Shown: positions 1-64,000 of the stretch, one piece after another
Position numbering within the stretch: position 1 is the stretch's first letter
How the letters are laid out: each line of letters begins with the position of its first letter
DNA from: Nitrosomonas eutropha
GTDB lineage: Bacteria; Pseudomonadota; Gammaproteobacteria; Burkholderiales; Nitrosomonadaceae
Length of the DNA: 64,000 nucleotides
Assembly (NCBI RefSeq): GCF_003201195.1
Contig: NZ_QICQ01000004.1
Span: 1-64,000 of the forward strand
Direction of reading: 5' to 3'
The notes under the pieces: generated by a model
Database searches by the model: none
Told to the model about the DNA's origin: nothing
The model's input: only the letters and a program-made list of their open reading frames with translations
Made by a program: the position numbers and the translations under genes

Positions 1-78
1 ATACTCACTGCGGTGTTCCTGCACCAGACGGACTGCGCGCGCTCTTACTTCGGGGGAATATTTATTTGATTTGTTCAT
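1..78 (-). CDS. IS3-family transposase OrfA, N-terminal part (cut by window edge)
   Basis: On the minus strand an ATG at 78 opens a frame that runs off the window start. Its first residues read [20 protein letters not shown], the typical beginning of the small helix-turn-helix OrfA protein of IS3-family elements, which binds the element ends and is joined to OrfB by programmed frameshifting. Only 26 codons are visible. The opening looks intact, so the element may be complete outside the window. The identification is recalled family knowledge. Confidence 0.75.
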
Positions 79-128
79 GGCTCCATCTTCTCAGATAGTG
101 GAGCCTCCTCAAAACCCGGGGCGGTTCA
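1..128. mobile_element. IS3-family insertion sequence, one end
   Basis: The OrfA start at 78 is followed outward by about 50 bases ending in GGCGGTTCA. Read inward from 128 this begins TGAACCGCCCCGGGTTTTGA, which fits the TGA...-type terminal repeat of IS3-family elements. I therefore place the element boundary at about 128. The opposite end and the target duplication are outside the window. The element abuts the amidase gene that starts at 151, and the amidase reading frame stays open back into the element, so it may have removed that gene's true start and promoter. Confidence 0.6.
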
Positions 129-150
129 GACTGCTCTGAATCCGACCGGC

Positions 151-1446
151 TTGATCACCAATCAGCGGGAGCTTGAACTCGCATTCGAAAGCCCTTTCAG
201 CGAAGCTGAGGAACTTGAGCTTGCCGCCGAATTACTGGCCATTTCCAGTGAAGAAGAACTGGATCTGTTTCTTGGCAAGTTATTCAAGGGGATCGGCCGG
301 GGATTGAAGAAATTTGGCCGTTTCGTTGGCAAAAAAGTATTGCCTGCATTGGGTAGGGGTTTAAAAGCGATTGGCAAGGTTGCACTGCCAATTGTTGGCA
401 AGGCGCTGGGATCTTTTATTCCGATACCGGGTGTCGGTACGGCTATCGGCGGTGCCATCGGAACGGCTGTCAGTAAAGCGCTTGAGCTTGAATTCAGTGG
501 TTTGCCTTCGGAAGAAGCCGAACTGGAAATGGCACGGCGGTTTGTGCGTATTGCTGCGACAGCAGCCAGGCAGGCAGCTTTGGCTGACCCGCGTACTGAT
601 CCTGAAACAATCGCCAATGCTGCTTTGACGGCCGCAGCCCGGATGCATGTGCCAAATCTCTCTGCAGTGGTTCGAGGAGGAAATTTAGAGGTAGGCGATA
701 CAATTCATCGTGAATGGCACGTCAATAGCATTCAACCGAGGCAATCCGATCAGGAAGCATTTCTCGGTGATGCATGGAACTCGATTAGCACGGGAGCTCG
801 CAGGCTCTCCGGTGGGGTGATCAATATGCTGCATGATTGTACGCCTATCGAAGACCGCACAAGTTTTGCGCCTAAAGACAAGCGCAAAGGAAAACCACGC
901 GATATGAGTAAGGTATACGCACTGGTGTTGCATCAGACTGCCGGCAATCAGAGGAATACGCCACCTGACCGTTACGATGGTGTCACGGCACATTTTGTAA
1001 TCAAGCCGAATGGACAAACACTACAATTGCATCCATTGACAGCTCGCCTCAATGCTTCAAATGGATTTAATGCTGGCAGTGTAGCCGTTGAATTTGCGGG
1101 TAATTTTCCTGATACAAGGGGTAAGCGCTATGTTTATCCGAACGGCGCATCACCTCAAGGGGTTCTGACTGCCGAACAGATCAAGGCCGGGCGTTGTTTG
1201 ATTCGTTATCTTGTTAAAAACATGGGCCTTACTCATATTCTGGCACATCGACAATCCAGTGCAAGTCGTGAAAACGATCCTGGTCCGGATATTTGGTATC
1301 ACGTTGGTCAATGGGCAATCAATAATCTGGGTTTACGGGATGGCGGGCAAAATTTCAAGGTTGGTAGCGGCAATCCTATCCCTGATAGTTGGCGAACATG
1401 GGGAAAAGCCAAACAGCCTGAGCTTGGTGAAGAGCTCTTCGTTTGA
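151..1446 (+). CDS. Peptidoglycan amidase (Amidase_2 fold) with cationic glycine-rich N-terminal region
   Basis: The product has 431 residues from a TTG start. The frame is open upstream into the IS3 end, so the true N-terminus may be lost. Residues 1-40 are acidic and rich in Glu-Leu. Residues 41-111 form a cationic, glycine-spaced hydrophobic stretch (KGIGRGLKKFGRFVGKK and repeats) ending in a glycine zipper. Residues 112-150 are a second Glu-rich helical part. From about 250 an N-acetylmuramoyl-L-alanine amidase domain follows, with a likely zinc site H261 (VLHQTAG), H366 (LAHRQ) and D376, and probable catalytic E314. That layout resembles AmpD. No signal peptide is visible. A wall hydrolase joined to a membrane-active-looking segment could be a secreted toxin or lysis protein, but that is inference. 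The neighbours 1530-3701 are both broken. Confidence 0.75.
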   Translation: MITNQRELELAFESPFSEAEELELAAELLAISSEEELDLFLGKLFKGIGRGLKKFGRFVGKKVLPALGRGLKAIGKVALPIVGKALGSFIPIPGVGTAIGGAIGTAVSKALELEFSGLPSEEAELEMARRFVRIAATAARQAALADPRTDPETIANAALTAAARMHVPNLSAVVRGGNLEVGDTIHREWHVNSIQPRQSDQEAFLGDAWNSISTGARRLSGGVINMLHDCTPIEDRTSFAPKDKRKGKPRDMSKVYALVLHQTAGNQRNTPPDRYDGVTAHFVIKPNGQTLQLHPLTARLNASNGFNAGSVAVEFAGNFPDTRGKRYVYPNGASPQGVLTAEQIKAGRCLIRYLVKNMGLTHILAHRQSSASRENDPGPDIWYHVGQWAINNLGLRDGGQNFKVGSGNPIPDSWRTWGKAKQPELGEELFV

Positions 1447-1529
1447 AACCAGTAGCGGAAATCAGCCAGTGGAGCACATTGATCCCGCGTACCGGGCAAT
1501 CAAAATAATATAGCAGCAAGGAGGTTGTG

Positions 1530-2294
1530 ATGATCATTGATTGCCATTGTCATGCCGGAAGCGGCGATGGACTGACCGGACCGTGGGATACACGGGCGCC
1601 CTTGCAGGATTATTTGCGCCGGGCAACGGTAGCAGGGATTCGGCGCACGGTACTGTTTTCTGCGTTTCATTCAAACTATGCTGCTGCCAATCAGTAGGTG
1701 GCACGCATTGTAGCGAGCAGGCCCGATCGTTTCTACGGTTTTGCTTTTATACATGCAGAGCGTGATCGAGGACGCGTGCATAAGCTGGTCGAGATAGCTG
1801 TCAAGCGCTACGGATTTGTTGGCATCAAGATACATCGTCATGATGCTGCCATTACACGCGATATTTGTGTGGCTGCCCGGGCTTATACCTTGCCGGTACT
1901 GTACGATGTGGCGGGTGAAGTATCTGTCTGTGAGCTGTTGGCGCAGGAATATCCGGATGTCAATTTCATTATTCCGCACCTGGGTAGCTTTGCTGATGAC
2001 TGGCGGGCGCAATTGGCCCTGATTGATCATCTGGTTCGTCATCCGAATATATATGCTGATACCTCTGGCGTGCGGCGCTTTGATTTACTACAACAAGCAG
2101 TCAAACGAGCTGGAGCAGCCAAGCTGCTGTTTGGTTCTGACGGCCCGTGGCTACACCCTGGAGTTGAGCTTGCCAAGATCAGGGCGTTACGTCTGCCGTC
2201 TTCTCAGGAAGCCTTGATTCTGGGAGAGAATTTCCGGAATCTGATCAGTACAGTCAAGCGTCACCGAACGCTGTCATTGGTAAGTGGGTGGTGA
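1530..2294 (+). pseudogene. Amidohydrolase (TIM-barrel metal-dependent hydrolase) interrupted by an in-frame TAG
   Basis: A strong ribosome site (AAGGAGG at 1518-1524) precedes ATG 1530. The protein starts MIIDCHCHAG, with the HxH metal motif of Amidohydro_2/TatD-like hydrolases, and runs 55 codons to a TAG at 1695-1697. The same frame continues without a shift from GTG 1698 to 2294 with matching family features (FIHAERD, VGIKIHRHD, LFGSDGPW, LILGENFRN). The whole would be about 254 residues, a normal family length. A single CAG/GAG-to-TAG change, an assembly error or stop readthrough would each explain it. The substrate cannot be deduced. The C-terminal piece alone lacks the HxH motif and is unlikely to be active. 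Confidence 0.75.
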
Positions 2295-2323
2295 AGCGGC
2301 CGCTGATTAGCCTGACCAAACGA

Positions 2324-3701
2324 TTACAAAGGATTTCCAGCCTTACCGGTCGATGATCTATCTTTCTTCCTGTTCTGAATAGTACGGTCGGTTACTCCCA
2401 AAAGTTGCGCTGCCTGTTGGGTGTTGCCGTTTACTTGCTTCAGCACGATGCGAAATACCGCCTCCTCAGTGTTTCGGCTGATAGTTTTCAGGCCGATACC
2501 CCGGCTTAGCGCTACTCGGATTGCCCGTTCAAAGCCTGAGTCGCACCATTCTTTCCAGCCTTCTGCTTTTGTCGGTCGATCATCTGGCGGAATGCAGCCC
2601 ACTGTAATAGCGCCTTTTCCTGTATAGCGGCATAGCATGCGTGCAACTACTTGCCCTGAGATCCCGTACATTGCCAGGATATTCACGGCGCAACAAATAT
2701 TCCTGAACCGGTGTATCTAGTTCAGGTGGATCCTGAGCAGGATGATCTGTCTTCAGAAAGTACCTGGCCAGCGGGAGGATATCTTCAGTGCGTTCCCGCA
2801 AGGGGGGTAAATGGCAGATATAGCTGGCGATACGATAATAGAGATCTGTCCGAAATTCACCTTTTTGGACTTGAGCCCGGAGATCACGATTGGTCGCGCA
2901 AACCAGGCGAAATGAGGTGCGTTGCCAGGCATTACCACCGACACGTTTGAAAGTATGTTCCTGAATAACGCGCAGCAGCTGAGTTTGTAGAGTGAGAGTC
3001 AACTCGCCTATTTCATCAAGGAACAATGTGCCACCGTTTGCGAGTGCGAATACGCCATCCCGTGAGGATACCGCACCTGTGAACGCGCCCCGTTCATGCC
3101 CGAAAAATTCGCTACCGGATAATTCCGGCACGATAGTGCTGCAATCCAGTATTACCAGATCACCTTTGTCGGGGCGAGCGTCCAGGGTGTGAATGAGATT
3201 TGCCAGCAATTCCTTGCCGGTACCGCTTTCACCCAGGATCAGCACTGAAGAATCGGTAAAATGAGCTACTTCAACAACCTGGCGCAAAATTGCTTTCAGG
3301 GCCGAACTTTCTCCTACTAGCGTATTCTGTACGGCAGGTGAATTTACCATGCAATCTATTATTTCCCAGCGTTGCAGGCGGGTAATGATTTCATGGATGA
3401 TTACCCTGTACTCTGTACACGTCAAGACATCGCAGGCACCTGCTTCCAGAAGCTGCCAGATAGTATTTCCCGAAATGGCACAATCGCAACAGAAAAGAGT
3501 CGGTATCTGCCCGCTATGACTAAGCTCACGTAATTGTTCACAAGTTTCCGATGTGATTTCCTTGCTGAAAACTACGCCAGGATGACCAGAAAGATAATCA
3601 TCATGGTCTTTTATTTCGATTCCTTGTTCAATCAGGAAGGTAATAATGTCGTGAGTAGCTTGTCTCTGATACTTGCTCATCCAATGAACCCAGACTTTCA
3701 T
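2324..3701 (-). pseudogene. Sigma-54-dependent transcriptional activator, frameshifted before the C-terminal HTH
   Basis: Start ATG 3701 is chosen over an upstream in-frame start because GGAGG lies 10 bases before it. Residues 1-125 are an uncharacterised sensor-like region without a clear receiver Asp but with a CCDC cluster near residue 72. The AAA+ domain follows, with Walker A GESGTGKE near 158 and the sigma-54 contact motif GAFTGA at about 205-210. After EYPGNVRDLR the frame is lost. One extra C in the CCC run at 2654-2656 (plus strand) would explain this, because the next frame resumes with QVVARMLCRY and ends in a Fis-type helix-turn-helix (NGNTQQAAQLLGVTDRTIQN). Without the shift the protein would be about 458 residues. 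It may have controlled the amidase/amidohydrolase genes. That link is inference from position only. Confidence 0.8.
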
Positions 3702-4036
3702 AGCTATTTCAACCTCCATCACTGGTATTTTCAAACGAAAAAATAGTGTTTTAATGAAGTGAAAATTGAAAAGGGCGTGTGTCAGCCAGGCTCCCGATGG
3801 GCCACAATAAGGAAAGAGAATGAAAAACTTCTTTGTATCATTCTGATGGCTGTGATATTCATGGCTTTCCTTTTGACCGACTACGGATAAAAGATTTTAC
3901 TGGGTTGCCGGGTTATGCCAAGTGCTTATTTCATAAATATGGCGGGTGAGAATCAATAGGGTGTTCTAGATGTTTAGTGAACTCACAGGGATTTTCAGGG
4001 GATATTCTGCAGATAAATTTACGGAATATAGACTTT
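3702..4036. other. Intergenic region, no supported gene
   Basis: This is 335 bases between the divergent-side start of the sigma-54 activator (ATG 3701) and the 3' end of dinB. It is AT-rich. I see no tRNA, no convincing terminator and no conserved ORF; a tiny frame after AAGGAAAGAG near 3807 stops after eight codons. It should hold the promoter of the activator gene, but I cannot place it. Confidence 0.5.
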
Positions 4037-5194
4037 CTATCGGCTACAAAACAGTTCTTCCTGGAAAAGATGGCTTTCTTTCATGAGTTCATCAGCTCGG
4101 GACAGGTTGCTGGCACGAACGCCGAGCAATCTCAGTTTTTGTTCGAGGGGAACGCGCCGAAGGCAGTTTCCAGCAGCCTTGCGAATGGTGGTTGCATCAG
4201 CGGTGGGGGTACATAAAGTTTGATCGCGTGTGACGGTTTGAAAATCTTCATATCGTAGCTTGATGCCGATAGTTCGCCCGACATAGCCTTTGTGATGCAA
4301 ATCTTCCGCAATATGTGTGCATAATCCGGTAAAAATAGCGGATAGTTTTTCCCGATCCTGGCGTGCGTGCAAATCTCGTTCAAAGGTAGTTTCGCGGCTG
4401 ATTGATTTGGGTTCCGAGCTGGTTACCACCGGACGATTGTCGTTGCCAAGTGCTGCGTGATGCAACTGCAGTGCGTAACGCTGACCAAAGTGAATCTGGA
4501 GCAAACCGGGCTCAGCATTGGCTAACTCTCCAATTTTATGGATACCCAGATCTGCGAGTTTCGCTTGCGTTTTGGGGCCAATGCCATTGATTTTATGAAC
4601 GGGTAAAGGCCAGATTCGATGTGGGATATCAGCATGTGTCAGGATAGTCAATCCATTCGGTTTTTCGAGATCAGAGCAGATTTTTGCCAGCAGTTTGTTG
4701 GGAGCTACTCCAATCGAGCAGGATAACCCAGTGGTTTCATGTACCGCCTGTTTGATACGCAGTGCAAGTGGAGTTGTTTCATCGGGATGTTTGCTCAGGT
4801 CGATATAAATTTCATCGATACCACGATCTTCTATATGCGGAGCGATGTTAGCGACTGCATTTTTAAATAACCGCGAATAATGATGATAAGTATCGAAATC
4901 TGCTGGTAACAATATGGCGTCGGGTGCCAGCTTTGCCGCCTGCATGATCCCCATCGCTGAAAAAATTCCGTATGCACGCGCTTCGTAAGTTGAAGTTGTT
5001 ACTACGCCACGACCGGAATATTCGCGCAGCTTTGCATATAAACAAGTTCCATTCTGTTGCATGATTGGTTGGTGAACGGATCGGCCACCAATGACGACAG
5101 GCAACCCTCGTAATTCCGGATAACGCAGCAGTTCTACCGAAGCATAAAAAGCATCCATATCCAGATGAGCGATGCGGCGATTTTTCATGTTCAT
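4037..5194 (-). CDS. dinB: DNA polymerase IV (Y-family translesion polymerase)
   Basis: The 385-residue protein is a little longer than the usual 350 or so. It opens with the Y-family active-site motif RRIAHLDMDAFYASVE (metal-binding Asp pair, steric-gate Phe-Tyr region). A second catalytic block is at about residues 100-110 (RGIDEIYIDLS). The helix-hairpin-helix LPVHKINGIGPKTQAKLADLG and the little-finger domain follow. It copies past DNA lesions in the cytoplasm with low fidelity. Two ATGs (5194 and 5188) are possible starts. I looked for a LexA-type CTGT-N8-ACAG site upstream and did not find a clear one, so SOS control is not shown. It is a single-gene unit. Confidence 0.95.
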   Translation of the reverse strand: MNMKNRRIAHLDMDAFYASVELLRYPELRGLPVVIGGRSVHQPIMQQNGTCLYAKLREYSGRGVVTTSTYEARAYGIFSAMGIMQAAKLAPDAILLPADFDTYHHYSRLFKNAVANIAPHIEDRGIDEIYIDLSKHPDETTPLALRIKQAVHETTGLSCSIGVAPNKLLAKICSDLEKPNGLTILTHADIPHRIWPLPVHKINGIGPKTQAKLADLGIHKIGELANAEPGLLQIHFGQRYALQLHHAALGNDNRPVVTSSEPKSISRETTFERDLHARQDREKLSAIFTGLCTHIAEDLHHKGYVGRTIGIKLRYEDFQTVTRDQTLCTPTADATTIRKAAGNCLRRVPLEQKLRLLGVRASNLSRADELMKESHLFQEELFCSR

Positions 5195-5624
5195 GAAGCA
5201 AGAATGTTTTTGAGCAGATTCCAGTGTATAAAAAAGCTGTAATCACTGGCTGTGAAAATAATCGGGCCGGCTGCCCAAGCTGTACTGGCGAAATTTGACG
5301 GTATGATATTGTAAGAGAAAGTAGTTTAATGGTATTCGTTTGAGGCCTGATGTATTTCCAGGTATCCGTACATTTAATGATACGATGTGTTTTTGCCTTT
5401 ACATCGATGCTGTTGTCGTGGCTGATAAAATGATTGTCATCTTGCAAAAATTACGGAGTAATCCGGGCGATCAGCCGGGTAGAACTGAAGGTATGGAAGT
5501 CGAGGGTTTGCCAGATATTGATTGCGTGTATCGGGAGTACTGCCTAATTAAATTACACTGGCTTCACTAGAGAATCTATACAATACAAGTTAATGCCATG
5601 TGCTATTTTTTGAGGAAAGTACAA
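5195..5624. other. Intergenic region, no supported gene
   Basis: This is 430 bases between the dinB start and tRNA-Leu, both on the minus strand. Short open frames on both strands have no recognisable family pattern and no ribosome site. It must carry the dinB promoter and the region after the tRNA 3' end. No strong hairpin-plus-T terminator is evident. Confidence 0.5.
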
Positions 5625-5709
5625 TGGTGCCCAGAAGAGGACTCGAACCTCCACACCCGAAGGCACATGGACCTGAACCATGCGCGTCTACCAATTCCGC
5701 CATCTGGGC
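5625..5709 (-). tRNA. tRNA-Leu, anticodon CAG, CCA encoded
   Basis: The acceptor arms GCCCAGA and TCTGGGC pair, followed by discriminator A and an encoded CCA at 5627-5625. A long variable arm, D-arm GGCGGAATTGGTAGACGC and TTCGAGTC arm are typical of class II tRNA-Leu. The anticodon loop reads TTCAGGT-like with CAG in the middle and decodes CUG. The gene lies alone between dinB and rnr. Confidence 0.95.
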
Positions 5710-5807
5710 ATTATTTTGATTATTGCTGTGTTGCTGGTTGGTTTTGTGAAAACCAGGCAGGTATAAACAACACATGAAGACCGCAAATTCTATAGGAAAC
5801 CTTCGAT

Positions 5808-8012
5808 TTGTCAATCAAGAGAAAAAGAAATAAGAAAAATCAGCTTCGCGAGCTTGATCCTTTTCTTAAGCGTGAGCAGACACGTTACGGGTTAGCGCTT
5901 CCCAGTCGAGAATTTATCCTGGAAGTATTGGATAAACAGGGAGTGCCAATCAGCGAGCCCAAGTTGCTTGAGTTGCTGGATATTACTGCTGAAGAATCTG
6001 AATTTTTTCATCGCAGGCTGTCTGCGATGATACGTGACGGGCAGATTATCTGTAATCGCAAGGGTGATATTTGTGTAACAGACAAGCTGGAACTCGTAAA
6101 AGGAACCGTGCAGGGGCATAGTGATGGTTTCGGTTTTTTGATTCCAGATGATGGCGGTACTGATCTGTTCCTGACCCCAAAAGAGATGCATAAAGTGCTG
6201 CATGGTGATCGCGTAATTGCCAGGCTTACCAATGACGTGGATCGGCGGGGGCGGCGGGAATGCAGAATCGTCAGGGTACTGGAGAGTGTTAATACGCACT
6301 TGGTTGGCAGGTTATATGAAGACCACGGTATTTTTTTTATTGTGGCTGAAGATAAACGTATTAACCAGGATATTCTTGTCCCAAAGGAAAATATCATGAA
6401 TGCGCATGCTGGGCAGGTGGTGATGGCGAACATTATTCAGCAGCCAGGCCAACACGCTCAGCCTATTGGCCATATCGTTGAGATTCTGGGGGATTATGCA
6501 GCTCCAGGAATGGAGATTGAAATTGCATTGCGCAAATTCGATTTGCCCCATGAGTTTTCGCCAGAAATCATTTCCACCAAGTTTCCCAAGAAGGTTCTGA
6601 AGAAAGAGTTTGCCAAGCGAGAAGATATTCGCCATTTACCGCTGGTAACAATAGACAGTGAAACGGCCAAAGACTTTGACGATGCTGTTTATTGTCGCCA
6701 GGAAGGCAAGGATTTCAGATTGTTTGTTGCCATCGCCGATGTCAGCCATTATGTGCGCGATCAGGATGCGCTGGATAAAGAAGCATTTGATCGCGGCAAT
6801 TCGGTTTATTTCCCGAGACGAGTTATTCCAATGTTGCCGGAAGTGCTTTCAAATGGGTTGTGCTCGCTCAATCCGCAGGTCGATCGGCTGTGCATGGTGT
6901 GTGAAATGCTGTGGACTGCCAAGGGGGAGCTGAGCGAATATCGTTTTTATCCAGCGGTGATGCTTTCCCATGCGCGCTTGACTTATAACATTGTTGCCGA
7001 GTTGCTGGATCAGCCCAAAGGGAATACCGCAACAGAATATACACAACTGCTACCGCATATTCAATTATTGTACCGGTTGTTCAAGGTGTTGCATAAATCC
7101 CGCAGAAAACGGGGAGCGATTGATTTTGAGACCATTGAAACAGAAATGGTTTTCAATAATCAGGGCAAGATTGAAAGAATATGCCCAGTAGAGCGTAATG
7201 ATGCTCATCGCTTGATTGAGGAGTGTATGCTGGCGGCCAATGTGTGTGCTGCTGATTTTCTGGAGAAACACCAACAGCCCGTTTTATACCGGGTTCATGA
7301 AGGGCCGTCCGATGAAAAACTGGTGGCATTGCGAGATTTCCTGAAAGAATTCGGCTTGCAGTTACGTGGTGGCGATAAGCCCAGCGCTAAGGATTATGCC
7401 AGGACACTTGACCATATCCGGGAACGGACTGACGCACAATTGCTGCAAACAGTGATGCTAAGGTCTCTTAGTCAGGCAATGTACAGTCCGGATAATGCCG
7501 GGCACTTTGGTCTGGCCTATGAAATGTATACCCATTTTACTTCACCCATTCGGCGTTACCCGGATCTGCTGGTACATCGTGCCATCAAGGCAGTGCTTGC
7601 CGGCAAGCACTATGACCCTGGCGACTGGCATGAGATTGGAAAACATTGCTCACAAACTGAGCGCCGTGCTGATGAAGCTACGCGGGAAGTTGAATCTTGG
7701 CTCAAGTGTTTTTATATGCAGGATAAAATTAATGATTGCTTTGATGGCGTTATCACCGGGGTAACTGCATTCGGGTTGTTTGTTACCCTGAACACTATTT
7801 ATGTTGAAGGTCTGGTTTATATTTCAGAATTACCCAGTGATTATTTTCGGCATGATTCGGTCAAGCATGTATTACGTGGTGAACGTAGCGGAATTAGTTT
7901 CCGGTTAGGTGACAGCTTGCGAGTAAAACTTGTCCGGGTCGATCTGGCCACCCGCAAGATAGATTTTGTCCTTGCAGACAATAACAATGCACGCAAGAAA
8001 TCAAGCAAATAA
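5808..8012 (+). CDS. rnr: Ribonuclease R (3'-5' exoribonuclease)
   Basis: The product has 734 residues, shorter than the 813 of E. coli RNase R but complete in domain order. It starts with a winged-helix-like region with basic N-terminus (residues 1-80), then cold-shock/OB domains (about 85-240). The RNB catalytic domain begins at VTIDSETAKDFDDAVYC, whose Asp residues hold the metal. A C-terminal S1 domain runs about 645-725 (FDGVITGVTAFGLFVTL). It degrades structured RNA and acts in RNA quality control. The start is TTG at 5808 with AGGA about 12 bases before; no nearby ATG gives the basic N-terminus. rlmB follows after 27 bases, an association also seen in other proteobacteria. Confidence 0.95.
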   Translation: MSIKRKRNKKNQLRELDPFLKREQTRYGLALPSREFILEVLDKQGVPISEPKLLELLDITAEESEFFHRRLSAMIRDGQIICNRKGDICVTDKLELVKGTVQGHSDGFGFLIPDDGGTDLFLTPKEMHKVLHGDRVIARLTNDVDRRGRRECRIVRVLESVNTHLVGRLYEDHGIFFIVAEDKRINQDILVPKENIMNAHAGQVVMANIIQQPGQHAQPIGHIVEILGDYAAPGMEIEIALRKFDLPHEFSPEIISTKFPKKVLKKEFAKREDIRHLPLVTIDSETAKDFDDAVYCRQEGKDFRLFVAIADVSHYVRDQDALDKEAFDRGNSVYFPRRVIPMLPEVLSNGLCSLNPQVDRLCMVCEMLWTAKGELSEYRFYPAVMLSHARLTYNIVAELLDQPKGNTATEYTQLLPHIQLLYRLFKVLHKSRRKRGAIDFETIETEMVFNNQGKIERICPVERNDAHRLIEECMLAANVCAADFLEKHQQPVLYRVHEGPSDEKLVALRDFLKEFGLQLRGGDKPSAKDYARTLDHIRERTDAQLLQTVMLRSLSQAMYSPDNAGHFGLAYEMYTHFTSPIRRYPDLLVHRAIKAVLAGKHYDPGDWHEIGKHCSQTERRADEATREVESWLKCFYMQDKINDCFDGVITGVTAFGLFVTLNTIYVEGLVYISELPSDYFRHDSVKHVLRGERSGISFRLGDSLRVKLVRVDLATRKIDFVLADNNNARKKSSK

Positions 8013-8039
8013 TATTCTTCTTCATTTCTCATCGCCATC

Positions 8040-8822
8040 ATGTCTCATTCCCAGTATATTTTTGGCTTCCATGCCATTACCAGCCGTTTACGGCAACATC
8101 CGGACAGCATCAAGGAAATTTATCTGGATACCAATCGACAGGATCAGCGTGCGCGTGATTTGATGAATCTGGCTGAGACCACTTCCTCACGTCTGATTCT
8201 CTGTAATCAGGATCGACTTTGTAAAATGACCGGTACGACTCGTCACCAGGGTGTGGCAGCCCATGTGATGAAGTTGCAGCAGTACACTGCACTTGAAGAT
8301 TTACTGGATGGATTGACCGAGCCGGCATTTCTGCTGGTGCTGGATGGCGTGAAGGATCCGCACAATCTGGGGGCGTGTTTGCGTGTTGCCGATGCGTTTG
8401 GTGTGCATGCGGTGATAGTCCCCAAGGATAGGGCAGTCGGTTTATCGGCAACGGTTCATAAAGTTGCCAGTGGTGCAGTGGATACTGTACCCTTTTTTGC
8501 TGTGACCAATCTGGCCAGAACCTTGCGTGAACTGAAGGAGGAGGGCATCTGGATCGTAGGTACAACTGCTGATGCATCCGATACACTTGATTCAATTACG
8601 CTGACAAGACCTATTGCCTGGGTACTGGGTGCCGAGGGTGAGGGAATGCGTCGCCTGACTCGGGAAACCTGCGATCAGCTTGTAAGTATCCCGATGAGCG
8701 GCAGTATCGAAAGTTTGAATGTATCAGTCAGTGCCGGCATATGCCTGTTTGAAACCTGCCGCCAGCATGTTCAAAAGGCAAAAACTGGGTTGAACTCACT
8801 TTCTGCGAAAGAAGTTGTTTGA
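8040..8822 (+). CDS. rlmB: 23S rRNA (guanosine-2'-O)-methyltransferase RlmB
   Basis: This 260-residue SPOUT-family enzyme is predicted to methylate the ribose of G2251 (E. coli numbering) in the peptidyl-transferase P loop of 23S rRNA. The N-terminal substrate-binding domain (residues 1-95) begins YIFGFHAITSRLRQ. The knotted SPOUT domain carries motif 1 DPHNLGACLRVADAFG, motif 2 near VLGAEGEGMRRLTRE and motif 3 IPMSGSIESLNVSVSAGI. It probably forms a transcription unit with rnr. The C-terminus is about 17 residues longer than in E. coli. Confidence 0.95.
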   Translation: MSHSQYIFGFHAITSRLRQHPDSIKEIYLDTNRQDQRARDLMNLAETTSSRLILCNQDRLCKMTGTTRHQGVAAHVMKLQQYTALEDLLDGLTEPAFLLVLDGVKDPHNLGACLRVADAFGVHAVIVPKDRAVGLSATVHKVASGAVDTVPFFAVTNLARTLRELKEEGIWIVGTTADASDTLDSITLTRPIAWVLGAEGEGMRRLTRETCDQLVSIPMSGSIESLNVSVSAGICLFETCRQHVQKAKTGLNSLSAKEVV

Positions 8823-8891
8823 ACTGCGGGTGTGGTGGTTTGAGGTTAACTGCATATCCGATTCCTGTTCTATGGATGAGTCCAGTCCTTG

Positions 8892-9317
8892 TCAGGGTTG
8901 ATTTTCGGTTGGGTCAGTCACAAAACCAATGCGTGCCAGCCCTGCCGTAGCAGCAATACTCATGACCTTGGTTACCAATTCATAATGTGTGTCACGGTCA
9001 GCACGAATATGTAACTCAGTTTTATCGGATTGTTTAACTGCCTCGGCAAAGCGTGCAGGTAGCTGATCCAGCGTAACAGGTTCTCCGCCCCAGTAAAAAC
9101 TACCATCTGCATGTATGGCAAATTCAATATGTTCCGGTTGGGTTTGATTGAGGGTGCTAGATGCCTTGGGTAAATCAACTTTTACCGAGTGTGTGAGCAA
9201 AGGGGCTGTAATCATAAAAATAATCAGCAATACCAGCATTACATCCACTAGCGGTACCACGTTGATTTCAGTCATGGCCGTCTTGCTCTGATAACGGGTT
9301 GAATCACCGAAAGCCAT
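8892..9317 (-). CDS. exbD: Biopolymer transport protein ExbD (TolR family)
   Basis: The 141 residues are the same length as E. coli ExbD. A short cytoplasmic start leads to one transmembrane helix at about residues 21-43 (VVPLVDVMLVLLIIFMI) containing the conserved membrane aspartate D25, which carries protons for the TonB motor. A periplasmic domain follows (HIRADRDTHYELVTKVM). The stop-start junction with exbB overlaps by one base, so translation is coupled. It works with ExbB and TonB to energise outer-membrane receptors such as siderophore or haem importers. TolR is the alternative family member, but the adjacent TonB gene argues for ExbD. Confidence 0.92.
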   Translation of the reverse strand: MAFGDSTRYQSKTAMTEINVVPLVDVMLVLLIIFMITAPLLTHSVKVDLPKASSTLNQTQPEHIEFAIHADGSFYWGGEPVTLDQLPARFAEAVKQSDKTELHIRADRDTHYELVTKVMSIAATAGLARIGFVTDPTENQP

Positions 9318-10114
9318 TAGTGGTGCCCCTCTCCGCTGATAACGTCTGCTGATGGATTGGTCGGTTCTGTTACCCGGGTATGCTGTGAGATGGTTGATGC
9401 TTCTTTTTGAGGTGTTTTTTGATTATTTTCTTCGCTGGACTTGCTGCCTGTTGTCATGATGGTGTAGAGATCATGAGCGAAGTCATCCAGTTGGGCCATC
9501 CACAGGCGGTTGCGTCGTATGAAGGCGTTGTAGGCCAGTACAGCAGGTATGGCAACCGCCAGGCCCAGGGCTGTCATGATCAATGCTTCGCCCACCGGAC
9601 CAGCCACTTTATCCAGCGTACCCTGACCAGACAGGCCAATCTGGATCAGGGCATGATAAATCCCCCAGACTGTGCCGAACAATCCAATATAGGGTGCAGA
9701 AGAGCCTGCTGAAGCAATGATGGTGAGACCATATTCAATACGGGCCGCTTCCTGATCCAGACTATTGCGCAGCGAACGGGTGAGCAGCTCGTTTGTACCA
9801 CCAGCTGCTGCCAGTTTCTCCAGTCCGTGCTTTTGTGAATCTGCAGTGGCAGTCAATGCTGTTTTAGCCAGCTGAACAAACGCATGTCTATCAGTCATCG
9901 CACTGATCTCTGTTTTAAGCTGGGGCACAGAATCAATATGCCAGAAATGCTTGAGAAAATCTTTTGCGCGACGAGAGGCAATCATATTGCTGATACTTTT
10001 GGTCACAATCAGGTACCAGCTTGCGACTGACAAGGTAAGTAGAAGTATCAGCACACTCATTCCAACAGAGTCAACCTGTGTCAGAAAATTAGAGAACCCC
10101 AGTGTTTTTTCCAT
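9317..10114 (-). CDS. exbB: Biopolymer transport protein ExbB (MotA/TolQ/ExbB channel)
   Basis: The 265-residue inner-membrane protein has an N-terminal helix at about 14-36, a large cytoplasmic loop, and two further helices near 135-160 (SAGSSAPYIGLFGTVWGIYHAL) and 175-200 (VGEALIMTALGLAVAIPAVLAYN), the conserved proton-channel region of the MotA/TolQ/ExbB family. The C-terminus (about 225-265) is polar and low-complexity and ends in EGHH. It forms the pentameric stator around ExbD. It is the middle gene of a tightly packed tonB-exbB-exbD operon, with 3 bases to tonB. Confidence 0.93.
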   Translation of the reverse strand: MEKTLGFSNFLTQVDSVGMSVLILLLTLSVASWYLIVTKSISNMIASRRAKDFLKHFWHIDSVPQLKTEISAMTDRHAFVQLAKTALTATADSQKHGLEKLAAAGGTNELLTRSLRNSLDQEAARIEYGLTIIASAGSSAPYIGLFGTVWGIYHALIQIGLSGQGTLDKVAGPVGEALIMTALGLAVAIPAVLAYNAFIRRNRLWMAQLDDFAHDLYTIMTTGSKSSEENNQKTPQKEASTISQHTRVTEPTNPSADVISGEGHH

Positions 10115-10117
10115 CTA

Positions 10118-10840
10118 TTAACTTCCTTCGATGACAAAATTAAAAGGCTGCAGGGCAATTGCTGGTACTGCTTGTCCACCACGCATTGCTGGCCGGCAAC
10201 GCCAGGTTTTGACAGCAGACAGGGCGGCATTGTCCAATCTTGAATATCCGCTGCTTTCGACAACTTTGGCGCTGCTTATTCGACCTGTTTCATCCAGCTT
10301 CACCTGGAGTATCAGCTTCCCTTCCTCACCCAGGCGACGGGATAGAGCAGGGTAGGCGGGGCTGGCCAGATCCGGACAGGATACAGACAATTCGGAAGAC
10401 AGGGTAACCGGACCTGCTGGCATCTGTGCAGGTTTGGCTGCAGCGACCGTTTCATTGACGATTTTCTTTTCCGGTTCTGGTTCCGGTTTGTGTTCTTCAA
10501 TGGGTGGCTCGGGCACAACCTTTTCCTGCTGGGTAACAGCAGGTGCCTTGGCTACCAGCTGGCGTTTAGGTTGAGGTTGTACCTTCCTGATTGGTGGCTT
10601 GGGTTTTACCTGAGGAGGCATATGTTCTGCTTTCAGCTCCGCTTTGGGCGCTTCGGCAACTTCTTCCTGTTTTTCAGGTGGCGCAATGAACTGCGCGTAA
10701 AGTGTGATCGTTTCTGGAGCTGTAGCACTGAAGCGATATTGCCACATGCCGTAAAGTACGGTGGCGTGCGCTGCTACCACTACCAGGAAGCTGATGAGAG
10801 ATATACCAGTAAGGACCGGTTTATGATAGATTTTAGCCAT
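10118..10840 (-). CDS. tonB: TonB energy-transducing protein
   Basis: The 240 residues show the classic layout: N-terminal membrane anchor at about 11-33 (ISLISFLVVVAAHATVLYG, with the functionally important His of TonB anchors). A periplasmic Pro/Lys/Glu-rich spacer (about 60-135) contains KPKPPIRKVQPQPKRQL. The C-terminal TonB domain (about 150-240) has YPALSRRLGEEGKLILQVKLD and WRCRPAMRGGQAVPA. It carries energy from ExbB-ExbD to outer-membrane receptors. It is the first gene of the operon. A Fur-like palindrome lies about 140 bases before the start and a hexamer repeat about 63 bases before it, so iron-dependent control is likely. Confidence 0.93.
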   Translation of the reverse strand: MAKIYHKPVLTGISLISFLVVVAAHATVLYGMWQYRFSATAPETITLYAQFIAPPEKQEEVAEAPKAELKAEHMPPQVKPKPPIRKVQPQPKRQLVAKAPAVTQQEKVVPEPPIEEHKPEPEPEKKIVNETVAAAKPAQMPAGPVTLSSELSVSCPDLASPAYPALSRRLGEEGKLILQVKLDETGRISSAKVVESSGYSRLDNAALSAVKTWRCRPAMRGGQAVPAIALQPFNFVIEGS

Positions 10841-10902
10841 ACCATGTATGTAATGTGTGTTTTCTGTTTACGCGATTTTAGAGTTAACTGTTTGGTGTTG
10901 CG

Positions 10903-10925
10903 AAAACTAAAACTAAAACTAAAAC
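10903..10925. repeat. Tandem hexamer repeat AAAACT (3.8 copies) upstream of tonB
   Basis: Three full copies of AAAACT and a fourth lacking its last base lie end to end at 10903-10908, 10909-10914, 10915-10920 and 10921-10925. The block sits between the tonB start (10840) and the Fur-like palindrome (10980-10998), where copy-number change would alter promoter spacing. Confidence 0.9.
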
Positions 10926-10979
10926 GCTTAAGCTAGTCAAGTTGAACATGCTTGTATATTAATTTCGGATGCTATCAGA

Positions 10980-10998
10980 ATTGATAACGATTATCAAT
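10980..10998. promoter_or_regulatory. Probable Fur-binding palindrome upstream of tonB
   Basis: The 19 bases ATTGATAACGATTATCAAT form an inverted repeat (ATTGATAA / TTATCAAT) closely resembling the Fur consensus GATAATGATAATCATTATC. It lies about 140 bases upstream of tonB on one side and in the 3' region of rng on the other, so tonB-exbB-exbD is the likely target. Binding itself is not shown. Confidence 0.65.
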
Positions 10999-11049
10999 CT
11001 CCTCATCGCTTTGTCTGAAAATTTTAGACCAGCCTAGTGCGGGTTGCAA

Positions 11050-11066
11050 TGCGACATATTGTCGCA
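11050..11066. promoter_or_regulatory. Perfect short palindrome TGCGACA-TAT-TGTCGCA after rng
   Basis: A 7-base perfect inverted repeat with a 3-base centre lies 9 bases beyond the rng stop. There is no T tract on the minus side, so it is a poor intrinsic terminator. It could be an operator or RNA-stability hairpin; function unknown. Confidence 0.35.
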
Positions 11067-11075
11067 GGAGAAAGG

Positions 11076-12527
11076 TTAAATGAGGATGACGTCATATTGT
11101 TCTTGCGTATAGGTTGTACCTACCTGCAGGCCTATGGGTTTGGCAATGAAATCACCCAGTTGGGCGAGGCTCTGGGATTCTTCATCCAGAAAGAGATCAA
11201 TTACTTGTTGTGAGGCCAGAATACGATATTCTTTGGCGTTGAACTGCCGAGATTCCCGTAACAATTCACGCAGAATTTCATAGCAGATCGTTTGTGCTGT
11301 CCGGATTTCTCCGCGTCCCTGGCAAGTCGGGCAGGTTTCGCAAAGGATTTGCGCCAGGCTTTCACGTGTGCGTTTACGGGTCATCTCGATCAGCCCCAGC
11401 GCGGTGAAGTCGTTGACAGTCATTTTAGTCCGATCCTTTTGCAAGGTTTTATTAAACTCAGCCAGAACTGCAGCCCGGTGTTCTTCGCGATCCATATCGA
11501 TAAAATCGATGATGATGATACCGCCCAGATTACGTAGTCGTAGTTGTCGTGCAATCACCTGAGCAGCTTCAAGGTTAGTTTTGAATATGGTGTCATCAAA
11601 ATTTCGTACCCCGACAAAGCCGCCGGTGTTGACATCCATGGTGGTCAGCGCCTCAGTCTGGTCGATGATTACATATCCGCCAGATTTCAGATCGACACGT
11701 CTGGCCAGTGATTTTTCGATTTCCTGCTCAACACCGTATAAATCGAATAATGGTCGCTCCCCAGTATAGTGACTGATTTTTTCCATGTCACTCATCATGT
11801 ATTCCTGGGCGAAGGTGGTCAGCTTTTGGTGAGTTTCGCGTGAATCTATCCGAACCCGGTAGGTGTCGGCATTGACAAAATCGCGCAATACTCGATGGCT
11901 CAGATCCAGATCCTGATAAAGCAGGGAAGGCGGAGAAATGGTTAATGATTTTTTCTGGATGTCCTGCCAGAGTTTGTGAAGATAATCGATATCAGCCTGT
12001 AACTCTGATTCATCAGCGGTTTCGGCCATGGTCCGGATAATGTAGCCGCCGGAAGAATCAGGTGGAAGAATGCTCTGTAATTTCTGGCGTAACGATTCGC
12101 GCTCATTGTTATCTTCGATGCGCTGGGATACACCAATATAGGATTCTTGCGGTAAATAGACCAGCAAACGTCCCGCAAGACTGATCTGGGTGGAGAGTCT
12201 GGCACCTTTCACGCCAATTGCATCCTTGACGACCTGTACGAGGATGTTGCTGCCTTCAGACAGGAGTTGCTCTATCGGCTTATTGTGCTCAGTCTGGCCG
12301 GATTCATGGATATCTGCCACATGCAGGAAGGCTGCCCGTTCAAGACCAATATCAATAAAAGCTGACTGCATACCAGGCAATACACGGCTGACGCGTCCAT
12401 TATAAATATTGCCTACAATGCCAAGGCTGCTGGTGCGTTCAATGTGCAGTTCCTGTGTGATTCCTTGTTCTATGATGGCAACACGCGTTTCTTGCGGGGT
12501 GACATTAATGAGAATCTCGCTGCTCAT
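11076..12527 (-). CDS. rng: Ribonuclease G (RNase E/G family endoribonuclease)
   Basis: The 483 residues match E. coli RNase G (489) and lack the long C-terminal scaffold of RNase E. The S1 domain is at about 35-125 (NIYNGRVSRVLPGMQSAFID). The catalytic DNase-I-like core includes MDVNTGGFVG and IIDFIDMD with the metal-binding aspartates, and the zinc-link cysteines are at CETCPTCQG near residue 400. It matures the 5' end of 16S rRNA and cuts some mRNAs. maf lies 32 bases upstream on the same strand, so maf-rng is likely one unit, as in many proteobacteria. Confidence 0.95.
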   Translation of the reverse strand: MSSEILINVTPQETRVAIIEQGITQELHIERTSSLGIVGNIYNGRVSRVLPGMQSAFIDIGLERAAFLHVADIHESGQTEHNKPIEQLLSEGSNILVQVVKDAIGVKGARLSTQISLAGRLLVYLPQESYIGVSQRIEDNNERESLRQKLQSILPPDSSGGYIIRTMAETADESELQADIDYLHKLWQDIQKKSLTISPPSLLYQDLDLSHRVLRDFVNADTYRVRIDSRETHQKLTTFAQEYMMSDMEKISHYTGERPLFDLYGVEQEIEKSLARRVDLKSGGYVIIDQTEALTTMDVNTGGFVGVRNFDDTIFKTNLEAAQVIARQLRLRNLGGIIIIDFIDMDREEHRAAVLAEFNKTLQKDRTKMTVNDFTALGLIEMTRKRTRESLAQILCETCPTCQGRGEIRTAQTICYEILRELLRESRQFNAKEYRILASQQVIDLFLDEESQSLAQLGDFIAKPIGLQVGTTYTQEQYDVILI

Positions 12528-12559
12528 ATAAACTGGGATCCGATTATATTTATTCTTGT

Positions 12560-13183
12560 TCAGAAAATGGGGATTCCTGTTTCTTCCAGTAGCTGGGAGG
12601 TTTCAAATAGTGGCAATCCAACTACACCACTATAACTCCCGCTGATGTTGATGATGAAAGCAGCTGCTTTTCCCTGAATAGCGTAGGCACCTGCCTTGTC
12701 ATACGGCTCGTTGCTGGCAATATAAGCCCGGATTTCGTGCGGACTGATATCCCGGAATCGAACGATCGTTGTTGATAAACGTAACCTGATCTGCCCCTGG
12801 AATGCCAGCCCTACTGCTGTATGCACCTGGTGTTCTTGCCCAGAGAGTGCGCGCAACATTTCCTCCGCATGTCCGGTATCTTTTGGTTTTCCCAGGATAC
12901 GACCGTCCAGAACAACAATAGTATCTGCAGCCAGTACAGGCAAAACGGGCAGGCTCCGCTGTTTCAGGCGTAGCCAGCCAGCTTCTGCTTTGGTATGGGT
13001 AATTCTGTAGACATAATCGGCTGGAGATTCTTCTGGAACAGGTGTTTCATCCACGTCAACCGGGCGGGATAAGGTTTCCCGCATGAGCAATATGGTGTGC
13101 CTGATGCCAATCTGCTTGAGCAGATCGCGTCTGCGAGCACTGCGTGATACAAGATAAATATAACTGCCAGCTGTAGTAATCAT
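12560..13183 (-). CDS. Maf-family nucleotide pyrophosphatase
   Basis: The 207 residues form one Maf/HAM1-like domain. It opens with the phosphate-binding motif SRSARRRDLLKQIGI, where the family usually has S-x-SPRR. The catalytic segment VLAADTIVVLDGRILGKPKD is near residues 82-101. The C-terminal ISGSYSGVVGLPLFET is highly conserved. Such enzymes hydrolyse modified or non-canonical nucleoside triphosphates (dTTP/UTP type for YhdE-like members). Which paralogue this is cannot be fixed from sequence alone, but its place next to rng matches yhdE. The Pro-to-Ala change in the SPRR motif is slightly unusual. Confidence 0.9.
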   Translation of the reverse strand: MITTAGSYIYLVSRSARRRDLLKQIGIRHTILLMRETLSRPVDVDETPVPEESPADYVYRITHTKAEAGWLRLKQRSLPVLPVLAADTIVVLDGRILGKPKDTGHAEEMLRALSGQEHQVHTAVGLAFQGQIRLRLSTTIVRFRDISPHEIRAYIASNEPYDKAGAYAIQGKAAAFIINISGSYSGVVGLPLFETSQLLEETGIPIF

Positions 13184-13264
13184 TCCCGGATCAAGCCTTA
13201 AGGTATGTTTCCATAAGCAAAATATTGTGCACTTGTAGCTGGAACTCTACAGCAGGATTACAAA

Positions 13265-13732
13265 TTATGCACGGTGGTAGGGGTGATTCCGGGTGATGGA
13301 AAATGCCCGGTAAAGTTGTTCTGCCAGCAATACTCTCGCCAGCCCGTGCGGTAATGTCATAGTAGAAAGCGCTAGTTTTTCGTGAGCTATTTGTTTAATA
13401 TCCCGGTGCAGTCCATCTGCTCCGCCAATGATGAACGTTACATCCCGGCCAGATTCTCTCCAATTGGTCATCAGTTCAGCCAGCCTGACAGTGGTGGCTT
13501 GCTTGCCTGATTCATCCAGAACAACAATATGGCACCCGGGCGGTAAAGCGATACGGATACGTTCACTTTCGGCTTGCAATAGTTGTTCGGTCTTTTTACC
13601 GATCCGCTTTTCCGGTTTTATTTCTACCAGCTGCATCTCGGCTTCTTTAGGCATGCGCTGGCTGTATTCTGTGTATCCTTTTTTAATCCAGTCCGGCATT
13701 TTATTGCCAACCGCCAGGATATGGAGCTTCAT
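13265..13732 (-). CDS. rlmH: 23S rRNA (pseudouridine-1915-N3)-methyltransferase RlmH
   Basis: At 155 residues it is identical in length to E. coli RlmH. It is a minimal SPOUT methyltransferase: [20 protein letters not shown] at the start, the SAM-binding knot region around [15 protein letters not shown], and the conserved tail [20 protein letters not shown] that forms part of the active site. It methylates pseudouridine 1915 in helix 69 of 23S rRNA on the assembled 70S ribosome. It lies 91 bases after rsfS on the same strand; nadD-rsfS-rlmH is a common order. Confidence 0.96.
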
Positions 13733-13823
13733 GATGCAGAATAATAAGCGTGCGAAATTTATAGGAATGAACAGGTTTAGGAAGAGGCTACGTTATTTTA
13801 AAACCAATTTTCGCAGCCATGAG

Positions 13824-14189
13824 TTAACCGTATACAGCGGAATTTTCCTGTGGTAACTGCCAGGATGATTCCGCCCAGAGTCCTTCCAGGTCGTAGTAAC
13901 TACGGATAGCGGGTTGCATGATGTGAACAACGATATCGCCCAGGTCAACTAGCATCCATTCTCCTGTTTGTTCGCCTTCCATTCCGTAAACGATCCTTCC
14001 AGCTGCCTTTACCTTTTCTTGTACATGGCCTGCCAGTGCCTTGGTCTGACGTGTGGAATCGGCGCTGGCTATGACCATGGTATTGAATAATGCAGTCAGC
14101 TTGCTGACATTTATGACATGGATATCGCTGGCCTTGAGGTCTTCCAGAGCCATTATGACTGTTTTAAGTTGTTCGTTAGGTAATTTCAT
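13824..14189 (-). CDS. rsfS: Ribosomal silencing factor RsfS
   Basis: The 121-residue protein of the Iojap/RsfS family binds ribosomal protein uL14 and blocks joining of the subunits when nutrients are short. The core runs from ALEDLKASDIHVINVSKLT through SADSTRQTKALAGHVQEKVKAAG to GEWMLVDLGDIVVHIMQ, all hallmarks of the family. A short extra C-terminal tail follows (after about residue 108). It overlaps the nadD stop by 4 bases (ATGA), so nadD and rsfS are translationally coupled. Confidence 0.95.
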   Translation of the reverse strand: MKLPNEQLKTVIMALEDLKASDIHVINVSKLTALFNTMVIASADSTRQTKALAGHVQEKVKAAGRIVYGMEGEQTGEWMLVDLGDIVVHIMQPAIRSYYDLEGLWAESSWQLPQENSAVYG

Positions 14190-14881
14190 TTTTCTCCGGC
14201 ATAAAAATTATGCTTGTCAATATAGTCGAGGACTGCTTCAGGCAGCAGATAGCGTGCACTTTTTCCTGAAGCAATGAGGCTTCTGATCTTGGTGGATGAA
14301 ATATCCAGTAAGGTTGTGGGTGTAGTAAAGATGTGGCCACAGGGCAAATTTTTCAACTCTTCGACCGTAACTGCCTGGTGAGTCTGGCAAGCAGCTTTCA
14401 ATTCATCGGGTAGATCGGACAGATTGTTGAGCAAAGCCGACCCAGGTCGATTGACAATAATAAGATGACACAATTCAAACAATTCACGCCAACGGTGCCA
14501 GTGTGGCAGCCTGATAAAGGCATCGGCTCCAATAATGAAACAAAGTGCAATATGCTTGCCTGCTTTGTATTTCGCTTGATATTCCTGTCGGATTTCTTGC
14601 AGTGATTCGACGCTGTAGGTTTCACCAGATCGTTTGATTTCACGGTCATCCACTGAAAACATAGCATTTCCACGAATGGCTTCGTGCAACATGGCAACGC
14701 GATGTGCTCCGGGTACAATGGGCGTATCGCGCAACCGGGGCTGGCCTGCGGGTAAAAAAAACAGATGGCTTAGCCGTAAAATTCCTGTCAATTCTTCCGC
14801 TATTCTCAGATGCCCATAATGAACGGGGTCAAATGTTCCACCGTAAATTCCGATGAGTGAGTATGCTGTTACTTCAGCCAT
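14186..14881 (-). CDS. nadD: Nicotinate-nucleotide adenylyltransferase
   Basis: The product is 231 residues from the ATG at 14881. A TTG six codons upstream is also in frame but lies inside the hairpin assigned to the aceF terminator, so the ATG is preferred. Nucleotidyl-transferase motif GIYGGTFDPVHYGHLRIAEE is near the N-terminus. The C-terminal ISSTKIRSLIASGKSARYLL carries the second ATP-binding SxTxxR element. It makes nicotinate adenine dinucleotide from NaMN and ATP in NAD synthesis. It is first in the nadD-rsfS-rlmH run. Confidence 0.95.
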   Translation of the reverse strand: MAEVTAYSLIGIYGGTFDPVHYGHLRIAEELTGILRLSHLFFLPAGQPRLRDTPIVPGAHRVAMLHEAIRGNAMFSVDDREIKRSGETYSVESLQEIRQEYQAKYKAGKHIALCFIIGADAFIRLPHWHRWRELFELCHLIIVNRPGSALLNNLSDLPDELKAACQTHQAVTVEELKNLPCGHIFTTPTTLLDISSTKIRSLIASGKSARYLLPEAVLDYIDKHNFYAGEK

Positions 14882-14889
14882 TTGCCGAT

Positions 14890-14922
14890 AAATAGACAAT
14901 CAGGCACCGCATTGCCTGATTG
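14890..14922 (-). terminator. Probable intrinsic terminator of aceF
   Basis: A perfect 10-base stem (CAATCAGGCA / TGCCTGATTG at 14897-14906 and 14913-14922) with a 6-base loop lies 12 bases past the aceF stop. On the minus strand it is followed by TCTATTTATC, a T-rich but not unbroken tail. It separates the folD-aceE-aceF unit from nadD. Confidence 0.65.
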
Positions 14923-14934
14923 GTTGTGCATCAC

Positions 14935-16284
14935 TCAGAACAGCGCAAGTCGCATGTCTGTCAGAATGCTGGCCAAATGTGTAGTGAAACGTGCGGCCGC
15001 TGCACCATCAATTACCCGGTGATCATAGGATATCGAGAACGGGAGTATCAGGCGTGGAACAAATTTTTCATTCTGATAAACTGGTTTCAGACCTGCACGG
15101 GATATCCCTAGAATGGCTACTTCCGGCGCATTGATAATGGGTGTAAAGCCGGTTCCACCGATACCTCCCAGGCTCGATATAGTAAAGCTTGCACCTTGCA
15201 TGTCACTGGGCATTAATTTACCTTTACGGGCAAGTGAGGATAGCCTGGCAAGTTCCTGAGCGATATCGATTACTCCTTTCTGATCGGCATCCCGAATAAC
15301 TGGAACCACCAGCCCGTTGGGTGTATCGACTGCAAATCCCAAATGGTAGTAATATTTTATGATGAGTTGACTTTCCTCTGTACTGTTGTCCAGGGAAGCG
15401 TTAAATTCTGGGAATTTTTTCAGAGCTGCTGTAACCGCCTTGATAAGAAAAGCTAATATAGTTAGTTTGGTGCCGTTATTCTGCCGGGTTTCATTATGAG
15501 TTTTTCTGAGCGCTTCCAGATCGGTGATATCTGCCTCGTCGAACTGCGTGACATGCGGAATCATGACCCAATTGCGATGAAGGTTAGCACCTGAAATTTG
15601 TCGGATACGTGACAATGATTTCAGTTCGATTGGCCCAAATTTCGCAAAATCTACATATGGCCAGGGCAGTAGGTTAAGCACACTTCCAGTATTGTGTTCG
15701 CTAGCTAATACCTGTTTTACGAAAGCCAGTACATCTTCCTTGAGAATACGCAGCTTGGGGCCGGTTCCAACTACTCTGGTCAGATCCACTCCCAATTCCC
15801 GGGCAAATCGTCTTATCGAGGGACTTGCATGAGGCATTGTCTTACCATGCGCTCCGACTTCCTGATCAAGTTTCGGCAATGAAGAAGGAGGGGTCGCTGG
15901 TTTCGCTGCTGTGGTGGGTGTAGATTTGACCACCGGTATAGTTTCAGGCTGATTTGGTTCGGCTGCTGCTTCTGTTCGTGCGGGTTGTGGTTCGGATGGA
16001 GACCCGGATGGCTGAGGTTTGGAGACCTTTTCTTCAGCATTTGATACCACTTCCATAGTCAGGATTTCTGAATCCTTAGAGACCTTAGTGCCTGGCTGAA
16101 GCATAATTTCTCGGATTATTCCGGAGTAAGGCGAGGGCACCTCAACCGTGGCCTTGTCTGATTCCAACACGATTAAAGGATCTTCAGCCTGTACGCTATC
16201 GCCAGGCTTGACCACGATTTCGATAACCGGGACATCTTCAAAACTCCCGATATCCGGGACCAGAATTTTCTTGACTTCAGCCAC
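14935..16284 (-). CDS. aceF: Pyruvate dehydrogenase E2 (dihydrolipoamide acetyltransferase)
   Basis: At 449 residues it is shorter than the 630-residue E. coli protein because it has one lipoyl domain (residues 1-78, lipoyl-lysine K44 in ESDKATVEVP) instead of three. A Pro/Ala-rich linker (about 85-145) and a peripheral subunit-binding domain (about 150-190, SPSIRRFARELGVDLTRVVG) follow. The catalytic domain ends with the active-site motif SYDHRVIDGA (H422). It transfers acetyl from lipoamide to CoA. It lies 72 bases downstream of aceE. No lpd gene for E3 is adjacent, so E3 must be elsewhere. Confidence 0.96.
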   Translation of the reverse strand: MAEVKKILVPDIGSFEDVPVIEIVVKPGDSVQAEDPLIVLESDKATVEVPSPYSGIIREIMLQPGTKVSKDSEILTMEVVSNAEEKVSKPQPSGSPSEPQPARTEAAAEPNQPETIPVVKSTPTTAAKPATPPSSLPKLDQEVGAHGKTMPHASPSIRRFARELGVDLTRVVGTGPKLRILKEDVLAFVKQVLASEHNTGSVLNLLPWPYVDFAKFGPIELKSLSRIRQISGANLHRNWVMIPHVTQFDEADITDLEALRKTHNETRQNNGTKLTILAFLIKAVTAALKKFPEFNASLDNSTEESQLIIKYYYHLGFAVDTPNGLVVPVIRDADQKGVIDIAQELARLSSLARKGKLMPSDMQGASFTISSLGGIGGTGFTPIINAPEVAILGISRAGLKPVYQNEKFVPRLILPFSISYDHRVIDGAAAARFTTHLASILTDMRLALF

Positions 16285-16356
16285 ATGTGCTCCTTGATTC
16301 GCTGCAACAAATATCGTCAGGGTGAGACAAAATTATTCTACCAATTGTGAACGGGC

Positions 16357-19017
16357 TTAAACCTTGACCGGTTCGGGTTTTTCCGGATCGATCGCAAAGG
16401 CCCGGATTGCCTTGGTTACCTCTGATGCCGAAATTTTTTCTTCATCCGCCAATGCCTTGAGCGCCGCAACTACGACGTAATGACGATCCACTTCAAAGAA
16501 GTGTCTTAGTTTCTCGCGTGTATCCGAGCGACCGAATCCATCCGTACCTAGTACGCGGTAACGATTCGGAATGAATTCCCGGATCTGATCGGCAACTATT
16601 TTCATGTAATCGGTCGAGGCAATAACAGGCCCTTCACGATCTTTCAGACAGGTTTCTACATACGATAGTCTGGCTGGCTCGTCTGGATGAAGCAGATTCC
16701 AACGTGAAACGCTAAGTGCTTCCCGCCGTAACTGGTTAAAGCTGGTGACACTCCAGATATCCGCTGAGATTTTGTAATCTTTTTCCAGAATATCTGCCGC
16801 AGCGATTACTTCTCGTAAAATCGTTCCGGAGCCTAGTAATTGCACATGCAATTTGCTGTTATGTTTATTCCCGTTACGGAACAGGTACATACCCTTCAGA
16901 ATGCCTTGCTCGGCACCCTTGGGCATTTCCGGGTGCGAGTAATTTTCGTTCATCACGGTGATGTAGTAATAGACGTCTTCCTGCTCCTGGTACATGCGGC
17001 GTAGGCCATCCTGAATGATAACCGTAAGTTCATAAGAAAAAGTAGGGTCGTAGGATACACAGTTTGGAATGGTGGAGGCGGCCAGGTGACTGTGGCCATC
17101 CGCATGCTGCAATCCTTCACCATTCAGCGTGGTACGACCGGCAGTTCCCCCCAGCAGGAAGCCGCGACAGCGCATGTCGCCCGCCGCCCAGGCAAGATCA
17201 CCCACCCGCTGGAAACCGAACATCGAGTAGAAAATATAGCACGGGATCATTTGCACACCATGTGTACTATAGGCAGTCGCCGCAGCCATCCATGATGCCA
17301 TTGCCCCTGCTTCATTGATTCCTTCTTGCAGGATTTGTCCGCTTCTGTCTTCTTTGTAGTACATCAGTTGATCGGCATCTTCCGGAGTATAAAGCTGACC
17401 TACTGATGACCAAATGCCCAGCTGCCGAAACATGCCTTCCATACCGAATGTACGCGATTCGTCCGCTACGATCGGCACCACGTGCTTACCGATGTTTTTA
17501 TCTTTTACCAGGATGTTGAGTATGCGCACAAATACCATTGTGGTGGAGGATTCACGCCCCTCACCGCTTGCTTTGAGTAATGTCTCGAATGCGGATAACG
17601 GTGGTACTTGCAGAGCTTCGGCCTTGCGGCGTCGGCGATGAATGAAACCTCCCATTGCTTGCTGCCGCTCACGCATATAGTTGTATTCAGGCGAACCTTC
17701 TTCAAACTTGAGATAGGGTATCTCGTCAATTTTGTCATCCGGTACTGGCAGTCCAAAACGATCTCGAAATGCCTTCAGCGAGGTCGTACCCATTTTTTTC
17801 TGTTGGTGAGTGATATTTTGCGCCTCACCGGCCTCACCCATACCGTAACCCTTGATCGTTTTGGTCAGTATCACGGTTGGTTGGCCGGTGTGTTTCATTG
17901 CTTCACTGTAGGCAGCGTAAACCTTGTGAGGATCATGGCCCCCCCGATTTAATCGCCAGATATCGTCGTCAGACATGCTGGCGACCATCTCCAGCAGTTC
18001 CGGATATTTTCCGAAGAAGTGCTGGCGCACGTAAGCACCGTCACGTGATTTGAAAGCCTGGTATTCACCATCGACGCATTCCATCATGCGTTGTTGCAGT
18101 AATCCCTTGGTATCTTTTGCCAGCAAAGGATCCCAGTAGGAACCCCATATAACCTTGATTACGTGCCAGCCAGCGCCACGAAAGGTACTTTCCAGCTCCT
18201 GGATAATCTTGCCATTTCCTCGCACCGGCCCATCAAGACGCTGCAGATTACAGTTGATAATAAAAATTAGGTTGTCAAGTTTTTCACGAGCCCCCAAGGA
18301 AACTGCCCCCAGAGATTCCGGTTCATCCATTTCGCCGTCACCCATGAGAGCCCAGACCTTACGGTCATCGGTTTTAGCCAGGTTGCGCGCCCCAAGGTAT
18401 TTCATGAAGCGTGCCTGATAGATCGCCATAAGTGGCCCCAGGCCCATCGAGACAGTGGGAAATTGCCAGAAATCCGGCATGAGCCATGGATGAGGATAAG
18501 AAGAAAGACTGTTGCTGTCGTCTACTTCTTGGCGAAAATTATCCATTTGCTCGAGAGTTAGTTCATCTAACAGAAAAGCACGAGCATAAATACCAGGAGA
18601 AGAGTGGCCCTGTACGTAAACCAGATCTCCTTCTTTCTGTTCACTGGCAGCGCGCCAGAAATGGTTGTAGCCGACATCATAGAGCGTAGCTGCTGAGGCA
18701 AAGCTCGCAATATGGCCGCCAACGTTGGTATGGCGGTTGGCGCGTAATACCATTGCTGCTGCATTCCAGCGAATGTAGGAGCGGATACGATGCTCTAGCG
18801 CGTGGTTACCGGGTGAACGTTCTTCTCTACCAGTTGGAATAGTGTTGATGTAAGCGGTGTTAGCGCTATAGGGCAGGTAGGCGCCGGTGCGGCGCGTTTT
18901 TTCCACCAATTTTTCCAGTAGAAAATGAGCGCGCTCAGCCCCTTCGTTAATTAGCACCGTTTCCAGGGCATCCAGCCATTCCTGTGTTTCCTGGGGGTCG
19001 ATATCCAGTGGATCCAT
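16357..19017 (-). CDS. aceE: Pyruvate dehydrogenase E1 (homodimeric type)
   Basis: The 886 residues match the 887 of E. coli AceE. The thiamine-diphosphate motif starts at GDGEMDEPES near residue 229, with the N-terminal region HIASFASAATLYDVGYNHFW and the later GTAGRTTLNGEGLQHADGHS loop (about 640-660), both typical of homodimeric E1. It decarboxylates pyruvate and acetylates the lipoyl group of AceF. folD lies 41 bases upstream on the same strand, so folD-aceE-aceF is probably one operon. No pdhR-like regulator is present next to it. Confidence 0.97.
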   Translation of the reverse strand: MDPLDIDPQETQEWLDALETVLINEGAERAHFLLEKLVEKTRRTGAYLPYSANTAYINTIPTGREERSPGNHALEHRIRSYIRWNAAAMVLRANRHTNVGGHIASFASAATLYDVGYNHFWRAASEQKEGDLVYVQGHSSPGIYARAFLLDELTLEQMDNFRQEVDDSNSLSSYPHPWLMPDFWQFPTVSMGLGPLMAIYQARFMKYLGARNLAKTDDRKVWALMGDGEMDEPESLGAVSLGAREKLDNLIFIINCNLQRLDGPVRGNGKIIQELESTFRGAGWHVIKVIWGSYWDPLLAKDTKGLLQQRMMECVDGEYQAFKSRDGAYVRQHFFGKYPELLEMVASMSDDDIWRLNRGGHDPHKVYAAYSEAMKHTGQPTVILTKTIKGYGMGEAGEAQNITHQQKKMGTTSLKAFRDRFGLPVPDDKIDEIPYLKFEEGSPEYNYMRERQQAMGGFIHRRRRKAEALQVPPLSAFETLLKASGEGRESSTTMVFVRILNILVKDKNIGKHVVPIVADESRTFGMEGMFRQLGIWSSVGQLYTPEDADQLMYYKEDRSGQILQEGINEAGAMASWMAAATAYSTHGVQMIPCYIFYSMFGFQRVGDLAWAAGDMRCRGFLLGGTAGRTTLNGEGLQHADGHSHLAASTIPNCVSYDPTFSYELTVIIQDGLRRMYQEQEDVYYYITVMNENYSHPEMPKGAEQGILKGMYLFRNGNKHNSKLHVQLLGSGTILREVIAAADILEKDYKISADIWSVTSFNQLRREALSVSRWNLLHPDEPARLSYVETCLKDREGPVIASTDYMKIVADQIREFIPNRYRVLGTDGFGRSDTREKLRHFFEVDRHYVVVAALKALADEEKISASEVTKAIRAFAIDPEKPEPVKV

Positions 19018-19058
19018 ATTGGGGTCTGCTCCCTGTTTACAAGTCTACAAGTTCAAGA

Positions 19059-19946
19059 TTACTGCATAGAACCGCACCGAGCTTCAATCTGAGCTTTTGC
19101 TTTCGCGTGTTCCGCAGCTTCGATAGTATTATTCATCAGCATTGTGATAGTCATCGGTCCCACTCCACCTGGAACCGGTGTGATATATCCTGCTTTTTCT
19201 TTTACGCCTGAGAATTCGACATCACCACAAAGCTGTCCATCTGCCAGACGATTAATACCGACATCGATTACAGTTGCACCTGTCCTGATCATATCACTTG
19301 TCAGTAAATTTGCTTTGCCTGTGGCCATTACGATAATGTCGGCGCTGCGGGTGTGGCTGGCTAGTTCCCGAGTTTGTGAGGTGCAAATTGTGACAGTTGC
19401 GCCCTGTTCCAGCAGCATGAGCGCCATCGGTTTTCCGACAATATTGCTGCGCCCGACAACAACTGCGTGTTGCCCCTGAAGCGGGATGCCATATTCCGCC
19501 AGCATTTTCATGACGCCAAAGGGAGTGCACGGACGAAACAAGGCGTGTCCTGTTGCCAATGCGCCTACATTACAGGGGTGAAATCCGTCTACATCCTTTT
19601 CAATTGCTATGGCGGCAATGACTTCATTCATCTGGATATGGCTGGGTAAAGGCAATTGCACCAGAATACCGTGAATTTCGGGGTTAGCGTTCAAATCCTG
19701 TATCTGCCGTAATATAATTTTCTGGGGAGTATCAGCAGAGAAATTAAAAACCTTGGAGTGGATACCCAATTCTCCACAGGTTCTTGCCTTGTTGCGAACA
19801 TATACGGAAGATGCCGGATTGTCTCCTGCCAGAATAACTGCCAGGCCGGGTTGCATCCATGTTTCCGAGAGGATTCGGATACGTTGTTTCAGTTCTTCGC
19901 GTAGTTTGCTTGCGATAAAATTACCGCTGATAATCGTTGCACTCAT
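19059..19946 (-). CDS. folD: Bifunctional methylenetetrahydrofolate dehydrogenase/cyclohydrolase FolD
   Basis: The 295-residue enzyme interconverts 5,10-methylene-, methenyl- and 10-formyl-tetrahydrofolate with NADP. The active-site Tyr/Lys region is [16 protein letters not shown] (residues about 48-63). The substrate loop is [12 protein letters not shown], and the Rossmann motif [14 protein letters not shown] is near 165. The C-terminal [15 protein letters not shown] is the family signature. Some 20 extra residues follow at the end. It is the first gene of the unit leading into aceE, a link between one-carbon and pyruvate metabolism with no obvious regulatory meaning. Confidence 0.96.
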
Positions 19947-20083
19947 AAAATTCAGGAGATATCGAATAGAGCAGGTAAATAGCCTGCTTAAATCAGTAGG
20001 GCTGATTTAGGAAATTTTCGCCAAAATGTTTTTTTCCTGGCAAATTTTTTTTACGTTTCTGCTCTTCTCCAAGGGCTACTCAG

Positions 20084-20743
20084 TTAAAGAGGCGGAGTTT
20101 TGGAGCGTTTGCCTCTTTTTGTTTTGTAGCGATAAATCAAGAGGCCAATCAGGAACACGGGCGTTATGAACAGAAATGCCGTCAGTAACCCGATCGCCAG
20201 AATGGTGACGCCATCGCTTTCCGGAAGATAGATTGTTACGAACCATACACCAGCCATGGCAAAGAGCAAACCACCCAGCAATAAAATGATTTTTCCTTGA
20301 TCATAGGAGTGCCAGAGTCCTTTTGATACTCTGGCTTCACCGACATAATGATCAAAGACCTCAGCCAGGCTATGATCACCGGGTTTTGATTCATAGCCCA
20401 ATGCGAGTGCCAGCGCTTCATCACCATCCTCCAGTACAGACATTTTTCTGACGAATACAGCCTGCTTTTTGGCGCGGTTGGATTTGACACCATCCTTGAC
20501 CATCATATGGTACAGCGCTTGAAATGCCTTTTCTTGTGCATCTGCTGTGGTTGCTTCGTATTGATCATAAAACTGCTGCATGACACCAACGAGATAAAGC
20601 TGAATAGTCAAATTTTTGAATTGCGGTGCAAAATCATATTTTTTATCTTTAACAAGCGGCAGTTGCTCTGCTAAAATTTCTTTTGTGTGCTTGATGCAGG
20701 CATCAAGTATCTCTTCCTCGAATTTTTCTTCTGTATTTTCCAT
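20084..20743 (-). CDS. Conserved-looking membrane protein of unknown function
   Basis: I do not recognise the family of this 219-residue protein. Residues 1-145 are soluble and charged, with helical segments (KEILAEQLPLVKDKKYDF, AFQALYHMMVKDGVKSNR). Two transmembrane helices follow at about 152-172 (IILLLGGLLFAMAGVWFVTIYL) and 180-205 (VTILAIGLLTAFLFITPVFLIGLLI), and the tail is strongly basic (RYKTKRGKRSK). The large N-terminal part is probably cytoplasmic by the positive-inside rule. The gene stands between divergent argS and folD with its own space on both sides. Confidence 0.75.
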   Translation of the reverse strand: MENTEEKFEEEILDACIKHTKEILAEQLPLVKDKKYDFAPQFKNLTIQLYLVGVMQQFYDQYEATTADAQEKAFQALYHMMVKDGVKSNRAKKQAVFVRKMSVLEDGDEALALALGYESKPGDHSLAEVFDHYVGEARVSKGLWHSYDQGKIILLLGGLLFAMAGVWFVTIYLPESDGVTILAIGLLTAFLFITPVFLIGLLIYRYKTKRGKRSKTPPL

Positions 20744-20958
20744 TGTGAGCCGATCAGGATTTTCGTCCTTTGCGATAACAGTTTTAATTTCTCATTATAT
20801 ACTGGCTGGATAACACATGAAATCCACAAATCCTGAAAAGTAAAAGTAAGTCCAAGGAAGGTTCGAGCAAATGGGGAGCCTTTGCCAAGGCTCTCCGGGC
20901 AGGTTTTCGGATTCAATCTGTTCATCAAAACACGCAAACAAGTTTGCAGGCAAGCCGT

Positions 20959-20964
20959 TATAAT
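20959..20964 (+). promoter_or_regulatory. Candidate -10 box of argS
   Basis: TATAAT, identical to the sigma-70 -10 consensus, lies 28 bases before ATG 20992. No good -35 element stands 17 bases upstream. If used, transcription would begin after an upstream in-frame TTG (20944), which supports the ATG as the argS start. Confidence 0.4.
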
Positions 20965-20991
20965 GCGGACTTACCGAAATACTTTCCTGTC

Positions 20992-22752
20992 ATGGCTACA
21001 ACAATTCCCTTCGATTTTAGATCTCATTGTGTACAGCTGCTTGCTCAAGCAGTGAAACAAGTTCTTCCAGAAGAAACAGAGATACACATCGAGTTGCAGC
21101 GCCCCAAACAGATGGATCATGGCGATTATTCCACTAATCTGGCCATGAAACTGGCTAAACGTTTACGCCGGAATCCACTTGAGCTGGCAAAGGTGCTGAT
21201 TGGAGCCTTGCCAGATTCTCCTTATGTGGGAAAAACAGTTGTTGCTGGTGGCGGGTTTGTTAACTTTTTTCTGAAGAAAACAGCGAAACAGCAATTTTTA
21301 CTTACAGTGTTGCAGGCGGCTGATTCATTCGGACATAGTAAACTGGGGGCAGGAAAAACCATCCAGATTGAGTTTGTATCCGCTAATCCGACCGGGCCGT
21401 TGCATGTTGGCCATGGTCGTGGGGCAGCGTTTGGTGCCAGCCTGGCCAATATTATGGCTGCGGCAGGATATGCTGTTACACGCGAGTTTTATGTTAACGA
21501 TGCCGGTCGCCAAATGGATATTCTGGCTTTGTCAACATGGCTGCGTTACCTTGATTTATGTGGTATCGCTCTTCCGTTTCCCAGCAATGCTTATCAAGGG
21601 CGATATGTTGTTGATATGGCGCTGGAAATACATAGGATACACGGCGATCGCTATGCTCATTACTCTGATTCTCCGACGCAACAGCTGGCTGAAATCAATG
21701 CTAAAGCGGCTGCTGACGGAGAAGACGAATACCTGGACAATCTTATCACCGCGGCAAAGTCTATTCTTGGTGAGGATTATGCCTATCTCCACAATTTTGT
21801 TCTGACGGAGCAGTTGAATGATTGCCGAAATGACTTGATGGAATTTGGTGTCGAGTTTGAAAACTGGTTTTCAGAACAATCATTGTTCGATAGCGGGATG
21901 GTAGCGCGTGCTGTACAGTTGCTGGATGATAAAAAGCTGCTGTATCGGCAAGACGGTGCGCTTTGGTTCCAATCTACCGGATTTGGTGATGAGAAAGATC
22001 GGGTTGTGCAGCGGGAGAATGGTCAGTATACATACTTTGCATCTGATATTGCCTACCACCTCAGCAAATATGAACGTGGTTTTGATTACATGCTGAATAT
22101 TTGGGGTGCGGATCATCATGGCTATATTTCCCGGGTAAAAGGCGCTATTGAAGCACTGTCTCTTGATTCAGATAAACTTGAAATAGCGCTGGTTCAGTTT
22201 GCTGTCCTGTATCGGGATGGCAATAAAATTTCCATGTCCACCCGGTCGGGGGAATTTGTTACATTAAGACAATTACGTCAGGAAGTGGGTAACGACGCAG
22301 CCCGTTTTTTTTATGTGCTGCGTAAAAGTGACCAGCATCTGGATTTTGATCTTGATCTGGCCAAATCACAAAGTAACGATAATCCTGTCTACTATGTGCA
22401 ATATGCGCATGCTCGTATCTGCAGCGTACTTGAGCAGTGGGGAGGGGCAGTGGATATATTTGGCAGGGCAGAAACGGAATTGCTAACTAATCCAGCTGAG
22501 TTGGTGCTTCTACAGAAAATAATTGATTTTCCGGATACTATCGAAGCAGCAGCAAAGGAACACGCTCCTCATCTTATTGCATTTTTTTTGCGAGAATTGG
22601 CAAGCGAATTTCATAGTTACTACAATTCGACGCGTTTCCTCATTCCGGATGAAGCGCTTAAAATAGCAAGATTGGCGCTGATTTCAGCCGTTTGCCAAGT
22701 GTTATCAAAAGGGTTGTCGTTGCTGGGGGTAACTTCGCCCCGCAAGATGTAG
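20992..22752 (+). CDS. argS: Arginyl-tRNA synthetase
   Basis: The 586-residue class I synthetase starts at ATG 20992; an in-frame TTG at 20944 is rejected because the candidate -10 box overlaps it. The N-terminal Add1 domain (residues 1-110) recognises the tRNA elbow. The HIGH-like motif is SANPTGPLHVGHGRGAAFG near residue 130. The KMSKS region is relaxed as GNKISMSTRSGEFVTL, as is common in bacterial ArgRS. The C-terminal anticodon-binding domain ends ALISAVCQVLSKGLSLLGV. It charges tRNA-Arg. The SPOR protein gene starts 23 bases after its stop, and dsbA follows that. Confidence 0.97.
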   Translation: MATTIPFDFRSHCVQLLAQAVKQVLPEETEIHIELQRPKQMDHGDYSTNLAMKLAKRLRRNPLELAKVLIGALPDSPYVGKTVVAGGGFVNFFLKKTAKQQFLLTVLQAADSFGHSKLGAGKTIQIEFVSANPTGPLHVGHGRGAAFGASLANIMAAAGYAVTREFYVNDAGRQMDILALSTWLRYLDLCGIALPFPSNAYQGRYVVDMALEIHRIHGDRYAHYSDSPTQQLAEINAKAAADGEDEYLDNLITAAKSILGEDYAYLHNFVLTEQLNDCRNDLMEFGVEFENWFSEQSLFDSGMVARAVQLLDDKKLLYRQDGALWFQSTGFGDEKDRVVQRENGQYTYFASDIAYHLSKYERGFDYMLNIWGADHHGYISRVKGAIEALSLDSDKLEIALVQFAVLYRDGNKISMSTRSGEFVTLRQLRQEVGNDAARFFYVLRKSDQHLDFDLDLAKSQSNDNPVYYVQYAHARICSVLEQWGGAVDIFGRAETELLTNPAELVLLQKIIDFPDTIEAAAKEHAPHLIAFFLRELASEFHSYYNSTRFLIPDEALKIARLALISAVCQVLSKGLSLLGVTSPRKM

Positions 22753-22775
22753 CTGAATGGAATACGGAAAGATTG

Positions 22776-23441
22776 ATGAGTCGGGATTATAAATCCAGAA
22801 ATTCGGTAAAAACACGAAAGAACGGTAGTTCTTTATGGCTTGGCTTATTTGTTGGCTATACCTTGGGCCTGGTAAGCGCTATCGGGGTGTGGCTATACAT
22901 TAGCCAGGCTCCCAGCCCATTCCTTACCCAGGGGAAAGAGACTCAGAGCCAGTCATCCGGGAAGTCCGCACGGCAATCGTCGCCGCCGTTATCAGCAGAA
23001 AAAAAGATCCCGCCCCAGACAAATCAGGCGGAAACGAGTGGATCACGCTTTGATTTCTATAAAATCTTGCCGGGGATTGAGGAGCCTCCAGCCGAGGATA
23101 CATTCGATCTTGCGCCACTGCCGCCAACTGCTGCGGTAACCAAGAAAACTCCGGAGAAATTGCCCGAAAGAATACCTGAAAAAGCTGCTGTGACCAAGGA
23201 CCAGTACTACTTGCAGGCGGGTTCCTTCAAAAACGCTGGGGATGCTGAGAGAATGAAGGCTGAACTCGCTATGCTGGGCATTATTGCTTCGGTTCAGCTC
23301 GGAAGATCTGATAGTAATGTGCTTGTACACCGCGTACGGGTTGGCCCATTTACTAAAATGGAAGAGCTGGACAGGGTTCGTGCCTCACTACAATCAAACG
23401 GGATAACGACAAGTCTTGTTCGCGCAGCGGGCAACAACTAG
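22776..23441 (+). CDS. SPOR-domain cell-division/envelope protein
   Basis: The product has 221 residues from ATG 22776 (ACGGAAAG before it); a longer frame reaching into argS is rejected. A basic cytoplasmic start leads to one transmembrane helix at about 21-43 (LWLGLFVGYTLGLVSAIGVWLY). A Pro/Ser-rich periplasmic linker follows, then a C-terminal SPOR domain (about 145-220, YYLQAGSFKNAGDAERMKAEL, VRVGPFTKMEEL). SPOR domains bind denuded glycan strands at the septum, so it is FtsN-like in layout. The argS-SPOR-dsbA order is known in betaproteobacteria. Confidence 0.88.
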   Translation: MSRDYKSRNSVKTRKNGSSLWLGLFVGYTLGLVSAIGVWLYISQAPSPFLTQGKETQSQSSGKSARQSSPPLSAEKKIPPQTNQAETSGSRFDFYKILPGIEEPPAEDTFDLAPLPPTAAVTKKTPEKLPERIPEKAAVTKDQYYLQAGSFKNAGDAERMKAELAMLGIIASVQLGRSDSNVLVHRVRVGPFTKMEELDRVRASLQSNGITTSLVRAAGNN

Positions 23442-23556
23442 GCACTGAATAACAAAGATCTCCAGCTGATATCGTTGTGTTGTTTGAAATAAGCTGGCTT
23501 TCTAGTATAAATTCCGTGAATATTCTTTCTGTCACTTTGAAAACGAGGAAAATTGG

Positions 23557-24210
23557 ATGAACGTAAAAAAAATTATCTGCTTTCTCTTGGGTTTTGTCGC
23601 TATAAACCTGGCAGGAATTCTAACTGTTCATGCAGAAATCATTGAAGGTAAGGATTACAAGGTGCTTTCAACGCCTCAGCTAACGGAAACCGAATCACAA
23701 CAAATTGAAGTCATCGAATTTTTCTGGTATGGCTGTCCTCATTGCAGTGATCTGAATCCCTATCTCGGCCGCTGGCTGGAAAGCAAGCCGGCTGATGTTG
23801 AATTTCGGTATGTTCCAGCAATTTTCCGTAATAACTGGGCACCTGCAGCCAGGCTTTTTTACGCAATAGAAAGTCTGGGTCTTGGTGAGATACTTCATGA
23901 CAAGATCTATCATGCCGTCCATCATGAAAAAACAGATTTGTCAAAAGAGGAGACTCTGTTTAACTGGATTGAACAGCAGGGGGTTGAGCGCGATAAATTC
24001 ATAGGTGCTTACAATTCATTTACTGTACAGAATCAGGCAAACAGAGCTGCTCAAATAACACGGCAATACCAGCTTACTGGTGTGCCGGCTCTGGTGATTG
24101 ATGGCAAATATCTGACCAGCGGGAAAGCAGGTGGTCTTCCACAGGATACAATTTCGGTTCTCAATCAGTTGATTGAAAAGGTTCGTGAAGAAAGGAAAAC
24201 TCGGCAGTAA
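23557..24210 (+). CDS. dsbA: Thiol:disulfide interchange protein DsbA
   Basis: The 217 residues begin with a Sec signal peptide (about 1-26, ICFLLGFVAINLAGILTVHA). The thioredoxin fold carries the active site C60-P-H-C63 in FFWYGCPHCSDL, and the cis-proline loop is TGVPALVIDG. The sequence CPHC is that of classical oxidising DsbA. It introduces disulfides into periplasmic proteins and is re-oxidised by DsbB, which is not in the window. AGGA stands before the ATG. The stop lies 9 bases from the end of the convergent STAS gene. Confidence 0.95.
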   Translation: MNVKKIICFLLGFVAINLAGILTVHAEIIEGKDYKVLSTPQLTETESQQIEVIEFFWYGCPHCSDLNPYLGRWLESKPADVEFRYVPAIFRNNWAPAARLFYAIESLGLGEILHDKIYHAVHHEKTDLSKEETLFNWIEQQGVERDKFIGAYNSFTVQNQANRAAQITRQYQLTGVPALVIDGKYLTSGKAGGLPQDTISVLNQLIEKVREERKTRQ

Positions 24211-24219
24211 TACCGGCTT

Positions 24220-24903
24220 TTATTCCCAGGATGGAGGTGAGATTCCGTAAAGAATCGCAAATTGGATTGCTTTTTCTTCAAAAGCTTTTCTGTTGTCTTG
24301 GAGGCGTTCATAGGCAAACAACACGTCCCATATCGCACGTGTGTTGGTGCTTGCCTCTGCTTTATTTTGCAGACTGGCGATAAAGTGATTTATCTGTTTC
24401 AGCTCAAGTTTGATACTTTCCCGGGTCATGGAGGAAAAAAGTTTTGCAAGCTTTCTGAGCCCGTCGTTATCAATTTCCTGTACGTTGGAAAAATCAAGCA
24501 ATATGTCGCCAGGAGAGCTGCGGCTACACTGGATAATCATATTAGCAGGTAATGTTTCTGCAGTAATTTTTTTCGGTATCTCAAATACAATTGGATTACT
24601 GGCTGCTTCTTCATTAAACCATCGAGTGTATTTCTGTTTCAAACCAGCAGATAGAGATACACCTGCTATATTTTTATATAATCTTTCTATTTTAGCCAAG
24701 TCATTTACCCGGTCAGTTGCCAGATAAAACATCGCCAGTAATTTCCACCCTGCTACATCTTCTACTTGTTCATTCTCCAGTAGTGATTCAAGTGCTTGCA
24801 TCTTTATTTGTGTTTCATTAACTATTCGCTGAATCTCCTCGACAGGATCGGGGGGGATTGCCCCGGGTGAGGTGAAATCAAGCAACAGGTTATCAGCACT
24901 CAT
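24220..24903 (-). CDS. STAS-domain protein with helical N-terminal region
   Basis: The 227 residues have no membrane segment or signal. Residues about 10-100 are helical and TPR-like (LLAMFYLATDRVNDLAKIERLYK). Residues about 100-200 resemble a STAS domain (IVFEIPKKITAETLP..., LLDFSNVQEIDNDGLRKLAKLF, where the usual phosphoacceptor Ser/Thr position reads Asp-Asn-Asp). STAS proteins act in anti-sigma antagonism, lipid transport (MlaB) or sulfate transporters. A lone cytoplasmic form with an acidic residue at the switch would be insensitive to phosphorylation, though my alignment is by eye. It lies 18 bases after spoT on the same strand and may be cotranscribed. Confidence 0.65.
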   Translation of the reverse strand: MSADNLLLDFTSPGAIPPDPVEEIQRIVNETQIKMQALESLLENEQVEDVAGWKLLAMFYLATDRVNDLAKIERLYKNIAGVSLSAGLKQKYTRWFNEEAASNPIVFEIPKKITAETLPANMIIQCSRSSPGDILLDFSNVQEIDNDGLRKLAKLFSSMTRESIKLELKQINHFIASLQNKAEASTNTRAIWDVLFAYERLQDNRKAFEEKAIQFAILYGISPPSWE

Positions 24904-24921
24904 TTTTATAGAGTAATTAAT

Positions 24922-27090
24922 TTATTGGTTTCTGATGCGCCCCATTTTGACTATTTCACCGATATGCTTCAGTCTGCGGAAAATTTGTGCAAGATGTTGA
25001 CGATCCCTGGCCTGCAGGATAAAGCGCATCGTGGTGTAATCTTTGTCATTTTCCAACGTTATATCGTCAATATTTGAGTCAGCTTTAGCAATCTCTGCGG
25101 TTACTCTGGCCAATACCCCGCTTTTATTTACTACCGTCATGAATATATTGACCGGAAAGGTTCTGTCAATATTCGTTCCCCAGATAACGTCCAGTTGATT
25201 GTCTATGTTTTTATGATCCTTGATTCTGATTACTGCAGAGCAATCTTGTGTATGAATCACCAGCCCCTGATCTTTTTTAATCAATCCAACGATGCCGTCA
25301 CCGGGTATAGGGTAGCAGCATCGTGCGAATTTGACTGCCATTCCCTCGGTTCCGAGTATGGTGATAGAGTTGTTGCCTTCAATATTTGATATAGATTCAC
25401 CTGACGGGGTAGCGAGACGTTTAGCTATAACTGCAGCAAGCTGTTTTCCCAGAGCAATATCTGCCAAAAGTGCTTCCTTGGATTTAGCCCCGCTCTCTCT
25501 TGCCAGTTTTTCCCATTGTGAAGGCTCGATAGCTTCCGCGCTCGTACCAAAGGAATGCAATGCCTGATTCAACAGGCGTTCTCCAAGCCTGATCGATTCA
25601 TCGTATTGAATGGTTCTCAGAAAATAGCGAATACTGGAACGTGCTCTGCCAGTTGCAACATAGGATAGCCAAACAGGATTTGGTTTGGCTGCAGGTGCAG
25701 TAATAATTTCCACGCGATCTCCACTTCTCAGGCGGGTGCGAAGCGGTGTGATTTCACCGTTGATTCTGGCTGCTACGCAGCAATTCCCGATATCAGTATG
25801 CACAGCATAAGCAAAATCTACTATGGTTGCGCCTCGTGGTAACGTTAATATCTTGCCTTGCGGAGTAAAAACATATATTTCTCCTGGGAATAGATCAACT
25901 TTGAGATGCTCCAGAAATTCCAGCGAATCGGATGAGTCATTCAAGGTCTCCAGCAAACCTTTCATCCACTGATTGGCTTTCATGTACAAATCATCCATTG
26001 CAGTGTCACTGCCCTTGTTCTTGTAAAGCCAGTGTGAAGCAACTCCGGCCTCAGCAATATGGTGCATTTCTTGGGTGCGGATCTGGATTTCTATCGGCAA
26101 TCCATAAGGCCCAAGTAATGTGCTGTGTAATGATTGATAGCCGTTTGGTTTGGGGATGGCAATGTAATCTTTGAACTTTCCAGGGATGGGTTTGTATAGG
26201 CTGTGGAGGGCTCCAAGCGCCACGTAGCAAGATGAAACATCTTTAACAACCACTCGAAAACCATAAATATCCAGTACATCCGAGAAACGAAGATGTTTCC
26301 CTGCCATTTTCTTGTAGATACTGTACAAATGTTTCTCGCGGCCGGTTACCATGGCATCCAGCCCGGCTTCCTGTAAGCGCTGTTTGGTTGCTTCCAGGAT
26401 TTTTCCAACTACCTCCCGGCGATTGCCTCTTGCTGCCTTGATTGCCTTGAGCAGAACCTTATAGCGGGTTGGATAAGAAAAACAAAACCCCAGCTCCTGC
26501 AGTTCCTGATAGATATTCTCCAGGCCAAGGCGATGTGCAATCGGCGCGTAGATCTCAAGCGTTTCTCGTGCAATACGGAGCTGTTTCTCTTGTGGCATTA
26601 CCTCAAGTGTGCGCATGTTGTGCAGACGATCGGCCAGCTTGATCAATATGACTCGTATATCTTGTGCCATGGCCAGCAACATCTTGCGGAAATTTTCCAC
26701 TTGCATATCTGCTTGAGTTTGGAACTTGATCCGATCGAGCTTGGAAACGCCATCTACAAGCTCAGCTACGGAAGAACCAAATCGTTTGCTGATTGCTTCC
26801 TTCAGGATACCGGTATCCTCCACCACATCGTGCAGCAGAGCGGCAGCGAGCGTTGTCGTATCCAGATGGAGTTCACCCAGTATTCTGGCGACTGCAACAG
26901 GATGAGAAATATAAGGTTCGCCGGATTTTCTGAATTGGCCGGAGTGTGCTTCCTGACTGAAGAAATAAGCATTTTTAAGTAAAACCATATCTTCAGACTT
27001 GAGATATTGAGATACCTCGTCAAAAAGCAGCCCCGCTTTTGATGTAATAACAGCGGAGTCATTTAAGTCATACAAAATAGCTTCTGACAT
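24922..27090 (-). CDS. spoT: Bifunctional (p)ppGpp synthetase/hydrolase (RelA/SpoT homologue)
   Basis: The 722 residues are close to SpoT length. The HD hydrolase domain is intact (HPVAVARILGELHLD..., LLHDVVEDTG with the metal-binding His-Asp, about residues 60-85). The synthetase domain shows KFKDYIAIPKPNGYQSLHST, EIQIRT and VASHWLYK. The TGS domain (VFTPQGKILTLPRGATIVDFAYAVH) and C-terminal ACT domain (NIFMTVVNKSGVLARVTAEI) follow. It makes and breaks the stringent-response alarmone. In many proteobacteria rpoZ lies directly upstream; here the upstream 350 bases are empty and then end in dead mobile DNA. Confidence 0.95.
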   Translation of the reverse strand: MSEAILYDLNDSAVITSKAGLLFDEVSQYLKSEDMVLLKNAYFFSQEAHSGQFRKSGEPYISHPVAVARILGELHLDTTTLAAALLHDVVEDTGILKEAISKRFGSSVAELVDGVSKLDRIKFQTQADMQVENFRKMLLAMAQDIRVILIKLADRLHNMRTLEVMPQEKQLRIARETLEIYAPIAHRLGLENIYQELQELGFCFSYPTRYKVLLKAIKAARGNRREVVGKILEATKQRLQEAGLDAMVTGREKHLYSIYKKMAGKHLRFSDVLDIYGFRVVVKDVSSCYVALGALHSLYKPIPGKFKDYIAIPKPNGYQSLHSTLLGPYGLPIEIQIRTQEMHHIAEAGVASHWLYKNKGSDTAMDDLYMKANQWMKGLLETLNDSSDSLEFLEHLKVDLFPGEIYVFTPQGKILTLPRGATIVDFAYAVHTDIGNCCVAARINGEITPLRTRLRSGDRVEIITAPAAKPNPVWLSYVATGRARSSIRYFLRTIQYDESIRLGERLLNQALHSFGTSAEAIEPSQWEKLARESGAKSKEALLADIALGKQLAAVIAKRLATPSGESISNIEGNNSITILGTEGMAVKFARCCYPIPGDGIVGLIKKDQGLVIHTQDCSAVIRIKDHKNIDNQLDVIWGTNIDRTFPVNIFMTVVNKSGVLARVTAEIAKADSNIDDITLENDKDYTTMRFILQARDRQHLAQIFRRLKHIGEIVKMGRIRNQ

Positions 27091-27445
27091 GAAATTTTAA
27101 AATTTTTATGTATGAAATGATTTTTGTCGGCCGTGAACCGCTGTGCTGTGAGGACTATTTCTAATCCAAAGGATTAATTTCAAGCCCGCAGGTCACCTCT
27201 CTGTCTATGTGCGGCTATATCAGCCATGCATTAAGCTAACTAACTACATTGAGTGCGAAGAATCTTTACATAGGTTGATCTCATCGCCCAGCCATAATCT
27301 TAATTTTTAACATGCCCTTTATAAAAACGCTATTAATTTAACTACTTGGGGAAATTTTAGGGCCTGTTCCTGTTTGATCCCAAGCTATTAATTTAAAGAA
27401 GCAAGTTCGTATCGTTATAGCTCTCACCAGCAACACGAGCTTGCA
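27091..27445. other. Intergenic region upstream of spoT, no supported gene
   Basis: This is 355 AT-rich bases between the spoT start and the decayed IS5-family transposase. It should contain the spoT promoter (reading leftward) and the left flank of the insertion element. I could not identify the element's terminal repeat or any conserved frame. Confidence 0.5.
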
Positions 27446-28146
27446 ATGCTCCGATTATTGCTCAATGCTGAGCTCTGGTCGAAGCTACTGGCCATTTTGC
27501 TTCACAACCACCTCTACAACAAGCAAGATTTGCTGTATAACTGTCGAAGGCATACTGTACCGCAGGTACCGGTTCATTCGGGAGCTGGAACAAGGTTTAT
27601 AAACAATTCACCGCCTGGCCTGCCAGTGGAAAATGGCTCAAGGTATTTCAGGCTCAGGTGGTTGAGCCGGACATGGAGCAGACTCTCATCAATGCTAGCT
27701 ATATCAAGGCTCACCAGAGCAGCAAGGATAAGGCAGTCGGGAAAAGCCGGGGCGGTGCAAAATTCACATGGCGGTAGATACCCACGGACTTCCCCCATCG
27801 CATTCGATATTACCGGTGGTCAGATCAATGATTGCACACACGCATCGGCTTTGATCCGGGCTGGGCGCAGCTCAATCCATTGTTGCAGACAAAGACTATG
27901 ACAATCAGGCCATACGTGATCAAATCGAACAAAAAGGTGCCAAGGCAGTCATTCCAGGGAAGGGGTAACTCCAAAACAGATAATTCAGATCTGGATCGAG
28001 GACTATACCGATACCGACACCTGGTAGAAAATATTTTCGTATGGTTGAAACAATCCTGAGCGGTGGCCCTGCGCTTTGATAAACTCAAACAAAACTACGA
28101 AAGCCTCGTGGCTACGGCCTGTGCCTTTCTGTGGTTACTAATGTGA
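27446..28146 (+). pseudogene. Decayed IS5-family transposase
   Basis: Transposase similarity is spread over all three frames. The start is MLRLLLNAELWSKLLAILLH; a shifted frame has ASGKWLKVFQAQVVEPDM; another gives KIHMAVDTHGLP. A further frame has ADKDYDNQAIRDQIEQKGAKAVIPGKG, and the end reads YRYRHLVENIFVWLK and NYESLVATACAFLWLLM before TGA 28144-28146. These are the usual DDE-transposase blocks of an IS5-family element in correct order, but with several frameshifts and stops, so no functional enzyme can be made. Terminal inverted repeats were not found, so the element limits are unknown. Confidence 0.85.
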
Positions 28147-28395
28147 AATGGGCGCAGATCTTGCTATTTTTCTCGTGTTTATTGCAAATAGAGCTTTTTT
28201 GATTAGATCTAAAATAAATAGATTCCCATGGCTCGCCAGAATACAGGTTGTTGAAGAAGGCGTGATCAGGATATGCTCTAGATGAGCTGGTTTAAGTTTT
28301 TTTGCTCTTGATTTTTTTTGTTATGACAGAGAATCTGGTATTGGTTGCTGTGCAAGGTAATTTCAGTGATAATTACCCTCTTGCCACAAACTAAA

Positions 28396-28482
28396 GCCGG
28401 GATGGCGGAATTGGTAGACGCACGGGACTCAAAATCCCGCGAGGGCGACTTCATGGGGGTTCGATTCCCCCTCCCGGCACCA
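28396..28482 (+). tRNA. tRNA-Leu, anticodon CAA, CCA encoded
   Basis: The acceptor stem GCCGGGA / TCCCGGC, a long variable arm and a TTCGATTCC arm make this a class II tRNA. The anticodon stem CGGGA/TCCCG encloses the loop CTCAAAA with CAA in the middle, which decodes UUG. CCA is encoded at 28480-28482. The gene is intact although the DNA on both sides is debris. A tyrosine-recombinase remnant just downstream suggests it once served as an integration site. Confidence 0.95.
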
Positions 28483-28533
28483 AAGAATCAAAGACTTATC
28501 GGGCTGGTTAATCTTTAATCATTTCCGAAATTC

Positions 28534-28708
28534 CTACTTTGTTGGCTTCACTTTCTCACCTTTCCTGGTGCAAATATAGTGCTCTGTCATAGTGACGCTT
28601 GCATGTCCAAGTGACTCTTGAGCTTGTCTGATACCCCCACTTGATTCCGTTTTATCTGTTCCTGCTTGTGCTCTTAGATGTTTAGTCCCACGGTGTGCTG
28701 GTGTAAAA
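28534..28708 (-). pseudogene. Tyrosine recombinase (integrase) remnant, C-terminal tail
   Basis: On the minus strand a frame ending at TAG 28536-28534 reads HRGTKHLRAQAGTDKTE then IRQAQESLGHASVTMTEHYI and TRKGEKVKPTK. This is the end of a phage-type integrase: the LGHAS...T..HY block holds the second catalytic His and the nucleophilic Tyr. Everything before about 28708 is missing and is replaced by an IS5-family fragment. Its stop lies 52 bases from the 3' end of tRNA-Leu(CAA), the usual position of island integrases. Confidence 0.75.
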
Positions 28709-28739
28709 TATAACCAACTACGGAGGGATGATTTATGGG

Positions 28740-29110
28740 GCAGATATTACATGGAAGCGCCCGCACGCCTTCGGTAAATGGTTCTCCGATATAGCCGCTG
28801 TCGCACAGCAGACTTTGGACCTGCCCCAAGCTCGGCCTGCAGTGCTCCAAGGCTTGCAACACACCTTTGTGGTCAGTCACTTCCGCCGCCGTCACCGCAA
28901 TGGCATACGGCAAGCCCTGAGTATCGACCGCGATGTGACGCTTGATATCCAGAGACCTTCTTGCCTGCGTCATAGCCCTTCTGGCCCGCCGTGTCCGTGT
29001 TTTTAACACTCTCCGCGTCCATGATCAAGAACGTGCTGCAAGCGTTGCGCCCCTGTCTGGTACGAACCTCGCCAACGGATTGTTTTTAACGCCCGCTCCA
29101 GCAGGCTCAC
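28740..29110 (-). pseudogene. IS5-family transposase fragment (second element)
   Basis: On the minus strand the pieces RQGRNACSTFLIMDAESVKN, TDTAGQKGYDAG, then in another frame IKRHIAVDTQGLPYAIAVTA and GQVQSLLCDSGYIGEPFTEG are DDE-transposase blocks. They belong to a group different from the element at 27446. Both ends are missing and at least one frameshift splits the pieces. The left limit is uncertain, since the coding similarity fades near 28750 where the integrase remnant is joined. Confidence 0.75.
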
Positions 29111-29151
29111 TCCCTGCGCATCTGGCTCGCTCCATTTGCACCAGTTTTATT

Positions 29152-29527
29152 GGGACTGGATAATCTTCACTGAGTCTGCTGCGCGAATTACCGCTGGATA
29201 CCCTGAAAATAGATAAATATTTTATTCAAAGCATAGAACAGGATCATACGAGAGATGGTCTGATTTTGCGATTTCCCGAGCCATTATCGCGCTGGGGATA
29301 ATCTTGGATTGAGTGTGATCGCGGAAGGCATGAAAACAGAGAGGTACGTGGAGTTTTTACGCAAACATCATTACTATTTACTAAAGGGTTATTATTTCAG
29401 TTGTCCATTATCAGCAACGAGGCTTATGCATTTTATAGAAGATATAGAAGAATTTGGCTCGGATCAAGCTTGGGGCAAATCAGTCGAGGGATATGACTTG
29501 AAAATACTGAAGACATACTTATATTAA
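29152..29527 (+). pseudogene. EAL-domain (c-di-GMP phosphodiesterase) remnant
   Basis: From 29152 the codons read [27 protein letters not shown], where the usual EAL sequence is [24 protein letters not shown], so a Tyr codon has become TAA. The similarity then moves frame at least twice (ISRAIIALG, then NLGLSVIAEGMKTERYVEFL, KGYYFSCPLS). Only the second half of an EAL domain is left, without the Glu-Ala-Leu motif. It starts right next to the IS5-family fragment, so the insertion probably cut the gene and decay followed. Confidence 0.8.
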
Positions 29528-29678
29528 TGTCTGTATGTTTCATAGAGTAGAAGAAATCATCCAGGCTGGTGTTTTAGAATGATTGGAGGTATCCAGATGG
29601 ATGTTTGGGTCGGGATGTCATGCGGATTAAATGACAACCTGTTTTGGTAAATGTTTTTGACTTGGTATGGAGGTTATT

Positions 29679-30116
29679 ATGGCAATTACGCGTTATGAAC
29701 CGTGGGGATTACTATCTCAATTGCAACGAGAACTGGGGCGGGTGCGTGATGATATGGCGACCGAGGAGGGTGCTTTTGCTGTTGCGGAATGGGCGCCTGC
29801 TGTTGATATCAAGGAGGAGGAAGATAAGTTTGTTTTGCATGCGGATTTACCTGGCGTAAAGCCTGAAGCAATAGAGATAACTACAGATAACGGCATGCTT
29901 ACCATCAAAGGCGAGAAACAGACTGAAGCCAAGGTAGAGAAGGAAGGATATAAACGGGTGGAGCGGACGCATGGTTCTTTCTTCCGGCGCTTCAGCCTTC
30001 CAGATACGGCTGATCTGGGCGCCATTACAGCGGTAGCTAAAGATGGTGTGCTGGTTGTTACCATTCCCAAACGGGAAGCTGTTCGACCCAAGAAAATCGC
30101 TGTGTCTGCAGAATAA
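29679..30116 (+). CDS. Small heat-shock protein Hsp20
   Basis: The product has 145 residues from ATG 29679, with GGAGG 5 bases before. The alpha-crystallin domain runs about 38-130: WAPAVDIKEEEDKFVLHADL, GVKPEAIEITTDNGMLTIKG and the end AVAKDGVLVVTIPKRE. The C-terminal KKIAVSAE is close to the IxI/V tail motif used for oligomer formation. It is an ATP-independent holdase that keeps unfolding proteins soluble in the cytoplasm. It stands alone between the decay zone and a hairpin at 30124. No clear sigma-32 promoter or ROSE-type leader was recognised. Confidence 0.93.
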   Translation: MAITRYEPWGLLSQLQRELGRVRDDMATEEGAFAVAEWAPAVDIKEEEDKFVLHADLPGVKPEAIEITTDNGMLTIKGEKQTEAKVEKEGYKRVERTHGSFFRRFSLPDTADLGAITAVAKDGVLVVTIPKREAVRPKKIAVSAE

Positions 30117-30498
30117 GTCGGATGACAAACGGGGCCCACGGGTCCCGTTTGTCTAATCAGCTGGTTCCAGTTTTTCCCTCAACCCTATGTGCCAAGATAT
30201 TGAATGGATTTCTGTTTGGTTGCTGAAACTAGCTTCTATGTTACTGCAATTAATATGGTTTTTCCGGGGACTGCATTGTGGATATTTTCCGGGAAAAGAG
30301 GGTGAAACTGTTTTAAGCCACGAGAACTCAGGTAAAATGATTTGACTTGTGGTTATTAGCTGCGAGTGTTTGGCGGTCGCAGGCGTTAACGATTGAATGT
30401 CTGATTCGGGATATTGGATAGTTGGCAGCTAGTTTAACAAGCGAAAACGGTGACGTGTGCGCCAGGTTTTAACGGATTTTTATAGAGGAAACCTTTAA
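30117..30498. other. Intergenic region, no supported gene
   Basis: These 382 bases follow hsp20. The first 40 hold the hairpin at 30124-30153. The remainder should contain the promoter of the small lipoprotein gene at 30499 but has no box I can defend and no conserved frame. Confidence 0.5.
30124..30153 (+). terminator. Hairpin after hsp20, possible terminator
   Basis: GACAAACGGG pairs with CCCGTTTGTC across a 10-base loop (GCCCACGGGT) 7 bases past the hsp20 stop. The stem is strong but only a weak T content follows (TAATC), so it may be a terminator or an mRNA-protecting end. Confidence 0.55.
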
Positions 30499-30690
30499 AT
30501 GAAATTTACATACTACATCATCTGTACTCTTGGCCTTGGTGTCGCTTTAGTTGGCTGTGGTAACGCTGCTCCTGAAGTATCTCCTGAAAATTGTGCAGGA
30601 AGAGGGATGGAAAGAGCGTTGGATTATTACAAAAACAATGAAGCCGAGCGGCAGAAGTTTATTGATGGATGCGATGCGCTGAAAAAATAA
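30499..30690 (+). CDS. Small lipoprotein, EexN-like
   Basis: This 63-residue protein has AGAGGAAA before the ATG. A signal peptide (MKFTYYIICTLGLGVALVG) ends in the lipobox LVGC, so lipidation at Cys20 is expected. The mature part is about 44 residues with two Cys (NCAGRGMER..., IDGCDALKK) and the segment ALDYYKNNEAERQKFIDGC, a pattern like EexN-family entry-exclusion lipoproteins. There is no conjugation gene nearby, so an entry-exclusion role is doubtful. A good terminator follows at 30718. Confidence 0.7.
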   Translation: MKFTYYIICTLGLGVALVGCGNAAPEVSPENCAGRGMERALDYYKNNEAERQKFIDGCDALKK

Positions 30691-30717
30691 GTATTAGTAA
30701 AACAGAGTTTATGCATG

Positions 30718-30761
30718 AAATTCAGGCTCGATCTGGAGCAGCTATCGGACCTGAATTTTTT
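30718..30761 (+). terminator. Intrinsic terminator of the lipoprotein gene
   Basis: AAATTCAGG pairs with CCTGAATTT, and an inner CGAT/ATCG pairing extends the stem. Six T end the structure (30756-30761). It lies 28 bases after the lipoprotein stop. On the other strand it precedes nothing but the gatB end. Confidence 0.75.
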
Positions 30762-30794
30762 GTTTTGAGCGGTATGCTGAATTCATCCAGGGTT

Positions 30795-32231
30795 TTATTC
30801 TATCAAGTGTTTTTTAAGCAGTGTATTGACCTGGACGGGATTGGCCTTGCCTCTTGACATTTTCATTACCTGGCCGACCAGGGAATTAAACGCTTTTTCT
30901 TTTCCAGCGCGATAATCGGCTACTTGTTGTTGATTTGCTGCAAGCACCTCATTAACCCATTTCTCAATTTCGCTGTTATCTGAAATCTGCCTGAGGTTTT
31001 TTGCATCGATAATTGTATCGGCACTGTTATCGTTGCTTTGCCACATACTATCAAATACATCCTTGGCTATTTTTCCTGATACGGTGCCATCCGTGATCCG
31101 TAGCAGCAATCCTGCCAGTTGTTCAGGACTGACGGGACACTGGTCAATTTCGAGTCCTTCCTTGTTCAGTCTTCCACTGACTTCTCCTATAATCCAGTTA
31201 GCACAAAGTTTAATTTGTTCCGGGAGAAATTTGACGGTTTGCTCAAAATAGTCAGCCAGTTCACGTGCCGCGGTTAGTATATTGGCATCGTAGGCGGATA
31301 GACTGAAGTCCCGAATATAGCGATTGTGTCTATCTTCCGGTAATTCCGGCAATTTCTCTCTGATCTGTTTTATCCATTCCTGGGGGATAACAACTGGCAA
31401 CAGGTCGGGATCCGGGAAATAACGGTAGTCATGTGCATCTTCCTTGCTGCGCATGGTGCGGGTTTCATCCCGGTCTGCATCATATAGTCGTGTTTGCTGG
31501 ACTATGCTGCCGCCACTTTCCAGAATATCAATTTGTCTTGCCACTTCATAATCGATTGCTCTTTCAAGAAAACGGAATGAATTGAGGTTTTTGATTTCAC
31601 AGCGTGTCCCCAGTACGTCCGAGCCAGCAGGTCGTACTGAAACATTGGCATCGCAACGGAAGGATCCTTCCTGCATGTTGCCGTCACAAATACCGATCCA
31701 GCGCACCAGTGAATGAAGTACTCTTGCGTAGGCCACAGCCTCGGCACTGCTGCGCATCTCTGGTTCCGAGACAATTTCTAGTAAGCCGGTTCCGGCACGA
31801 TTCAGGTCGATTCCTGTCTTGTCGTGAAAACCTTCGTGTGTTGATTTACCTGCGTCTTCTTCCAGATGGGCGCGTGTCAGGTGTATGGTTTTTTCTTTAT
31901 CCCCTGTCCGGATGGTAACATGCCCACCTTCAACGATTGGATGTGCCAGCTGACTGATTTGGTAGCCTTTGGGTAAATCAGGATAAAAATAGTTTTTTCG
32001 GGCAAAGATTGAGGGTGAGTTAATGGTTGCATTAATTGCCAGACCAAAGCGGATAGCATATTCAACCACTTGCCGGTTTAATACTGGCAATACCCCGGGC
32101 AGGGCAATATCCACTGCGCAGGCTTGTGAATTCGGCCGGGCGCCATACGCAACGGATGCACCAGAAAAAATTTTGGATCGGGTCAATAGCTGCACATGTA
32201 TCTCAAGGCCGATGACAGTTTCCCATTGCAT
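30795..32231 (-). CDS. gatB: Aspartyl/glutamyl-tRNA amidotransferase subunit B
   Basis: The 478 residues are full family length. It starts [20 protein letters not shown]. The kinase-like cradle includes [19 protein letters not shown] and [11 protein letters not shown]. The C-terminal helical and YqeY-like tail ends [19 protein letters not shown], which binds the tRNA. With GatA and GatC it converts Glu-tRNA-Gln (and Asp-tRNA-Asn where needed) to the correct amide form by phosphorylating the misacylated residue. It is the last gene of gatCAB, 64 bases after gatA. Confidence 0.97.
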
Positions 32232-32295
32232 GATCAGGTAATCCTTTTTCTTTTAGTTGCTTGATATTAACCAGAGAGCAGAGGCCTGAAGATTT

Positions 32296-33756
32296 TTAGC
32301 GATTCATTTCCGGTGGAGTAAGCTCATGCCAGTTTGTCGCCAGCTGGTAGCGGTGAGCCGCATTCAGCATTTGTGCTTCCCTGAAGTAGTTCCCAATAAT
32401 ATGTAAGCCTACCGGCCTATTTTTACTGCCAAATCCAACAGGTATCGACATACCCGGCAATCCTGCAAGGCTGGCTGCGCTGGTGTAGATATCGGAGAGA
32501 TACATCTGGATAGGATCGTTGCATCTCTCGCCAATATTAAAGGCTACGGTAGGTGAAGTCGGCCCCATGATCAGGTCGCATTGTTCAAAAGCTTTTTTGA
32601 AATCCTCGGCAATCAGACGGCGTAATTTTTGAGCCTGAAGATAGTAGGCATCGTAATAGCCATGGGATAACACGTACGTGCCAATAAGAATACGGCGCTT
32701 TACTTCATCGCCAAATCCTTCTGCGCGTGTTTTTGCGTATAAATCTTCCAGATTGGCATATTGCGCGGCACGATGGCCATATCGTACTCCATCAAAACGC
32801 GATAAGTTACTAGATGCTTCGGCGGGTGCGAGCACGTAATAGACTGGAACGGCAAGCTTGCTGTTTGGCAGGGATACCTCGACAAATGTGGCGCCCAGTT
32901 TGCGGTACTCTGCCAGAGCCGCTTCTACCGCACTGGAAACGTCACTGCTCATACCTTCTGCAAAAAATTCCTTGGGTAAGCCAATGCGCAGCCCGCTCAC
33001 CGGTTTCTCCAGGTCTTGCGTATAGTCTTCTTTTTCCCGCTGTAGACTGGTTGAATCACGTTCATCAAATCCGACCATGACATTCAGCAGCAGTGCAAGA
33101 TCTTCGGCAGATCTGGCCATTGGTCCAGCCTGATCGAGGCTGGAAGCAAATGCGATCATACCGTACCGAGAAACCAGTCCGTAAGTAGGTTTGATTCCAC
33201 TAATTCCACATAATGCAGCTGGTTGACGAATGGAGCCACCTGTATCGGTGCCCGTTGCTGCTGGAGCCAGTCTGGCTGCTACCGCACAGGCCGAGCCGCC
33301 TGAGCTGCCGCCAGGAACGGCGAGCCTGTCCCAGGGATTTTTCACTGGCCCGTAATAGGAAGTTTCGTTACTGGAGCCCATGGCGAATTCATCCATGTTG
33401 GTTTTGCCCAGATTGACCATCCCCACCTGATCAAACTGTTTCACCACGGTGGCATCATAGGGTGAAATAAAATTTGAAAGCATTTTCGATCCGCAAGTTG
33501 TCAGCCACCCGTTGGCACAGAAAATATCTTTTTGGGCGATGGGTATTCCTGTGAGCAGTGTGGATTGTCCCGTGGCAATCATCTCGTCAGCGGTTCTGGC
33601 CTGATCCAGACTTTTTTCTTCATCCATTGTAATAAAGGCATTCAAGTCAGGATTGAGGGCCTTGATCCGGGCTAGAAATTCCCCGGTGAGTTCTGTGCTG
33701 GATATTTTTTTTTCTGAGAGCAGCGAAGAGAGCTGCCTGAGACTGGCATTTAGCAT
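32296..33756 (-). CDS. gatA: Aspartyl/glutamyl-tRNA amidotransferase subunit A
   Basis: This 486-residue amidase-signature enzyme releases ammonia from glutamine for GatB. The catalytic Ser-cisSer-Lys triad sits in [11 protein letters not shown] (Lys near residue 77) and in the Gly/Ser-rich [20 protein letters not shown] with [16 protein letters not shown] (about 148-185). The subsequent [14 protein letters not shown] is also conserved. Length and order are normal. It lies between gatC and gatB with 64-base gaps on both sides. Confidence 0.97.
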
Positions 33757-33820
33757 GATCTGTCAGTGCGGTGGAATATTTGGAAAATTGATAAGCAGAG
33801 ATACGGTTTTATTGCCGGTG

Positions 33821-34108
33821 TTATTCGATTACCTTGGGAACCAGATAGTATCCATCTTCAACCTGGGGTGCGATGGATTGGAATTGTATGTGCTGATCAG
33901 ATTCCGTGACAATATCCTCGCGCAGTCTTTGTGTCATGTCCTGGGAATGGCTCATTGGCTTGATCCCTTGTGTATCAACAGCTTGCATTTGTTCGATGAG
34001 GCTGAATATTCCGGATAACTGGATTAGGCTTTGTTGGGCGTCTGTCTCGCTAATTTCGATACGGGCCAACTTTGCAACGCGCTTGATATCGCTCAGTGAT
34101 AGTGTCAT
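33821..34108 (-). CDS. gatC: Aspartyl/glutamyl-tRNA amidotransferase subunit C
   Basis: The product has 95 residues from ATG 34108, the usual GatC length. A longer frame to 34159 adds 17 non-conserved residues and is rejected. It starts [20 protein letters not shown] and ends with the REDIVTESD...[10 protein letters not shown] belt that wraps GatA and GatB. It stabilises the complex. It is the first gene of gatCAB and is divergent from mreB, with 162 bases between the starts for both promoters. Confidence 0.95.
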
Positions 34109-34216
34109 TTTTGTAGCTTTCTGTTTAAACCAAAACAGGTAATAGAGTATCATGCACACCTGTCAAACACATGTTTTTATACATTTGCGGCGTTTGCTCC
34201 AAGAGCGAAATAATGA

Positions 34217-35332
<1,116 letters not shown>

Positions 35333-35694
35333 TTTATTTGTCTTTCCCGCCTTCTTCCATGGTGCAAGTTGTCATATAACGTAAGGGCGCGTCGGATTTC
35401 TGGGGTCTGTTTATGTGCTGCCAATTAGCCTGCTTATATCGAATACGTAATAACCACGCCACAAATCTTGACGATTAATTTGCTAAAATGGCAAGTCTGG
35501 ATAGATCGGATTGGCCTTCGTCGAATTCTTACCCTTCTCAAGCGGTCTTCAGGTACAGAATCTGTGCCTCAAGCGCGTTGGTATAGTGCTTTATTGCATA
35601 TCATTTATTCAAGTTTTCGGGCTGTTATTAGTATTTTTAGCAAGTGGCATGTTCCAATCTATGGGTTTGGGATACGGAAATACTGAGAGGCGCT
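35333..35694. other. mreB-mreC intergenic region, no supported gene
   Basis: These 362 bases are unusually long for a gap between mreB and mreC. Two overlapping open frames in different phases (35468-35686, 35511-35801) run into mreC and show no conserved pattern. TTGACG at 35468 and TAAAAT at 35484 are only 10 bases apart, too close for a sigma-70 promoter. A separate mreC promoter here is plausible but not located. Confidence 0.45.
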
Positions 35695-36585
35695 ATGCAA
35701 ACTTCTCCACAATTCTTCAAGCCAGGCTCAAATCCTCTGACGCGGATGTTTTTCTTTGTGTTGCTATCTGTCTTTATGATGATTGCAGATGCTCGTTCTG
35801 ATGCAATTTCTGAAGTACGGCGTGTAATTGCGATTGTCATTTTCCCGTTACAAAAATTGGCATATTTGCCTTTTTCCTTGCAAGAAAGAGTGGAACAATA
35901 TATTTCAGACTTTAAACTCATTGAAGAAATTGATCACCTCAGGCATGAATATCTGAGCAGCCGCTATGATTTTTTCCGGTTACGGGCATTGACTAGCGAG
36001 AATGAGCGTCTGCGTGCTTTACTTGGGGCTGCTAAACAAACTGAAATTCAAACTATTCTAGCGGAGATACTTTATGTACCACGTGATCCTTTCAGCCGCA
36101 AGATAACAGTAGGTAAGGGGAGCTCAAGTGGTGTCAAGGCTGGGCAAATTGTGATTGATGATCTTGGTGTTATCGGGCAGGTGACACAGATTTATCCGTG
36201 GACGGCAGAAATCACGTTGATTACGGATAAGAACCATCTGGTGCCTGTGCAAATTGAGCGTAATAGCTTGCGAACAGTAATTTCAGGTACAGGTAGAAAT
36301 GGCGAACTGGAGTTACGGTTTTTATCCATTAGCACGGATATCCAGGAAGGCGACCTGCTGATCACTTCGGGGATCGGAGGGGTTTATCCACCAGGATTAC
36401 CTGTAGGACGGGTGACTCATATCGAGTACGATCGTTCACATAAATTTGCACGTATTATATGTACTCCCGTGGCGGGCGTAGATCGGCACAGGCAAGTTCT
36501 CATCCTGACCAGTTCGCCACCACCTGTTACGGAAATACCAGATAACCCTGAATCCCATGCATCCCAGACAAAACGGAAAATCTAG
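35695..36585 (+). CDS. mreC: Rod-shape-determining protein MreC
   Basis: The product has 296 residues from ATG 35695 (GAGAGG before it); the longer frame from 35644 is rejected. One transmembrane helix lies at about 17-35 (MFFFVLLSVFMMIADA), followed by a coiled-coil (about 60-100, KLIEEIDHLRHEYLSSRYDF). Two beta-barrel lobes follow (ILYVPRDPFSRKITVGKGSS, and SGIGGVYPPGLPVGRVTHIE). It is periplasmic and activates the PBP2-RodA synthase. mreD overlaps its end by 29 bases. Confidence 0.95.
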   Translation: MQTSPQFFKPGSNPLTRMFFFVLLSVFMMIADARSDAISEVRRVIAIVIFPLQKLAYLPFSLQERVEQYISDFKLIEEIDHLRHEYLSSRYDFFRLRALTSENERLRALLGAAKQTEIQTILAEILYVPRDPFSRKITVGKGSSSGVKAGQIVIDDLGVIGQVTQIYPWTAEITLITDKNHLVPVQIERNSLRTVISGTGRNGELELRFLSISTDIQEGDLLITSGIGGVYPPGLPVGRVTHIEYDRSHKFARIICTPVAGVDRHRQVLILTSSPPPVTEIPDNPESHASQTKRKI

Positions 36586-37108
36586 AATCAGGCGTTATGA
36601 TTACGAAATCCAGGAATTTTTATTTCCTGCAAGAAAATCACTGATTTATATCAGTTTGATAACGGCAGTTTTAATTAACCTGATGCCGTTTGATAAAGTG
36701 ATACTGGTTTTGCGCCCGGATTTTGTTGCGCTGACATTACTCTACTGGAATATCTATCAACCACAGCAAGCGGGCATGAGTATCGCTTTCATAAGTGGTC
36801 TGTTCATGGATGTCATCGATGTCAGTATCATGGGACAGCATGCCATTGCATATTGCCTGATCACGTTTTTTGCCTTGATCCTGTATAGACGTTTGCGCTT
36901 GTTCAATGCCTTTCAGCAAATTCCCGCAGTTTTATGGATACTGTTATCAGGGCAAGGAGTGGTATTTTTGACCGGGATTCTGGCAGGATCGTATATTCCT
37001 GAGTGGTATATTTTCCTGGCGAGTGTAACCGGGGCGTTATGTTGGCCCTTATTGGTTTTTCTGCTGGGAATATTTCGTAAGCAGCGAATTGATCGCGATG
37101 AAGTATGA
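36557..37108 (+). CDS. mreD: Rod-shape-determining protein MreD
   Basis: This 183-residue integral membrane protein has about five helices. The conserved part is RPDFVALTLLYWNIYQPQQA and FISGLFMDVIDVSIMGQHAI, the family signature in the second and third helices. A hydrophilic N-terminal extension of about 25 residues precedes the first helix. It acts with MreC in the elongasome. It overlaps mreC by 29 bases upstream and mrdA by 4 bases (ATGA) downstream, so the three are translationally coupled. Confidence 0.92.
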   Translation: MHPRQNGKSRIRRYDYEIQEFLFPARKSLIYISLITAVLINLMPFDKVILVLRPDFVALTLLYWNIYQPQQAGMSIAFISGLFMDVIDVSIMGQHAIAYCLITFFALILYRRLRLFNAFQQIPAVLWILLSGQGVVFLTGILAGSYIPEWYIFLASVTGALCWPLLVFLLGIFRKQRIDRDEV

Positions 37109-38982
37109 GTGATATTGTAGAGTTACGTAATCATATACGTGAAACTCGGCATTTTCGCATCAGGTTGGTGATCAGTGCGATTGGTGTCGTGGTTTTGTTC
37201 AGTTTGCTCTTTGGTCGTTTTTTTTATCTGCAGGTATTGCAAGAAGAGCACTACACGACTCTCGCGGAGGCGAATCGCATTGCTATCCAGCCGCTGACCC
37301 CTAACCGGGGGCTCATATTTGATCGTAATGGAGATATTCTGGCTCAAAATTACACGGCCTACACTTTGGAGATAATCCCCGATCAAGTTAAAAATCTTGA
37401 TGCAGCTATCAATGAACTGGCAACGATCATTGAGATTACTCCCGAGGATCGGAGACGCTTTAACAAGCTGAAACTTGAAAATACAAGATTTAAGAGCCTG
37501 CCCATACGTTCCCGTCTGACAGATTTTGAAGTAGCTCGTTTTGCGGAAAATCAGTATCGCTTTCCCGGGATGGATATCAAGGCGCATCCCCTCAGGCATT
37601 ACCCGAAAGGAGAGCTGGTTTCTCATGTGATAGGCTACATTGGACGTATCAGCGACAAGGATCTGGAACAGCTCGAAGCGGATAAGCGGCTAAAGAATTA
37701 CTACGGCTCCACGCATATCGGGCGGATTGGTATCGAAAAAAGCTACGAAAGTGTGCTGCATGGGCAGACTGGCTTTGAGCAGGTTGAGACTGATGCTGTT
37801 GGTCGTCCTGTACGTACTTTGTCCCGTGTTGCGCCAACTGCCGGGAACGATCTTACGCTTTCTCTCGATATTGGGTTGCAGCAGGCAGCTGTACAGGCTT
37901 TTGGGGATTATCGCGGTGCTTTGGTTGCGCTGGATCCATCTAATGGAGAAATTTTGGCTTTTGTCAGTAAACCGGGTTTTGATCCCAATTTGTTTGTGGA
38001 CGGCATTGACCACCTTAATTGGCGTCTGCTTAATGAATCCATAGACAGACCCTTGAACAATCGTGCTTTACGGGGTGTATACCCTCCTGGTTCCACCTTT
38101 AAGCCATTTATGGCGCTGGCCGGGTTGGAGCTGGGTAAACGCTCTCTTCATTATGCATTTAATGATCCGGGTTTTTTCAGTTTACCTGGAAGTTCACACC
38201 GTTTTCGTGACTGGAAGCCGGGAGGGCATGGCTGGGTCGATTTGCGCAAATCTCTGGTAATTTCGTGTGACACTTACTATTACATGCTCGCACATGATTT
38301 GGGTATTACCAACATTCATGATTTCATCGGGCAGTTTGGTTTTGGTAAAGAAACTGGAATAGATATTCCAGGAGAAGCTGCTGGATTATTGCCTTCTCCA
38401 GAGTGGAAAAAGAGGCGATTTAATCAAAACTGGCTGCCAGGGGATACCATTTCGGTTGGTATCGGGCAGGGGTTTAATTTGTCCACGCCACTTCAGCTGA
38501 CGTTTGCAATGATGTTACTGGCTAACGATGGTAGGGCCTACAGGCCGCATTTTGTTAGACAGCAGGTGGATCATTATAAGAATTTTGTGAAAGATAATTT
38601 TGTAGAGGAAATTTACAGACTGAATCTGAGGCAGGAATATCTGGATTCTGTCAGACAGGCATTAGCAGATGTTACCCGCCCTGGTGGTACAGCATCCCGT
38701 GCCGGTGCTAATACTGCTTATACCTTTGCCGGGAAAACCGGTACTTCTCAGGTAATCAATATCAAGCAGGGTGAACGCTACAATGCCAGTAAAATTGACG
38801 AGCGGCATCGCGACCATGCGCTGTTTACAGCTTTTGCGCCTGTAGAAAATCCCAGGATAGTGCTAACAGTACTGATCGAGAACGGTGGCTCGGGCGGATC
38901 AACCGCTGCCCCTATCGCTCGCAAAGTACTGGATTATTTTTTCCTGGGAACAATGCCAGAACCGGCTGAGAAAGCAGGGTAG
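37105..38982 (+). CDS. mrdA: Penicillin-binding protein 2 (elongation transpeptidase)
   Basis: This 625-residue class B PBP is close to the 633 of E. coli PBP2. The N-terminal membrane anchor is at about 20-42. The pedestal domain includes RGLIFDRNGDILAQN. The transpeptidase domain has the acylation site S330-TFK in YPPGSTFKPFM, then SCDTYYY (SxN-like position, here Ser-Cys-Asp as in PBP2), and KTGT near residue 546. It cross-links peptidoglycan of the side wall together with RodA. rodA follows after 22 bases. Confidence 0.97.
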   Translation: MSDIVELRNHIRETRHFRIRLVISAIGVVVLFSLLFGRFFYLQVLQEEHYTTLAEANRIAIQPLTPNRGLIFDRNGDILAQNYTAYTLEIIPDQVKNLDAAINELATIIEITPEDRRRFNKLKLENTRFKSLPIRSRLTDFEVARFAENQYRFPGMDIKAHPLRHYPKGELVSHVIGYIGRISDKDLEQLEADKRLKNYYGSTHIGRIGIEKSYESVLHGQTGFEQVETDAVGRPVRTLSRVAPTAGNDLTLSLDIGLQQAAVQAFGDYRGALVALDPSNGEILAFVSKPGFDPNLFVDGIDHLNWRLLNESIDRPLNNRALRGVYPPGSTFKPFMALAGLELGKRSLHYAFNDPGFFSLPGSSHRFRDWKPGGHGWVDLRKSLVISCDTYYYMLAHDLGITNIHDFIGQFGFGKETGIDIPGEAAGLLPSPEWKKRRFNQNWLPGDTISVGIGQGFNLSTPLQLTFAMMLLANDGRAYRPHFVRQQVDHYKNFVKDNFVEEIYRLNLRQEYLDSVRQALADVTRPGGTASRAGANTAYTFAGKTGTSQVINIKQGERYNASKIDERHRDHALFTAFAPVENPRIVLTVLIENGGSGGSTAAPIARKVLDYFFLGTMPEPAEKAG

Positions 38983-39004
38983 CGGATGAATTCCTGATCG
39001 CGAG

Positions 39005-40114
39005 ATGATTACTCCGGATATCAAGCAAGCATGGCATTATTGTACGCGCTATATTGATAATTTTCTGCTTGCCGGGATTTTTCTGCTAATGCTGACCGGG
39101 TTGATCGTGCTATACAGCGCTACCGGTGGGAGCTCTGCCCGGGTAATCAGTCAGTTAATTAACATGGTTGTTGCATATGTAGTGATGTGGGTAGTTGCGA
39201 ACATTCCTCCGCAAAGGATTATGCGCATGGCCTTTCCGCTGTATGTACTGGGTATTGTCTTGCTGATTGCTGTAGCGTTATTTGGTGAAGTGCAGAATGG
39301 TGCCCGCCGCTGGTTAAATCTGGGAATTGTTCATATCCAGCCTTCAGAACTGCTGAAAATTGCTGTTCCTCTTATGATGGCGTGGTATTTTGACAAAGCT
39401 CACATTACTCTGCGTTGGCGGGATTATGTTATTGCTGCGCTTATTCTGCTGCTGCCGGTTGCGCTTATCGTGCGACAACCTGATCTTGGGACTGCCTTGC
39501 TGATCCTGATTAGCGGATTTTATGTTATTTTTTTGGCAGGTCTGTCATGGCGTCTCATGACTGGCTTGGCTGTGGCAGTGACAGTGAGTCTGCCTTTACT
39601 CTGGTCTTTTGGTATGCATGATTACCAGCGCAAGCGAATTATGACTATGCTTGATCCTTCACAAGACGCACTAGGCGCCGGGTATCATACGATACAATCC
39701 AGTATTGCTATTGGATCTGGCGGAATTGCAGGAAAGGGGTGGTTAAAAGGTACCCAGTCTCAACTTGATTTCTTGCCTGAACCGAGTACAGATTTTATTT
39801 TTTCAGTATTCTCAGAAGAATTCGGGCTGATTGGTAACAGTTTGTTATTATCGCTGTATCTGATCGTAATCGGGCGCTGCATGGTTATTACGGCCAGTGC
39901 GCCGACACGGTTTGCACGGCTGGTTGCGGGATCAATCACCTTAACTTTTTTTACTTATGTGTTCGTCAATATGGGTATGGTAAGTGGTATCTTGCCCGTT
40001 GTCGGCATACCTCTTCCACTCATCAGTTATGGAGGCACTTCTATGGTCACCATACTGCTGGGATTTGGAATTTTAATGAGCATACATACTCATCCAAAAC
40101 TTGTTAAGACTTAA
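39005..40114 (+). CDS. rodA: Rod-shape peptidoglycan glycosyltransferase RodA
   Basis: This 369-residue SEDS-family protein has ten predicted membrane helices. Family motifs are seen at GARRWLNLGIVHIQPSELLK, RQPDLGTALLILISGFYVIF, DFLPEPSTDFIFSVFSEEFG and the end PVVGIPLPLISYGGTSMV. It polymerises lipid II for lateral wall growth and works with PBP2, encoded just upstream. FtsW is the division paralogue; the rod-cluster context and length indicate RodA. Confidence 0.96.
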   Translation: MITPDIKQAWHYCTRYIDNFLLAGIFLLMLTGLIVLYSATGGSSARVISQLINMVVAYVVMWVVANIPPQRIMRMAFPLYVLGIVLLIAVALFGEVQNGARRWLNLGIVHIQPSELLKIAVPLMMAWYFDKAHITLRWRDYVIAALILLLPVALIVRQPDLGTALLILISGFYVIFLAGLSWRLMTGLAVAVTVSLPLLWSFGMHDYQRKRIMTMLDPSQDALGAGYHTIQSSIAIGSGGIAGKGWLKGTQSQLDFLPEPSTDFIFSVFSEEFGLIGNSLLLSLYLIVIGRCMVITASAPTRFARLVAGSITLTFFTYVFVNMGMVSGILPVVGIPLPLISYGGTSMVTILLGFGILMSIHTHPKLVKT

Positions 40115-40118
40115 AAAT

Positions 40119-41072
40119 ATGAAACCAAATTCTTATTTCCATTCTGATATTCCAAGCAGAAGTGCACTATTTGTTTTTTCTGCTGTTGTCATATTATTTA
40201 TGCTCTCAGCTTGCAGTAATACTCCCAGAGTAGGGCAATCATCCGTACAAGCACACACGAAGAGCTCATCTATTGCGGGAAGTGGAGGAGGGGGCTACTA
40301 TCTCGATGATGGGCCGGAAGAAAATCCCCCGGCTAATCTTGATGCTGTTCCTGATGCAGTTCCCCGGGTTGAGCCTTTAAAAACAGCAACGATGCGCCCT
40401 TATGTTGCTCTTGGTAAAACCTACACACCGATGACCACACTCAAGCCTTACAAGGAACGCGGACAGGCTTCCTGGTACGGCAAGCGCTATCACGGTCAAC
40501 GTACAGCCTCAGGTGATGTTTACGATATGTATTCCATGACGGCCGCCCACCCAACCTTGCCCATACCCAGCTATGTTCGTGTTACAAACTTACAGAATGG
40601 AAGCTCAGTAATTGTTCGTATTAATGATAGAGGACCTTTCCTGGAAAGTCGCCTGATTGATCTGTCTTATGTTGCGGCTCATAAGCTCGGTGTCCTGGCA
40701 AATGGCAGTGCCCGGGTAGAGGTGGAAAGTATTATTCCGGATCGTTTCAGCAGTCCTTATTCTGTGACAACACAATCCCAACCAGATATGGCTCCAAAGA
40801 GGGTGTCCAGTAACGATACTGGTAAATTTTATTTACAGCTTGCCGCGTTTGGCTCTGCCCATAATGCTCAATCTTATCTAATACAATTAAGATCCAATTT
40901 CCCCTCAATCACTCAACAGGCCTATATCAATCAAACAAGTGGTTTGCACAAAATATTTGTAGGGCCGTTCCCTGATTTGGAGGCTGCTACCCGAACAGCG
41001 AATACCATAAGCGCTTCGGGTTCTCCGAAGCCGATATTGGTTCCTCATACCTATATGGCCGGCTCGGAATAA
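40119..41072 (+). CDS. rlpA: RlpA-like lytic transglycosylase lipoprotein
   Basis: The product has 317 residues from ATG 40119, 4 bases after the rodA stop; a TTG at 40101 overlapping rodA is less likely. The signal peptide ends in the lipobox LSAC (near residue 30). The double-psi beta-barrel domain is at about 108-200 (GQASWYGKRYHGQRTASGD, VRINDRGPF with catalytic-type Asp). A SPOR domain at the C-terminus (FYLQLAAFGSAHNAQSYLIQ) binds naked glycan at the septum. It cuts denuded glycan strands, as shown for Pseudomonas RlpA. It closes the mre-mrdA-rodA run. No dacA follows. Confidence 0.92.
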   Translation: MKPNSYFHSDIPSRSALFVFSAVVILFMLSACSNTPRVGQSSVQAHTKSSSIAGSGGGGYYLDDGPEENPPANLDAVPDAVPRVEPLKTATMRPYVALGKTYTPMTTLKPYKERGQASWYGKRYHGQRTASGDVYDMYSMTAAHPTLPIPSYVRVTNLQNGSSVIVRINDRGPFLESRLIDLSYVAAHKLGVLANGSARVEVESIIPDRFSSPYSVTTQSQPDMAPKRVSSNDTGKFYLQLAAFGSAHNAQSYLIQLRSNFPSITQQAYINQTSGLHKIFVGPFPDLEAATRTANTISASGSPKPILVPHTYMAGSE

Positions 41073-41174
41073 GTATCCCGGATACTGTAGAAAGGCTGTC
41101 AGGAAAGAAATAGTGTTTGAGTCTATCACTGAGTGGTAGTAATGGTAAAAGGAGAGAGTTAGGGTGTAAAGAAG

Positions 41175-41765
41175 TTACATCTCACGATGTGATGTCTGCC
41201 GGGTTTCCTGATAGGTTATGCGCCATGTAATCCATGACAGCCATACTATAGCGATTACGGCAGCCAGCCCAATCAACCAGTTGCCAAGCTGTATCTGGTC
41301 ATCAAGCAGATAGGCATTGCACAGGCGCAGCGGCGATTCAGTATACAACCACCCAACCACTCCCATCATGGGCAGCATATTGCCCAGAAAGAAAAATTGC
41401 AGAATCAAACCAGCTGGACGCCATGACAGACGTAGCGCCATGCCTGCCAGAACCAATGCGGTTAATTTAGCCAACTCCATTTTTGGGTGCAGTAATGCTT
41501 GATCAAGCACACGTGGTATCATCAGCACAGCGAGCGTAACACCTGTTATGAGTAATCCGCTGATTCCATACATATTCCAGCGAGCAATAACCTTACATAT
41601 TCGTGCCGGCATTCCTCCGGCAAGCAAGGCAGCTGCTCCCATCCAGAGTGGAAACTGCACCAACATGTGACACCACATGCTTTTTTCCATTGCATGACGT
41701 ACGCCAGGTGTGGCTATAAACAGCAGTAAGCCTATGCCTAAAACAGCTTGCCAACACTTGTTCAC
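41175..41765 (-). CDS. Multi-helix membrane protein at the end of the oxidase operon (possible CtaG-like assembly factor)
   Basis: The 196 residues have about five membrane helices. The segment HAMEKSMWCHMLVQFPLWMG (residues 24-43) places Met, His and Cys residues at a membrane face, like the Met/His motifs of CtaG-type copper-delivery proteins. The similarity is weak, so the family is not certain. The gene overlaps the SCO gene by 4 bases (ATGA) and is the last of the cbb3-type oxidase operon, which suggests a role in oxidase metal assembly. A membrane orf also follows senC in the nitrosomonad norSY-senC-orf1 cluster, a similar arrangement recalled from the literature. Confidence 0.65.
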   Translation of the reverse strand: MNKCWQAVLGIGLLLFIATPGVRHAMEKSMWCHMLVQFPLWMGAAALLAGGMPARICKVIARWNMYGISGLLITGVTLAVLMIPRVLDQALLHPKMELAKLTALVLAGMALRLSWRPAGLILQFFFLGNMLPMMGVVGWLYTESPLRLCNAYLLDDQIQLGNWLIGLAAVIAIVWLSWITWRITYQETRQTSHREM

Positions 41766-42412
41766 AACGAAGTTTCCTGTATCTGCTTGCGTGCCAGATG
41801 GCGCGCATAATCAAGTGCCAGCTGGTGCTCCTCAATATCGAATACACGCACCATGCGTCCAGCACCATCAAATACCAGCAGAGCAGCGTTGTGCTCGTAA
41901 TCGCCACGGCCATCAGGTATCACCACTACTCCAAGCTGTTGCAGCAAAGCTTGTTCCTGTTTTGCCTGTAGTACTCGAACAAAACGCCAGAGTTCTGGCC
42001 TGGCACTCAAGTTATCGGCATAAGCTCGAAGTGCAGGCGGATCGTCATGTTTGCGATCAAAGCTGATGGAAAGCAAGCGAACATTTCTCGGACGCTCGTT
42101 ACCCGCATCGTTGAGCAAGGCGGTTTGTATCTGCTGAAAAATACTACCCAATGAGGGGCATACGGCCTGGCAACGGGTGTAGATAAAGTCTGCGATCGTT
42201 ACAACATTCTCTTGACGTAACAGGGTCGGAAGATCCGTTTCAGCAAGATCCGGCCCTTCGATTTGTACAGGGGAGATTTCGACAGGATGCAAAGCGACTT
42301 CCAGACGGCGTGCGTCTTCATCAGTCCAGATCTGGAAATCATAAGTTAGCCAGGATGCTGCACTCCAGCCGAGCAAAATGATTAATACACTTGTAATTAC
42401 AGTGCGTATCAT
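41762..42412 (-). CDS. SCO1/SenC-family copper chaperone
   Basis: The 216-residue thioredoxin-fold protein is anchored by an N-terminal helix (about 3-20). The copper-binding motif C81-x3-C85 lies in FIYTRCQAVCPSLGS, and the third ligand is H174 in DYEHNAALLVFD. All three ligands are present, so it should bind copper. SCO proteins deliver copper to oxidase centres (CuA, or CuB for cbb3 enzymes) or act as thiol reductases. The position 40 bases after the cytochrome c gene points to the oxidase in this operon as the client. Confidence 0.9.
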   Translation of the reverse strand: MIRTVITSVLIILLGWSAASWLTYDFQIWTDEDARRLEVALHPVEISPVQIEGPDLAETDLPTLLRQENVVTIADFIYTRCQAVCPSLGSIFQQIQTALLNDAGNERPRNVRLLSISFDRKHDDPPALRAYADNLSARPELWRFVRVLQAKQEQALLQQLGVVVIPDGRGDYEHNAALLVFDGAGRMVRVFDIEEHQLALDYARHLARKQIQETSL

Positions 42413-42452
42413 CTCTGGTTATTAGTGCAGGTGCGCCCTTGGCAGCTTACTA

Positions 42453-43064
42453 CTAGTGATTCTTTTCACTTAGTGCCTTCAGTGCCGCCCCACCTTCAAA
42501 TGGTGTAGTGCGTCCAGCACTGGATTGCCGTTCTGTCTCGAACAGATCGGCTGAAACTGCATCTGCTTTATTACTCCAGGCGCTGCGGATGTAAGTTGCC
42601 ACCCTAGCCAGCTCCGCGTCACTTAATTGCGAGAAGGCTGGCATTAAACCCTGGTATTTTTGTCCAGCGATTTCTATTTCACCACTAACACCATGTAACA
42701 GGATATTGGCTAGAATACGTGGTTCACCCTGTACCCATTCTGAGTTGTCCAGTGGCGGGAAAACGCCTGGTACACCCAGTCCTGTGACTTGATGGCAAGC
42801 TGCACATTGTGCAGCGTACAAGGTCTTGCCATCGATAACCGTATTATCACTATCGGCTGTTTGCAGTGGTCTGGAAAGATCGGCCAATGTGCGCTGATCA
42901 CCATAGCGAGACGTCGTCAGTGGTTCTGACATAAATAAATATACCACACCGAAAATAACCATTCCCAACGTGACTAATGTTGTCGTCATCGGAATTGGGC
43001 GAATGATTTCTTTGGGGTCAATGTTTTCACGGACTTGGGCGCGATGGTCATCATTATCGGCCAT
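42453..43064 (-). CDS. Membrane-anchored monohaem cytochrome c of the cbb3-type oxidase operon
   Basis: The product has 203 residues from ATG 43064 (AAAGAGG before it); the longer frame is rejected. A cytoplasmic start (MADNDDHRAQ...) and one helix at about 27-46 resemble the anchor of CcoP. The periplasmic class I cytochrome c domain has one haem site, C87-A-A-C90-H91, and axial ligand M141 in LMPAFSQLSD. Standard CcoP has two haems, so this would be a reduced CcoP replacement or the third subunit in a two-cytochrome design. A tail of about 35 residues follows the domain. It lies 64 bases after ccoO. Confidence 0.85.
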   Translation of the reverse strand: MADNDDHRAQVRENIDPKEIIRPIPMTTTLVTLGMVIFGVVYLFMSEPLTTSRYGDQRTLADLSRPLQTADSDNTVIDGKTLYAAQCAACHQVTGLGVPGVFPPLDNSEWVQGEPRILANILLHGVSGEIEIAGQKYQGLMPAFSQLSDAELARVATYIRSAWSNKADAVSADLFETERQSSAGRTTPFEGGAALKALSEKNH

Positions 43065-43128
43065 GGAGTGTACCTCTTTGGTTGAAAAGATCATGCCTGT
43101 ATGTGGCAGAGCAATTTATTGATGTCAT

Positions 43129-43737
43129 TTAGCGATCCTTTTTACCTGCGTTTTGTGGATCCGGCGGTAATATCGGGTAACTTCGGTCGAGGGATCGTAA
43201 ATATTTCACCAGATCTACCGCTTCCGGGCGAGCAACTACTACTTTCCCTGATGGTACAAATTTTGGTGGCAGCTTGACGATTATCTCGTCATCTTCGGCT
43301 TGATCTTTAACTTCAAACATATAAGGATAAGAAGGCATGGTAGAATCTGGCACATACGCACGCGGCTGATACAAATGACCTAGATGCCAGTCCATGCTTG
43401 GCTGGCGCACACCGATATTCATTAGATCTGGGCCGGTACGCATGCTGCCTAGCAAGTGTGGTTTGTCGTAATAATAGTCACCAGGCGTGGTGACCCGTCC
43501 CCAGCCGCGATCAAAATCCGGAGCGAAGCTGCGATCGCGTGGCTGTTGGGTATGGCAATACAGACAACCGTTGGCGACGTAAATTTCTCGCCCACGTAAT
43601 TCTGCGCTGGTGTAAGGTTTGAGTCCTTCAGGCGGCTGAATATCACGCACCTGGATATATGGAAGCACCACCAGTGCTGCGACGGCAATTCCAAAAGTCG
43701 TTATTGCGCCAGCAGTCAGCTTAGCTTCATTTTCCAT
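43129..43737 (-). CDS. ccoO: cbb3-type cytochrome c oxidase subunit II (CcoO)
   Basis: The 202-residue protein has an N-terminal helix at about 9-28. Monohaem site C58-L-Y-C61-H62 lies in NGCLYCHTQQ, and axial ligand M134 is in DSTMPSYPYM. The stretches RTGPDLMNIGVRQPSMDWHL and LYQPRAYVPDSTMPSYP are the recognised CcoO signature. It passes electrons to subunit I. Its start overlaps the end of the subunit I gene by 11 bases, as is common for ccoNO. Confidence 0.9.
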   Translation of the reverse strand: MENEAKLTAGAITTFGIAVAALVVLPYIQVRDIQPPEGLKPYTSAELRGREIYVANGCLYCHTQQPRDRSFAPDFDRGWGRVTTPGDYYYDKPHLLGSMRTGPDLMNIGVRQPSMDWHLGHLYQPRAYVPDSTMPSYPYMFEVKDQAEDDEIIVKLPPKFVPSGKVVVARPEAVDLVKYLRSLDRSYPILPPDPQNAGKKDR

Positions 43738-45385
43738 GCATCATCTCCAGTTTCATTTTCTCCGGTGCAAACAGTGCTTCCCCGGTACGATTGGGGCCGA
43801 ATCGCAGTATCATGACCAGTAAATGTCCGACAAAAATCACATGGCTAAGCCACATCAGCCCACCTCCTACACTGCGCCATTCCAGGTACGGAATAGTTAG
43901 TCGTACTGAATCCATAAATTCACGTGTGGTATCGAGCATTGCAAGGCCCTGTAGCCAGCCGCCCCAAGACAGGAAAACGAAATAGATTAGGATACCGATG
44001 CTGGCTAGCCAAAAATGCAGCGAAATTAGTTTTGGGTAGGGCCATTCCCAATGTAGTACACGCGGCATCATAAAGTAGATCGCACCGAAGAGTACCATTG
44101 AGACGAAACCGTAGGCGCCAAGGTGAGCATGAGCTACTGTGAAGTGTGTAAAGTGCGCAACTTGTTGAATGCTGCGTAAGGCCTCAAATGACCCTTGCAC
44201 CGATGACAGCAGATACATAAAGCCGCCAAACATCATGAATCGTAGCGTTGGCGAATAAAGTGCCAGACGCATTCTCCCCCACATGGTTCCTGCCATATTG
44301 ACTGAGAATGCAACTACGGGGATGATCATCATCATACTCTGCACGATGGATAGCGTAATCAGCCATCCAGGTACCGGCCCGCCAACTAGATGGTGCCCGC
44401 CCACCTGTGCGTAGAAAAACGCCAGTGTCCAGAAACCCAACAATGAAAGATTATAGGAACGCACTCGCCGCCCGATTGTTTTGGGTAGAAAATAGTAGAT
44501 GGCGCCCAAGGCGATCGGAGTAAACCAGAGGCCTAGAACGTTGTGCCCATACCACCAGTTGGTCATCGCCTGTTGTACGCCAAAATGAACACCCGGAAGT
44601 TTTCCGACGGTAAACAGCAGCGAAATCCATAATAAGGCAGCGATGTGATACCACACGCTTACATAGAGTTCATGTGCTTTGCGGTGGAACAATGTATAAA
44701 ATACCGAACCAATGATACAAACCATACCTGCCTGAATGAACAAGCCGATCTGCCATGGGATTTCCAGGTATTCCATACCATCGCTCCAGCCGGAACCGAT
44801 TGCGCCAATGGAGCTGGCAATTCCGATGTTGATAAATGTCCCCCCCAGCATGACCCACATTGGTCCTTTCAGTGGTGTGCGCAACAAGCGTGGCAGCAGC
44901 CAGATGATAATGCCCAGTCCAACGTTGGTGATCCAGCCATAAAGTACTGCGATCAGGTGTACTGTTCGCATGCGCCCAAAGGTCATCCAAGCCTCGGATA
45001 CCAGAAAGTCTGGCCAGTGTAATTTCAGTGATGAAATGAGACCAGCTGTCGCGCCCAGTATCAGCCACATACAGCCAAAGGAAATGAACATAAAGACCGG
45101 GAAGGCAGATGAACGGTCAGCAGCGATGCGATCCTTGATCTCATCCGGGTCTTCGGCTTGCGGCTCACTGCCGTGGGAAGCGGTTATCGCCTCTTGAAGG
45201 CGTTTTGCAGCCTGATCATCCAGAGCTGGATCATCTGCTTTGCCAATTTCTCCAGGTGCAAAAATTGTGGCGGCCGCTCGTGGGTTTTCAAACAGCAATC
45301 CTTTACGCAGCGACCAGATGAATACAAGCAAACCAATGAGTGATAATAAAAAGGCTGCCAGCAAGCTCAGTAATGCACTATCCAT
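43727..45385 (-). CDS. ccoN: cbb3-type oxidase subunit I with N-terminal CcoS-like extension
   Basis: The 552 residues are about 80 longer than usual CcoN. Residues 1-55 (SLIGLLVFIWSLRKGLLFEN, then AAATIFAPGEIGKADDP) look like the small assembly protein CcoS; a charged linker reaches residue 92. The haem-copper core follows: H143 and H421 for low-spin haem b, H281, H331 and H332 for CuB, and H419 for haem b3. Y325 stands six residues before the HH pair, the place of the cross-linked tyrosine of cbb3 oxidases, so O2 reduction rather than NO reduction is expected. It pumps protons as a high-affinity oxidase. GAGAGAG precedes the ATG. No ccoG, ccoH or ccoI is nearby. Confidence 0.88.
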   Translation of the reverse strand: MDSALLSLLAAFLLSLIGLLVFIWSLRKGLLFENPRAAATIFAPGEIGKADDPALDDQAAKRLQEAITASHGSEPQAEDPDEIKDRIAADRSSAFPVFMFISFGCMWLILGATAGLISSLKLHWPDFLVSEAWMTFGRMRTVHLIAVLYGWITNVGLGIIIWLLPRLLRTPLKGPMWVMLGGTFINIGIASSIGAIGSGWSDGMEYLEIPWQIGLFIQAGMVCIIGSVFYTLFHRKAHELYVSVWYHIAALLWISLLFTVGKLPGVHFGVQQAMTNWWYGHNVLGLWFTPIALGAIYYFLPKTIGRRVRSYNLSLLGFWTLAFFYAQVGGHHLVGGPVPGWLITLSIVQSMMMIIPVVAFSVNMAGTMWGRMRLALYSPTLRFMMFGGFMYLLSSVQGSFEALRSIQQVAHFTHFTVAHAHLGAYGFVSMVLFGAIYFMMPRVLHWEWPYPKLISLHFWLASIGILIYFVFLSWGGWLQGLAMLDTTREFMDSVRLTIPYLEWRSVGGGLMWLSHVIFVGHLLVMILRFGPNRTGEALFAPEKMKLEMMHGK

Positions 45386-45961
45386 ATTGCACTCTCTCTT
45401 GATTGTGTTGCAGTTTAACTAGCAACACTGTATTAACTTGCTTGTCCTCGACACGATAGCTGCTTGCTGAGGGATTTGCAGCCTAGAAGAATATTTGGAT
45501 TCTAAGCTGACTCAACTATTTTCTTTACAAATATTAGAAGCTGTCAAGTTGTTTATCGCTTATCAGGATATCCAAAGCATTGAGACTCCTGCTCAACTTA
45601 TTTTTTGATCGCATAAACATTCAAGCCGTTGTTTATTTATGACTCGCATATGGAAAAAGGGTAGCTGTGCAGGGGCCTCGTGTTTGTTTGAATGCTATTT
45701 TCTGGCTTCTTGGTGATATTTCATTTTTTAGATGGAGCAGATAAGTCACATCGATTCTGATTCGGGCCTGTAGTGGTTAAATGATTCTGTAAAGGATGTT
45801 AAGTTATACTATTGATTTGAATGAACAGAAGACAATCTTCACCAGAATTTAAAATTGAAGCTCCTGTGAAAGTTGAGGCAGTTTAGCCTGGAGAGGGAGA
45901 GGGGTGATAGGCTGCAGAGGCTGTGCCTTTGTTATAAACAGACTCACTGATTAGTGATGTG
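45386..45961. other. Intergenic region between ccoN and fba, no intact gene
   Basis: The two flanking genes are both on the minus strand, so about 575 bases here should include the oxidase promoter (near 45386-45550). I searched for an FNR/ANR-type TTGAT-N4-ATCAA site and found only partial matches around 45550-45570. A short OrfA-like frame at 45821 is listed separately. Nothing else is recognisable. Confidence 0.5.
45821..45886 (+). pseudogene. Possible remnant of a transposase OrfA start
   Basis: A 21-codon frame reads MNRRQSSPEFKIEAPVKVEA before a stop. The SPEFKxEAxxxV pattern is typical of the first residues of IS3-family OrfA proteins. No further transposase similarity follows and no ribosome site is clear. 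It could be chance. Confidence 0.3.
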
Positions 45962-46020
45962 AATAAAAAGTGCCCCACATCCCCGATTTGAATATCTTTC
46001 CAGGAATTTGTGGGGCACTT
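45962..46020 (-). terminator. Intrinsic terminator of fba
   Basis: AAGTGCCCCACA (45968-45979) and TGTGGGGCACTT (46009-46020) form a perfect 12-base stem with a 29-base loop. On the minus strand it is followed by TTTTATTC. It lies 22 bases past the fba stop. Confidence 0.8.
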
Positions 46021-46042
46021 TGGGGATTAGCCCGTTTTTAGA

Positions 46043-47107
46043 TTACTTTACAATTGCTTTTAGTTCGCCGCTCAGGTAACGGTTTGCCATAGTTTCCAGC
46101 GAGATTGGCTTGATCTTGCCAGCTTGACCCGCGGAGCCAAATGCTTCGAAACGTGCTTTGCAGATATCTTTAGCAGCAACAGTGGCATCTTTCAGGAATT
46201 TACGCGGATCAAACTCGCTTTTGTTTCTGGCCAGATGACGACGAATTGCACCAGTCATGGCCAAACGGATATCCGTATCGATATTGACTTTACGCACACC
46301 ATACTTGATACCCTGCTGAATTTCTTCTACAGGTACACCATAGGTTTCTTTCATTTCACCACCATATTCACGGATGATTTCTAGCCATTCCTGAGGAACG
46401 GAACTGGATCCGTGCATAACCAGATGGGTATTGGGAATTCTCTGGTGAATTTCTTTGATCCGCTCAATGGCGAGGATATCACCTGTGGGTTTTCGGGTAA
46501 ATTTATACGCACCGTGAGAAGTACCGATGGCAATTGCTAGCGCATCCACACCGGTTCTTCTGACGAACTCGGCAGCTTCTTCAGGATCAGTCAGCAACTG
46601 ATCATGTGAAAGTTGTCCTTCAGCACCGTGGCCATCCTCAGCTTCGCCCTGACCAGATTCCAGAGATCCCAGGCAACCTAGCTCGCCCTCCACGGAAACG
46701 CCTACAGCATGTGCCATAGCGACTACTCTGGCAGTGACATCCACGTTATATTCAAATGATGAAGGCGTTTTTCCGTCCTCTTCAAGCGATCCATCCATCA
46801 TCACGCTGGAGAAACCGCTGCGAATGGCATTAATACACACAGAAGGTGAGGCGCCATGATCCTGGTGCATTACAACCGGAATATGGGGATAGGCTTCAAC
46901 TGCTGCGGCAATCAGATGGCGCAGGAATGCTTCACCAGCATACTTGCGGGCGCCAGCCGATCCTTGCATGATTACCGGGCTATCACATTCATCAGCCGCC
47001 TGCATAATTGCATGAATTTGTTCAAGGTTGTTTACATTAAAAGCCGGAAGCCCATATCCGTTTTCAGCTGCATGATCCAGTAACTGGCGTAAAGATACAA
47101 GTGCCAT
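46043..47107 (-). CDS. fba: Class II fructose-bisphosphate aldolase (Calvin-cycle subtype)
   Basis: The 354-residue zinc enzyme has the class II signatures: [20 protein letters not shown] with zinc-binding His and [20 protein letters not shown]. The active-site loop is followed by [13 protein letters not shown] and the phosphate-binding [20 protein letters not shown]. It joins DHAP with glyceraldehyde 3-phosphate or erythrose 4-phosphate. The form resembles CbbA of autotrophs. It is the last gene of the tkt-gap-pgk-pyk-fba run, 107 bases after pyk, and is closed by a strong terminator. Confidence 0.95.
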
Positions 47108-47214
47108 TCAAGTCTCCTTTATATAAAATTAATATGTTTATTTTCTGATGAAACCAAACTTCATGTTCTTACGGGTGTATAAGCCGATACGCTAATCTGT
47201 TTGTAGGGTTAATT

Positions 47215-48705
47215 TTATAAATTAAGTGGATCAGAAAAGGTCTGCTGAGTCACTTCTTTCGTTATCTGTGTCGTTCCCCTGGAACCACCTACTCTGACAA
47301 GTTTCATAGTATTTGTTCCGCCAGCCTTGCCAACCGGTTCGCCAATTGTCATGATGATTAAATCTTCGTTTCGTACCGCGCCGCGTCTGAGCAACTCATC
47401 TTCCGCCATGCTGAGGATAATCTCAGGATCACACAATCCCTGTCCAAATTTTATAGGATAAACACCACGAAAAAGAGTGACCTTGCTCAGAGTATCCTCT
47501 TGTGGACTTAAAGCGAAGATTGGAACTTTCGAGCTTCTACGAGACATGAACAATGCTGTTACGCCGCTTTGTGTCAATGCAGCGATTGCTCGAATCTTGA
47601 GCGAACCGGCGGTGTACATGGTAGCTCGCGCAATAGCGTCTTCGATACTGACTGGTTGTGTATCCGGAGAACGGCGAAAACTCAGATTAACCGTATACTC
47701 CTTTTCAGCCTCCAGACAAACTCTTGCCATGGCTGCTACGGCTTCTACCGGGTATTGTCCTGCAGCTGATTCAGCAGACAGCATGACAGCATCCGTACCA
47801 TCCAGCACTGCATTTGCAACGTCTGATACCTCTGCACGTGTTGGGATGGGATTGGATATCATCGATTCCATCATTTGCGTGGCTGTAATCACCAATTTAT
47901 TGGCTTCACGTGCTGATCGTATCATGCGTTTTTGCAAGGCAGGAACTGCTGCATCACCTACTTCAACTGCCAGATCGCCCCGCGCGACCATAATTGCATC
48001 GGAAGCACTTAGAATATCATCCAACGCCAGAATAGCTTCCGAGCGCTCAATTTTTGCCATGAGCAAACTATGCCCCTGAGCCTCCTGCATTAATGCACGC
48101 GCTCGCCTGATATCTTCTCCCGAGCGAGGAAATGACACCGCAAGATAATCTGCCCGTAAAATTGTGGCAGTTTTGATATCCTGCAGATCCTTTGCTGTCA
48201 GAGCGGGGGCACTCAGACCTCCACCTTTCCGGTTTATGCCTTTATTATTGGAAAGTATCCCGCCTTGTAAAACTTCGCAATAGATTTCACTTTCCCTGAC
48301 TTTGGTCACAGTCAGAACGATTCGGCCGTCATCCAGCAAGAGGACAGTACCTGCTTCAACATCGTTGGGCAGCTCCCGGTAATCCAGCCCGACCCGTTCC
48401 TGGTTACCCAGCTCGCACTCTGCATCAAGAATAAATTCATCCCTGGCTTTGAGCGTGATCTTTCCCTGAGCAAACTTGCCGATACGAATTTTTGGTCCTT
48501 GCAGATCGGCCAGCACACCTACCGTACGGCCAAGTGAATGGGCAAGTGAGCGTACTTGCTCCGCGGAAGCAATATGCTCGTCCTTTGTTCCATGTGAAAA
48601 ATTGATACGGACGACATCGACACCGGCCTCAATCATTTGTCTCAGGATATCAGGGTTGCTGGAAGCTGGTCCCAGCGTTGCTACAATTTTTGTTCTTCGC
48701 ATCAT
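47215..48705 (-). CDS. pyk: Pyruvate kinase
   Basis: The 496 residues show MMRRTKIVATLGPASSNPDI at the start (either of two ATGs). The catalytic barrel includes MAKIERSEAI (proton-donor region) and IMVARGDLAVEVGDAAVPAL. TQMMESMI holds the substrate-binding Thr, with NAVLDGTDAVMLSAESAAGQ following. The C-terminal allosteric domain is complete. It converts PEP and ADP to pyruvate and ATP. The start lies 34 bases after the pgk stop. In an autotroph it draws carbon out of the Calvin cycle toward acetyl-CoA, made by the aceEF enzymes of this window. Confidence 0.96.
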   Translation of the reverse strand: MMRRTKIVATLGPASSNPDILRQMIEAGVDVVRINFSHGTKDEHIASAEQVRSLAHSLGRTVGVLADLQGPKIRIGKFAQGKITLKARDEFILDAECELGNQERVGLDYRELPNDVEAGTVLLLDDGRIVLTVTKVRESEIYCEVLQGGILSNNKGINRKGGGLSAPALTAKDLQDIKTATILRADYLAVSFPRSGEDIRRARALMQEAQGHSLLMAKIERSEAILALDDILSASDAIMVARGDLAVEVGDAAVPALQKRMIRSAREANKLVITATQMMESMISNPIPTRAEVSDVANAVLDGTDAVMLSAESAAGQYPVEAVAAMARVCLEAEKEYTVNLSFRRSPDTQPVSIEDAIARATMYTAGSLKIRAIAALTQSGVTALFMSRRSSKVPIFALSPQEDTLSKVTLFRGVYPIKFGQGLCDPEIILSMAEDELLRRGAVRNEDLIIMTIGEPVGKAGGTNTMKLVRVGGSRGTTQITKEVTQQTFSDPLNL

Positions 48706-48739
48706 TTCCGAAATTCCTGGAAGAAAATCTTCTCAGGCC

Positions 48740-49918
48740 TCACTGTGCACGTAATTCCAGGATCTCGACAGCGGGTAGTTTTTTTCCTTCTAAGAATTCC
48801 AGGAATGCACCTCCGGCAGTGGATATGTATGAAACCTTATCGTAAATATCATACTTCTGAATGGCGGCAATCGTGTCACCACCGCCTGCCAGGGTGAAAG
48901 CATCAGTTTCAGCAATTGCCTTGGCGATTGCGTGTGTCCCTTCTCCAAACTGATCAAATTCAAACACGCCAACGGGGCCATTCCAGACAACTGTGCCGGC
49001 CTTCATGATGATGTTAACCAGTTCTTGAGTGCTCTTGGGGCCGATATCAAAAATCATGTCATCATCGGAAACAGCATTTGCTTCTTTTAGAACAGCAGGT
49101 TCATCTGCAGCAAATTTTTTTCCGACAACGACATCAATCGCGATGGGAATCGTTGCATTACGCTGATTCATTTTATCCATCAGGGATTTCGCTATAGGTA
49201 CCAGTTCATCCTCACACAGAGACTTTCCAACATTGTTCCCAGCAGCCTTGAGGAAAGTATTAGCAATTCCTCCACCAACCACAAGTTGATCAACTTTCTC
49301 AGTAAGTGATTCCAGAACAGTCAATTTGGTGGAAACTTTGGATCCTCCTACAATTGCTACCAGTGGGCGTGCTGGCTGGTGCAAGGCTTTGGTTAAAGCA
49401 TCCAATTCCTCGGTAAGTAAAATGCCAGCACAAGCAACTGGTGCATATTTGGCTACACCGTGTGTTGAGGCTTCTGCACGATGCGCTGTACCAAAAGCAT
49501 CCATAACAAAGACATCACACAAATTGGCATATTTTTTTGCTGTTTCTTCAAGATTTTTTTTCTCACCTTTATTAATTCGGCAATTTTCCAAAATTACCAG
49601 CTCTCCGGGCGCAACTTCGAATCCACCATCAACCCAATCCTTGATCAATCGGACAGTTGTTCCCAGTCTCCGGCTAATATCATTGGCAACTGGCTGAAGA
49701 GAATTTTCCATGGCCCACACGCCTTCTTCCGGACGCCCCAGATGGGAAGTTACCATTACTCTTGCTCCCTGCTTCAGGCAATGATTTATAGTTGCCATGG
49801 ATGCAGTAATGCGTGCATCTGAAGTCACCTTACCTTCTTTCACAGGAACATTCAGATCAGAGCGGATAAAAACACGTTTATTCTTCAGATCTAGATCGAC
49901 AAGTTTAATAACTGACAC
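48740..49918 (-). CDS. pgk: Phosphoglycerate kinase
   Basis: The 392-residue single-chain enzyme has the N-terminal substrate motif [12 protein letters not shown], followed by [10 protein letters not shown] and [16 protein letters not shown]. The nucleotide-binding half has [30 protein letters not shown] and the terminal GGGDTIAAI. The terminal GGA-T loop is seen as [14 protein letters not shown]. It phosphorylates 3-phosphoglycerate in the Calvin cycle and works in reverse in glycolysis. It is separated from gap upstream by 318 bases that include a hairpin, so it may have its own promoter. Confidence 0.97.
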
Positions 49919-50236
49919 ATTGGCTCCATATTTTAGATAACTTGCTGATTTTATAAGATAATCAGATGGAAATTAATTAGTTGTTGAATTGAGAAGGACG
50001 ATAAAAATATAGATGCATCTGTTCATAGAAGCGGCAATATCAAGATTAATTTCTTCTATAGATCATCAACTGATTTATCTGCAATTTCTTGCCCGGATTG
50101 GGATGAAAAATAGCTTTCTTGTTTATTGAAGCAACAAAGCTGTAACCAGTAGGGAACTGGTTACAGCACAATTTCCAGGGTAAGAAATAAACAACCAACC
50201 TCAGTGGTTTATTCCATGAAAAATATATCTTTAGCT
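49919..50236. other. gap-pgk intergenic region, no supported gene
   Basis: These 318 AT-rich bases contain the hairpin at 50139-50167 near the gap end. The rest probably carries a pgk promoter (reading leftward). No conserved frame is present. Confidence 0.5.
50139..50167 (-). terminator. Hairpin after gap, possible terminator
   Basis: GCTGTAACCAG and CTGGTTACAGC form a perfect 11-base stem around a 7-base loop, 70 bases past the gap stop. On the minus strand TTTGTTGCTT follows, a weak T tract. It may be a terminator or a processing/attenuation hairpin between gap and pgk. Confidence 0.55.
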
Positions 50237-51307
<1,071 letters not shown>

Positions 51308-53326
51308 TTATATAATTCTTTTTACCGCGTTTACGACATTTTCAACAGTAAAGCCAAAATATTCGAATAATTCTTCTGCAGGAGCTGATTCACCGAATTT
51401 ATCGATTCCAACCACTTCTCCTTCAAGTCCGACGTATTTACGCCAGAAATCGGTTACACCGGCCTCTACAGCCACGCGTCTAATTCCCTTTGGCAAGACA
51501 CTATCCCGGTACGCCAGATCCTGTTTATCAAAAATATTGGTACAGGGCATTGATACAACACGTACTGCAACACCGTTTTCAGCTAGAACCTTCTGTGCGC
51601 CCATTGCAAGTCCAACTTCTGAGCCAGTTGCTATGATAATTACTCGCGGGTTTCCATTTGCTGCTTCAGAAAGAATGTATCCTCCTTTCTTAATCAGGCT
51701 GATCGTTGCTGCATCTCGTTTCTGGAAAGGCAGATTCTGGCGGCTGAATATGAGAGACGTGGGGCCTTCTCTGCGTTCTATAGCAGCCACCCATGAAACG
51801 ATAGATTCAACTGTATCACATGGGCGCCATACATCCATATTGGGGGCCATGCGTAATGTGGCGGTTTGTTCAACCGGTTGATGAGTTGGTCCATCCTCAC
51901 CCAGCCCGATTGAATCATGGGTAAATACAAAAATATTGCGAATTTTCATTAATGCTGCCATACGTAAGGCATTTCTGGCATATTCTGAAAACATCAGGAA
52001 GGTTCCACCGTAGGGGATAATTCCGCCATGCAGTGACAGGCCGTTCATGATTGCACTCATACCGAATTCCCGTACACCGTAGTGAATATAATTTCCAGTA
52101 GTATTGCCGCTGGTTACTTTGGATCCTGACCACATGGTGAGATTGGAGCCAGTGAGATCGGCTGATCCACCGATCAGCTCGGGCAGTACCGGCGCTAGCG
52201 CCTCAATTGAATTTTGTGATGCTTTTCTGGTAGCGATACTTTCTTCTCTGGCGTTAATCTGACTGATAATTCCCTCAACATGATCAACCCATTTGATAGG
52301 TAACTCACCGGCCATTCTGCGAGTAAATTCGACAGCTTCGGCAGGGTATTTTTTGCTGTATTCCGCGAACATGGTGTTCCAGGCGGACTCCAACGCCTGG
52401 CCTTTGGTACGGGCATCCCATGCATCATAAACTTCTTGTGGAATTTCAAACGGCAGATAATTCCAGCCAATATGAGGACGGGCAGCAGCAATTTCATCTT
52501 TTCCGAGTGCCGCTCCGTGAATGGAGCTGGTGTTGGCCTTATTGGGTGAACCCATCCCGATTACTGTTTTACAGCAGATCAGTGTGGGCTTGTCCTGTAC
52601 TTTCTTGGCTGTTTCAATGGCTGCTTGTATTGCCACGGGGTCGTGCCCATTAACATTTGGAACAACATGCCAGCCATAAGATTCGAAACGTTTCGGAGTG
52701 TTGTCTGTAAACCATCCTTCGACATGCCCGTCAATTGAGATGCCGTTATCATCGTAAAAGCAAATTAGCTTGCCTAATTGCAGTGTTCCTGCCAGCGAAC
52801 AAGCCTCATGTGAAATGCCTTCCATCAGGCAACCGTCCCCCAGAAATACATAGGTGTGATGATCCATGATCGGGAAATAAGGCCGGTTGAATTCTTCCGC
52901 CAGAATTTTTTCGGCCAGTGCCATACCGACAGCATTGGTAAGGCCTTGCCCCAGCGGCCCTGTTGTAGTTTCAACGCCTGGGGTATAACCATACTCAGGA
53001 TGTCCGGGAGTTTTTGAATGAAGCTGCCGGAAATTTTTTATATCTTCAATGGACAGATCATAACCAGTGAGGTGGAGCAGCGCATATATCAGCATGGAGC
53101 CATGCCCGTTTGATAATACAAAACGATCACGGTCTGCCCACTCGGGGTTTGCCGGATTGTGGCGCATGTGGTGAATCCATAACACTTCTGCAATTTCTGC
53201 CATACCCATTGGCATGCCCGGGTGACCGGAATTGGCTTTCTGGACTGCATCCATGGCCAATGCGCGAATTGCACTGGTCAAATTATTGAATACTGGTGCA
53301 CCAAAGTCGTTGAATGCTTCCTTCAT
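51308..53326 (-). CDS. tkt: Transketolase
   Basis: The product has 672 residues from ATG 53326; the longer frame to 53419 adds 31 non-conserved residues. The thiamine-diphosphate domain has [20 protein letters not shown] at the N-terminus and [18 protein letters not shown] near residue 155. The pyrimidine domain includes [20 protein letters not shown]. It moves two-carbon units in the Calvin and pentose-phosphate pathways. It heads the run tkt-gap-pgk-pyk-fba. No rubisco or phosphoribulokinase gene is in the window. Confidence 0.97.
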
Positions 53327-53568
53327 TTGCTCTCGTCCTCGATTATTCAAAAACTGAAACTGCCGCCCGCAATGTGATGCACCACATGATGACCAACAAA
53401 AACCGGCAAAAGAGGCCATTATCTCTTAAGACTGGTCAGTTCACAATACAGGATGCAATTTCTCTTGGGCTTCCTGGTTGTCAGCCGGATTTTAAGATGA
53501 AGGTCGTGGTAAAATAATTAATTGGAGGGTATTATCCCGCTTCCTAATTTCTGCAGTCTGTCATCCAG

Positions 53569-53656
53569 GGAAGAGTGGCCGAGTGGTTGAAGGCACTGGT
53601 CTTGAAAACCAGCAACAGGAAACTGTTCGTGGGTTCGAATCCCACCTCTTCCGCCA
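53569..53656 (+). tRNA. tRNA-Ser, anticodon TGA, CCA encoded
   Basis: The acceptor arms GGAAGAG and CTCTTCC pair; discriminator G and CCA (53654-53656) are encoded. The anticodon stem CTGGT/ACCAG-like pairing holds TGA in the loop CTTGAAA, which decodes UCA. The long variable arm (CAACAGGAAACTGTTC) is typical of tRNA-Ser. Confidence 0.95.
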
Positions 53657-53872
53657 TTCATGGTTTTATGAGGATATGCTTGGGGTTGCGTTTTTTGAAT
53701 GGATAAAGATGGTGTCAACGTATCCTGATCCGGCAACTCTTGGATTTTTCTTGGCGTCAGCTTGATGGAGATAATATTCTTCTATCCGGAAAGACTGGAT
53801 GGTTGCACAAGATTCTTAACGGGCAAAAAATCAAGACATTGGCTGGTATAAAAAAATGGAGAAAATTTAATA

Positions 53873-55036
53873 ATGAGTGTTCCTCTTTTGCAGCAATACC
53901 GGGTAGGCAGTTATATACTGAAACAAAAACTCCGGGGTAATAAGCGGTATCCGCTGGTGCTGATGCTTGAGCCGTTATTTCAGTGTAACCTGGCTTGTGC
54001 GGGTTGTGGCAAGATTGATTACCCGGAAGAAACGTTACGTCGTCGTCTAAGTGTGGATGAGTGTTTGCATGCCGTAGATGAATGTGGAGCGCCAGTTGTT
54101 TCCATTGCAGGGGGTGAGCCGCTTATCCACAAGGAAATGCCGCAAATTGTGCAAGGCATCATTCAACGTAAAAAATTCGTATATCTTTGCACCAATGCAC
54201 TGCTATTAGACGCTCGTATGGACGACTATCAGCCTTCTCCCTATCTGACATTCTCCATTCATCTTGATGGAAACCGGGAGCGGCATGATGCGTCGGTATG
54301 TAGAGAGGGAGTGTATGACAAGGTTATTCCGGTGATTGAGCAGGCGCTTCAGCGAGGTTTTAGGGTGACTGTCAACTGCACCTTGTTTCAGAGCGAAACA
54401 GCTGAGGAAGTGGCCGCGTTTTTTGATACCGCAACAGAACTTGGTGTTGAAGGAATTAATGTATCCCCTGGGTTCAGCTATGAGCACGCACCACGGCAGG
54501 ATGTGTTTCTACAAAGGTCGGTAAGCAAACGGCTGTTCCGTTCGATTTTCCAGATTGGAAAAAAGCGCAAGACCCCCTGGAGATTCAATCATTCCAGCCT
54601 GTACTTGGATTTTCTCGCCGGCAATCAAAACTACCAATGTACTCCGTGGGGAAATCCCACACGCAACTTATTTGGTTGGCAAAGGCCTTGTTACCTGCTG
54701 GTGGATGAAGGCTATGCAGCAAACTTCCGGGAATTGATGGAAGAGACCGATTGGGATCGGTATGGTGTTGGGAATAACCCTAAATGTGCAAATTGCATGG
54801 CGCATTGCGGGTTTGAGCCTACTGCCATTAACGATACTTTTGCTCATCCTTTTAAGGCATTACGAGTCAGCATGCGCGGCCCGCGTGTAGAGGGACCCAT
54901 GGCGCTGGATCCGCTGCAAACAAACAATGGATCGCAGCATGATACAAATAAACGGAAACCCTTTCCCGTGTCAGTAACTGTTGAACATAAGACCATTGCG
55001 CCGGCACCAGATCATTCGTCCGGTCCGGATAATTAA
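53873..55036 (+). CDS. hpnH: Hopanoid radical-SAM protein HpnH (adenosylhopane synthase)
   Basis: The 387 residues carry the radical-SAM cluster motif C38-x3-C42-x2-C45 in EPLFQCNLACAGCGK. The later SIAGGEPLIHKEMPQ is the SAM-contacting GGEP motif, and CTPWGNPTRNLFGWQRPCYL is a family hallmark. A C-terminal region has further Cys (NNPKCANCMAHCGFEPT) and a low-complexity end. HpnH joins the adenosyl group to diploptene, the first step of extended (C35) hopanoid synthesis. It is the first gene of hpnH-hpnB-hpnM after tRNA-Ser. The squalene-hopene cyclase is not in the window. Confidence 0.95.
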   Translation: MSVPLLQQYRVGSYILKQKLRGNKRYPLVLMLEPLFQCNLACAGCGKIDYPEETLRRRLSVDECLHAVDECGAPVVSIAGGEPLIHKEMPQIVQGIIQRKKFVYLCTNALLLDARMDDYQPSPYLTFSIHLDGNRERHDASVCREGVYDKVIPVIEQALQRGFRVTVNCTLFQSETAEEVAAFFDTATELGVEGINVSPGFSYEHAPRQDVFLQRSVSKRLFRSIFQIGKKRKTPWRFNHSSLYLDFLAGNQNYQCTPWGNPTRNLFGWQRPCYLLVDEGYAANFRELMEETDWDRYGVGNNPKCANCMAHCGFEPTAINDTFAHPFKALRVSMRGPRVEGPMALDPLQTNNGSQHDTNKRKPFPVSVTVEHKTIAPAPDHSSGPDN

Positions 55037-55084
55037 TATTTTTTCCTGGCCTGAGAAAAGTCGTATTCCCGCTTATCGGAAGTC

Positions 55085-56215
55085 ATGATTACATTGATAA
55101 TGTATATGACTTTGGCAGGCGTATTTTGCTGGTGGGCTATCCTGCTGGCTCCGTGGCGGGCCTGGAGTATTCGGGAACAGCTCGAACCTTCAATTGGTGT
55201 AGAAGTAAATCGGTTCTTCAGCGATGTCACAGTTCTGATTCCTGCACGTAATGAAGCACAGTTTATCGATCAGACTCTGAGCAAGCTTCAAGCTCAAGGT
55301 GAGGATTTGCGGATTATTGTAATTGATGATCAATCGGAAGATCGTACTGCAACCCTGGCGAAGAGACCAGGGATAGAGATTATCTCTGGTACAACCCCGC
55401 CTAAAAACTGGAGTGGAAAGTTATGGGCGTTGGATCAGGGGCTGCAGCAGGTGCGTACGCAGTATACTTTGTTGCTGGATGCAGATATCAGCTTGTCACC
55501 TGGTATTTTGGAGGCTTTGTTAAATAAGGCGCATCAGGAAAATTTATCGCTAGTGTCGTTAATGGCTGAGCTGCCAGTCAAGCGTTTCTCCGAACACCTG
55601 CTGGTGCCAGCTTTTATATTTTTCTTCAAACTGTTATATCCATTTAGGCTATCTAATAAACCAGAGTCCCGTATGGCTGCTGCTGCGGGCGGGTGCATTC
55701 TGGTCAAAACCAGTGTGCTGAAATCTATTAATGCTTTTACCAGTATTCACAATGCGCTAATTGATGACTGTACGCTGGCCGCTTTGGTTAAACAGGCCGG
55801 TTTTAAAACCTGGATCGGACTTAGTCATGCTGTTCAAAGTCATCGAGGCTATGACAGTCTCGCTGCCATCTGGAACACCGTTGCCCGTACTGCATTTACG
55901 CAACTGCATTATTCATTGTTGCTGCTGTTTCTGTGTACGTTGATCATGACCAGTATGTTCTGGTGCGCGCCATTGTCTGCGATTATTTATGCGGATAAGA
56001 TTTTTGTGGCCAGCAGTGTGCTTACCTGGCTGGCCATGCTGATTGTTTATACACCCGTACTCAGATTTTATCGAAGCTCGCTACTCTGGGGTGTCGCATT
56101 GCCTGTAACTGGCACGCTATACCTGCTGATGACCTGGACATCTGCGTTCAGATACTGGCGAGGAATACGGGCTCACTGGAAAAATCGACGCTATGAAGCT
56201 TCTGAACACAACTAA
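55085..56215 (+). CDS. hpnB: Hopanoid-associated glycosyltransferase HpnB
   Basis: This 376-residue membrane glycosyltransferase (GT2 fold) has an N-terminal helix at about 2-22. The nucleotide-sugar domain shows VTVLIPARNEAQFIDQTLSK, VIDDQSEDRT and LLLDADISLSPG (DxD-type). PPKNWSGKLWALDQGLQQ is characteristic of HpnB, and several C-terminal helices follow (about 275-360). HpnI is the alternative hopanoid glycosyltransferase, but the GKLWA and VARTAFTQLHYS blocks fit HpnB. It is expected to modify the hopanoid side chain; the exact sugar is unknown. It overlaps hpnM by 23 bases. Confidence 0.88.
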   Translation: MITLIMYMTLAGVFCWWAILLAPWRAWSIREQLEPSIGVEVNRFFSDVTVLIPARNEAQFIDQTLSKLQAQGEDLRIIVIDDQSEDRTATLAKRPGIEIISGTTPPKNWSGKLWALDQGLQQVRTQYTLLLDADISLSPGILEALLNKAHQENLSLVSLMAELPVKRFSEHLLVPAFIFFFKLLYPFRLSNKPESRMAAAAGGCILVKTSVLKSINAFTSIHNALIDDCTLAALVKQAGFKTWIGLSHAVQSHRGYDSLAAIWNTVARTAFTQLHYSLLLLFLCTLIMTSMFWCAPLSAIIYADKIFVASSVLTWLAMLIVYTPVLRFYRSSLLWGVALPVTGTLYLLMTWTSAFRYWRGIRAHWKNRRYEASEHN

Positions 56216-56825
56216 CAGAGTATTTAAGCTATTGGTGGTTGCCATGCTGGTGATGACTGCTGCTGGATTGCAGGCAGAGTCATCTAAAAGCGATGGTACC
56301 GAGGTGGTGATTACTCTGCAGAATGGTTTGATCCAGGCTATGCAACAGGGCCAGAAAATTGGCTATAGCGGTCGCCTGAAGCTTCTTACCCCCATCATTC
56401 AACAGACACATGATCTTGCAGCAATTATCCGTTCTGTGCTGGGCGCGCACTGGGCAAAACTCAACTCTGATCAGCAGCAGGCTATTAGCCAGGCATTTCA
56501 GGAAAACAGCATTGCGACCTACGCAGACCGGTTTAGCCAGTATGATGGCGAGCAGTTCAAAATTGTTGAACGGACACAGCTTCCGCGAGGACGGATACTG
56601 GTTCGCAGCCAACTCATTCGTACCGATGGTAATCCTGTTAATTTTGATTATGTGATGAACAAGACCAGTGGAGGCTGGCGCATTATCAATATTGTAGTTG
56701 ATGGAGTTAGCGATCTGGCCTTGAAACGGGCTGAATACAACGCCGTGTTGCAAAAAAATGGTATCGCCGCCCTGATTGATATGCTGGAACAAAAAACTGC
56801 TTATATTGAGCAGAGCCATCAGTAA
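56193..56825 (+). CDS. hpnM: Hopanoid-associated periplasmic transport protein HpnM (MlaC/Ttg2D family)
   Basis: The 210 residues start with a signal peptide (about 1-28, LLVVAMLVMTAAGLQA). The rest is a MlaC-type lipid-binding domain (IQQTHDLAAIIRSVLGAHWA, QQAISQAFQENSIATYADRF, GWRIINIVVDGVSDLALKRA). Such proteins ferry lipids across the periplasm; the HpnM subgroup is found with hopanoid genes. It overlaps hpnB by 23 bases, so coupling is likely. HpnN, the usual RND partner, does not follow, as gyrA is next after 69 bases. Confidence 0.85.
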   Translation: MKLLNTTNRVFKLLVVAMLVMTAAGLQAESSKSDGTEVVITLQNGLIQAMQQGQKIGYSGRLKLLTPIIQQTHDLAAIIRSVLGAHWAKLNSDQQQAISQAFQENSIATYADRFSQYDGEQFKIVERTQLPRGRILVRSQLIRTDGNPVNFDYVMNKTSGGWRIINIVVDGVSDLALKRAEYNAVLQKNGIAALIDMLEQKTAYIEQSHQ

Positions 56826-56894
56826 TTCTTGCGCAGCAGTTGCTTCGCCCGTATGGGTATAACCTGAATATTTCACCACTAAAGTAGTTTATAC

Positions 56895-59441
56895 ATGGAA
56901 CAATTCGCAAAGGAAACATTGCCCGTCAGTCTTGAGGATGAGATGAAGCGCTCTTACCTCGATTATGCGATGAGCGTTATCGTAGGACGAGCCTTGCCTG
57001 ATGTGCGTGATGGGTTGAAACCGGTACACCGGCGTGTGCTTTACGCCATGCATGAACTATCCAATGATTGGAACCGGCCATATAAAAAATCTGCACGTAT
57101 CGTTGGTGATGTGATTGGTAAGTATCACCCGCATGGTGATACAGCTGTCTATGACACGATCGTGCGTATGGCACAACCTTTTTCTCTGCGTTACATGCTG
57201 ATAGACGGGCAGGGTAATTTTGGCTCGATTGATGGCGATAATGCAGCAGCTATGCGCTACACCGAAATCAGAATGTCGCGTATTGCCCATGAGTTGCTGG
57301 CCGACCTGGATAAAAATACTGTTGATTTTGGCCCCAACTATGATGGCTCCGAACAGGAGCCATTGATTCTGCCGGCAAAAATACCCAACTTGCTGATTAA
57401 TGGTTCATCCGGTATTGCGGTGGGTATGGCAACCAACATCCCGCCTCATAATATCAGCGAAGTGATTGATGCTTGCTTGCTATTGCTAAGTGATCCAGAT
57501 ATCGATATCGCTGGGTTGATGGCTTGTATTCCGGCCCCCGATTTTCCAACTGCCGGCATCATTTACGGTATATCTGGTATCAAGGATGGATACCAGACTG
57601 GAAGAGGGCGCGTCATTATGCGTGCCCGAACGCATTTTGAAGAGCTCGATAAAGGAAATCGCCACAGCATCATTATCGATGAATTACCTTATCAGGTGAA
57701 CAAGGCCAATCTATTGGTACGTATCGGAGAGCTGGTAAGAGATAAAAGGATAGAGGGTATTTCAGATTTGCGCGATGAATCGGATAAATCCGGTATGCGC
57801 GTGGTCATTGAACTCAAGCGTGGAGAGGTACCTGAGGTTATCCTGAACAATCTGTACAAAGAGACGCAGATGCAGGATACATTTGGCATAAATATGGTGG
57901 CGCTGGTCGATGGACAGCCGCGTTTGCTCAATCTGAAGCAGATGCTGGATTATTTCCTACGTCATCGTCGCGAAGTTATAACACGGCGCACCGTATTTGA
58001 ACTCAGGAAAGCGCGGGAACGTGGCCATTTACTGGAAGGATTGGCAGTCGCGTTATCTAACGTCGATGAGATTATTGCCTTGATCAAGGCAGCCCCGACT
58101 CCGGCTGAAGCTAAAAGAGGATTGATGGCCAGAACATGGCGGTCATCCCTAGTTGAAGAAATGCTCCGCCGTGCAATGATTGATGCAGCCGCATTTCGTC
58201 CTGAAACACTGGCAACCGGGTTCGGGATGTCAAACCAGGAATATCGCTTATCCGATGCGCAAGCCCAGGCGATTCTTGATCTCAGGTTGCAACGTCTTAC
58301 CGGACTGGAGCAGGAAAAAATTGTCTCCGAGTATAAAGAGATACTGGATAAAATTCGGGACCTCCTCAATATGTTGGCAAATTCAGAACGTATCACTGCT
58401 ATTATTATTGAAGAATTGACGGCTATCAAAGGGCAGTTCGGCGATCCCAGGCGCAGTGAGGTAGTGATCGATGCACAAGATTTAAGTACGGAAGATCTGA
58501 TTACACCCACTGATATGGTAGTGACTCTGTCACACGCAGGCTACATTAAATCTCAGTTGCTTGACGATTACCAGGCACAGAAACGTGGAGGACGTGGTAA
58601 GCAAGCGATTACTACTCGCGAGGATGATTTCATTGATAATCTGTTTATTGCCAATACCCATGATTTTATCCTGTGTTTCTCCAGCCTCGGGCGGGTTTAC
58701 TGGATAAAGGTATACAACGTGCCGCAAGGCAGCCGTACTTCCCGCGGCAGGCCCATTAATAACCTTGTCCCATTGGAACAGCATGAAAAGATCAATGCTG
58801 TTCTGCCGGTCAAGTCATTTGATGATACCCGCTACGTATTTATGGCAACTGCTGGTGGTACAGTCAAGAAAACACCGTTATCAGAGTTTTCCCGGCCACG
58901 GACCAATGGGATCATTGCGGTCGCTCTGGATGAAGGGGATTATCTGATTGGTGTTGCGCTTACCGAAGGCAAGCATGACGTCATGCTTTTTTCTGATGCA
59001 GGCAAGGCAATGCGTTTCGATGAAAATGATGTGCGCCCGACCGGACGTAATGCGCGCGGGGTCAGGGGCATGAAGCTTGGGGCAGAACAAAAAGTTATCT
59101 CTCTGCTGGTTGCAGATAGTGAAAATATGACAGTATTGACCGCAACTGAGAATGGTTATGGAAAACGCACCTCCATTACTGAATATACCCGGCATAACCG
59201 AGGTACTCAGGGTATGATCGCGATCAATACCAATAAACGTAATGGTAAAGTTGTCGCTGCGCAACTCGTTGAACCCAATGATGAAATCATGTTAATTACC
59301 ACTGGAGGTGTCATGATTCGTACTCGTGTCAGTGAAATTCGTGAAATGGGCCGGGCAACTCAGGGGGTTATACTGATTAATCTGGATGCCGGCGAGAAAC
59401 TTGCTGGACTGGAAAGAATCGTTGAAACGGATGAGAACTAA
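56895..59441 (+). CDS. gyrA: DNA gyrase subunit A
   Basis: The 848-residue subunit has catalytic Y122 in [14 protein letters not shown], and the breakage-reunion core begins [20 protein letters not shown]. The quinolone-determining region reads [12 protein letters not shown], with Thr83 and Asp87 in E. coli numbering, where E. coli has Ser83. The coiled-coil arm and the six-bladed C-terminal domain follow, with the GyrA-box [12 protein letters not shown] near residue 555-570. It cuts and religates DNA to add negative supercoils with GyrB. It heads the run gyrA-serC-serA-pheA-hisC, with 17 bases to serC. Confidence 0.97.
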
Positions 59442-59458
59442 TTCAACCCGGTGACACA

Positions 59459-60565
59459 ATGAGGAAAATATACAATTTCAGTGCAGGACCGGCTGTTTTG
59501 CCGGAGGAAGTATTGGAACAGGCTCGCGAGGAAATGCTGGACTGGCATGGTAGTGGCATGTCGGTCATGGAGATGAGTCATCGCGGGAAAGAATTCATGT
59601 CCATAGTAGATAAAGCCGAATCCGATTTGCGTGAGTTGGCGAATATTCCCGCTAACTACAAAGTACTCTTTCTTCAGGGAGGGGCGTCCAGTCAGTTTGC
59701 CGTGGTGCCGATGAATCTGCTTGAAGGAAATACTCAAGCAGATTATGTTCATACCGGCCAATGGTCAAAAAAAGCCGCCTCTGAGGCGGGTCAATACTGC
59801 TCTGTTCATATCACTGCATCATCGGAACAAGATGGCTTCAACTCCGTTCCCCCGCTGGAACAATGGCATATTTCATCTGATACAGCCTATGTGCACTATA
59901 CGCCCAACGAAACGATCGGTGGAGTTGAATTCCAGTGGACGCCTGATTTATCTGTGGCCCCTGGTGGCAATGGCAATATTCCCTTGGTCGCTGATATGTC
60001 GTCCAATTTCCTGTCGCGGCCATTTGATGTCAGTAAATTCGGGTTGATTTACGCCGGAGCACAGAAAAATGTGGGCCCGGCCGGGCTGGTGATCGTGATT
60101 ATCCGAGAAGATTTGCTGGCTATTCCGCCGCTTCCCCGGACTCCCACCATGTACCGCTACAAAACGCATGCGGATCAGGCCTCAATGTACAATACACCGC
60201 CCACTTATGCCATTTACATCATGGGGCTGGTCATGGAATGGTTAAAAAAACAGGGTGGATTGGTTGCGATCGAACAGCGTAATATCGCCAAGGCTAAACT
60301 GATCTATGATCTGATTGATGCTAGTAGTTTCTACCATTGTCCGGTCAGCCGATCAGATCGATCGAGGATGAATATTCCATTCACACTAAGTGATTCCGGT
60401 CTTGATGAGGTATTCCTGAAACAGGCGCAGGCACATGGATTGCTTCAGTTGAAAGGGCACCGATCAGTCGGTGGCATGCGTGCTTCAATCTATAATGCCA
60501 TGCCATTGGAAGGGGTGCAGACACTGGCGACATTCATGCGGGAATTTGAGAAAAACCATGTCTGA
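59459..60565 (+). CDS. serC: Phosphoserine aminotransferase
   Basis: The 368-residue PLP enzyme of class V starts YNFSAGPAVLPEEVLEQARE. The PLP-lysine lies in GLIYAGAQKNVGPAGL (about residue 203). Other family blocks are WHGSGMSVMEMSHRGKEF and GHRSVGGMRASIYNAMPLEG at the end. It makes 3-phosphoserine from phosphohydroxypyruvate (and serves pyridoxal synthesis). It overlaps the next gene, serA, by 8 bases. Confidence 0.97.
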   Translation: MRKIYNFSAGPAVLPEEVLEQAREEMLDWHGSGMSVMEMSHRGKEFMSIVDKAESDLRELANIPANYKVLFLQGGASSQFAVVPMNLLEGNTQADYVHTGQWSKKAASEAGQYCSVHITASSEQDGFNSVPPLEQWHISSDTAYVHYTPNETIGGVEFQWTPDLSVAPGGNGNIPLVADMSSNFLSRPFDVSKFGLIYAGAQKNVGPAGLVIVIIREDLLAIPPLPRTPTMYRYKTHADQASMYNTPPTYAIYIMGLVMEWLKKQGGLVAIEQRNIAKAKLIYDLIDASSFYHCPVSRSDRSRMNIPFTLSDSGLDEVFLKQAQAHGLLQLKGHRSVGGMRASIYNAMPLEGVQTLATFMREFEKNHV

Positions 60566-61775
60566 AGATATTCAGAAAATCTGCAAAGTTCTTACGCTAA
60601 ACTCGATTGCTTCGGTCGGACTCAAGCGTTTACCTGCCAATATTTTTCAGATCAGTAGTGATATTTCCGATCCTGATGTGATACTGGTACGTTCCCATAA
60701 CATGCACGATATGGACATACCCGTAAGTGTGATTGCAATCGGTCGTGCCGGTGCTGGAACAAACAATATTCCCGTCAACCAGATGAGTGCACGCGGTATC
60801 CCAGTTTTTAATACACCTGGGGCTAATGCTAATGCAGTCAAGGAACTCGTGCTGGCAGGGATGTTAATGGCATCACGTAATCTGATACCGGCTTTGCGTT
60901 TTGTTGAAGCGCTGGAAGGAGATGATCAATCCTTTCATTTGCAGGTTGAAGCAGGTAAAAAACAGTTTTCCGGACTGGAGCTGCCAGGGCGGACATTGGG
61001 TGTTATTGGCCTTGGCAAGATCGGGCGACCTGTGGCGGATGCTGCAATCAAACTCGGGATGAAGGTGTTGGGCTATGACCCGAAAATCACGATCGATTCA
61101 GCATGGAGCTTGTCTGCAGAAGTACAAAGAGCTAATCAGATTGAAGATTTGGTGCGCCGCAGCAATTTTATTTCATTACATGTGCCGCTTAATGAATCTA
61201 CTCGGCATCTGATCAACGGCCCACTGATATCTCATATGCAGAAAAATACAATTCTGCTTAATTTTTCGCGTAATGCCATCGTTGATGAAGATGCTGTACT
61301 GGCTGGTATCAAGAGTGGAATTATCAAAAATTATGTTTGTGATTTTCCTGATCAGAAATTGAAGCAGCAACCGGCAGTTATCACCTTACCTCACCTGGGC
61401 GCCTCTACGCATGAAGCGGAGGAAAATTGCGCCATGATGATTGCTGACCAGATCATGGATTATATAGCTCACGGTAATATCAGTTATACCGTCAATTTTC
61501 CGGATGTTGTCATGGAGCGTGGAACTCCGTTCCGGGTTGCCGTGGCTAATGCCAATGTCCCTAATCTGCTGGGGCAAATATCAACCCGCATGGCGGATAT
61601 CGGCCTAAATATTCATAATATGATCAATAAATCCCGTGGGGAAATGGCTTATACACTGGTCGATACTGACAGGGCTGTTCCGCCGGAAATCATTAATGCA
61701 ATTGCCCAGATTACGGGTGTGTTAATGGTTCGTTATCTGCCTGTTTCAGTACCTTCCGAGCCTGAACGAGTGTAA
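60558..61775 (+). CDS. serA: D-3-phosphoglycerate dehydrogenase, short ACT-type
   Basis: The product has 405 residues from ATG 60558, inside the last codons of serC; the longer frame is rejected. The NAD-binding motif LGVIGLGKIGRPVADAAIKL is near residue 150. Catalytic Arg/Glu/His are carried by LLNFSRNAIVDEDA (Arg position), GIIKNYVCDFPD and LPHLGASTHEAEEN. The C-terminal ACT domain (about 330-405, VANANVPNLLGQISTRMADI) is the usual site of serine feedback. It oxidises 3-phosphoglycerate, the step before SerC, so the overlapped pair makes two consecutive reactions. The intermediate supply comes from pgk. Confidence 0.93.
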   Translation: MSEDIQKICKVLTLNSIASVGLKRLPANIFQISSDISDPDVILVRSHNMHDMDIPVSVIAIGRAGAGTNNIPVNQMSARGIPVFNTPGANANAVKELVLAGMLMASRNLIPALRFVEALEGDDQSFHLQVEAGKKQFSGLELPGRTLGVIGLGKIGRPVADAAIKLGMKVLGYDPKITIDSAWSLSAEVQRANQIEDLVRRSNFISLHVPLNESTRHLINGPLISHMQKNTILLNFSRNAIVDEDAVLAGIKSGIIKNYVCDFPDQKLKQQPAVITLPHLGASTHEAEENCAMMIADQIMDYIAHGNISYTVNFPDVVMERGTPFRVAVANANVPNLLGQISTRMADIGLNIHNMINKSRGEMAYTLVDTDRAVPPEIINAIAQITGVLMVRYLPVSVPSEPERV

Positions 61776-61814
61776 AGCAGAAAATCCAGCCGCAATCTTA
61801 TTAAATCCCTATTG

Positions 61815-62873
61815 ATGACGGAACAGCTTACACAACTGCGCAATGAAATCGATGCAATCGACGATGAATTGCTCCGATTGATTAATACCCGTGCACGGCT
61901 TGCGCAACAGATTGGTCGACAGAAATCCGGCACGGCTTATCGCCCTGAGCGTGAGTCACAAATCTTTTCTCGTTTGCAGCAAGCAAATTCGGGGCCATTA
62001 CGAGATGAGCATATCGTGCATTTGTTTACCGAAGTCATATCAATCTGTCGTGCACTGGAAGAGCCTTTAGTTGTTGCTTATCTTGGGCCACAGGGTACAT
62101 TCTCGGAAGAAGCAGTGACCAAACGTTTTGGCAGCGCGGTTACCTCAATACCCTGCAGTTCAATTGACGATATTTTTCGCAAGGTTGAATCCGGTGCAGC
62201 TAATTACGGTGTTGTACCAGTCGAAAATTCGACTGAGGGGGCAGTCGGCAGAACAATGGACTTGTTGTTACTGACGCCCTTGAAGATATGTGGCGAACTT
62301 CAGCTGCCCATCCATCAGTGCCTGATGGCACAGCACGCCGATCTGGCTTCTATTCGAAGAGTTTATTCACATCCGCAATCATTTGCACAATGTCAGGCAT
62401 GGCTCAATGAAAATCTGACTGCCGCTGATCGTATCAATGCTGCCAGCAATGCAGATGCTGCCCGTCAGGTTGCAGCAGATAGCAGCGCCGCTGCGATTGC
62501 CGGGAAGAAAGCTGCTGAAGTATTCGGACTGAAGATCTGTGCCACCAATATCGAGGATAGTCCGAATAATACGACACGATTTCTGGTGGTAGGTATGCAG
62601 GAAGTGGCGCCCTCCGGAAAAGATAAAACCTCACTGGCCATGGCCACGCATAATCGACCTGGTTCAGTCCATGAGCTTCTGGCGCCCTTTGCACAACATT
62701 GTGTCAGTATGACGCGTCTGGAATCGCGCCCTTCACGCGCCAGTCTGTGGGAATATGTTTTCTTTACGGATATTGAAGGGCATCAGGAAGATGAAAACGT
62801 AGCCAGGGCACTTCAGATGCTGCGCGACAATGCAACCTTTCTGAAGGTTTTCGGCTCTTATCCTGCAGCGTAA
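61815..62873 (+). CDS. pheA: Bifunctional chorismate mutase / prephenate dehydratase
   Basis: The product has 352 residues from ATG 61815. The AroQ chorismate-mutase helix bundle is at about 1-85 (LRNEIDAIDDELLRLINTRA, AQQIGRQKS). The prephenate dehydratase domain runs about 90-270 (YLGPQGTFSEEAVTKRFG, VPVENSTEGAVGRTMDLLL, with the TRF motif in NTTRFLVVG). The ACT domain at the end contains NRPGSVHELLAPFA and ESRPSR, the phenylalanine-binding motif. It makes phenylpyruvate from chorismate and is likely feedback-inhibited by Phe. hisC follows after 20 bases. Confidence 0.96.
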   Translation: MTEQLTQLRNEIDAIDDELLRLINTRARLAQQIGRQKSGTAYRPERESQIFSRLQQANSGPLRDEHIVHLFTEVISICRALEEPLVVAYLGPQGTFSEEAVTKRFGSAVTSIPCSSIDDIFRKVESGAANYGVVPVENSTEGAVGRTMDLLLLTPLKICGELQLPIHQCLMAQHADLASIRRVYSHPQSFAQCQAWLNENLTAADRINAASNADAARQVAADSSAAAIAGKKAAEVFGLKICATNIEDSPNNTTRFLVVGMQEVAPSGKDKTSLAMATHNRPGSVHELLAPFAQHCVSMTRLESRPSRASLWEYVFFTDIEGHQEDENVARALQMLRDNATFLKVFGSYPAA

Positions 62874-62893
62874 ATTAATTAATTCCTGAATGT

Positions 62894-64000
62894 TATGAAC
62901 CTTTTTGAACTGGCACCGGAATATATCCGGGCAATCCAACCCTATCAGCCGGGTAAACCGATATCGGAACTGGTCAGAGACCTTGGTCTGGATAAAAATG
63001 AAGTCATTAAACTGGCTTCCAACGAGAATCCATTGGGAACCAGTCCGTTGGCAAGAGAAGCGATGATTCAGGCGCTTAGTGAGTCTGCACGGTATCCAGA
63101 TGGGAGTGGTTTTGAACTAAAAGTGGCTTTATCTGATCGTCTGGGTGTATCTGCCGAGCAAATCGTGCTGGGCAACGGCTCCAATGATGTACTTGAGCTT
63201 GCTTCCCGCATCTTTCTGCGGCCCGGTACAAGTGCAATTTATTCCCAGTATGCTTTTGCCATATATCCGCTCTTGGTTCAGGCAGCAGGTGCCAGAGGCA
63301 TTACTGTTCCTGCCAGAAATTATGGGCACGACCTGGAAGCCATGCTGGATGCTATTACACCAGAAACACGCATCATATTTATTGCGAATCCTAATAATCC
63401 GACCGGCACCTTGTGCGATGCCAGAGATCTATTGCGTTTTATAGAACGTGTTTCGCCGGATGTACTTGTTATTCTGGATCAAGCTTATGATGAATATCTG
63501 CCAGAAGCGAACAAGACCAACAGTGTCGCATGGTTGAAAAATTTCCAGAATCTGGTTATCACGCATACTTTCTCCAAGGCTTATGGTCTGGCCAGCGTAC
63601 GTGTTGGTTTTGCACTGGCGCATGCTGATATTGCCAATCTGATGAACCGTATCCGACAGCCTTTCAATGTCAACAGCATTGGTTTGGCGGCTGCTCAGGC
63701 AGCACTCGACGATGTTGAATTTGTCAAACTTTCCTACATGACAAACCGGACCGGTATGCAGCGGATGATCGCTGGTTTGGATCGACTGGGTGTCGGCTTT
63801 ATCCCTTCTTTTGGTAATTTTGTCAGTATCCAGATTGACGGTCATCAGGCCGATACCCTGAAAATTTATAAAAGTCTGTTGCAGCAAGGGGTCATTGTGC
63901 GTCCATTGGGTAATTACGGCATGCCCAATCATTTGCGGGTGACTATCGGGATTGAGGAAGAAAACAAGAGATTCCTGTATGCGCTGGAACAAGCGTTGAA
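62894..64000 (+). CDS. hisC: Histidinol-phosphate aminotransferase, 3' end cut by window edge
   Basis: ATG 62894 starts a frame open to the window end (369 codons, no stop yet). It is a class I/II PLP aminotransferase: [20 protein letters not shown] at the start, PNNPTGTL near residue 160, PLP-lysine in [20 protein letters not shown] (about residue 227), and the terminal Arg in [20 protein letters not shown]. HisC acts in histidine synthesis. In the gyrA-serC-pheA-hisC context of betaproteobacteria this copy (hisC2) often also transaminates aromatic keto acids, consistent with its place after pheA. Probably only a few codons are missing. Confidence 0.93.

Follow-up and report, generated by a model that had tools for sequence, protein, structure and literature searches.

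The window, a stretch of 64,000 nucleotides from Nitrosomonas eutropha (NZ_QICQ01000004.1, positions 1 to 64,000), carries on its minus strand a five-gene operon coding for a C-type haem-copper oxidase (Table 1). The gene for subunit I is overlapped at its 3' end by a ccoO-like gene, and genes for a cytochrome c, a copper chaperone and a membrane protein follow. The order of the five genes, the one for the membrane protein included, was identical in all 73 loci for which at least 2.4 kb of downstream sequence was available. The single-haem cytochrome c scored 38 bits against the ccoP model, below its cut-off. The features of a standard cbb3 operon, a two-haem CcoP and ccoGHIS, were not found here, the partner cytochrome having one CxxCH, and the genome of the window gave no match to CcoG, FixH or a separate CcoS. 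NCBI annotates the protein of an Azoarcus relative simply as 'cbb3-type cytochrome c oxidase subunit I', and the genes next to it as subunit II, cytochrome c, SCO family protein and hypothetical protein.

Table 1. Genes of the oxidase operon in the window and domains of its subunit I
Feature	Position	Strand	Remarks
Subunit I, whole reading frame with N-terminal extension	43727-45385	minus	552 aa, ATG start
CcoS-like domain, residues 1-56	45218..45385	minus	membrane helix about 2-28, conserved tail with AxxIF..xE
Linker, residues 57-91	45113..45217	minus	sequence and length variable
CcoN core, residues 92-552 and stop	43727..45112	minus	C-type haem-copper oxidase subunit I
ccoO-like subunit II	43129..43737	minus	FixO, E 3.1e-36; one CxxCH (CLYCH)
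Single-haem cytochrome c in the place of two-haem CcoP	42453..43094	minus	Cytochrom_C, E 1.1e-14; one CAACH
Sco1/SenC copper chaperone	41762..42412	minus	SCO1-SenC, E 5.1e-8
Conserved membrane protein of the operon	41175..41765	minus	Caa3_CtaG, E 0.11 (insignificant likeness)

The Pfam COX1 domain is confined to residues 97-508 of subunit I (E 9.5e-79), and about 91 residues precede the haem-copper core, which agrees with the roughly 92 extra residues noticed in the sequence-only reading of this DNA. Against the ccoN model TIGR00780 the core scored 233 bits and did not reach the cut-off of 583. The fold predicted for the protein (mean pLDDT 82.6, pTM 0.88) was best matched by the CcoN chains 8smr_E (Z 40.6), 3mk7_D (40.4) and 9g6b_A (40.1), followed by the CcoN chains 6xkw_n (39.7) and 9g83_t (39.4). 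H207 and Y251 of 3mk7_A, which are cross-linked, correspond in the alignment to H281 and Y325, the tyrosine standing at the position known for this bond. Together with H331, H332, H419 and H421, both residues are invariant in an alignment of 46 sequences (A3). The CcoN fold, the metal ligands and the conserved tyrosine position that mark a C-type subunit I are all present, and the core is a divergent C-type (cbb3) subunit I and not a standard CcoN equivalog. An identity as NO reductase was also considered, Nitrosomonas having an sNOR as well, and was excluded by the FixO-like subunit II and by the presence of the CuB histidines and the tyrosine. The protein is 93-94% identical to proteins in N. 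eutropha records.

Conservation of the extension and its likeness to CcoS

The extension contains the motif FIWSLRKGLLFEN..AAATIF exactly as it had been quoted from the sequence, and the membrane helix that had been placed in its first 55 residues corresponds to helix 2-28 of the predicted model, within a conserved part that spans residues 1-56. A block pLDDT of 68-77 for residues 1-30 gives this helix middling confidence. The model continues with a short helix at 35-39, a helix at 57-70 and TM1 from residue 80. Structural alignment to the solved CcoN chains starts at model residue 84-91, and the part before it remains unaligned, such stretches being barely tested according to the warning of the alignment tool itself.

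The frame of the extension was open in 97 of the 97 loci read, and the fusion is conserved; 80 of these loci are the best 80 of 161 relatives, some genomes were reached twice (e.g. L002, L053), and 12 loci of the order survey and one of the phylum sample had been selected because the match reached the extension. Alignment A3 comprises 46 of 52 extensions, five rows lacking an ATG start and the C-terminally cut L117 having been left out. The mean column identity among these 46 relatives was 0.63 for residues 1-56, 0.24 for residues 57-79, 0.46 for residues 80-91 and 0.70 for the core. Up to P53 there are eleven invariant positions; S15, W24, S25, L30 and G48 reach 90% conservation, and R86 and D90 of the linker are invariant as well. 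Between the window and N. eutropha Nm24, dN/dS was 0.017/0.68 for residues 2-56, 0.084/1.145 for the linker and 0.03/0.688 for the core. Because the frame is open at every locus, residues 1-56 are conserved nearly as well as the core and nonsynonymous change in them is so rare, the extension is neither a mis-called start nor a chance lengthening of the reading frame, but a selected domain on a tether.

The likeness of this domain to CcoS, a small maturation protein of cbb3 oxidases that is normally separate, could not be settled from the window alone, since a FixS search of its own genome gave no match at E≤0.001; the CcoS models match only the extension in this genome, and weakly. The profile match anticipated for residues 1-60 was obtained with TIGR00847 (19.6 bits, E 0.00053), although below the curated cut-off. 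Residues 1-92 scored 18.0 bits (E 0.0017), positions 11-30 being aligned on positions 11-30 of the model, and PF03597 (FixS) gave E 0.061. Overall, the extension of the window reached 13.5-19.6 bits and lies below the curated cut-offs of both models. Fused relatives, in turn, pass the cut-offs of both, which supports the proposal of a CcoS-CcoN fusion: the TIGR00847 cut-off of 28.35 was passed by two of ten relatives, taken from the 20 diverse extensions described below and scanned singly (30.8 and 28.6), with the other eight below it, and the FixS cut-off of 23.1 was exceeded by four of ten (24.2 to 26.4), a fifth tying with it. The extension of C. metallidurans CH34 is over the FixS cut-off at 24.1.

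The likeness is specific in two libraries. When 20 diverse extensions were searched with hmmscan at a limit of E≤1, 17 of them matched ccoS of NCBIfam (best E 1.7e-7) and 3 the next family; in Pfam, 18 matched FixS (best 5.8e-6) and 2 the next family. Set A1 holds 20 extensions chosen for diversity from 52 non-redundant ones, and set A2 ten separate CcoS. An hhalign comparison of the 52 extensions with 29 separate CcoS, kept from 36 rows found by pattern of which the other seven were plainly different reading frames, gave an ungapped alignment with a probability of 85.6 and a score of 31.5, and a second set gave 87.6. In 60 shuffles each, the controls reached at most 17.2 when all columns were shuffled, 25.4 within segments and 30.5 for the tail alone, the last of which nears the real score, and CcoN TM1 as a control scored 16.1. 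All 97 extensions scored at least 3.8 bits against a local CcoS profile (median 9.0, best 21.9), compared with a mean of -0.1 for shuffled sequences (967 scored of 970; 95% below 3.6, best 12.0). Many extensions do not score above the best shuffle and are thus unconvincing as CcoS when taken singly, but the case for the family as a whole is strong.

The CcoS-like motif pointed out in the sequence-only reading stood in part: the helix, F22, mostly W24, A38 and I41 of the A-x-x-I segment, and the acidic tail are retained as in CcoS, whereas its hallmark G-Q-F is mostly replaced, often by G-L-F/L. The P-x-S of the CcoS helix is mostly lost, and E46, P53 and F42 are invariant in the extensions.

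The weakness of most single matches, together with the general resemblance of one-helix proteins to each other, would fit a chance likeness, in which an unrelated membrane anchor was added to CcoN; the CcoN of R. capsulatus and that of another alphaproteobacterium also start well before the shared core (6xkw_n from 57, 9g83_t from 65). Such an origin is nevertheless very improbable in view of the specificity in two libraries, the members over curated cut-offs, the shuffle controls, the gene order and the neighbour group with a separate ccoS described below, and the failure of the extension profile to find any CcoN chain in the PDB at E≤10. A reciprocal search of 40 genomes with this profile was weak: 10 of the genomes had a match at E≤1, 11 matches in all. 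Only the best of them (G517, E 0.068) was shown to be ccoS, and the others did not coincide with the position of ccoS wherever that position was listed for the genome.

CcmD, a small haem-exporter protein, is the only NCBIfam match for two alphaproteobacterial extensions (12.8 and 15.5 bits) and was considered as a source of the extension in place of CcoS. This descent is more improbable still and was rejected: CcmD is absent among the families listed for the 20 extensions, FixS outranks it in Pfam for both alphaproteobacterial sequences, and gene order points to ccoS.

Gene order, phylogeny and spread of the fused form

The nearest unfused relatives seen, from G143 and G189, are 42-44% identical and have a separate CcoS-like gene directly upstream of ccoN. 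The products of these upstream genes scored 24.7 and 20.4 bits against FixS, and 11.3 and 13.6 against the extension profile, scores reached by none of 1000 shuffles each; the score of the G189 protein against the local CcoS profile was reached by one of 1000. The neighbourhood of ccoS and ccoN is common: in a set of 30 high-scoring ccoS loci from the order, chosen without regard to ccoN, 15 are followed on their own strand by ccoN at a distance of no more than 900 bases. This count is less biased than the other counts of upstream ccoS, and the flank covered was only 1.5 kb. An upstream ccoS was present in six of six loci L133-L138, by selection, the match having run on upstream of ccoN, and at least one of their source genomes (G272) recurs among the 30. 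By pattern search, an upstream CcoS was found in 8 of 24 unfused loci, two of the 24 being the same gene. Moreover, ccoSNOQP and ccoSNOQPGH are used as names of gene clusters in the consulted parts of PMC2907700 and PMC10653808.

In a tree of 29 rows built from the core only, the fused proteins all lie on the same side of a branch (95/94), beside the G143/G189 pair (98/93). A second tree of 28 rows included the alphaproteobacterial members, nine far rows with no upstream ccoS by pattern and five fused rows having been dropped and four plasmid rows added, and it gave 94/93 for the fused branch, beside the same pair at 100/98. The value of 94/93 is just under the star of the tool, the root is a midpoint root and long branches were flagged. 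Since the nearest unfused relatives have ccoS upstream and the fused proteins share one side of a branch, a single fusion at the base of the fused clade is the simplest history. As judged from sequence comparison, the extension is therefore very probably a CcoS (FixS) domain that became part of CcoN when two adjacent genes, with ccoS upstream, fused in frame in a single ancestral event. L041, L043-L045, L047-L050 and L052 belong to a separate far ccoN-like branch, 29-32% identical, in which an upstream ccoS was not found by pattern, and L042 and L046 (G142, G269) have reading frames of about 980-1000 aa in which CcoN, CcoO and additional cytochrome c domains are combined into one protein.

The fused form was found in 4 of 120 Nitrosomonadaceae genomes, in 15 of 300 genomes of the order (counted where the match took in the extension with no stop), in 4 of 398 genomes of the phylum sample (E≤1e-75) and in all 80 loci read from the best 80 of 161 relatives. 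The fusion is no invention of the nitrosomonads: besides being widespread in Burkholderiales, it occurs in Azoarcus and in two genera of Alphaproteobacteria, and on the tree the copies of Nitrosomonas fall inside Comamonadaceae. The fused oxidase has spread partly by gene transfer. Nine plasmid records gave a match and five of them were read; the extension was present on these plasmids and megaplasmids of Azoarcus KH32C, C. metallidurans CH34, Indioceanicola and two Paracoccus, and it is probable in three Paraburkholderia plasmid records and a second one of C. metallidurans. The two Paracoccus loci (L179, L182) lie on plasmids typed as conjugative and have a shorter linker, with R-Q-F replacing G-L-F.

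The oxidase of the N. eutropha group is nested inside Comamonadaceae (100/99 with Comamonas and a Burkholderiaceae MAG), and the G+C content of the operon (41175-45385, 0.48-0.50) is slightly above that of its flanks (0.41-0.48); the operon was therefore probably gained by transfer. This suggests Comamonadaceae as the source from which the N. eutropha group of ammonia oxidisers obtained the C-type oxidase together with its helper. The part of PMC6967387 consulted attributes a high-affinity cbb3 (C-type) oxidase to N. eutropha and to Nitrosomonas sp. GH22, whereas N. europaea is without one.

Assembly genes and the possible role of the fused domain

A separate ccoS over the cut-off was present in 11 of 11 genomes that have a second ccoN beside the fused oxidase and in none of the five without one, and CcoG is split in the same way (11 of 11 and none of five). 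The five genomes in which the fused oxidase is the only C-type oxidase are four Nitrosomonas and G362. FixH was found in none of these five; it was found in all five others tested (four with a fused oxidase, and G143), one match being below the cut-off. A copper ATPase is present in all five fused-only genomes, its class (CcoI or CopA) not being distinguished. Across the 120 Nitrosomonadaceae genomes, TIGR00847 gave three matches at E≤0.001, every one of them a fused extension. Because the four fused-only Nitrosomonas genomes are closely related to one another, the comparison is far from 16 independent cases, and G116 is only 80% complete. A different operon of the ccoN-ccoO type was seen in another Nitrosomonas genome (L172, G099:C21; 91% complete), in which no ccoS over the cut-off and no match to ccoG were found. 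The number of copper-ATPase matches over the cut-off varies, with six in the genome of the window (contigs C1, C11 and C34) compared with one each in G007, G011, G116 and G362.

The basic residues after the helix of the extension would place the tail and the linker in the cytoplasm, where the first helix of CcoN begins, and the fused domain could there perform the step of CcoS in cis. Copper would probably reach the site through the Sco protein of the operon and a general copper ATPase, because CcoG and CcoH were not found where the fused oxidase is the only oxidase of this type. An inactive complex forms in R. capsulatus in the absence of CcoS, as cited in the section of PMC8267372 consulted, and about 20% of activity was regained with added copper in a ccoS mutant of C. 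jejuni (same section). In R. capsulatus, cbb3 assembly is reported to proceed with an engineered fusion of CcoI and SenC (PMC8475189, consulted in part), so tethering as such is workable.

The chances stand about even that a lineage of C-type oxidases carries CcoS as a permanent part of the catalytic subunit, present once per enzyme, acting in cis and under no need to leave. Together with Sco, this would make the five genes a high-affinity oxidase cassette that largely matures itself, is passed from one bacterium to another, on plasmids too, and functions with neither CcoG nor CcoH nor a separate CcoS. In other cbb3 enzymes, CcoQ, CcoM and CcoH are small structural subunits, and it is possible, though on balance unlikely, that the extension is CcoS by descent but now serves as a fixed structural helix and has lost its part in maturation. 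Permanent covalent attachment would suit a subunit, and the G-Q-F core is mostly changed while E46, P53 and F42 became invariant; against such a change of role, the positions shared with CcoS (F22, mostly W24 and the A-x-x-I segment) were kept, and a separate ccoS is missing where the fused oxidase is the only one.

CcoS may serve haem, copper or both. A natural fusion would fix its client, its ratio and the membrane side of its action, and the fused protein offers a natural experiment on the function of the helper, since the factor can be removed from it, exchanged for another or resolved in a structure. The literature searched, which covered few subscription papers, gave no account of a CcoS-CcoN fusion, and none appears in the consulted parts of PMC6967387, PMC7558416, PMC5697931, PMC8267372, PMC6769254, PMC8475189, PMC2907700 and PMC10653808. 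Such proteins may already be annotated with both domains in domain databases, because some extensions pass the cut-off of Pfam.

Comparison with known systems

With the CcoN of known cbb3 oxidases (3mk7, 8smr_E, 6xkw_n), the protein of the window has in common the fold (Z about 40), the histidine ligands and the tyrosine position. It differs in being only 28-30% identical and below the TIGR00780 cut-off, and in the addition of the putative CcoS domain at its N-terminus. The extension resembles CcoS/FixS (TIGR00847, PF03597) in its single N-terminal helix with F-x-W at the helix end and basic residues, the A-x-x-I segment, the acidic end, the ungapped profile alignment and the gene order beside ccoN. 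CcoS is encoded beside cbb3 genes, and the extension was found joined to ccoN in the 97 loci read. In contrast to CcoS, it is not a separate protein, G-Q-F is mostly replaced, a linker and CcoN follow it, and the copy in the window is below the cut-offs of both models, some fused relatives being above them. Compared with standard cbb3 operons, the fused operon carries Sco, lacks ccoG, ccoH, ccoI and ccoQ, and has a one-haem partner cytochrome. The artificial CcoI-SenC fusion, in the part of PMC8475189 consulted, is likewise a tethered assembly factor that is reported to work for a cbb3 oxidase; it is, however, engineered and joins two copper-delivery proteins instead of a factor to the oxidase. 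Natural fusions within cbb3 operons have been modelled by NCBI as PRK14485 (subunit I/II) and PRK14486 (subunit II/cytochrome c). Those proteins join structural subunits, whereas the fusion in the window would join an assembly factor to its client.
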